A stretch of DNA of 29,043 nt, from positions 1 to 29,043 of IMG/VR virus record IMGVR_UViG_3300021598_000043; one strand, written 5' to 3'. The notes under the pieces are model-generated. The model worked only from the letters and a program-made list of their open reading frames with translations. It made no database searches and was not told where the DNA came from. The position numbers and the translations under genes were made by a program. Positions 1-29,043 of the stretch are shown piece after piece. The DNA comes from a virus. Every line of letters starts with the position of its first letter. The stretch's first letter is position 1.

Positions 1-612
1 ATAGTAGAAACTGCTGTAGACTTCTTCCTTCCGTATGCTAACTTAATGACAGTAATCGGTTATGGCAACCACGAAACAGCTATAATAAAAAGACACGAAA
101 CGGATATATTACAAAGGTTTGTTACTTTGTTAAACTATAAAGCTGGTAGTAATGTAATGACAGGTGGTTATGGCGGTTGGTTTATAGTAAACCAAGTAAT
201 TCGTACAAACACAAGCTCAGCTACAAAAATAAAGTATTTTCACGGGAGTGGTGGCGGTGGATTAGTTACAAAGGGTGCTTTGAATTTAACTCGTGCTATG
301 GAATCCTACGAAGGTTACGATGTGTTTACTATGGGGCATATACACGAAAATTCAGCGCGTAACGATGTTCGTGATTCGGTAAGTTTTCACCCAGCTAAAG
401 GCTATTACTTTAATCATAAACAAATACACTCAATGATTACAGGAACGTACAAAGAAGAATACGCTAATGGCGCGTATGGATGGCACGTAGAACGTGGCGC
501 ACCTATGAAACCTGTAGGCGGTAGAATATTAACCATTGAATACGCACGTTTAAAAGGAGAAAATACCGATAGTGCTATAAGAAATATTGATAGTATGAAA
601 TTTCCTTTGTAG
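1..612 (+). CDS. Calcineurin-like metallophosphoesterase, 5' end outside window
   Basis: The frame is open from base 1, so the gene begins upstream of the window and the ATG at 46 is internal. Two metal-binding motifs of the calcineurin-like phosphoesterase superfamily are visible: GNHE at 64-75 and GHIHEN near 334-351. Between them lies a glycine-rich HGSGGGG stretch near 241-261. The N-terminal DxH and GDxxD motifs must lie outside the window. Family members are binuclear-metal phosphodiesterases or phosphatases; phage copies are often annotated as SbcD/Mre11-like or DNA-repair phosphoesterases, but the substrate here cannot be told. A strong terminator follows 28 bases after the stop, so this is the last gene of its transcript. 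Confidence 0.82.
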   Translation: MVETAVDFFLPYANLMTVIGYGNHETAIIKRHETDILQRFVTLLNYKAGSNVMTGGYGGWFIVNQVIRTNTSSATKIKYFHGSGGGGLVTKGALNLTRAMESYEGYDVFTMGHIHENSARNDVRDSVSFHPAKGYYFNHKQIHSMITGTYKEEYANGAYGWHVERGAPMKPVGGRILTIEYARLKGENTDSAIRNIDSMKFPL

Positions 613-640
613 ATTTGTACTTTCATAATGTGTTAATTAG

Positions 641-662
641 GGGGTCATTGACCCCTTTTTTT
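641..662 (+). terminator. Rho-independent terminator after phosphoesterase gene
   Basis: GGGGTC (641-646) pairs with GACCCC (650-655) around a 3-base loop, followed by seven T residues (656-662). It separates the phosphoesterase transcript from the promoter at 705-733. Confidence 0.85.
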
Positions 663-703
663 ATGCGCTAAAAAAAATAATTTAAAATTTTTTACTAAAA
701 ATG

Positions 704-733
704 TTTGTAGTTTGTGAATAAGTATTATATTTG
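704..733 (+). promoter_or_regulatory. Bacteroidetes-type promoter (TTTG-N18-TATATTTG)
   Basis: TTTG at 704-707 and TATATTTG at 726-733 match the Bacteroidetes sigma-ABfr -33/-7 pattern (TTTG, TAnnTTTG) with 18 bases between them. The promoter lies between a terminator and the first small gene at 759 and would drive the run of small genes to about 1705. The promoter at 6756-6784 has the same spacing. Confidence 0.7.
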
Positions 734-758
734 CATATAACTAATTAATAAAAACATT

Positions 759-896
759 ATGAAAACAACAAAAACACGAAGAAAAGACTTAGCCTACCAA
801 CAGACTGCTGTAGGTCAAGCATTACAACCAATGGAAAAGCCTGAAGCGTTACTTGATTGGTCTATTGAACAACTATTAAAACTTGTAAAAAAATGA
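759..896 (+). CDS. Small hypothetical protein (45 aa)
   Basis: This is the first gene after the promoter at 704-733, with an A-rich leader (AAAACATT before ATG) typical of Bacteroidetes start sites. The 45-residue product starts with a basic segment (KTTKTRRK) and ends in an amphipathic helix-like stretch containing DWSIEQLLKL. No family is recognised. Its stop overlaps the next start as ATGA (893-896), which supports real translation and coupling. Small size and promoter-proximal position suit an early phage gene, but no function can be assigned. Confidence 0.6.
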   Translation: MKTTKTRRKDLAYQQTAVGQALQPMEKPEALLDWSIEQLLKLVKK

Positions 897-1012
897 GATT
901 AGAAAACTTTTTACCGAGAACAAGTGAGCATAAAGTGTTTTTAAGCCACTTTTTAGCCCCTTTAACAGCTTTTATCGTAGTGTTTAGTGTAATCATATCA
1001 CTACTTAATTAA
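893..1012 (+). CDS. Small single-pass membrane protein (39 aa)
   Basis: ATG at 893 overlaps the previous stop (ATGA). The 39-residue product has a charged N-terminus followed by one hydrophobic segment of about 20 residues (residues 19-38, LAPLTAFIVVFSVIISLLN) running to the C-terminus, so it probably sits in the inner membrane. Its first residues (MRLENF) resemble those of the next gene product (MKLENF), which may reflect a shared origin or chance. No function is recognised. Confidence 0.5.
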   Translation: MRLENFLPRTSEHKVFLSHFLAPLTAFIVVFSVIISLLN

Positions 1013-1033
1013 TAACGTCTTAAATCAAAGAAA

Positions 1034-1345
1034 ATGAAGTTAGAGAATTTTTACATAGAACACAGCTTTGTAAGTGAAGAAAGAGTAGTTACGTTTAATT
1101 GGGAAGACGATGGATTGACTTTTTACGTAGTAGCTAATTACGGATTAGATGCGTATAACAACGAAGTAGAGTTAGGTAGTATTATTCAGTCGGAGTGTTG
1201 GAGTGACGTAGAACCTATTACTAAATTCGTGTTATCGGATTCTATGTTAGACTATTTAGAAGAGGAGTTAGTAAGCTACCAAAAGACGAATCCATCCGTG
1301 TTTTTAGAGGATTATGATAACGACTATTTAAACTATTGGATATGA
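1034..1345 (+). CDS. Acidic hypothetical protein (103 aa)
   Basis: Start ATG follows an A-rich leader (AAATCAAAGAAA). The product is strongly acidic (many D and E, a tail with EDYDNDY) and rich in aromatic residues, which suggests a compact beta-rich fold. No family is recognised. It belongs to the early small-gene run, and its stop overlaps the next gene start at 1342. Small acidic early proteins of phages often act on host factors, including as DNA mimics, but nothing in the sequence proves that here. Confidence 0.65.
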   Translation: MKLENFYIEHSFVSEERVVTFNWEDDGLTFYVVANYGLDAYNNEVELGSIIQSECWSDVEPITKFVLSDSMLDYLEEELVSYQKTNPSVFLEDYDNDYLNYWI

Positions 1346-1500
1346 TGACACTACTTAAACAAATTGAATACTGGAAAAGAAACGGGAATTTCAACTTTGA
1401 ATTGTATTTAGCAGTATGTAAGGCTAAAGAATACACGATAAATATAGACACTAAACAAAAAGTTTTTAGATATGAGAAAAAGAAAATATCCAACAAATGA
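1342..1500 (+). CDS. Small hypothetical protein (52 aa)
   Basis: ATG at 1342 overlaps the previous stop (ATGA at 1342-1345); an in-frame ATG follows at once at 1345. The product has 52 residues with a basic C-terminus (YEKKKISNK). The last 29 bases overlap the next gene in another frame. The segment RNGNFNFELYLAVCKAKEYTIN is not recognised as a known family. The coupling to the preceding gene and the absence of any other gene here support it. Confidence 0.5.
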   Translation: MMTLLKQIEYWKRNGNFNFELYLAVCKAKEYTINIDTKQKVFRYEKKKISNK

Positions 1501-1705
1501 CGCGTTTGTTTTAGCTGCTATTAAAAAGCAGTTAGAACTTGCTGGTCTACCTTTAGACTTGTACGAAAAACAAGAAAATTGGTACACTAACGAAATAACC
1601 TACGAAAAGTATGTAGAGTTTAAAGAGTGGTGGTTAAAAGAAGCTAAAGAACACTTACGATACTCTAAACCACATCTATTAAAGGCGTGGGGTTGGTTCG
1701 ACTGA
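1472..1705 (+). CDS. Hypothetical protein (77 aa)
   Basis: The product has 77 residues with a basic start (MRKRKY) and a tryptophan-rich helical C-terminal half (EWWLKEAKEHL and KAWGWFD). The segment LAAIKKQLELAGLPLD could be a helix-turn-helix-like or small helical bundle element, but no family is recognised. It overlaps the preceding gene by 29 bases and is the last gene before the gap at 1706-1878, so it probably ends the small-gene transcript. Confidence 0.6.
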   Translation: MRKRKYPTNDAFVLAAIKKQLELAGLPLDLYEKQENWYTNEITYEKYVEFKEWWLKEAKEHLRYSKPHLLKAWGWFD

Positions 1706-1878
1706 TTATCCACAAAGTAGAACTTGTAAAAAGTATATAACGTTAAACCCTTAATTTGTAAAGAGTATTTAAGGTTATAGGCTGATAAATGTCCAGTTTT
1801 TTGCATAATAAACTTGACAATAAACTATAATTTAAACACAACAATAAAATATAATAAGCATAAAATAAAAATATAATT
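1706..1878. other. Intergenic gap with imperfect hairpin
   Basis: No gene is seen in these 173 bases. An imperfect inverted repeat, AACC(C)TTAA at 1746-1754 with TTAAGGTT at 1769-1776, could be an operator or a weak attenuator. Candidate -33/-7 elements (TTG at 1724-1726, TTAATTTG at 1751-1758) are poorly spaced (24 bases). The last 70 bases are nearly pure A/T. A promoter for the gene at 1879 is likely here but cannot be fixed. Confidence 0.35.
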
Positions 1879-2148
1879 ATGAAAACAGCAGTAGAATTTG
1901 CATTTGAAGAATTAAACAAATGGAGAATAGAAAATTTTGGACAAGAGGCATTAATTGGAATTCCTCAAGAAGTATTTGATAGAGCCAAAGAAATGGAGAA
2001 AGAGCAGATAATTGATGCTTGTAAACAATGTTCTTATAGTTATGAAGAAGCAGAACAATACTACAACGAAACCTTTAAATCAGAAAAACAATCTTATCAA
2101 GATAAAATGAGAGATAAAATAAATAAAGCTAAATCAAGAATAGAATGA
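1879..2148 (+). CDS. Conserved phage hypothetical protein (89 aa)
   Basis: The 89-residue product is helical and charged. It contains a segment AKEMEKEQIIDACK (residues about 35-48) and, further on, EAEQYYNETF (about 57-66). From general knowledge, short proteins with this MEKEQIIDA ... EQYYNETF layout recur in Bacteroidetes phages without a known function. The N-terminus (MKTAVEFAFEEL) fits the same type. The ATG lies after an A/T-only leader, and the stop overlaps the next start as ATGA. Base use is more A/T-rich than in the replication genes downstream. Confidence 0.7.
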   Translation: MKTAVEFAFEELNKWRIENFGQEALIGIPQEVFDRAKEMEKEQIIDACKQCSYSYEEAEQYYNETFKSEKQSYQDKMRDKINKAKSRIE

Positions 2149-2336
2149 AAAAGACGAATAGAAAAACGATAATGATAGAACGAGATGACATTTACTCTAA
2201 AGAAGGTGACTATGTAGAAGTAACTGAATGGTCAAATGGAGAAGGGTTTGATGTAAGCACCCAAGACCAAATGTATAATATAAGTTACATTGAACTTAAA
2301 TTGATTAAAAAAGCATTAAAAAATATGCACAAATGA
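2145..2336 (+). CDS. Small hypothetical protein (63 aa)
   Basis: The ATG overlaps the stop of the preceding gene (ATGA at 2145-2148), so the two are probably translationally coupled. The 63-residue product has a basic N-terminus, a central segment likely to be beta strands (GDYVEVTEWSNGEGFDVS) and a C-terminal helix with ELKLIKKALKNM. No family is recognised. A 20-codon frame (2333-2395) overlaps its end and the next gene and was not annotated. Confidence 0.6.
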   Translation: MKKTNRKTIMIERDDIYSKEGDYVEVTEWSNGEGFDVSTQDQMYNISYIELKLIKKALKNMHK

Positions 2337-2378
2337 GACTACTGGATTATTTATTTACAATTTTAATTTTAATAATGT

Positions 2379-2813
2379 ATGGAAAACAAGATTGAACGCG
2401 TAATGCAAGTAATAGAAAAAGACGGATTAATAACTAAATCCAGGTACCGAACTTTTTTAGATAGACGTAGCTACTTATACGCGATGCTAAATAAAAACGG
2501 AATGTCTTTAGTAGAAATAGGAAGACTGTTCAATAAGAATCACGCTACTATAATCAACGGAATAAAGAAGCATCACGCTTACACACGATTCAAAGACGAA
2601 TTGTATTTACACAACGTAAAAGAATATCGTGAAATATTCTACGAACCAAAGAAAATTCACGTTGACTTGATAGAAAAAGACGAAAAGAAATACAACGGTA
2701 CTCAGTTAATGACCGATATTTTAGAGTGTAGAAACACTACTGAACTACAGGATATAAAGCGCAAATTGTTAAACGAAGAATATTTATTTATTGAAGCAAC
2801 TTTTTATAAGTAA
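2379..2813 (+). CDS. DnaA domain IV-like DNA-binding protein
   Basis: The 144-residue product carries, at residues about 41-66, a segment that reads like the DNA-binding domain IV of bacterial DnaA: MSLVEIGRLFNKNHATIING followed by IKKHH. Its IGRLF helix-turn and HATII motif parallel the DnaA signature that contacts the DnaA box. There is no AAA+ domain and no Walker motif, so this is a stand-alone binding domain with an unknown C-terminal half. It may mark the phage origin, titrate or mimic host DnaA at DnaA boxes, or act as a repressor-like regulator. The DnaD-like initiator and helicase genes lie 1.2 kb downstream, which supports a replication role. Confidence 0.7.
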   Translation: MENKIERVMQVIEKDGLITKSRYRTFLDRRSYLYAMLNKNGMSLVEIGRLFNKNHATIINGIKKHHAYTRFKDELYLHNVKEYREIFYEPKKIHVDLIEKDEKKYNGTQLMTDILECRNTTELQDIKRKLLNEEYLFIEATFYK

Positions 2814-2820
2814 ATAACGT

Positions 2821-2828
2821 TATATTTG
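2821..2828 (+). promoter_or_regulatory. Putative -7 promoter element TATATTTG
   Basis: An exact TATATTTG lies 8 bases after the stop of the DnaA-like gene. No well-spaced -33 TTG was found (nearest at 2791-2793, 27 bases upstream). It could start transcription of the glycosyltransferase module, but it also lies inside a frame that looks coding (2818-2946). Confidence 0.4.
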
Positions 2829-2946
2829 TACACGCACTCCTTCGACATTACCTAAAAAAGACGAAGAAAAATATTCTTCTAAAATTGAATCACCTATTTA
2901 TAAACCAAGAGAACAAAAACCACATATTCTTGAGTTATATGATAAA

Positions 2947-3213
2947 ATGAAAACGCAAAGAATGATTGTAGAAATAGATAAATCAAATGTATCAATAGAA
3001 GAAAAAATGTTTTTAATAGAAGCAGCAAGAAGACATACTGTTTTTAATTATGAAAAAATAGCTGACTATTATGCTAATGCAAGTAAAGAAATGCAAGAAT
3101 TAATGGAAAGGTCAGCATTAATAATTATAGATTTTGAAAAAGCTATTGAATATGGATATGTTAAAATGTGTGAAGAAATAAGAAAACAATATCTTGAAGA
3201 ATATGGAGAATAA
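2947..3213 (+). CDS. Conserved phage protein next to glycosyltransferase, apparently 5'-truncated
   Basis: From its first ATG the product has 88 residues, mostly helical, including the well-formed segments FLIEAARRHTVFNYEKIADY and LMERSALIIIDFEKAI. The same frame stays open upstream to 2818 with no ATG, GTG or TTG. The residues it would encode there (for example KIESPIYKPREQKPHILELY) look like protein rather than noise. The gene therefore seems to be the C-terminal part of a longer family whose N-terminal part was lost. From memory, similar segments occur in larger phage proteins near DNA-modification genes; this was not checked. It ends one base before the preferred start of the glycosyltransferase gene. 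Codon use (AGA, GAT, AAT, ACA) matches that gene rather than the flanking genes. Confidence 0.6.
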   Translation: MKTQRMIVEIDKSNVSIEEKMFLIEAARRHTVFNYEKIADYYANASKEMQELMERSALIIIDFEKAIEYGYVKMCEEIRKQYLEEYGE

Positions 3214-3214
3214 A

Positions 3215-4027
3215 ATGATTGTGTTTATTATTAGTCACGGAAGACCTGATAATATTAAAACATTAAAATTATTAAGAGCTAGAGGATATACAAGAAAAGT
3301 TTATTTTGTTCTTGACAATGAAGATAAGACTATTGAAAAATATATAAAAAACTTTGGTGCTAATAACGTATTAGTATTTAAGAAAAAAGAAATAGCCGAT
3401 TTAACAGACGAAGGAAATAATTTTGATAATAGAAGAACAACAACACACGCAAGAAATGCTTGTTTTGATTTAGCAGAAAAATTAGGTTATGAATATTTTT
3501 TAGTGTTAGACGATGATTATTATTCTTTAGGTTATAGGTATGAAACTGGCGAAAAGAAAATAAACAATCTTGATAAGGCTTTAGATATAGTTTTAAAATT
3601 TTATGCAAATACAAATATTAAAAGTATTGCCTTTTCTCAAGGTGGAGACCACATTGGAGGTTTTCAAGGTATAAAGTTAAAAAGAAAATGTATGAATAGT
3701 TTTATATGTAGCACAAAAAGAAGATTTTGGTTTGTTGGACAATTAAATGAAGATGTAAATACTTATACATCACTTGGTGCAAAAGGAGATGTTTTTTTTA
3801 CTTTTACAAATATAAACTTATCTCAAGGTGATACTCAAAGTGCAAGTGGAGGAATGTCTGACGCATATAATTTAAGTGGCACTTATGTTAAATCTTTTTA
3901 TACCGTTATGTATCATCCAAGTGGATGTAAAATAAGTGTTATGAATACAAAACATACAAGAATACATCACTCAATATCCTGGAAAAATACAACTCCTATG
4001 ATTATTAATCAAAAACATAAAAAATGA
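3215..4027 (+). CDS. TET-associated-type glycosyltransferase (TAGT), putative DNA base glycosyltransferase
   Basis: The product (270 aa from ATG 3215) looks like the TAGT family, GT-A fold glycosyltransferases described in phages beside TET/JBP base oxygenases, where they attach sugars to hydroxymethylated pyrimidines in DNA. Visible features are ISHGRPDN (residues about 6-13), which binds the nucleotide-sugar end, a conserved TTHARNACFDLA helix (76-87), and the metal-binding DDD after a beta strand (FLVLDDD, 95-101). An alternative ATG lies at 3203 and a TTG at 3194; 3215 was chosen because it follows the previous stop by one base and an A-rich leader, and begins directly with the first beta strand. 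Codon use is clearly A/T-richer than in neighbours. No TET/JBP oxygenase, hydroxymethylase or nucleotide-sugar gene is in the window; such a partner may lie elsewhere. The stop overlaps the next start (ATGA). Confidence 0.75.
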   Translation: MIVFIISHGRPDNIKTLKLLRARGYTRKVYFVLDNEDKTIEKYIKNFGANNVLVFKKKEIADLTDEGNNFDNRRTTTHARNACFDLAEKLGYEYFLVLDDDYYSLGYRYETGEKKINNLDKALDIVLKFYANTNIKSIAFSQGGDHIGGFQGIKLKRKCMNSFICSTKRRFWFVGQLNEDVNTYTSLGAKGDVFFTFTNINLSQGDTQSASGGMSDAYNLSGTYVKSFYTVMYHPSGCKISVMNTKHTRIHHSISWKNTTPMIINQKHKK

Positions 4028-4656
4028 GTGGTTGGATTAAAATACATCGCAAGTTTTTAGACTGGGAGTGGTTTAATAAAAGCGAAGCAGTGCATTTATT
4101 TATTTATTTAGTAATGAAAGCAAATCACAAAGATGGTCAATGGCAAGGAATGGATATAAAAAAAGGGCAATTTGTTACATCTTTTGGTAAGATTTCAAGC
4201 GATACAGGTATAAGTTTACAGACGATAAGAACACTTTTAAAAAAGTTTGAAAAAACAAACGAAATTAACACGCAAACAACAAACAAATATACTATTATAA
4301 CTATTTGTAAATATGAATGTTATCAACAAGAAAACGAGCAACCTAACACGCAACTAACAAACGAACAACAAACAACTAACAATCAACTAACAACAAACAA
4401 GAATGATAAGAAAGAAAAGAAGTTTATAATACCAACTTTTAATGATGTTTTAGAGTACTGTATGCAAAACGATTTAGAAGTAGACGGAATTAAATTTATT
4501 AACTTTTACGAATCAAAAGGTTGGATGATTGGTAAAAACAAAATGAAAGATTGGAAAGCTGCTGTAAGAACTTGGGCAAAGCCTAAACAACAAGTACAAA
4601 TTTCACCTGAAGAAGAAAAAGCAATAAGACTCGGATTTTTAAAACCTAACAAATGA
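4024..4656 (+). CDS. DnaD-like replication initiation protein
   Basis: The 210-residue product begins GWIKIHRKFLDWEWF and continues with a winged-helix-like region (residues about 10-95, including KGQFVTSFGKISSDTGIS and TIRTLLKKFEK). This is the layout of phage replisome organisers that bind the origin and load the helicase. A low-complexity linker rich in N, Q and T (about 99-126) joins it to a C-terminal DnaD-type domain with NFYESKGWMIGKNKMKDWKA and AVRTWAK (about 160-190). The linker repeats are encoded by AAC/CAA/ACA runs. The gene overlaps both neighbours as ATGA and is followed by the helicase gene, the standard initiator-helicase order. Confidence 0.8.
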   Translation: MSGWIKIHRKFLDWEWFNKSEAVHLFIYLVMKANHKDGQWQGMDIKKGQFVTSFGKISSDTGISLQTIRTLLKKFEKTNEINTQTTNKYTIITICKYECYQQENEQPNTQLTNEQQTTNNQLTTNKNDKKEKKFIIPTFNDVLEYCMQNDLEVDGIKFINFYESKGWMIGKNKMKDWKAAVRTWAKPKQQVQISPEEEKAIRLGFLKPNK

Positions 4657-5597
4657 TAACACAAGAAGGAGATTGCCTACAATATTTGATTGATTACAAA
4701 GACGGCAAAATAAAAGATGGATTAGCAATAGGATGCGACTTAGACGAGTACATTCGTTTTAAACCTAACCAACTAAACATTATTTTAGGACACGACAACG
4801 TGGGAAAAACATACTGGATAAATTGGTATTTCTTAACACTTGCACTAAAACACGGATTAAAGTTCTGCATTTGGAGCGGTGAAAACAAGAAAGCTACAAT
4901 ACTTCGTGATTTACTACAAATGTACTACGGAATAAAATTTAAAGATTTAACATACCAACAAATAACAACAGGTACTACAATACTTGAGCAGCAGTTTAAA
5001 TTTGTAAGCAATAAGGAATTGTACAAACCAAACGATTTATTGAAGCTATTTAAAGAAAGCGAATGTAACGTAGCATTGATTGACCCATTTACGGGGTTAG
5101 ATAGGCAAATGGACTTTCAAAGTAATTATAATTTCTTAAACACTTGTCGTGATTTCTGCAATAAATACGGAGTTACGATATACATAAACACGCATCCAAA
5201 TAGCGAAAGCGGTAGAAGTGGAAACGTATACCAAGAAGGCGAATACAAAGGGCATTTAAAAGCACCTATGAAAGACCATATCGAAGGGGGTAAGGCTTTT
5301 AGCAACCGATGCGATGACTTGTTTGTAATTCACCGATTAGTAAAACACGAATTAATGAAATACGTCACTTGGGTAAACGTAGAAAAAGTTAAAGATATGG
5401 ATACTGGAGGTAAGCATACTGCATTAAACGACCCTATTATGTTTGACTTTAATTCGGGATTAGGGTTTACAGTAAACGGGGTAGACCCTTTAAAATCAGT
5501 TAGACCTAAACCACCTACTCAAACACGAATAGAAACAAACGAAATATTAACCACTTCTGAAAAGTTACGTAGATTAGCAGAAGATACACCTTTTTAA
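4653..5597 (+). CDS. DnaB-like replicative helicase / RecA-fold ATPase
   Basis: The 314-residue product has a Walker A motif GHDNVGKT (residues 46-53), a Walker B strand NVALIDPF (aspartate 144) and a histidine loop INTHPNSE (181 is His) as in DnaB/RecA-fold motors. An SGENKK motif (75-80) after the second strand corresponds to the catalytic-glutamate strand (SxE) of DnaB-family ATPases. It lacks a DnaB N-terminal domain, so it is a short phage form or may need the DnaD-like partner encoded just upstream. The C-terminal tail (LRRLAEDTPF) is acidic-hydrophobic. It overlaps the upstream gene by 4 bases and lies 3 bases before the next gene. Confidence 0.85.
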   Translation: MITQEGDCLQYLIDYKDGKIKDGLAIGCDLDEYIRFKPNQLNIILGHDNVGKTYWINWYFLTLALKHGLKFCIWSGENKKATILRDLLQMYYGIKFKDLTYQQITTGTTILEQQFKFVSNKELYKPNDLLKLFKESECNVALIDPFTGLDRQMDFQSNYNFLNTCRDFCNKYGVTIYINTHPNSESGRSGNVYQEGEYKGHLKAPMKDHIEGGKAFSNRCDDLFVIHRLVKHELMKYVTWVNVEKVKDMDTGGKHTALNDPIMFDFNSGLGFTVNGVDPLKSVRPKPPTQTRIETNEILTTSEKLRRLAEDTPF

Positions 5598-5600
5598 ACT

Positions 5601-5894
5601 ATGGAAGATTTAATACTACTAAAAACAAGTGTTCAAATAGGCGCATTACACGCTAAGATAAGCCTATCATTAGACGAAATAAAACAAAACCACCCTAATA
5701 GAACTGACTTAATAGATTCTATGTCACAAAGTTTAAAAGACGTTAAAGAGATACATCGTGTTTTTATAGACTTAGAAAACGAATACCGAATAGCTAACAA
5801 AAGTTTATTTAGGTTAGAACTTATAAACCTTGATTTAAAAAGTCAGGTTATAGACTTAAAAAAGCAAATTAATTTTAAAGATATAGACTTATAA
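5601..5894 (+). CDS. Coiled-coil hypothetical protein (97 aa)
   Basis: The product is almost entirely helical with heptad-like spacing of L, I and V (for example SQSLKDVKEIHRVFIDLENE and LINLDLKSQVIDLKKQIN), so a coiled coil is likely. No family is recognised. It sits 3 bases after the helicase stop and 1 base before the NinG gene, so it belongs to the replication-recombination transcript and may be an accessory subunit. Confidence 0.65.
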   Translation: MEDLILLKTSVQIGALHAKISLSLDEIKQNHPNRTDLIDSMSQSLKDVKEIHRVFIDLENEYRIANKSLFRLELINLDLKSQVIDLKKQINFKDIDL

Positions 5895-5895
5895 A

Positions 5896-6417
5896 ATGCG
5901 CTGCCGTAACTGCAAAGAGAAATTTGAACCTATGCGTTTTAATCAAAAGCACTGTTTAAAAGACGAGTGTATTCGTGTTTTCGTAGAAGAAGCTAAAGCA
6001 AAAGCGTGGAAAAAGACGAAGGCTAAAATGAAAACCGATTTAATGACACTACAAGACTATCTTAAATTAGCACAAATAACCTTCAACAAATACATAAGAC
6101 TAAGGGACAAGGGTAACGTCTGTATAAGCTGCCAAAAACCACCTAAAAAAGAAAACGCGGGACACTTCTTCAACGCTAACAATCACTACAACGTAAGGTT
6201 TGACGAAAGGAATGTACACTTACAATGCGAACACTGTAACACGTTCCTTTCGGGAAATTTAATTAATTATCGTGAAAACCTATTAAAAAAGATAGGAGCA
6301 GAACAATTTAATGTATTAGAAGGTAAATCTAAAGTAACACGAAAGTTCACAAAAGAAGAACTAAAAGAAATAATAGAAACCTACAAAAAAAAGATAAAAG
6401 AATATGAAGCACAATAG
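5896..6417 (+). CDS. ninG: NinG-like recombination protein (Rap family)
   Basis: The 173-residue product has the layout of lambda NinG (Rap), a protein that acts on branched DNA during phage recombination. An N-terminal zinc site is visible (C3, C6, C20, C25), followed by a long basic helix (AKAKAWKKTKAKMK). The core has CISC (76-79), AGHFF (His 90) and CEHCN (111-115), the HNH-like zinc-bound nuclease signature of the family. The C-terminus is a lysine/glutamate helix. It sits between the helicase operon and the ERF/exonuclease operon, consistent with recombination-dependent replication. It overlaps the next gene by 14 bases. Confidence 0.88.
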   Translation: MRCRNCKEKFEPMRFNQKHCLKDECIRVFVEEAKAKAWKKTKAKMKTDLMTLQDYLKLAQITFNKYIRLRDKGNVCISCQKPPKKENAGHFFNANNHYNVRFDERNVHLQCEHCNTFLSGNLINYRENLLKKIGAEQFNVLEGKSKVTRKFTKEELKEIIETYKKKIKEYEAQ

Positions 6418-6748
6418 CGACTTTAAATACGATTTAGAAATAGGATTATCCTACGAAACTGCATTATATGAATTACTCGGTAAAAAGATTGAAGTAAAAC
6501 GCGACTTCAAGTGTTTAAAAAGTGGTAACATATTCGTAGAATACGAAAGCCGAAATAAGCCTTCAGGAATAGCTACAAGCGAAGCAGACTACTATTGCTA
6601 TTGGTTAAGTGAAAAGCACTTTGTAATGGTAGAAAAAGACGAATTAAGAAGGCTTTGCCGTAAATATCTTAAATCTACTCGTGATGTATATGGCGGTGAC
6701 GCAAACACAAGTAAAGGAATTTTATTTCCATTGAATGATTTTTTCTAA
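6404..6748 (+). CDS. Putative PD-(D/E)XK-like nuclease (114 aa)
   Basis: The product has the layout of a small phage nuclease: a helix with YETALYELLGKKIEVKRDF (residues about 17-35), then GNIFVEYESRNKPSGIATSE, then ADYYCYWL. The sequence EVKRD followed by EYESR is compatible with the acidic/lysine core of the PD-(D/E)XK fold seen in restriction-like and resolvase nucleases. From general knowledge, proteins with FVEYESRxKPSGI are frequent in phages and usually labelled hypothetical or endonuclease-like. The position directly after NinG suits DNA-junction processing. Catalysis is an inference. Confidence 0.55.
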   Translation: MKHNSDFKYDLEIGLSYETALYELLGKKIEVKRDFKCLKSGNIFVEYESRNKPSGIATSEADYYCYWLSEKHFVMVEKDELRRLCRKYLKSTRDVYGGDANTSKGILFPLNDFF

Positions 6749-6755
6749 AAATAGA

Positions 6756-6784
6756 TTGCGATATAAAAATAATACTTATATTTG
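6756..6784 (+). promoter_or_regulatory. Bacteroidetes-type promoter (TTG-N18-TATATTTG) for recombination operon
   Basis: TTG at 6756-6758 and TATATTTG at 6777-6784 have the same 18-base spacing as the promoter at 704-733. It lies in the 59-base gap before the ERF gene and would drive 6808-8676, which ends at the terminator 8664-8688. Confidence 0.7.
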
Positions 6785-6807
6785 CTTATAATTTTAATTT
6801 AACACCT

Positions 6808-7344
6808 ATGAAAAATTTATTTAAATCGTTGGCTTTGTTCCAACAAGAAGTGCCTGTAATTCACAAGGCGACACAAGGCTACGGCTATTCTTACGCTGAC
6901 TTGCCTAAAATCTTTGAAGTGATTAATCCATTACTACAAAAACACGGATTAGGATTCACACAAACCTTAAACACTAAAGAAGGTACTACTTACCTATGCA
7001 CAACAGTATTCCACGCAGAAAGCGGTGAATGTATTGATTCAATGGTAGAAATACCACAAGTAGCGTTAAAAGGAATGAATGACTATCAGTCTTTTGGTAG
7101 TGGTGTAACGTACTATCGTAGATATGCTTTGTCTTCAGCTTTAGGATTAGTTACCGACAAAGACACTGACGCAAGTGGTGAACAAGTAAAAGACGAACAA
7201 CCTAAACAAAAGAAATCAAAGATTGACTCAACTCGTTTCAATAAAGCTATCGAAGCAATTAAGAACGGAGAATATCAAATAGAGCAGTTGATAGAGAAGT
7301 TTGATTTAGATGCGTCACAACTTAAACAAATCACTGAGTTATGA
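6808..7344 (+). CDS. erf: ERF-family single-strand annealing protein
   Basis: The 178-residue product carries the ERF superfamily signature: a start with QQEVPVIHKATQGYGYSYAD, then LPKIFEVINPLLQKHGLGF, and the diagnostic YYRRYALSSALGLVTDKDTD (residues about 102-121). ERF proteins (as in P22) anneal complementary single strands and work with a phage exonuclease. The exonuclease gene follows with an ATGA overlap. The last 50 residues after the core are a charged linker and a small helical tail, variable in the family. It is the first gene after the promoter at 6756-6784. Confidence 0.92.
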   Translation: MKNLFKSLALFQQEVPVIHKATQGYGYSYADLPKIFEVINPLLQKHGLGFTQTLNTKEGTTYLCTTVFHAESGECIDSMVEIPQVALKGMNDYQSFGSGVTYYRRYALSSALGLVTDKDTDASGEQVKDEQPKQKKSKIDSTRFNKAIEAIKNGEYQIEQLIEKFDLDASQLKQITEL

Positions 7345-8012
7345 AAATACGTTGTTCACAAATAGGTAAGTTAATGGCTACTCCCCGAACCAAAGGGGAG
7401 AGCCTATCGCAAACAGCTAAGACTTATATTCAAGAATTAGTATTAGAACACAAATACGGAATTAAAAAAGAGTTTTGGTCACGTTATACCGATAAGGGCA
7501 ACCAAGTAGAAGACGAATCAATTAGTTTTGTCAACGATGTTTTAAACTTAGGTTTTATTTACAAGAATGAAGAACGCTTCGAGAATGACTTTATAAGCGG
7601 TGTACCTGACGTAAACACGAATGAAATACTTTTAGATGTAAAATCTTCTTGGGATGCTACAACGTTCCCATTCTTCGAAACTGAAATACCTAACAAAGAC
7701 TACTATTATCAATTACAAGGTTATATGTGGTTAACGGGAAAGACTGAATCGTTATTATGTTATTGCTTAATGAATACACCTTTCGACATAGTAGAAGACG
7801 AAGTAAGACGTGAACACTGGAAACAACACAAGATAGACGAAGACTTAGACATCCGTGATTTCGTACAAAAGAAGCATAACTTTGATAACATTCCTAACGA
7901 AAGACGAATCAAAGTATTTAAAGTAGAGCGTGACGAAACAGTAATATGGCAAATCCAAGAAAAGATAGAGTTAGCACGAGAATACTATAATCACTTATTT
8001 GAAACGATATGA
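7341..8012 (+). CDS. YqaJ-type recombination exonuclease (PD-(D/E)XK)
   Basis: The 223-residue product begins with the CSQIGKLM segment of YqaJ/lambda-exonuclease-like phage recombinases. Core catalytic residues are visible: SGVPDV (D90), then ILLDVKSSWD (D99 and K101), and YYYQLQGYMWLTG (121-133) with the conserved glutamine. An upstream glutamate (GNQVEDES) fits the first acidic position. It should resect duplex DNA 5' to 3' so that the ERF protein encoded just upstream can anneal strands; the two genes overlap by 4 bases. The length is normal for the family. Confidence 0.88.
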   Translation: MKIRCSQIGKLMATPRTKGESLSQTAKTYIQELVLEHKYGIKKEFWSRYTDKGNQVEDESISFVNDVLNLGFIYKNEERFENDFISGVPDVNTNEILLDVKSSWDATTFPFFETEIPNKDYYYQLQGYMWLTGKTESLLCYCLMNTPFDIVEDEVRREHWKQHKIDEDLDIRDFVQKKHNFDNIPNERRIKVFKVERDETVIWQIQEKIELAREYYNHLFETI

Positions 8013-8194
8013 AAGACGAAATAGTAGAAAAAGTAATAAACGAATTTAGAGCGCGTTCAGAGCGCGGAATAGAGAAATACGGAACTACGCTACAAGAAAA
8101 CGAATTAAGTCCTTTAGAATGGCTAAAACACCTACAAGAAGAACTTATGGATGCAGTTCTATATTTAGAAAAAGTAAAACAAATAAATAAATAA
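8009..8194 (+). CDS. Mini MazG-like / dATP-dGTP pyrophosphohydrolase-like protein (61 aa)
   Basis: The 61-residue product contains FRARSERGIEKYGTTL, ENELSPLEWLKHL and then EELMDAVLYLEK, with the ExxxD metal-binding helix (EELMD) of all-alpha NTP pyrophosphohydrolases (MazG/dUTPase-like). The GIEKYG and EWLKHL motifs recur in short phage members. It is only one four-helix half, so it would need to form dimers or may be a binding remnant. Phages use such enzymes to clean nucleotide pools or degrade signalling nucleotides. It is coupled by overlap to the exonuclease gene. Confidence 0.65.
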   Translation: MKDEIVEKVINEFRARSERGIEKYGTTLQENELSPLEWLKHLQEELMDAVLYLEKVKQINK

Positions 8195-8197
8195 AAA

Positions 8198-8449
8198 ATG
8201 GAAACAAAAGTAAACGGAGGAGCAATCTTCAAAAATGAGAAAAAAGCGGACACGCACCCTGACTACAAAGGTACTATTAACGTAGATGGTCAAGACAAAG
8301 AAATAGCGTTATGGGTTAAGCAAAGCGCAAAAGGAACTACTTACTTTTCGGTAAAGATTTCAGAGCCTTACAAAAAGACGGAAGAACAACCGCAAGGTAA
8401 ATGGATTAAACCCGAACAAGTAACACCTAAGAATGATTTGCCCTTTTAG
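8198..8449 (+). CDS. SSB-like / DUF736-type single-stranded DNA-binding protein (83 aa)
   Basis: The product has a compact beta-rich core, GAIFKNEKKADTHPDYKGTI, followed by KEIALWVKQS and TYFSVKISEP, as in small phage OB-fold or DUF736-type proteins. It ends in NDLPF, which is the acidic-hydrophobic tip that bacterial SSB proteins use to recruit partner enzymes. Its place inside the ERF-exonuclease operon supports a role in coating single-stranded DNA made by the exonuclease. Length 83 is shorter than cellular SSB (about 150-180). Confidence 0.7.
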   Translation: METKVNGGAIFKNEKKADTHPDYKGTINVDGQDKEIALWVKQSAKGTTYFSVKISEPYKKTEEQPQGKWIKPEQVTPKNDLPF

Positions 8450-8451
8450 TT

Positions 8452-8676
8452 ATGTACATTGATGACTACACTCTACGGAGATTACTTCAGGAGTTACTGC
8501 GTAGAAAAACACGAAACCAAATAGTACAAGAAATAAAGTTAAAAGGTGAAAAGTTCCATCAGTACAACTTAGACAAATTCTTAGAAGGAAAAGACGTCAG
8601 CTTATCCACCTTACAAAAGATAGACAAGTATGTATGTCGGCAATATTACCAAGAAGGACGAAGCCCACTTTTATAG
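8452..8676 (+). CDS. Small HTH-like (XRE-related) protein (74 aa)
   Basis: The product has 74 residues. The segment LDKFLEGKDVSLSTLQKIDK (residues about 40-59) has the spacing of the last helices of a Cro/XRE-type domain, where a G-K/D-V-S-L-S-T-L run follows the recognition helix. The N-terminus is basic and helical (RRLLQELLRRKTRNQIVQEI). It could be a small regulator of the operon it ends. Its stop at 8674-8676 lies inside the terminator hairpin 8664-8680. XRE assignment is by pattern only. Confidence 0.5.
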   Translation: MYIDDYTLRRLLQELLRRKTRNQIVQEIKLKGEKFHQYNLDKFLEGKDVSLSTLQKIDKYVCRQYYQEGRSPLL

Positions 8677-8688
8677 TGGGTTTTTTTT
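8664..8688 (+). terminator. Rho-independent terminator of recombination operon
   Basis: CCCACT (8664-8669) pairs with AGTGGG (8675-8680) across a 5-base loop, followed by eight T residues (8681-8688). The last codons of the preceding gene form the left arm. Confidence 0.85.
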
Positions 8689-8714
8689 GTATTTAAAAAA
8701 TATGATTATATTTA
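8687..8714 (+). promoter_or_regulatory. Putative promoter (TTG-N17-TATATTTA)
   Basis: TTG at 8687-8689 overlaps the terminator T-tract, and TATATTTA at 8707-8714 differs from TATATTTG only in the last base. The gene start is 5 bases downstream at GTG 8719, so the leader would be very short. It probably drives the segment with the sigma-like factor and terminase genes. Confidence 0.5.
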
Positions 8715-8718
8715 CGTC

Positions 8719-8973
8719 GTGGAATTGATTAGTTTATTAGCATTAAGTTGGTGGTTTACGGCATTTGAGCCTATTCAAGTTCTTATTGACAAGTCTTTTG
8801 AGCGTTTACCCATTACACCTTTAACGATGTATTTGCATAGTGCATTTGGATGTTGGAAATGTGTATCGTTTTGGACTACGCTAATAGCTACACAAAATCT
8901 ATTCTACGCTTGTATCGTATCATTAACAGCTTATATCATATCGGAATGTTTACAAACGCTGACACGGCATTAA
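8719..8973 (+). CDS. Small membrane protein with CxxC-FW motif (84 aa)
   Basis: The product (GTG start) is hydrophobic with probable membrane segments near residues 2-15 and 50-75. Between them lies GCWKCVSFW (44-52): a cysteine pair followed by FW at the edge of a membrane helix, as in some DUF1360-like small membrane proteins. From general knowledge such proteins are common in Bacteroidetes phages, function unknown. GTG was chosen because no ATG precedes the first membrane segment and a promoter lies just upstream. It overlaps the next gene by 28 bases. Confidence 0.6.
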   Translation: MELISLLALSWWFTAFEPIQVLIDKSFERLPITPLTMYLHSAFGCWKCVSFWTTLIATQNLFYACIVSLTAYIISECLQTLTRH

Positions 8974-9149
8974 TAAACGAGATTCACGCACTCGATGAGT
9001 CAAAAAGATACGCAAAGACGAATCTTATTAAACTACGTAACCTTAAAGAAAGAATAACCGGAATAAAAGACAAGGAGTGTTTTTGTCAATCGGTAAGACG
9101 TAGAGTATGGTATACCGATTTCAGAACTTGGTATGAAAGCCGTTCTTGA
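8946..9149 (+). CDS. Conserved hypothetical protein with ECFC motif (67 aa)
   Basis: The longer frame from 8850 is mostly a shadow of the membrane protein gene, so the ATG at 8946 (MFTNADTALI) is preferred. The 67-residue product is helical and basic and ends with a compact segment KECFCQSVRRRVWYTDFRTW followed by YESR. The C-F-C pair and the R-R-x-V-W-x-x-D-F-x-x-WY spacing look like a conserved small family of Flavobacteriia phages whose function is unknown. It overlaps the sigma-like gene by 17 bases. Confidence 0.6.
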   Translation: MFTNADTALINEIHALDESKRYAKTNLIKLRNLKERITGIKDKECFCQSVRRRVWYTDFRTWYESRS

Positions 9150-9666
9150 CAAGTATATACAAAGTAATTACGACGAGGTAAGAAGGTACACAAACTATTT
9201 CCTTGTAAGAATGAATAGTCGAATAGACGCAGATACTGTTATAAACAATTCTTATTTACACGTTATAAGCATAAACGACGATACAACTTGTGAGGAAAAG
9301 GTTAAATCATATCTTCTAAATACTATTAAATGTCAGGTTTTATGGTCTACAAGTCAAAGTAATAACGACGATAGGGTAACGGCAATCGAAGAAGGTAAAC
9401 AACAAGACTGCGAAAACACGGATTTAGAATGGAAAATTCAATTAGAAGAGCAGTATATCCGTAAAAAGTCTATCATAGAAATGTATAGGAACGGAATTAA
9501 CGATAGAATTAAACAAATTATCTTCGAAGCATATTACGACAAAGGCTTAACTACTCAGAAGGAACTAAGTCAATACTTCAATATATCAATGACCGCAGCG
9601 CATTTTTTAATCAAAGATATAAAACAAGGCATAAAACAAATTCAATATAGTTATGACACACGCTAA
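9133..9666 (+). CDS. Sigma-70/ECF-like factor (putative late regulator)
   Basis: The 177-residue product has the layout of a short RNA polymerase sigma factor. The N-terminal half (SNYDEVRRYTNYFLVRMNSR, residues about 11-30, then SYLHVISINDD and YLLNTIKCQVLW) resembles region 2. The C-terminal part has a helix-turn-helix typical of region 4: QIIFEAYYDKGLTTQKELSQ then YFNISMTAAHFLIKDIKQGI. The region between is acidic. It sits just upstream of the terminase and structural genes, where phage late activators are often encoded. It might recognise the AATATAGT(T) motif found at late gene starts; this is an inference. Confidence 0.6.
   Translation: MKAVLDKYIQSNYDEVRRYTNYFLVRMNSRIDADTVINNSYLHVISINDDTTCEEKVKSYLLNTIKCQVLWSTSQSNNDDRVTAIEEGKQQDCENTDLEWKIQLEEQYIRKKSIIEMYRNGINDRIKQIIFEAYYDKGLTTQKELSQYFNISMTAAHFLIKDIKQGIKQIQYSYDTR
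9644..9652 (+). promoter_or_regulatory. AATATAGTT start-proximal motif (copy 1)
   Basis: AATATAGTT directly precedes ATG 9653, inside the last codons of the sigma-like gene. It is one of six copies (9644, 12266, 16267, 18614, 23184, 25792). Confidence 0.45.
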
Positions 9667-9823
9667 TTTACTTGCAACACTTTCTTTTTTTACTGCTGTA
9701 TTTGGAGGATTTGCTTTAATGCTTAATTATTTGGAGTTATTCCGTGTTTTTGGAGGATTATTTATAGTGTTGTGGTGTTTGTTTAAATTAGCATTAGAAT
9801 TAGAGAAATATGAAGAGGATTAA
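9653..9823 (+). CDS. Small membrane protein (56 aa)
   Basis: The ATG follows the AATATAGTT motif directly. The 56-residue product has two hydrophobic segments (residues about 6-24 and 31-50, separated by NYLELFR) and an acidic C-terminal tail (EKYEED), so it is probably a two-pass inner-membrane protein. It overlaps the sigma-like gene by 14 bases and the next gene by 14 bases. No function is recognised; two-pass size and shape are compatible with a holin-like or superinfection-type protein, without further support. Confidence 0.55.
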   Translation: MTHANLLATLSFFTAVFGGFALMLNYLELFRVFGGLFIVLWCLFKLALELEKYEED

Positions 9824-10061
9824 ATTAGAGTACATCGACAAAACTATCGTACAAAAAGACGGAATCTTAGGAAACCGCAAAATAATAGTAGCTACTATTG
9901 ACCCTAAGAAATATTCTTATTACGCTTCTATTGGACTTGGTTATCTTTTCGAAGATGCTACGATAAAATATGTTGGCATAGAACAAGAGGTTATAGAAGA
10001 ACCAGCAGAAGAAGTTAAACCTATAAAAAGACGAAAAAGAAATGCCAAGACCCAAAAGTGA
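9810..10061 (+). CDS. Conserved hypothetical protein (83 aa)
   Basis: The product starts with MKRIKLEYIDKTIVQKDG and contains a middle segment IDPKKYSYYASIGLGYLFED, a pattern I know from unnamed short proteins encoded near terminase genes in Bacteroidetes phages. The C-terminus is split into an acidic run (EEPAEEVKP) and a very basic tail (KRRKRNAKTQK). This suggests a small beta fold with a nucleic-acid-binding tail. It overlaps the next gene by 20 bases. Function unknown. Confidence 0.6.
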   Translation: MKRIKLEYIDKTIVQKDGILGNRKIIVATIDPKKYSYYASIGLGYLFEDATIKYVGIEQEVIEEPAEEVKPIKRRKRNAKTQK

Positions 10062-10236
10062 CGAATCACGTAAAGAGTTTATGGAAAGATGTATGGCTGA
10101 CCCTGAATCGGTAAATGTCTTTCCGGATGCAAGTCAACGATACGCCGTATGTAATTCCGTTTGGACTACCGATAGAATGACATCAATGAGTAAGTTCTTA
10201 GATGCTAAAAAAGAAGACAATGAAAAAGCAGACTAA
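10042..10236 (+). CDS. Small protein with FxxRCM...CxxxW motif (64 aa)
   Basis: The product reads PRPKSDESRKEFMERCMADP then FPDASQRYAVCNSVW. This layout (E-S-R-K-E-F-x-x-R-C-M ... F-P-D-x-x-Q-R-x-A-V-C-x-S-x-W) is known to me as a short conserved domain found as a tail on phage prohead proteases and as free small proteins. Here it stands alone, about 500 bases before the small terminase gene. The two cysteines might bind metal, but that is unproven. It overlaps both neighbouring genes. Confidence 0.6.
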   Translation: MPRPKSDESRKEFMERCMADPESVNVFPDASQRYAVCNSVWTTDRMTSMSKFLDAKKEDNEKAD

Positions 10237-10348
10237 CGTAACGGCACACCTTAGGAAAACACGAAAGAAAAGACCTAAGCAACACTCTAAAAGTTCAAAG
10301 TTAAAAACAAGCAAAAGATACATAAAACTAAATAGAGGTCAAGGATGA
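10220..10348 (+). CDS. Very basic small protein (42 aa)
   Basis: ATG at 10220 overlaps the previous gene by 17 bases and the stop overlaps the next start (ATGA at 10345). The product is 42 residues with about half of them K or R and no acidic residues. It contains HSKSSKLKTSKRY near residues 22-34 and ends in NRGQG. The K/S-rich layout followed by RGQG looks like a short conserved family of Flavobacteriia phages and bacteria. Its charge suggests nucleic-acid binding. Coupled overlaps on both sides support expression. Confidence 0.6.
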   Translation: MKKQTNVTAHLRKTRKKRPKQHSKSSKLKTSKRYIKLNRGQG

Positions 10349-10536
10349 GAAACGAAGATTTAAGGTTCTTTATTATAGACACCGGAGTAGACGTTCAGAA
10401 CTATTGTCAATATGTATGCGACAAGCTACAAAAAGACGGACACCACTACCTATTATATCTAAGTGACCAACCTAACCTCTTCTGCATAGAAGAAATAAAC
10501 GAAGACGAATTCTTTAAACACGTAAAAAATGGCTAA
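10345..10536 (+). CDS. Hypothetical protein (63 aa)
   Basis: The product is 63 residues, mixed alpha/beta by appearance, with FFIIDTGVDVQNYCQYVCDK and later LLYLSDQPNLFCIEEINEDE. No family is recognised. The start overlaps the preceding stop (ATGA) and its 3' end overlaps the small terminase gene by 8 bases, so it is part of one packed transcript with the packaging genes. Confidence 0.6.
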   Translation: MRNEDLRFFIIDTGVDVQNYCQYVCDKLQKDGHHYLLYLSDQPNLFCIEEINEDEFFKHVKNG

Positions 10537-10963
10537 AGTAGGAAAACCCAGAAACATAAATAGTCCCGAAGAACTATATAACCTATTTGAAGAGTATTCT
10601 AAAGACTGCAAAAGTAGAATAAGACGAATACCAAAAGCAACAGTAAAAGGAGTAGTATACGAAGACCACATACCACCCCTTACAATAGACGGCTTTAAAA
10701 CCTACTGCAATAAAAACAAACAAGATATAAACCGATATTGGTATAATTTAGAGAATGCGTTTTCTGAGTATGTAACCATCGTTACGCGCATTAAGGAGGA
10801 AATACGAAACGACCAAATCGAAGGAGCGATAGTAGGGCAGTATAACAATAACATAGTCGCACGATTAAACGGACTAAAAGAAAATTCAGACGTAACGACA
10901 AACGGCAAAGACATAAGCGAGATTAAGATAAACATAATCACAAATGACAATAAAGGAAGTTGA
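10529..10963 (+). CDS. Terminase small subunit (DNA-packaging)
   Basis: The 144-residue product has the layout of Bacteroidetes phage small terminases (DNA-packaging protein gp3-like). The start is KPRNINSPEELYNLFEEYSK, followed by PPLTIDGFKTYCNKNKQDIN (a helix-turn-helix region that recognises the packaging site). A helix NAFSEYVTIVTRIKEEIRND comes next, then QIEGAIVGQYNNNIVARLNGL. The last part is a disordered-looking tail (residues about 119-144). It binds viral DNA and recruits the large subunit, encoded 129 bases downstream after one small overlapping gene. Confidence 0.85.
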   Translation: MAKVGKPRNINSPEELYNLFEEYSKDCKSRIRRIPKATVKGVVYEDHIPPLTIDGFKTYCNKNKQDINRYWYNLENAFSEYVTIVTRIKEEIRNDQIEGAIVGQYNNNIVARLNGLKENSDVTTNGKDISEIKINIITNDNKGS

Positions 10964-11102
10964 CCAAATGTGTCAAGTAGTAGAAGCGTTCATTCTAAAG
11001 AAGAAAGGTGAGCGCGTCACTATAAACCGAACACGCGTAATTATGGACGTAAGACAATTACAAATGCTTATACACGCTTTTAACGTAGCAAATGGAAATT
11101 AA
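10944..11102 (+). CDS. Small hypothetical protein between terminase genes (52 aa)
   Basis: The 52-residue frame fills the space between the two terminase genes, overlapping the small subunit gene by 20 bases and the large subunit gene by 11 bases. The product is helical and basic (FILKKKGERVTINRTRVIMD). No family is recognised. There is no other candidate for these 128 bases, and the A-rich ATG context is normal, so it is likely real. It may serve in packaging, judged only by position. Confidence 0.55.
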   Translation: MTIKEVDQMCQVVEAFILKKKGERVTINRTRVIMDVRQLQMLIHAFNVANGN

Positions 11103-12243
11103 TAGTACAATCATATTTAAAAAGAACTGGAGCGCACTACAAGAAAAAGGGGTGCGCTTCGTTATTAATGAAGGTGGTTCGCGTTCAAGTAAAACGTATT
11201 CACTTTGTCAAATGGTTATCGTCTACTGCTTACAAAATCCTAACAAGGTAGTAAGTATCATTCGTAAGACGTTCCCGGCATTACGTGCAACTGTTATGCG
11301 TGACTTCTTAGAAATCCTAAAAGACTTAGACATCTACGAAAAGACGAATCATAATATGTCTGAAAACATCTATAGGTTTCCTAACGGAAGTATTGTAGAG
11401 TTCTTCTCCGTAGACGACGAACAAAAGATTAGAGGACGTAAAAGAGATATAGCGTGGTGTAACGAAGCTAACGAACTATTCTACGACGACTTCACTCAGT
11501 TAAATATGAGAACCGAGACTAAGCTAATCTTCGACTATAACCCTTCGGATAGTTCGAGCTGGTTATATGAGTTACCAAAAGACGAATCAATCCTAATCAA
11601 ATCTACTTACAAGGATAACCCTTTTTTACCTGAAACTATCAAACGTCAAATAGAAGACTTAAAACGTACTGACGAAGCGTTATATCAAATTTACGCTTTA
11701 GGAGAAAAAGCCATCTCTAAATCTAACATCTATTCTAATTGGACTTTCATTAAACATAGACCCGCGAAATTTACTTCTTATGTCTATGGCTTAGACTTTG
11801 GATATAATCACCCTACCGCGTTAATGCGTGTCTATTGGAGAGATAACGACATCTTTATTGAACCGGTTATTTACGAGTCTTATCTAACAACTTCGAACCT
11901 AATCGAGAAAATGAAGATTCTAAACGTAGAAGAAAACGTTGAGATATTAGCCGACTACTCAAGACCCGAAATAATACAAGAAATGAACAACTCAGGATTC
12001 AACGTATTAAACGCTAACAAAGTCGTAAAGAAAGGTATTGATAACGTCAAGTCTTTCGGTGTATTTTGTGAAGAAGACCAACGCATAAAAAAAGAGTACG
12101 AGAATTACAAGTGGAAAAAGATAGGCGATAACATAACCGACGAACCAATCAAGTTATACGACGATGCTATGGACGCGGTACGTTATGCGACTACGTACAT
12201 AAAAGAAAACTACTACACGGACGATAGCTACATAGCCTTCTAA
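11092..12243 (+). CDS. Terminase large subunit (ATPase and nuclease)
   Basis: The 383-residue product is a Terminase_3-type (PBSX-like) packaging motor. The N-terminal ATPase has Walker A GGSRSSKT (residues 28-35), a Walker B strand DIAWCNEAN with catalytic glutamate 126, and a coupling segment FDYNPSD (147-153). The C-terminal RNase H-like nuclease has metal-binding aspartates in GLDFGYNHPTAL (D235), ILADYSRPE (D288) and KLYDDAMDAVRYAT (357-361). It pumps DNA into the prohead through the portal, encoded far downstream at 26154. The start overlaps the preceding small gene. Length is slightly below the usual 400-450, with all motifs intact. Confidence 0.95.
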   Translation: MEINSTIIFKKNWSALQEKGVRFVINEGGSRSSKTYSLCQMVIVYCLQNPNKVVSIIRKTFPALRATVMRDFLEILKDLDIYEKTNHNMSENIYRFPNGSIVEFFSVDDEQKIRGRKRDIAWCNEANELFYDDFTQLNMRTETKLIFDYNPSDSSSWLYELPKDESILIKSTYKDNPFLPETIKRQIEDLKRTDEALYQIYALGEKAISKSNIYSNWTFIKHRPAKFTSYVYGLDFGYNHPTALMRVYWRDNDIFIEPVIYESYLTTSNLIEKMKILNVEENVEILADYSRPEIIQEMNNSGFNVLNANKVVKKGIDNVKSFGVFCEEDQRIKKEYENYKWKKIGDNITDEPIKLYDDAMDAVRYATTYIKENYYTDDSYIAF

Positions 12244-12265
12244 AAACACGAATAAAAACGCTTTT

Positions 12266-12274
12266 AATATAGTT
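12266..12274 (+). promoter_or_regulatory. AATATAGTT start-proximal motif (copy 2)
   Basis: AATATAGTT is directly followed by ATG 12275, in the 31-base gap after the large terminase gene. No TTTG-type -33 element lies upstream. Confidence 0.45.
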
Positions 12275-13636
12275 ATGGCAATAACAATAATAGCAGAACC
12301 TCAAGACTTCACTCCAGCTTATAACGAGTGTAAATTCATAATAGATAGTACTAACGTAAACAATCAAGGATTCAGGTATATCTTCGACATATACGAAAGC
12401 GGAACGGCTAACAAAATAGCTGAGTATAGAATCCTTCCCGACACGAGCGGATACGGAGAACAAGACCTATCGAAACTTTTAAGCAGTCAAGTTACCTATA
12501 ACTTTAATCCGTCTATTACTACGTTCTACGACGCGGATAACTGCTACTACAAATACGACGTTAAGTTTGGTGAAGAGTATTTAACAAAAACTTCTTACAC
12601 GTCTTCTTTAACGAATAGTTCAGGAAACGTAAGAATAAACGTATCGAACACTTTTGTAGTAGGTGACCAAGTTGTTATCTATCAAACTGACGGAGGAGTA
12701 GCTAATCCAACCTTAGAAGGTTTGCATACTGTTATCGGTCAAGGTGTAGGATATTTAGTAGTTGACGCGCTTTGGTCAGATGTAACTGACGCAACTATAA
12801 ACGGAGACGTTTTGTATGCGGATAATCGAAAGACTATTACAAGGGACATAACTACGACTATAGATAAATATGTTTTCAATGGGGCGGTTAAATGGGTAGA
12901 CTTTCCTTTTTACGATAACACGGATTATATTCTCGATAACGTAAACTCTTTATTCCTGACAAACCAACCTTTAAGTTTTCATTGTACATTAGGTCAAGAC
13001 CTTTGGTTAAACCTAAGAGATAATGGAGTAAAAGTAAACGAAAGGGTATATTTCGAGAATAGCAACGGAGATGTTTTCTACAAGTCTATAAGCGGAAGCG
13101 AATACATCAAAGGAGTAGCAGTAGGTTGTAACAACTTCGGAACGTTGACTTTGGTTTCAGGAACTGCGGGACTAATAAAAGGTGATACTGAATATTACGA
13201 CGTTTACTACGCGGATTCATTAGTTATAACGCAACGTAGCGCGAAGTATAGAATTTATATCGATAGACGAATCTTAATATCTGAAACGCATATTTTATTT
13301 TTGGATAGAATGGGTAGCCTTAGTAGCTTTGCCTTTCAACTTAAAAACTATGAACGCGGAAACATCACACGCGAAACTTATAACAAGGATGTAACAGGAT
13401 TTGTAAGCGGTGGTGAATGGTCTTATAAAACTTATGAACAAGGCTTTGTTAACTACAACACGCAAGTCACTAAGGACTACGACTTGAATACAAATTGGAT
13501 GACCGAGAACGAAGGTATTTACTTTCAAGAGTTACTAACATCACCTCAAACGTGGGTTAAGAACGTAACTTACCGAATCACGGAAGACTTACTAAATAGA
13601 TACGACGAAACTTTAAGCAACGAAATAAGAACTTAA
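12275..13636 (+). CDS. Putative tail-associated structural protein (453 aa)
   Basis: The product begins ITIIAEPQDFTPAYNECKFI and continues with NNQGFRYIFDIYESGTANKI and YGEQDLSKLLSSQV. I know this opening from large unnamed structural proteins of Bacteroidetes siphoviruses. The rest is rich in beta strand-like alternation with many N, T, Y and V and no membrane segment. It follows the large terminase and precedes the hub-like pair, so it is probably a distal tail or baseplate protein. The exact role cannot be read from sequence. Confidence 0.65.
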   Translation: MAITIIAEPQDFTPAYNECKFIIDSTNVNNQGFRYIFDIYESGTANKIAEYRILPDTSGYGEQDLSKLLSSQVTYNFNPSITTFYDADNCYYKYDVKFGEEYLTKTSYTSSLTNSSGNVRINVSNTFVVGDQVVIYQTDGGVANPTLEGLHTVIGQGVGYLVVDALWSDVTDATINGDVLYADNRKTITRDITTTIDKYVFNGAVKWVDFPFYDNTDYILDNVNSLFLTNQPLSFHCTLGQDLWLNLRDNGVKVNERVYFENSNGDVFYKSISGSEYIKGVAVGCNNFGTLTLVSGTAGLIKGDTEYYDVYYADSLVITQRSAKYRIYIDRRILISETHILFLDRMGSLSSFAFQLKNYERGNITRETYNKDVTGFVSGGEWSYKTYEQGFVNYNTQVTKDYDLNTNWMTENEGIYFQELLTSPQTWVKNVTYRITEDLLNRYDETLSNEIRT

Positions 13637-13681
13637 TTAAACAAAGCATTTCAGTAAGGTTATCAAATAACGACATAATCA

Positions 13682-15541
13682 ATGGTTAAAATCGTATTAG
13701 AAAACGGAACGCTTGACATTAGAGAAGATGTTAAGTTCCCTTTGAATTTTAGCATAGGAGATATTCGCGACATATCCAAAAGAACGGGAACATTCTCAAA
13801 GACTATTATTGCTCCCGGTACTAAGAACAATCACGAGTTATTAGGACATTACTACGACGTAAATATTCAGTCGGGGACATTTAACATAAACACTATTACT
13901 AAGTGTCAAGTTATTCAGAATGGAGTTCCTGTATTAGAAGATGCGTTGATACAATTAACGGGTGTACTAAAGAAGCAAAACACGAATGCTTATGAAGACG
14001 AAGTTAACTACGAATTGTTAATAAAAGATTCTAAGGTAGAGTTCTTCACTCAGATAGCTAACAATGAATTAACCGACTTAGACTTCTCAGATTTAAACCA
14101 TACGTTAGATAGTTCGTTTGTAGTTAGTTCTTTTAGTAATTCGGTAGCTGACGGCTATAAATACATCTTACCTTATTCAGATGACAGCACATATAGGCTA
14201 AACGAATTTAAACCGGCTATTTACGCTAAGACATATTTCGATAGGATATTCTCAAATGCTGGTTTCTCTTATACTTGGAGTGGACTACAAGACGCTAAGT
14301 TTGACAAGCTATTAATTCCTTATAATGGGGACGTAGAAAACACGAATGTAGACCCTTACAAAGTACAAGCTAATAACACGTGGACTACTTCGTATGTTCA
14401 ACCTATTGGCGAGAATGAAACATTTTACGAAATAGTAGATTCTTGGACGGAAACCTTAGACGGGCAAAATTTATTTGACCCTATTACGGGCGAATATTCC
14501 GCTCCATTTTATACCGACACTACACAAAACACTTACTATAATTTCAAAATAGAATATACTGCTGACATCAACTTAGATAACACAAGCGGTGCAACTGCAT
14601 ATTATTTGAACTTAGAGCCGAATCAAACGTGGAGTTTAGCGGAACAAAATTACAAGTTAGTATTTAGGCTAATAAAAAACGGAACTACACAAATAGGACA
14701 ATACGTATATATTCAAGGAGTAGATTATACAGCAGCGTCTTTAGCGAATGGAGTCACTACGTTAGGTACTGTTTCGCAAGTGGTGAATATTCCTACTACT
14801 CAAAACTTATCACCTACTGACACAATAGAAATTGAAGTAGGTCTTTTTATATTTAATCCTGGTGTTAAAAGGTGGCAAAGTGGAGGCGCACCGGGTGGAG
14901 GTACAAACGTTCAAGTAAATCCACAAGTTGACCTTACGACTTTAAAACTTGAGATTCTACCGAGTGCAAATGTAGTGTCTTATAATGCGGTTGTAGCTGT
15001 TAACTCATTCGTCCCATCAAAGATTAAACAAAGCGATTTCGTTAAGTCTATCTTTCAGATGTACAACTTATACGTAGAAATAGACGAAGACCAACCTAAT
15101 AATCTAATCTTAGAACATAGAGATAATTACTATGATAATGGAGCTAACAAAGATTGGACTAATAAGTTAGCAAAAGACCGAGAACAAAACCTACAATTTT
15201 TACCTGAAGTTACTTCTAAGAAATTACGACTTACTTACAAAGCTGATAAGGATAGTCCTAACACGATATTTACGGATATTACAAACGAGATATACGGACA
15301 AATAGAATACACCTTCGATAATGAGTATGTAAGAGATGCCGACGTTAAAGAGTTGGTATTTAGTCCTACACCCATAGTAAGAACTATTTTCGATGCGTAT
15401 GTTCCGAATATTGCGGGAGCAGCACCGAAGATTAACATTCGTGTTTTATTAGATGGAGGGGTGTTTAATTGTTTACCTTACGATATATTTGATATCGAGT
15501 TTCCGAACACGCCTTCTTTAAATATAGGCACTACGATTTGA
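13682..15541 (+). CDS. Putative tail hub/baseplate protein, N-terminal part (619 aa)
   Basis: The product begins with a characteristic stretch, REDVKFPLNFSIGDIRDISK, then RTGTFSKTIIAPGTKNNHEL and LGHYYDVN (residues 15-60), known to me from Bacteroidetes phage tail proteins. Later segments, VPSKIKQSDFVKSIFQMYNL and NKLAKDREQNLQFLPEVTSK with KKLRLTYKADKDSPN, resemble hub/baseplate proteins of that group. The frame ends abruptly (NTPSLNIGTTI) with a TGA that overlaps the TTG start of the next frame. The next frame encodes what looks like the missing C-terminus, so this gene may be the larger half of a split or deleted gene. No intergenic signal lies between the halves. Confidence 0.65.
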   Translation: MVKIVLENGTLDIREDVKFPLNFSIGDIRDISKRTGTFSKTIIAPGTKNNHELLGHYYDVNIQSGTFNINTITKCQVIQNGVPVLEDALIQLTGVLKKQNTNAYEDEVNYELLIKDSKVEFFTQIANNELTDLDFSDLNHTLDSSFVVSSFSNSVADGYKYILPYSDDSTYRLNEFKPAIYAKTYFDRIFSNAGFSYTWSGLQDAKFDKLLIPYNGDVENTNVDPYKVQANNTWTTSYVQPIGENETFYEIVDSWTETLDGQNLFDPITGEYSAPFYTDTTQNTYYNFKIEYTADINLDNTSGATAYYLNLEPNQTWSLAEQNYKLVFRLIKNGTTQIGQYVYIQGVDYTAASLANGVTTLGTVSQVVNIPTTQNLSPTDTIEIEVGLFIFNPGVKRWQSGGAPGGGTNVQVNPQVDLTTLKLEILPSANVVSYNAVVAVNSFVPSKIKQSDFVKSIFQMYNLYVEIDEDQPNNLILEHRDNYYDNGANKDWTNKLAKDREQNLQFLPEVTSKKLRLTYKADKDSPNTIFTDITNEIYGQIEYTFDNEYVRDADVKELVFSPTPIVRTIFDAYVPNIAGAAPKINIRVLLDGGVFNCLPYDIFDIEFPNTPSLNIGTTI

Positions 15542-16263
15542 ATGAGTTGGATATTCAATCATTAAGGCTAAACGACAAAATAAGAATAGATAATTCTTGG
15601 TGGAATATTAACAAGGTTATTGACTACGACGCAAATAGTACATCGTTAACAAAAGTCGAATTAATAAGCGTTGATAGTGAAATAGAGTTAGTGCCATTTC
15701 AGACCGGTAACGGAACGCCATTTCAAGACACGATAGTTGCGGTAAGTAGTGAAAGCGTTGTAAGAACACGAACACAACAAAGTAACGTAATCTTAGGAAA
15801 CGCAGATGTAAAAGGAAGAGGTAACGTAATAAACCAAAACGTAAAAGCCGTAATAGAGGGTAACGGACAAGCCTTATCGGAAGACGGAATAATAACAAAA
15901 AACCTACAAATAGAAACTATCAACGGGCAAAGCGTAACAACAGCTTTACCTATCTATTCAAAGTACATAGCTTTAATTAGTCAAACAGGAACTAACGACC
16001 CTACGTTAAACATACTTGAAAATGATTTAGGCGATTTAGTTTTCACTCGTGCTGCCATAGGTAGATATGAAGCTACGTTAACGGGTGCTTTTCCTACTCA
16101 GGGAAAAGTTTACTTAATGGTTTCAAATAGTCAAGTAGACACTTATTTAAGAATCTTTTGGACTTCTGCAAACACTATCGAAATACGGACACTTGATTTC
16201 ACGAATACGTTAACCGATGGTTTATTAGATTACAATACTTTAGAAATACGTGTCTACCCTTAA
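15538..16263 (+). CDS. Putative C-terminal part of tail hub protein, TTG start (241 aa)
   Basis: The frame starts with TTG at 15538, overlapping the upstream stop (TTGA). The first 45 residues contain NELDIQSLRLNDKIRIDNSW and WNINKVIDYDANSTSLTKVE, which I recall as the C-terminal core of hub/baseplate proteins of Flavobacteriia phages rather than as a natural N-terminus. The same frame is open upstream into the previous gene for some codons. After residue 45 a repeat-poor linker and a beta-rich domain (about 125-241) follow, which could be a receptor-binding or fibre-attachment domain. Reinitiation, frameshifting, a deletion that shifted frame or an assembly error are all possible. Confidence 0.6.
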   Translation: MNELDIQSLRLNDKIRIDNSWWNINKVIDYDANSTSLTKVELISVDSEIELVPFQTGNGTPFQDTIVAVSSESVVRTRTQQSNVILGNADVKGRGNVINQNVKAVIEGNGQALSEDGIITKNLQIETINGQSVTTALPIYSKYIALISQTGTNDPTLNILENDLGDLVFTRAAIGRYEATLTGAFPTQGKVYLMVSNSQVDTYLRIFWTSANTIEIRTLDFTNTLTDGLLDYNTLEIRVYP

Positions 16264-16266
16264 TTT

Positions 16267-16275
16267 AATATAGTT
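16267..16275 (+). promoter_or_regulatory. AATATAGTT start-proximal motif (copy 3)
   Basis: AATATAGTT lies one base before ATG 16277 of the tape measure gene and fills most of the 13-base gap after the previous stop. Confidence 0.45.
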
Positions 16276-16276
16276 T

Positions 16277-18154
16277 ATGAATCAAGTAGAAATTCCTTTA
16301 AAAATAACGGGTATAGGCGCAATCAAAAAAGAATTGCGTGATTTAAAAGGTCAGATAGCAAACGCTACCGACCCTGAACAAATGACCAAACTCGCACAAA
16401 GAGCGGGTGAATTAGCAGACCAATTAAAAGACGCAAACGAACAAGTAGCAATCTTTAACAGTGGTTCAAGATTTGAAGCTGCGTCAAATGCTTTCGGAAT
16501 GATTAAACAAGACTTAATGTCTTTAGATTTCGAAGGTGCTGCTCAAAAGGCTAAGGTATTTCAAACTGCTATGGCGGGAATTAGTGGTAAGGATATTTCA
16601 GGTGCATTTAAAGGATTGATAAGTACTGTTACAACGTTAGGACAAACGTTTGTAAGGTTTGGAGTTATGTTATTAACTAACCCTATCTTTTTACTTGTTA
16701 CTGTTATTACGGCTATCGTTGCGGGTATAGTTTTATTTTTAAATAAAATAGGCATTTTAAAGAAAGCGTTTGAAATATTAATGATTCCTGTAAATGCAGC
16801 TATTCAAGCCTTTAAAGATATGACCGATTGGTTAGGATTAACTGACCACGCTGGTGAAGAAGCTGCTAAAAATGAAGAGGCACGTCAAGAAAAACTTGCT
16901 AAATTAAGGCAAGAAAAAATGGACGATATGATGTTAGAGTTTGAACGTCAAAAACAATTAGAAGTAGCTATTGAAAATAGGCAAAAAGCAGAGATTGCAT
17001 TATTAGAATCACAAGGTAATTCAGCTCAAGAGTTAAAACGTATAATGGCACAACAGCAATTAGACGAAGCTAAAATGAGTAAGGAAAGATTAGATAATAT
17101 AACTAAAGGAGCTAAAACGTGGTTTAAATCCTCTGAATCTGCAATAGTAGAATATGACACTAAAATAATTGAAGCTCAAACTAATTTAAATAACATAATA
17201 AAAGAAGGAGCAGAAAAGTATAAAGAATATCAAAGAGCGCGTATAGATGCAGCACGTTTAATTAGAGACTTAGAATTAAGCCTTATAAAAGACGCTACCG
17301 AAAGAGAACTACAAGAAAATCAAGTTAAGTATCAACGTTTAATAAACGACACAAAGACAAACGAGAAATTAAAAGCTGAAGAAAGAAAAAAAATAATTAA
17401 ATTATACGAGGATATTCAAGCCGAAGAAGACGCTAAAATTCAAAAGAAAGCAAAAGACGAACAATTAAAACAAGCTACTGAATTAGCAGATGCGTTAAAT
17501 GTAATCACGGAAGACAGAAGAAAAAGAGAAAAAGCCGGGTTTTTATCAGAGATACAATCTCAAAAAGAAAAAACTGAAAAGCTAAAAGAATATAACGACG
17601 CGTTAATAGAATCTGAAAAAGGTTTATTCGATGCGAGGTTAGGATTTGCGAGAGGTTTGATTTCAGGATTAACGGAATTAGCTGGAGAAAATAAGAAAAT
17701 AGCAAACGCATTGTTTTTAGTTGATAAAGCCTTAGCTATTGGTGAGATAATAGTAAACACACAACGAGAAATATCCGGGTATTGGTCTAATCCTACTTGG
17801 AAACTTCTTCCTGATGGTGGTGCTGCATTAGCCTCAAGTGCTTCAGCTGCTGCTAAAATACGCGCAGCTACTTCTATAGCTTCTATCGCTGCGTCAACTA
17901 TTTCTAAGTTTATAGGTGGTGGAGGTGGTTCTATCCCTTCGGGTGGTGGTGGTTCTGTTCCAACGGCAACAGCTACGGCACAAGCTACACCGGCTGTAAA
18001 TCTATTCGGTCAAGGTAATCAACTTAATCAAGTAGGCGCACCGACAAGCATAGAATCTAATCAAAATATAACAGTACAAGCTGTAGTAAGTGAAACCGAT
18101 GTTACTACGACACAAACGAAAATCGATAAAATAAAAAAGAACGCTGAGTTATGA
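16277..18154 (+). CDS. Tail tape measure protein (625 aa)
   Basis: The product has the typical layout of a siphovirus tape measure. The N-terminal region is helical (LKDLKGQIANAT-like, residues about 1-110). A hydrophobic part (about 125-165, LLTNPIFLLVTVITAIVAGI) may insert into the host membrane. A long coiled coil rich in K, E, Q and A follows (about 190-480). Near 500-560 lie YWSNPTWKLLPDGGAAL and an alanine-rich helix, and then a flexible glycine-rich tail (GGGGGSIPSGGGG). Length sets tail length; by the usual rule of about 0.15 nm per residue this would be roughly 90 nm. It would normally lie next to tail chaperone genes; here the candidate chaperones are 4 kb downstream on the other strand. 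Confidence 0.85.
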   Translation: MNQVEIPLKITGIGAIKKELRDLKGQIANATDPEQMTKLAQRAGELADQLKDANEQVAIFNSGSRFEAASNAFGMIKQDLMSLDFEGAAQKAKVFQTAMAGISGKDISGAFKGLISTVTTLGQTFVRFGVMLLTNPIFLLVTVITAIVAGIVLFLNKIGILKKAFEILMIPVNAAIQAFKDMTDWLGLTDHAGEEAAKNEEARQEKLAKLRQEKMDDMMLEFERQKQLEVAIENRQKAEIALLESQGNSAQELKRIMAQQQLDEAKMSKERLDNITKGAKTWFKSSESAIVEYDTKIIEAQTNLNNIIKEGAEKYKEYQRARIDAARLIRDLELSLIKDATERELQENQVKYQRLINDTKTNEKLKAEERKKIIKLYEDIQAEEDAKIQKKAKDEQLKQATELADALNVITEDRRKREKAGFLSEIQSQKEKTEKLKEYNDALIESEKGLFDARLGFARGLISGLTELAGENKKIANALFLVDKALAIGEIIVNTQREISGYWSNPTWKLLPDGGAALASSASAAAKIRAATSIASIAASTISKFIGGGGGSIPSGGGGSVPTATATAQATPAVNLFGQGNQLNQVGAPTSIESNQNITVQAVVSETDVTTTQTKIDKIKKNAEL

Positions 18155-18594
18155 CAAGTTATCAAGCCTTAATAAATAAGATAGAAGCATTTTACAATAC
18201 ACACCTACAAGTTAAAAAAGTAGGTAGTGACTTCAAGGAGCAGTTGTTTAATTTTGCAACGAAAGACGAAAAATATCCGATTATCTATGTTGTTCCTGTC
18301 GGTAGTACACCAACCGAAAACACGAATATCTTTAGTTTAGAAATTTATTGCTTTGATATTATACAAAAAGACCGAGCAAATATTAACGTAATACTTTCGG
18401 ATTGCAATCAAATCTTAGTAGACTTAGTGAATTATTTTAGGTTTTCGAATGACTATGATTTCGATATCGTTGCAGACCCTATATTCACTCCTTTAAACAA
18501 CGACTTGTTAGATTATGCTGCGGGATGGTTAATGACTTTAGACGTAGACGTTTCAAATTGGACTGATTGTCAAGTTCCGTTAGAAGGTGAGTAA
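18151..18594 (+). CDS. Putative tail completion/terminator protein (147 aa)
   Basis: The product has helix-strand alternation: NKIEAFYNTHLQVKKVGSDF, then FATKDEKYPIIYVVPVGS, then FSLEIYCFDIIQKDRANINV and GWLMTLDVDVSNWTDC near the end. This resembles small structural proteins of Bacteroidetes phages that cap the tail tube (tail terminator-like) by size and layout. The ATG overlaps the tape measure stop as ATGA. The assignment rests on resemblance and context and is not certain. Confidence 0.55.
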   Translation: MTSYQALINKIEAFYNTHLQVKKVGSDFKEQLFNFATKDEKYPIIYVVPVGSTPTENTNIFSLEIYCFDIIQKDRANINVILSDCNQILVDLVNYFRFSNDYDFDIVADPIFTPLNNDLLDYAAGWLMTLDVDVSNWTDCQVPLEGE

Positions 18595-18613
18595 CAAAAC
18601 ACGAATTTAAAAT

Positions 18614-18622
18614 AATATAGTT
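18614..18622 (+). promoter_or_regulatory. AATATAGTT start-proximal motif (copy 4)
   Basis: AATATAGTT lies one base before ATG 18624 of the fibre gene. The 29-base gap also holds AACACGAAT at 18598-18606, a word over-represented in the window. Confidence 0.45.
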
Positions 18623-18623
18623 A

Positions 18624-19364
18624 ATGGCAAGAGCAAAGATTTCACAACTTGACCCTAAAGGTGCTGACTTATCTTCTACTGATTTATTCGAAGTTAGTGT
18701 AAATACGGGTAGTGGATACGACACTTATTCTATTACGGGACAAGAAATTATAAACGGAGGTAGTGGTATTTATGTTCCTTACACGGGTGCAACTCAAGAC
18801 GTAGACTTAGACGCTAACAAACTTAGTGCTGAATCTATTTACATTGAAGGAACTAACGGAGCGGGACACTTGCACCTTAAACACCAAAACGCTGACGCTA
18901 CTGCTACGGGGCAATCTACGGCTTTATTTGCTGACGTTAACGGAGATATCAAATACAAGAACGATAATGATTATTACACTACGCTAAAAACGTCTTTAAA
19001 CACAGCGGATAGAGTTTATGCGTTTCCTGACATTTCAGGGGTTGTAGCTTTACAAGAAATTGTTTTCGATAAAAAAGCGACATCTTACACGTTGGTTTTA
19101 GGCGATGCCTACGAATTAATAGAAATGGAGGTTTCAAGTGCTAACACGTTGACTATACCTACAAACGCGAGTGTACCTTTTCCTTTAGGAACTCAAATTT
19201 TAGTAAGTCAATTAGGTACGGGACAAACAACAATAACACCAGCTGTAGGCGTAACGATACGTTCAAGCGGTGGTAAAACTAAAACGGCTGCTCAGTATTC
19301 AATGTGTATATTGATAAAGAGAGGGACGAACGAGTGGTATTTAAGCGGAGATATAACAACTTAA
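18624..19364 (+). CDS. Putative tail fibre protein (246 aa)
   Basis: The product begins MARAKISQLDPKGADLSSTD followed by GIYVPYTGATQDVDLDANKL (residues about 48-67). This start is common in fibre and receptor-binding proteins of Flavobacteriia phages: an attachment segment, then VPYTGAT repeats leading to a beta-rich shaft. The rest is rich in T, S, G, A and V with many short strands and a final beta domain (residues about 150-246, SYTLVLGDAYELIEMEVSSA). No coiled coil or catalytic motif is visible. Confidence 0.65.
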   Translation: MARAKISQLDPKGADLSSTDLFEVSVNTGSGYDTYSITGQEIINGGSGIYVPYTGATQDVDLDANKLSAESIYIEGTNGAGHLHLKHQNADATATGQSTALFADVNGDIKYKNDNDYYTTLKTSLNTADRVYAFPDISGVVALQEIVFDKKATSYTLVLGDAYELIEMEVSSANTLTIPTNASVPFPLGTQILVSQLGTGQTTITPAVGVTIRSSGGKTKTAAQYSMCILIKRGTNEWYLSGDITT

Positions 19365-19374
19365 TAAAAGACGA

Positions 19375-19647
19375 ATGGCAACAAATTTAATGGGCGAATT
19401 AGTAGCGAATAACGGAACATTCATACTAAACAACACAACTGAGTACACGGGTAGTATAGACGCTATCGTAGTACTTGAGGATACTGTTTTCAATGCGGTT
19501 AAAATCGCGGGTGTAGACGTTAAAACAAGCTACATAGGAACACCGGCTACAGCGGTAAAAGCGGGTGCTATCTTAACACCTACAGCAGACCAAAAGTTTA
19601 GCGGTGTAGATTTAACTTCAGGTAGTGTAGCACTTGTTTTAGGTTAA
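19375..19647 (+). CDS. Small structural protein of fibre cluster (90 aa)
   Basis: The 90-residue product is beta-rich with TNLMGELVANNGTFILNNTT at the start and a tail GVDLTSGSVALVLG. It has no charge clusters and no membrane helix. Similar short proteins occur in Bacteroidetes phages beside fibre genes, sometimes called structural. It lies 10 bases after the fibre gene and 2 bases before the duplicated fibre gene. The function is unknown; a fibre cap or adaptor is a guess from position. Confidence 0.55.
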   Translation: MATNLMGELVANNGTFILNNTTEYTGSIDAIVVLEDTVFNAVKIAGVDVKTSYIGTPATAVKAGAILTPTADQKFSGVDLTSGSVALVLG

Positions 19648-19649
19648 TT

Positions 19650-21209
19650 ATGTATGGATACGGAAATAGTATGTTCTTAGCAACACACGGAATATTAGCG
19701 AGGACTGCATCAGGAGGAGGAGTTGACCCCGATGCACAAGCATTCATAACAGCGGCTGCAATTACAGACCCTACTCAACAAGCGGCTATTAATCAATTAG
19801 TAGTTGACTTAAAAGGGTATAGCATTTGGAGTAAAATGAAGGCTTTGTATCCTTTTGTAGGTGGAAGCAGTACAAGTAATTCTTACAACCTACGCAATAC
19901 AGCACAATATCAATTATCATTTAGTGGTGGTGCAACACATAATTCTAATGGTTATACGTCTGGTGTTAATGGATATGCAAATACGGGATTAAATCCAAAT
20001 ACAGCATTTAGCACAAATGATTCAATGCATTTATCATTGTATTCAAGAACAAATAATGATTTAGGAGGTTTGGATTTTGGAGGTTTAAATGCGTCAGCTG
20101 TAACTGGTTTATATGCGAGATTTTCAAATAATGCTTATGCTTATATTAATGGAGGCTCAGGAGTATTAACTGGAAACACAAATTCAACAGGTTTTTATGT
20201 TGGAACAAGGACGGCTTCAAATGTTTTAAAATTATTTAAAAGTGGAACACAATTAGGAAGCACATATAAAGGAGCAAATGGAGCAAGACTTGATTTAAAT
20301 GCTTTTTTAGGCGCTCTAAATGTTAGTGGAACAGCTCAATACTACACACAAAGAAATTACGCTTTTGCCTCAATAGGTGATGGTTTAACAGACGCCGAAG
20401 CACTTAACTTTTACACAGCGGTACAAGCATTTCAAACAACACTCGGACGTAGTATAGGCACACAAACAGTAAGTGATGCTGATGCACAAGCATTTGTAAC
20501 TAACGCTGGTATAGTTGACCAAGTAGAAGCTAACGCAATAAACAACTTAGTAATAGGCTTAAAAGCTGATAGTTTGTGGACTAAAATGAAAGCGGTATAT
20601 CCTTTTGTTGGGGGAACGAGTACAACGCATAAATATAATCTTGTTAATCCTTTAGATACTGATGCTGCGTTTAGATTAGTGTTTAGCGGTGGTTGGACAC
20701 ATAGTTCAACAGGTGCTACTCCAAATGGTACTAATGGTTATGCAGATACTAAATTAATTGCACAAAATGTTTTAGGTTTAAACTCGACAAGTTATGGAGT
20801 TTATTCAAGGACAAATGTAGATAGAAATGCGCCTTCTATTGGCAATGTAACAGGTGGTGCAAGTGCTGAATGTTCTTTATGGTTAAGGTCTGGAAATCTT
20901 ACATATTTAAGAGTAAATAATCCAAGTGCTTCAAGTCAAGCAAATTCAGATTCAAGAGGTTTATTTATAGCAAATAGAGCAAATTCAACACAAATAAATT
21001 TACAAATAAGAGGAACGCAATATACTTATAGCAATAATAGTAATTCACTTTATGTAAATGCTTTTCATTTAGGCGGTGTCAACCCTAACTTTTTTGATAA
21101 TAAAGAAATTGCATTCTCATTTATAGGAGATGGTTTAACAAGTCAAAATATGACTGACTTAGATACTCGTGTAACTACATTTCAAACAGCATTAAATAGA
21201 AACGTATGA
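19650..21209 (+). CDS. Tail fibre/receptor-binding-type protein with two tandem modules (519 aa)
   Basis: After a short N-terminal segment (residues 1-27) the product consists of two tandem modules of about 240 residues each: residues 28-267 and 278-517. Each begins DAQAF, followed by NxL-V-x-x-LK...W-x-KMKA-x-YPFVGG, then a S/T/N/G-rich lectin-like section with FSGG and THxSxG, and ends with FASIGDGLTDAE or FSFIGDGLTSQN and TFQTxLxR. The beginnings and ends of the modules are close matches, the middles have diverged. The composition and location next to fibre genes suggest carbohydrate or surface binding at the tail tip. The middle of each module uses more A/T-rich codons than its ends. Confidence 0.75.
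   Translation: MYGYGNSMFLATHGILARTASGGGVDPDAQAFITAAAITDPTQQAAINQLVVDLKGYSIWSKMKALYPFVGGSSTSNSYNLRNTAQYQLSFSGGATHNSNGYTSGVNGYANTGLNPNTAFSTNDSMHLSLYSRTNNDLGGLDFGGLNASAVTGLYARFSNNAYAYINGGSGVLTGNTNSTGFYVGTRTASNVLKLFKSGTQLGSTYKGANGARLDLNAFLGALNVSGTAQYYTQRNYAFASIGDGLTDAEALNFYTAVQAFQTTLGRSIGTQTVSDADAQAFVTNAGIVDQVEANAINNLVIGLKADSLWTKMKAVYPFVGGTSTTHKYNLVNPLDTDAAFRLVFSGGWTHSSTGATPNGTNGYADTKLIAQNVLGLNSTSYGVYSRTNVDRNAPSIGNVTGGASAECSLWLRSGNLTYLRVNNPSASSQANSDSRGLFIANRANSTQINLQIRGTQYTYSNNSNSLYVNAFHLGGVNPNFFDNKEIAFSFIGDGLTSQNMTDLDTRVTTFQTALNRNV
19731..20450 (+). repeat. Fibre module, copy 1 (coding repeat)
   Basis: This encodes residues 28-267 of the duplicated fibre protein. It is separated from copy 2 by ten codons (SIGTQTVSDA). 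Confidence 0.75.
20481..21200 (+). repeat. Fibre module, copy 2 (coding repeat)
   Basis: This encodes residues 278-517. Both copies share DAQAF, KMKA-x-YPFVGG, the FSGG block and GDGLT in the same order, offset by 250 residues. The DNA has diverged in the middle part. Confidence 0.75.
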
Positions 21210-21457
21210 AACTAACAGATTTAACAACAGAACAAAAAGCTACCTATGTCGGACTATTGACAGAGGTACAAAAAAACGAATTAGTAGGTCAATGGTATGC
21301 ACCAGACTCTTATTTCAATCCTATTCAAGATGCCAATGATAATTGGGTTATTTCAGTAGAAGAAATGGAGCAATGCGTAAACCCTGATTATCTTTGGGTT
21401 AAAGACCTTGACTTGATTCCTTACGAACCGAAACCAACACCCCCTCCATTTGAATAA
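21206..21457 (+). CDS. Fibre-associated small protein (83 aa)
   Basis: The ATG overlaps the stop of the duplicated fibre gene (ATGA). The product has EQKATYVGLLTEVQKNELVG followed by QWYAPDSYFNPIQDANDNWV, then an acidic part, and ends in a proline-rich tail (KPTPPPF). The segment with W-Y-x-P-D-x-Y-F-x-P-I-x-D is recognisable as a small protein that follows fibre genes in Flavobacteriia phages. A role as fibre chaperone or assembly factor is plausible from position but is not shown. Confidence 0.6.
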   Translation: MKLTDLTTEQKATYVGLLTEVQKNELVGQWYAPDSYFNPIQDANDNWVISVEEMEQCVNPDYLWVKDLDLIPYEPKPTPPPFE

Positions 21458-21459
21458 AT

Positions 21460-21906
21460 ATGGCAAGATACGCAAATAACGGAATATTCTACGTCAAGTA
21501 TAAGACGCGTTTAAAGATTCAAAAATTACTACAATCTTTGATACGTGAATACGATGCTATTGACACGGGGGCTTTGTACGAGTCAGTTCGTATAAACGCA
21601 GAAATACCCGCTTTAGGTGAGTTGAATATTCAGATTAACGCGATGTATTACTTTGGATTCTTAAACAACGGAGCAAACTTGTGGAATGGAGGAGTAATAG
21701 CGTCTTATGATTTCTGCGCTAAGCTATCCGACTTAATGAATAGTAGCGGTGTAAGTGCTGAAATATTCGAGCAATATACCGAATGGATGACTCAACGTTA
21801 TCCTTTACTTCAAGTAGCTACTATCTTAGGTGAAAAGAAAAGTATTATCTATTCGTTTAATCCTATCGGTGGAGAGTTCTTAGGTGCGCTATCGTTTAAA
21901 GGTTAA
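21460..21906 (+). CDS. Putative structural protein, tail completion-like (148 aa)
   Basis: The product has IREYDAIDTGALYESVRINA, followed by INAMYYFGFLNNGANLWNGG. The D-T-G-A-L-x-x-S-V and Y-x-x-F-L-x-x-G-A pattern resembles HK97 gp10-like neck/tail completion proteins, in which a central helix precedes a beta sandwich. The rest (QYTEWMTQRYPLLQVATILG and more) is alpha/beta. It is the last plus-strand gene before the minus-strand pair, and its end overlaps that pair by 11 bases. The assignment is by pattern only. Confidence 0.5.
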   Translation: MARYANNGIFYVKYKTRLKIQKLLQSLIREYDAIDTGALYESVRINAEIPALGELNIQINAMYYFGFLNNGANLWNGGVIASYDFCAKLSDLMNSSGVSAEIFEQYTEWMTQRYPLLQVATILGEKKSIIYSFNPIGGEFLGALSFKG

Positions 21907-22633
21907 GTTCCTTTTTCATAGATAGCATATTAAATACAAATATTAACGACAAATCGGAGGCTTGACTTATCTTAGTCAGGTCTTCGTTGCATATAGAATA
22001 AAGTAATCTTTCCCACGACCACTTCTTAATCTTTTGTTCTTCTTGTATTTCTTTCTTTTCTTCGGGTGTAAGGTCTTTTATATCTTCTTCGGTTTCTTCT
22101 CCTTCGAAGTCCGGTTCGAATAGGTTAGCGTATGTCTTCATAAAGTTATCTCTAAAAGACAAGTATTCAGGAATGATTCCGTAAATATGTGGTATTGGTA
22201 TTTCGTCGAATAGATACGCCCTATCAAAAGGCGAATAAGTATAAGGCTCGTAAATGGTTTCTTTCCATTCGTTCTTCTTCGTCTTTTTGTAACATATAGA
22301 TGCTATCTCTGAAATGTTAGCAATATAATCTTGACTAAAGAAATACTCTATGTCTATAAACTCCCCTAAAGTTAGCTTGTTAAAGTCCTTAAAATGCATC
22401 TTAGCAACTTCCGATTTATACTTCTTCGGTGGTTCTGAGTTTATCCACTTGACTTGGTTCATAAATTCTTGAATTTCGTCAACGTCGTAGTCTTCTAAGT
22501 CTTCAGATGCTAAGTCAGTAAGCGTAGCTAAGGCTTCTATTTCTCGTGAAAATAGTTCGGGTATGTCTTTTAGTGTACGAAGTTCTTTAAACTGGAGAAC
22601 GTCTATATCATTCCACGACTTCGGCAGTAGCAT
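21896..22633 (-). CDS. Putative tail assembly chaperone-like protein (245 aa)
   Basis: This is one of only two minus-strand genes in the window. The product starts MLLPKSWNDIDVLQFKELRT and has EFIDIEYFFSQDYIANISEI in the middle, then a charged, flexible segment (EGEETEEDIKDLTPEEKKEI) and a C-terminal helix SLIFVFNMLSMKKELNL. From general knowledge such proteins recur in Bacteroidetes phages near tape measure genes and are helical with no catalytic motif, as expected for the longer member of a tail assembly chaperone pair. The convergent plus-strand gene overlaps its 3' end by 11 bases (21896-21906). Confidence 0.5.
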   Translation of the reverse strand: MLLPKSWNDIDVLQFKELRTLKDIPELFSREIEALATLTDLASEDLEDYDVDEIQEFMNQVKWINSEPPKKYKSEVAKMHFKDFNKLTLGEFIDIEYFFSQDYIANISEIASICYKKTKKNEWKETIYEPYTYSPFDRAYLFDEIPIPHIYGIIPEYLSFRDNFMKTYANLFEPDFEGEETEEDIKDLTPEEKKEIQEEQKIKKWSWERLLYSICNEDLTKISQASDLSLIFVFNMLSMKKELNL

Positions 22634-23153
22634 TTTCTATTTGTTTAGAGAATTTTTGTCCTATATGCACTAAATAAGGAACTGCTAACTCAGCTTTTTG
22701 TTCTCTAAATAACTTTGCTTTGTGTTTGATATGTGCTTTGTCGTAGTGTTCGACTTTCGATAAGTCAGTTCTTTTAAATAACACGGCTACGAGTTCACTT
22801 AAATAACCTTTGTGTTTAGAGTTAATTATTTTCTCGATTACTTTCATATCTTTTACCGATAGCTTAAACTCTTCGTCGTAGGCTTTGTAGTTATATCCGT
22901 CTATTTCTACTTCTTTTACTATACTTGCGTCCGTCTTTTGGTTAAAATCCTGTACAAACTTTTTGAATGTTTCAAAGTCGATGTCGGCTTCCACCATTTC
23001 GTCTTCACTTACTCCTAAAAGTTCAAATACTTTGATATGCTTTTCAATTATATCTAAAGACGAATCATTATGTATCTCCGTAATGTCTTCAAATTGTTGA
23101 ATAGTTAACTCATTTAACTGATTCGGAATCTGCTTTCCTAAAATTTCTATCAT
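22608..23153 (-). CDS. Putative tail assembly chaperone, first gene of minus-strand pair (181 aa)
   Basis: A longer frame starts at 23195, but the ATG at 23153 (MIEILGKQIPNQLNELTIQQ) is preferred: the extra residues (MYYIKKSIIFVKKI) are encoded over the promoter. The product is helical with a short beta start, an acidic middle (VEADIDFETFKKFVQDFN), and ends in a lysine-rich helix (AKLFREQKAELAVPYLVHIG). The layout fits phage tail assembly chaperones of the gpG type. It overlaps the downstream chaperone-like gene by 26 bases in a +1 frame. The promoter is TTTG-N20-TATATTTG just upstream. Confidence 0.5.
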   Translation of the reverse strand: MIEILGKQIPNQLNELTIQQFEDITEIHNDSSLDIIEKHIKVFELLGVSEDEMVEADIDFETFKKFVQDFNQKTDASIVKEVEIDGYNYKAYDEEFKLSVKDMKVIEKIINSKHKGYLSELVAVLFKRTDLSKVEHYDKAHIKHKAKLFREQKAELAVPYLVHIGQKFSKQIENATAEVVE

Positions 23154-23164
23154 AATTTTTTTAA

Positions 23165-23196
23165 CAAATATAATACTCTTTTTAATATAGTACAAA
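23165..23196 (-). promoter_or_regulatory. Bacteroidetes-type promoter for minus-strand pair (TTTG-N20-TATATTTG)
   Basis: On the minus strand TTTG (23196-23193) and TATATTTG (23172-23165) are separated by 20 bases, the canonical spacing. ATG 23153 lies 11 bases downstream of the -7 element. On the plus strand the same gap carries AATATAGT (23184-23191) for the protease gene, so two divergent signals overlap. Confidence 0.7.
23184..23191 (+). promoter_or_regulatory. AATATAGT start-proximal motif (copy 5)
   Basis: AATATAGT followed by ACAAA and ATG 23197. It lies in the divergent gap between the chaperone-like pair and the protease gene, overlapping the spacer of the minus-strand promoter. It lacks the final T of the other copies. 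Confidence 0.4.
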
Positions 23197-24186
23197 ATGA
23201 GTAAAGATTTACCTATCTATAAAATCACAATCGACCCTGAATATTCCGATGGAGAAGATTTAGGAATCGAGCAAATCGCATTCACTTCAACACCCGCTAT
23301 AAAAGTTAAAGGAATGGCTTTTAATCAAGCACAATCTTTCTTTTTTGCTGACGCTACTAAATACCGAATCGTTGCACCCGCTATGATTCCTATGGAGATT
23401 TATAGACGCGACGACGAAAGCGGTGAGTATTATGTTCAATTTACCGAAGAGGTAATAGAGCAAATATACACGAAGTTTATGCGTGACTTAAACAATAGAA
23501 ACTTATTTAACTTAGAACACGAAACTGAAAGAACTGTTCCCGCTTACATTCTTGAATCTTGGATAGTTGAAAAACCGAAAGAAGATAAGGCTTATACAAG
23601 CTACGGAATAGAAGTACCAAAAGGTACTTTGATGTTGACCGCTCAAGTTACTGACGTTGATTACTACGAGAAATTAGTAAAAGACGAACAAATAGGTTTT
23701 TCTATCGAGGGGTTTTTAGGTCTGAAACTAAGTAATCAAATTAAATTAAATACAATGAAGTTACCAGACGGAGAACATTTAATCGAAGGTAAATTCTACA
23801 CTATAGAAGGTGGAGAAGTTATCGAGGTTAAAGAACAAGAAATGGCTGAAACTCAAGTTGAGGAAGAAGTCAAAGAAGAGGTTGCTATGGCTGAAGACGT
23901 AGTAGAAGAAGAAGTAAAAGAAGAAACAACCGAAGAGCCTACTGAAGAAGTAGTAGAAGAGGCTATGGCTGTTGACCCTGCAACTGACGCTGAAGCTATC
24001 TTAGCTGTCGTTAAACCATTAATTGCAGAACAAGTTGATTCTTTACTTGCTATTATCGCTGACTTGAAAAATCAAGTTGAAGAGCGCATAATGGAAAAAG
24101 AAGAAGAAGAAGAAGTTATCGAAGAAGTTAAAATGTCTGCATTCGATAAATTCAAAGCATTTCGTAATACCTTTAAAAACCAATAA
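23197..24186 (+). CDS. XkdF-like prohead serine protease with C-terminal acidic scaffold region (329 aa)
   Basis: The N-terminal half is an XkdF-like (Peptidase S78-type) prohead protease. A start with IEQIAFTSTPAIKVKGMAFN is followed by NLEHE with the likely catalytic histidine (residue 108), and GFSIEGF with the likely catalytic serine (169). Between them lies the conserved VPAYILESWIVEKPKEDKAY stretch with KGTLMLTAQVTD. The C-terminal half (about 210-329) is very acidic, with repeated EEE/VEE blocks, then a helix (LKPLIAEQVDSLLAIIADLK-like) that would form a coiled coil. This suggests a fused protease and scaffold, as known in several phages. The capsid gene follows 2 bases after the stop. 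Confidence 0.85.
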   Translation: MSKDLPIYKITIDPEYSDGEDLGIEQIAFTSTPAIKVKGMAFNQAQSFFFADATKYRIVAPAMIPMEIYRRDDESGEYYVQFTEEVIEQIYTKFMRDLNNRNLFNLEHETERTVPAYILESWIVEKPKEDKAYTSYGIEVPKGTLMLTAQVTDVDYYEKLVKDEQIGFSIEGFLGLKLSNQIKLNTMKLPDGEHLIEGKFYTIEGGEVIEVKEQEMAETQVEEEVKEEVAMAEDVVEEEVKEETTEEPTEEVVEEAMAVDPATDAEAILAVVKPLIAEQVDSLLAIIADLKNQVEERIMEKEEEEEVIEEVKMSAFDKFKAFRNTFKNQ

Positions 24187-24188
24187 AA

Positions 24189-25118
24189 ATGAATCGTAAA
24201 TTAAAATTCGACTTAGACGTTGAAACAAACGCACTTTTGTGTGCTAACCCTGAAGAGTTTTACTCTCGCGCTTATTTAACTGATACTACTGCGGACAACT
24301 TCCGTACACTTCCGGGTATCAAGTCAGCAACTAAATTAGCTAACGTAACTTTCGGAAACATCTTACAAGCATCTACTTGTAGTTTCTCTGCTCCGACTGA
24401 TACATTGAACGCTATCGACATCGACGTATGTCCTTTGTCAGCTATGGCGCAAATTTGTCAGTTTGACCTTGAGCAATCTTTCTTAGCTTTGCAAATGGCT
24501 AAAGGTTCTAATGGAGATTTCACAGTAGCTTCTTTTATGTCTTACTATTGGGACACTATGTCTAAGCAAATTGGCGAAGACGTTGAGTTATTGAGATGGC
24601 AAGGTGACACTGAGTCTGAAAGTGCTATTCTTTCTTTGTGTGATGGTCACTTGAAAAAGCTTTGTGCTGACGCTGACGTAGTAGGTCAATATGACGGAGC
24701 AGTTACTTCTTCTAACGTACTTGCTACTCTTGAGGCTGTTTGGGCTGCTGCTCCATCTACAATCAAATTTAAAAAAGGAGATTTAAGATTTTATGTTTCT
24801 GCTAACGTTGCTCAAGCTTATGAATTAGCTGCTGCTTCAGGAAACACTCAAACTTATGTAACTCTTCCTTTAGGTTTGACTTTCTTAGGTATTCAAATGG
24901 TAGTTGCTGAAGGTATGCCGGATAACACTATCGTGTTGACTTTGAAAAATAACCTTATCTACGCATTTGATGCTGAAGGAGATGCTAAAGCATTGAAAGC
25001 TGTTAACCTTTCTGATACAGTTGCTGAGCCGTACATCCGTACAAGAGCAAACTTGAAAGTAGGTTTCTACCATACAAATCCATCTGAAATCGTAGTTTAT
25101 AACGTTTGTTTCGATTAA
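24189..25118 (+). CDS. Major capsid protein (HK97-type)
   Basis: The 309-residue product lies directly after the prohead protease-scaffold gene and before a strong terminator. Segments ATKLANVTFGNILQASTCSF, CPLSAMAQICQFDLEQSFLA and EPYIRTRANLKVGFYHTNPS recall capsid proteins of Flavobacteriia phages. The long alpha helices and the beta-rich C-terminus fit an HK97-like fold. Codons are biased to GCT, TCT, ACT and GAC, more than in flanking genes, as expected for a very abundant protein. It has seven or more cysteines, which could form interchain contacts, but that is speculation. Confidence 0.85.
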   Translation: MNRKLKFDLDVETNALLCANPEEFYSRAYLTDTTADNFRTLPGIKSATKLANVTFGNILQASTCSFSAPTDTLNAIDIDVCPLSAMAQICQFDLEQSFLALQMAKGSNGDFTVASFMSYYWDTMSKQIGEDVELLRWQGDTESESAILSLCDGHLKKLCADADVVGQYDGAVTSSNVLATLEAVWAAAPSTIKFKKGDLRFYVSANVAQAYELAAASGNTQTYVTLPLGLTFLGIQMVVAEGMPDNTIVLTLKNNLIYAFDAEGDAKALKAVNLSDTVAEPYIRTRANLKVGFYHTNPSEIVVYNVCFD

Positions 25119-25140
25119 TAAACATTATTTCATAGGTAAG

Positions 25141-25170
25141 GGGTGGTGACTAATCGCCACCCTTTTTTTT
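25141..25170 (+). terminator. Strong rho-independent terminator after capsid gene
   Basis: GGGTGGTGA (25141-25149) pairs with TCGCCACCC (25154-25162), a 9-bp stem with one G-T wobble and a CTAA loop, followed by eight T residues (25163-25170). It isolates the capsid message and should stabilise its 3' end. Confidence 0.9.
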
Positions 25171-25193
25171 GAAACTTTTTAAAATATATATTT

Positions 25194-25715
25194 ATGTCTT
25201 GTGCTACATTACAAACCATTACAAAATCGTGCGATAACAATTCCGGAGGAATTTATACGTTGTACGTAAACCAACAAGATAATATCGCATCTATTACAAC
25301 TGACGAAACAGGGACTAATTGGATTGTAGATACTATCACTTTAACTGACCCTTTAGATGTATTCGTTCCTATCGAATTTAGAAGAAACGTAGGTTCTTAT
25401 ACTGAAGAAGCAAACATCGACTTAATCAATGGTTCTTCTTACGTTACTCAAACTATCAACTTAATGTTGCATAGAAGAGACCAAGAGAAGTCAAAAGCTA
25501 TTAAAGTGATGGGTGCTGGTCAACAATACTTAGCTGTTATCGTAGGCGATGCAAACGGAAAGTTTTGGTACTTCCCTTATATGCAAGTTACTGCGGTAGG
25601 TGAAGGTTCGGGTACTACTCGTGCGGATGGTTCAAAGTATTCTTTGACGCTTACTGCTGAGAATGAGTTTTTAGCTTACGAAGTTGACCCTACAATTATC
25701 GCGGGGTTATTGTAA
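25194..25715 (+). CDS. Putative major tail tube protein (173 aa)
   Basis: The product contains FVPIEFRRNVGSYTEEANID followed by LMLHRRDQEKSKAIKVMGAG, then QQYLAVIVGDANGKFWYFPY and SKYSLTLTAENEFLAYEVD near the end. This pattern is known to me from tail tube-type proteins of Bacteroidetes phages, and the beta-rich single-domain size is right for the tube family. It is bracketed by terminators on both sides, consistent with a high-copy structural protein. The leader before ATG 25194 is A/T-only. A different abundant virion protein is possible. Confidence 0.65.
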   Translation: MSCATLQTITKSCDNNSGGIYTLYVNQQDNIASITTDETGTNWIVDTITLTDPLDVFVPIEFRRNVGSYTEEANIDLINGSSYVTQTINLMLHRRDQEKSKAIKVMGAGQQYLAVIVGDANGKFWYFPYMQVTAVGEGSGTTRADGSKYSLTLTAENEFLAYEVDPTIIAGLL

Positions 25716-25735
25716 TCTGTTTTCTCTCCATAATT

Positions 25736-25762
25736 AGCCACTCTTTTCGGGGTGGCTTTTTT
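25736..25762 (+). terminator. Rho-independent terminator after tail tube gene
   Basis: AGCCACTC (25736-25743) pairs with GGGTGGCT (25750-25757), an 8-bp stem with one T-G wobble, around a 6-base loop, followed by a T-tract to 25762. Confidence 0.85.
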
Positions 25763-25791
25763 GTTTTAAACAAATACAAGATTATACTTAT

Positions 25792-25800
25792 AATATAGTT
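25792..25800 (+). promoter_or_regulatory. AATATAGTT start-proximal motif (copy 6)
   Basis: AATATAGTT lies two bases before ATG 25803 and 30 bases after a terminator, so this gap must hold a promoter. A weak host-type alternative is TTG 25761-25763 with TATACTTA 25783-25790 (N19). Confidence 0.5.
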
Positions 25801-25802
25801 AT

Positions 25803-26153
25803 ATGATTTACTTAGAAAAAGGGCAAATAAACACATTTGTGTTGACTTTAACTGAAGTAACTACGTATAGTAGTCCCTTTTATTTATTCGTGTTTGAGAA
25901 TGAATTTAACACAGCTACTGAGCCTATCTTATGGGCGGGAGTTGACACTTCGCCTTATCCGGATAGATACAACTTATTTACTTTGGAGGAAGGTGTAGAC
26001 GTAGACTTTGTAAAAGGGCAATATACTTATAGTGTTTATGAAAGTGACGAAGCTATAATAGTGGGCGAAAACACGAATGTAAACGATTACAATTTAATAG
26101 AAGAAGGAAGATTAATAGTAGCGGGAGTAGTAACTAATTCAATATACGACTAA
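25803..26153 (+). CDS. Hypothetical virion-associated protein (116 aa)
   Basis: The product is 116 residues, beta-rich and acidic: MIYLEKGQINTFVLTLTEVT then PFYLFVFENEFNTATEPILW, with YTYSVYESDEAIIVGENTNV later and EEGRLIVAGV near the end. This opening is a recognisable unnamed family in Bacteroidetes phages, encoded beside portal and capsid genes. No catalytic motif is seen. It lies directly upstream of the portal gene with no gap, so a role in head or neck is likely. Confidence 0.6.
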   Translation: MIYLEKGQINTFVLTLTEVTTYSSPFYLFVFENEFNTATEPILWAGVDTSPYPDRYNLFTLEEGVDVDFVKGQYTYSVYESDEAIIVGENTNVNDYNLIEEGRLIVAGVVTNSIYD

Positions 26154-27317
26154 ATGGCGTGGTATAATATATTTAAAAAAGAAGAAAGTAAACCCGAAGT
26201 AGTAGAGGGTTATCAATCATTTAGCACACCTTTTGGTAAGGTAGGCGGTGCAAACTTAGCTTTGCCTTATGTAAACGGAAGATATCAAATTTCGGGGTAC
26301 ATCCCTTTTGGTCACGATAACCTTTACCCACAGCTATTGACGCAACTCTACTTTACAAGTCCACTTCACGGAGCAATAGTAGATTTTAAAACCAATGCTG
26401 CTACGGGTGGAGGCTATGTCTTGAAAACTGACAAGCTAACAAACGAAGAAAAGTTAAATGTTTATACTTTCGAAAAGAAGGCAAAGTTAAATAAGTTAGT
26501 TCCTTCCATAACAAAGCAATTAATTGTACATAATAGAGTTTACTTTAAGTTGTATTTTGGTGACAAAGGAGAAGTAAAGAAAATAGAAAATGTTTTCCCT
26601 GACAAAGTAAGAGTAAACAAAGAAAAAAGTTGTTATTACATTTGTGAAGATTGGGCTTCTCGTATTGACGTAGAACCTATAAAACCTTATTCACCTTCTT
26701 GTGGTGATAAAGTTCAATTATACGTTTATGAATATCATTCTTTAGGACAAGATTATTATTCATTACCTACTTATTCAAGTTGTACTAATTGGATATTTTT
26801 AGATGGCGAAATGAGTTATCTACATAAGTCAAATATTCAAAACTCTATCTTTCCGTCTTTTGCTATGATGTTTCCTAAGAAGCCACAAAGCGAAGAAGAA
26901 AAGCAAATCATAAAAGAAACTATAGATAGAATGAAGGGCGCAGCAAATGCCGGAAAAGCTGTTGCGTTTTTTGCTAATAGTGCTGAGAACCTTCCTAAAA
27001 TAGAAACTATTTCTACAAACAATAACGACCAATTATTTATACAAACCGACGGAAGGATAGACGAAAAGATATGTCAAGCGCACACAATAGACCCTATATT
27101 AATGGGTATTCGTGTTAGCGGTAAATTAGGTTCGGGTACTGATATTAAGCAATCTTACACTATATTCGAAAAGAACACTATTATGCCGTTAAGAAATGAA
27201 GTAGAAGAGATATTTAACGAACTATTATTTATTTCTCGTCTTAATGTAGAATTTGAATTAAATAACTATCAAATAGTAGGAGATATAATCGAAGAAGAAA
27301 CTAAAATTAAAGAATAA
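26154..27317 (+). CDS. Portal protein (387 aa)
   Basis: The product begins MAWYNIFKKEESKPEVVEGY, followed by PFGHDNLYPQLLTQLYFTSP, a region near the start of many Bacteroidetes portals, where residues from about 65 (LHGAIVDFKTNAATGGGYVL) form the wing. The C-terminal part has DGRIDEKICQAHTIDPILMG then IRVSGKLGSGTDIKQSYTIF, typical of portal stems and the clip helix. The length of 387 is slightly short but in range. It forms the dodecameric ring for DNA entry and binds the large terminase, whose gene is 14 kb upstream. It overlaps the next gene by one base. Confidence 0.85.
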   Translation: MAWYNIFKKEESKPEVVEGYQSFSTPFGKVGGANLALPYVNGRYQISGYIPFGHDNLYPQLLTQLYFTSPLHGAIVDFKTNAATGGGYVLKTDKLTNEEKLNVYTFEKKAKLNKLVPSITKQLIVHNRVYFKLYFGDKGEVKKIENVFPDKVRVNKEKSCYYICEDWASRIDVEPIKPYSPSCGDKVQLYVYEYHSLGQDYYSLPTYSSCTNWIFLDGEMSYLHKSNIQNSIFPSFAMMFPKKPQSEEEKQIIKETIDRMKGAANAGKAVAFFANSAENLPKIETISTNNNDQLFIQTDGRIDEKICQAHTIDPILMGIRVSGKLGSGTDIKQSYTIFEKNTIMPLRNEVEEIFNELLFISRLNVEFELNNYQIVGDIIEEETKIKE

Positions 27318-27841
27318 TGATTTACTTCATAACTGAGACCTATTTAAAGACGAACACTCCTATAACTGCAAACGTAGATGTTACTGACGTAACTCCTTAT
27401 GTAAAGACGCAGAGTGATTTAAGAATACAACCTATTTTAGGGACTTACTTTTACAACTATTTATTAGCACAGTACAATGCTCAAACGCTTAACCCTGACG
27501 AAGAGTTATTAGTAGCGAAGATACAGCCTTGTATCGCGTGGTATAGCGCAGTAGATGCCGTGTTTGGTTTGTCTTACCAGCTTAAAAATAAAGGTTTGCA
27601 GCAACAAAACGGAGATTATTCTACGAGTGTTAGTAGAAGTGAAGTAGCTTTCGGTATGGAACACTACGAAGAGAAGGCTGCATTCTACGAAAGACGTTTG
27701 AGAGAATGGTTAAAAGAACAAGTTAAAGCTAATCACGATATATTTCCGGAGTTCGTAGACCCTTTAAATACTGACTCAGATATGAAGCCATTAAAAGACG
27801 ATAACCAAAACGGATACAACATAGGAATTTTAATAATATGA
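27317..27841 (+). CDS. Putative head-tail connector/adaptor protein (174 aa)
   Basis: The product begins MIYFITETYLKTNTPITANV, followed by KTQSDLRIQPILGTYFYNYL and then PCIAWYSAVDAVFGLSYQLK. It ends with an amphipathic helix (FYERRLREWLKEQVK) and an extended tail. The mostly helical layout and a place directly after the portal gene fit head-tail adaptor proteins of the Gp6 type. I recall the segment ITANVDV-x-D-V-x-P as common in Bacteroidetes phages. The stop overlaps the holin ATG. Confidence 0.6.
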   Translation: MIYFITETYLKTNTPITANVDVTDVTPYVKTQSDLRIQPILGTYFYNYLLAQYNAQTLNPDEELLVAKIQPCIAWYSAVDAVFGLSYQLKNKGLQQQNGDYSTSVSRSEVAFGMEHYEEKAAFYERRLREWLKEQVKANHDIFPEFVDPLNTDSDMKPLKDDNQNGYNIGILII

Positions 27842-28266
27842 AGACTAAGTTACTTTTAATTTGTTCGTCTTTTATTGCGGTGATATCGCCTATTAAACCA
27901 CTTATTTATGTAGCTATTTTAGCAATACTTTTAGATACGGGATTTGGTATTTGGCGAAGCGTTAAGAAAAACGGATACGCTTCGTTTAGGTCACGTAAAT
28001 TATCGCATACAATAAGTAAAACGTTTCTTTATTCGTTAGCTATTGTGTTCGTGTTTTTCGTGGAAAAATACATAGCTTCGGATTTAGTAGCGCATTTCAT
28101 AGCTATTGACTTAATCTTAACGAAAGCTGTAGCGTTATTCTGCGTGTTTACGGAAGTTGTTTCTATCAATGAATCCTATCAGTCGGTTACAGGTAGAAAC
28201 ATTCTTAAATCGCTTAAATCATTCGTATTAAGAGCCAAAGAAGAAGCTGACAAAATAAAAGAATAA
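27838..28266 (+). CDS. Holin (phage_holin_4-type) (142 aa)
   Basis: The product has three probable membrane segments: residues about 5-36 (SSFIAVISPIKPLIYVAILA and on), 59-77 (TFLYSLAIVFVFFVEKYIA) and 84-108 (VAHFIAIDLILTKAVALFCV). A basic loop (RSVKKNGYASFRSRKLSHTI) follows the first and a charged C-terminus (RAKEEADKIKE) ends it. The layout matches toxin-secretion/phage_holin_4 proteins. It precedes the amidase gene with a one-base overlap, the usual lysis order, so it should let the amidase reach the cell wall. Confidence 0.8.
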   Translation: MKTKLLLICSSFIAVISPIKPLIYVAILAILLDTGFGIWRSVKKNGYASFRSRKLSHTISKTFLYSLAIVFVFFVEKYIASDLVAHFIAIDLILTKAVALFCVFTEVVSINESYQSVTGRNILKSLKSFVLRAKEEADKIKE

Positions 28267-28907
28267 TGGACACTACTAAAATAGTTCAACAAAGATTACC
28301 TGAATCGCAGTTTATTAGCGAAAACACGGACAAAAAACAAATCTATTTACACCATACAGCGGGTAATAAGAACGCGGTAAACACAATTAAAGGTTGGGAA
28401 TCTAATAAAGAACGTGTAGCTACTGCATTTGTAATAGGATACGAAGGTACGATAGCACAAGCGTTTAGTTCAAGAAATTGGGCGTGGCACTTAGGTGTAA
28501 AAGATAGCGTGTTTAAAGGTCAAGGATTGCCCTATAAGAACTTAGATAAGTATTCGGTAGGTATAGAGTTAACTAACTGGGCTTACTTGGTAGAAAAAGA
28601 CGGAAAATACTATAACTATGTTAACGGAATAGTAGACCCTTCAGAGGTTACGTTTTTAGAAAAGCCATTTAAGAATCATAAAAGATGGCATAAGTATAGC
28701 GACAAGCAAATAGAAAGTTTAAGAGAATTGTTAGTTTACTTAGGTAAGACTTACGATATCAATTTAAAATACAACGAAGACATTTGGTCGTTAAATAAAA
28801 GAGCATTAAAAGGAGAGAACGGATTATTTACACATAATTCAGTAAGAGTTGATAAGTCTGACGTTTATCCTTGTCCGCGATTAATTAAAATGTTAAAAGG
28901 CTTATGA
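28266..28907 (+). CDS. N-acetylmuramoyl-L-alanine amidase (endolysin, Amidase_2)
   Basis: The 213-residue product is a type-2 amidase as in T7 lysozyme. It has YLHHTAG with zinc-binding H29/H30, ATAFVIGYEGTIAQAF (the beta sheet of the fold), WAWHLG (72-77), and SVGIELTNW with the catalytic-site glutamate (101). The end has THNSVRVDKSDVYPCPRL (189-206), where H190 and a later residue complete the zinc site. No signal peptide is present, so export depends on the holin encoded upstream. It cleaves the amide bond between N-acetylmuramic acid and the first alanine of the peptide. Confidence 0.92.
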   Translation: MDTTKIVQQRLPESQFISENTDKKQIYLHHTAGNKNAVNTIKGWESNKERVATAFVIGYEGTIAQAFSSRNWAWHLGVKDSVFKGQGLPYKNLDKYSVGIELTNWAYLVEKDGKYYNYVNGIVDPSEVTFLEKPFKNHKRWHKYSDKQIESLRELLVYLGKTYDINLKYNEDIWSLNKRALKGENGLFTHNSVRVDKSDVYPCPRLIKMLKGL

Positions 28908-29043
28908 GGTTTGTAATTTTATTCGTGTTTTTGTATTCCTGTAGTGCGGAATATCACCTAAACAAAGCAATTAAAAAAGGCTACAAATGTGAAGAAACAG
29001 GGGACACGATTAGAATTACTACTATAGATTCGATTCCTTACAT
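28904..29043 (+). CDS. Small lipoprotein, 3' end outside window (possible spanin-like)
   Basis: The ATG overlaps the amidase stop (ATGA at 28904-28907). The visible 46 residues begin with a hydrophobic signal (MRFVILFVFLYSC) ending in a lipobox-like FLYSC, where the cysteine (residue 13) would be lipidated, followed by SAEYHLNKAIKKGYKCEETG. From memory, such lipoproteins often follow the amidase gene in Flavobacteriia phages. By position and lipid anchor a role in outer membrane disruption (spanin-like) is possible but unproven. The frame is open at the window end. Confidence 0.6.
   Translation, partial: MRFVILFVFLYSCSAEYHLNKAIKKGYKCEETGDTIRITTIDSIPY

Follow-up and report, generated by a model that had tools for sequence, protein, structure and literature searches.

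Glycosyltransferases of the TAGT family are named for their association with a TET/JBP gene, and the family was reportedly defined in a 2013 paper. The DNA analyzed here (the window, a linear IMG/VR fragment of 29,043 bases without end repeats) encodes such an enzyme, and a six-frame profile search of the whole record agreed with an earlier note on this DNA that no TET/JBP or thymidylate hydroxymethylase accompanies it; no C5-methylase was found by that search either. For sugar-nucleotide enzymes, Pfam scans covered about 30 of the window's predicted proteins. What, then, does a TAGT of this kind act on, and with which partner? The question reaches beyond this virus, as solitary TAGTs (288/753 phage genomes, without alpha- and beta-glucosyltransferase) have been described with their function open (PMC13216743). 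The genes at the center of the analysis, and the next gene downstream, are as follows.

2824..3213, + strand: UP partner gene, about 129 aa if read from ATT 2824 (homologues, conserved residues, purifying selection)
3203..4027, + strand: TAGT-family GT-A glycosyltransferase, 274 aa (PF20691, phrog_842, motifs, GT-A model)
4024..4656, + strand: DnaD-like helicase loader (phrog_2514, E 1.5e-33), a neighbor only, outside the module

Profile searches bore out the earlier proposal of a TAGT-type glycosyltransferase: the Pfam profile PF20691 (TAGT) matched residues 1-212 (E 6.5e-35; 121.4 bits against a cut-off of 27.5), and phrog_842 was the second profile match (E 7e-63). The motifs that the earlier note had listed are all present in the sequence, namely, ISHGRPDN at 3230-3253, TTHARNACFDLA at 3440-3475, and the DDD metal motif at 3509-3517, which lies within LDDDY at 3506-3520; an NEDVN motif follows at 3746-3760. 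Among 49 TAGT homologues, DDD (D99-D101), E179-D180, and H251-H252 of the C-terminal RxHH are invariant, and the (N)ED motif aligns with the NED or ED of Aeromonas 65, Serendipitous, and T6. While the gene end at 4027 stood, the start had to be moved from 3215 to the in-frame ATG at 3203 (MENKMIVF...), because this ATG matches the start of the homologues and overlaps the stop of the upstream gene, as theirs does.

The AlphaFold2 model of the protein (pLDDT 81.6, pTM 0.84) adopts a GT-A fold, with TAGT proteins as its best viral matches (TM 0.82-0.84) and weak similarity to GT-A enzymes in the PDB (TM about 0.45); a sequence search of solved structures with the TAGT as the query gave no match. 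The best PDB fold match was AvpGT (9jn3), a nucleoside 3'-O-glucosyltransferase (PMC11959488), which was not taken as a clue to the acceptor, since its TM score was only 0.45. Given the invariant motifs, the GT-A model, and a low dN/dS (about 0.1-0.17 relative to its relatives), the window TAGT looks like an intact enzyme. Its membership in PF20691 rests on the profile, and the family name does not describe the branch to which it belongs, here called the UP-linked branch.

UP is the name that we give to the previously unannotated gene or domain upstream of TAGT, which the earlier note had overlooked even though it overlaps the TAGT start. In the window, UP was called only from ATG 2947, yielding 88 aa. 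An in-frame stop lies at 2815-2817, and the UP frame contains no ATG, GTG, or TTG between that stop and 2947, while ATT 2824 as a start gives the 129-aa product, approximately the length of the homologues. Because the residues KYSSKIESPIYxP, common to UP homologues, are encoded 5' of ATG 2947, and codons 2857-2946 are under purifying selection (dN/dS about 0.1-0.24), the window UP should start earlier than ATG 2947. A rare start, damage, or a sequence error may account for the missing usual start.

A homologue search returned 83 UP homologues, nearly all located at position -1 of TAGT. The polar residues R72 H73, Y85, E97, and D105 (numbering of the L018 protein) are invariant in phages of both bacteria and archaea; UP matches no known enzyme family and has no recognizable metal or cofactor site, and its predicted model is poor (pLDDT 56). 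For the window UP, the match to phrog_620 (ParB-like) is confined to the C-terminal part of that profile, and the ParB N-terminal domain (PF02195), which fused UP homologues do carry, has no match in the window. Phage annotations repeatedly give the label ParB-like to the gene that overlaps the start of TAGT.

The linkage between the two genes holds in both directions. We chose 89 loci by their TAGT, 86 of which had enough upstream sequence to test for UP, and found UP beside TAGT in 85; the lone testable locus without it is that of Lactobacillus phage Ld17 (L089), whose TAGT has an internal deletion. Conversely, all 47 UP-selected loci in bacterial genomes, spanning Bacteroidota, Bacillota, Pseudomonadota, Verrucomicrobiota, and others, carry a TAGT that is adjacent or one gene off and usually overlapping, and every record with UP in the phage collection (28/28) also carries a window-type TAGT. 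Related phages and prophages with the pairing number about a hundred. The next commonest neighbor family, terminase, occurs in 21 of 78 dereplicated groups, and a search of 136 loci, 4 kb to either side, revealed no conserved third gene; a SAM methylase, a radical SAM protein, a P-loop kinase fusion, and tandem TAGTs were each confined to a few loci. As far as the sequences go, UP is the actual partner of TAGT in the UP-linked branch. The tree groups UP-linked TAGTs together, possibly with T4-like TAGTs nested among them, and a single UP-linked clade is neither supported nor contradicted.

The module's TAGT is present in 968 of 5,426 complete E. coli genomes, with an annotated example within a Rac-like prophage. 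The Rac prophage of E. coli K-12 MG1655 (L101, 1418500-1427500) matches a TAGT-bearing Rac-like prophage identically as far as the ParB part of ynaK, after which UP and TAGT are missing; ynaK looks like a remnant of the UP-TAGT module. The Lactobacillus delbrueckii phages Ld17 and LL-Ku both have an incomplete TAGT, and Ld17 also lacks the ParB-UP gene, which gives the impression that TAGT and ParB-UP decay together. Several prophage loci of gut Bacillota and Bacteroidota carry two or three tandem TAGTs after one UP (L126, L133, L134, L135, L141, L151, and L121), which suggests sugar chains or different sugars. Other variants are a single open frame in which a P-loop kinase-like part precedes TAGT (L145:6342-7745) and, in one prophage locus, a SAM methylase between UP and TAGT.

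UP occurs in two forms, either as the C-terminal part of a longer fused protein or free-standing. Fused proteins, of about 240-340 aa, are commonest in prophages, and their N-terminal part is a ParB_N domain where tested. Free-standing UPs, at 83 loci, have a short N-terminal stretch ahead of the conserved core, and in 72 of these loci (25/34 groups) this stretch contains Q-x-[SDN]-[LM]-F, a pattern found in 1 of 3,622 other ORFs (first 25 residues scanned); Q and F are constant because the pattern demands them, and beyond the fifth residue after Q the sequence varies. This pattern is similar to the bacterial clamp-binding consensus QL[S/D]LF, and one UP variant (L021, QLNLF) is identical to the UmuC motif QLNLF (PMC3716654). 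The peptide comes mainly from one group of related phages. Loose forms occur in other host phyla (QFTMF in L109, QKTLF in L110, and QSELF in L112), and several groups of free-standing UPs lack even these; the window UP is without a clamp-like peptide.

A further fusion was found in one contig group (L039), where the C terminus of TAGT is joined to an SSB-like domain (residues 290-370; phrog_18154, E 8e-12). The window encodes a protein of this type as a separate gene.

8198..8449, + strand: SSB-like small protein (phrog_18154, single strand DNA binding protein, E 3e-12)

The ParB domain, the clamp-like peptide, and the SSB domain may represent three ways to reach DNA. We propose DNA as the target, if indirectly, because of these ParB fusions, clamp-like peptides, and the SSB-like fusion, together with the binding of T4 alpha-glucosyltransferase to the T4 clamp gp45 (PMC13216743). 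In T4, clamp binding is not the main determinant of the alpha-glucosylation share (PMC13216743).

If DNA is the target, the acceptor could be the 5-hydroxymethyl base of the canonical pathway, made by a TET/JBP or hydroxymethylase encoded beyond the fragment. Since absence from a fragment alone says little, we extended the search from the window to 40 viral contigs that carry a close TAGT and to 8 annotated phages, 49 related records in all, and found TET in 1/49, a thymidylate synthase (TS) in 1/49, and C5-MTase in 0/49; as positive controls, TET was recovered in 5/5 annotated TET phages, and TS-family genes, including gene 42, were recovered in T6. That the window is a fragment leaves room for such an acceptor, as do the sole TS-family gene, in Vibrio phage pv27, and the sole TET, which lies about 4 kb downstream of the window-type TAGT in a close relative (L014). 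However, this TET belongs to a separate module (L014:7300-10000) in which a ParB-like fragment, a second TAGT, and TET stand beside terminase genes, and the complete genomes of c5, jlb1, HHTV-2, and NTR1 carry UP-TAGT with no TET, TS, or C5-MTase. We consider a base of this kind distinctly unlikely as the acceptor. The expectation that TAGTs as a rule adjoin TET/JBP, from which the earlier note had started, does not hold for the UP-linked branch, where 48 of 49 records are without TET; among the three options that it offered, a partner elsewhere in the genome is disfavored by the complete relatives, and a different pathway is favored. The best reading is that no phage TET/JBP, TS-type hydroxymethylase, or C5-methylase would supply the acceptor. 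For HHTV-2, a paper in which this virus is treated among the haloarchaeal tailed viruses gives no information on modified DNA.

Other explanations change the target or the role of UP. The E. coli copy is named a GREB1-related protein in RefSeq, GREB1 is reported to glycosylate a protein, and GT2-type GT-A enzymes use many acceptors, all of which would suit an enzyme that glycosylates protein or RNA, with UP picking the target. We think this unlikely, as the ParB-domain fusions, the clamp-like peptides, and the SSB-like fusion all indicate DNA, and ParB-like genes also precede TET in actinophages. The enzyme that is missing might be UP itself, with an active site, formed by the invariant R-H, Y, E, and D, that hydroxylates or otherwise activates the base for TAGT; conservation of these polar residues across phages of bacteria and archaea, the position of UP in the place of TET, and its obligatory pairing with TAGT fit this idea, which nevertheless appears very improbable for a protein without a known enzyme family, a recognizable metal or cofactor site, or a confident model. 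Finally, the absence of a usual start codon over 2818-2946, downstream of the in-frame stop, and the decay of the module in Ld17 and the K-12 Rac prophage could be taken to mean that the window phage carries a decaying, nonfunctional remnant whose UP has lost its normal start. With a full-length TAGT retaining every conserved motif and both genes under purifying selection, this is scarcely credible.

We therefore favor, at about an even chance, a model in which UP and TAGT constitute a two-gene, replication-tethered DNA glycosylation module that works without a TET-made base. TAGT would hold a metal and a host nucleotide-sugar via its DDD motif and would move the sugar onto a base in DNA. UP would be an obligatory small helical partner, docking TAGT and recruiting it to DNA by means of the ParB N-domain in the fused form or, in the free-standing form, by means of an N-terminal peptide binding the host replication clamp, and such tethering would result in new phage DNA being modified during its synthesis. 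TAGT might act on an ordinary base directly, or UP might help to make the acceptor. The data establish the family, the fold, the intact catalytic motifs, the linkage of UP to TAGT, the lack of known partners in complete relatives, and the motif statistics; we infer the DNA target, the clamp binding, the UP-TAGT docking, the acceptor, and the glycosylation of the phage DNA. The link to GREB1, a clamp peptide found mostly in one phage group, the poor UP model, and the fragmentary record all speak against the module reading. A more far-reaching version, in which UP-TAGT is a self-sufficient, clamp- or ParB-guided system that glycosylates an ordinary unoxidized (or UP-activated) base and is widespread, including in about one-sixth of complete E. 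coli genomes, is possible but rather doubtful.

Several known systems resemble the proposed module in part. TET-associated TAGTs (P12024L, Mycobacterium phage Serendipitous, and the second TAGT of L014) share PF20691 and a DxD-type motif with the window TAGT, and those of Serendipitous and L014 also lie near a ParB-like gene and terminase; unlike the window TAGT, they stand beside TET, lack UP, and are very distant in sequence, with long branches. The T6 beta-glucosyl-HMC-alpha-glucosyltransferase (YP_010067197), of the same Pfam family as the window TAGT, is a DNA glycosyltransferase adding a second glucose (PMC13216743). It acts on already glucosylated hydroxymethylcytosine, and the T6 genome contains gene 42 and an alpha-GT, whereas the window, a fragment, has no PF00303 TS-family match (although T6 gene 42 was detected as a control), and none of its scanned proteins is a T-even alpha- or beta-GT. 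T4 alpha-glucosyltransferase has a sliding-clamp (gp45) tether like that proposed for UP (PMC13216743) but differs in having a GT-B fold, needing hydroxymethylcytosine, and binding the clamp itself without a partner. Actinophage ParB-TET-terminase loci share with fused UPs the ParB N-domain and a ParB gene overlapping the modification gene near terminase; their ParB-like genes, however, lack the UP C-terminal domain, and it is TET, not TAGT, that lies next to them.

In the papers searched, among which the original TAGT paper was missing, neither the UP partner nor the clamp-like peptide was described, nor a ParB with an associated glycosyltransferase; the proximity of ParB to TAGT may have been noted before. 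By homology we class the enzyme as a TAGT; the two-gene UP module appears to be the new part. It names a partner for one large branch of solitary TAGTs, with a testable targeting mechanism, and the copy in the E. coli Rac-like prophage offers an accessible model. The pairing suggests a sugar-coating of DNA that needs no known oxidized base. Should an ordinary base prove to be the acceptor, this would be new DNA chemistry, with expected effects on restriction, CRISPR, and sequencing.

Some minor observations were made along the way. The annotation of NC_051587, NC_047987, and NC_020847 lists the phage TET genes as queuine tRNA-ribosyltransferase. The Serendipitous locus (L103:813-3091) has the order ParB, TET, TAGT, and then a protein with a PIG-L/LmbE-like PHFDD motif, which may point to an acetylated amino sugar with removal of the acetyl group at a later step. 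In the window itself, positions 19650-21209 encode a 519-aa protein with two similar halves, and an 87-base internal repeat occurs at 19790 and 20539.
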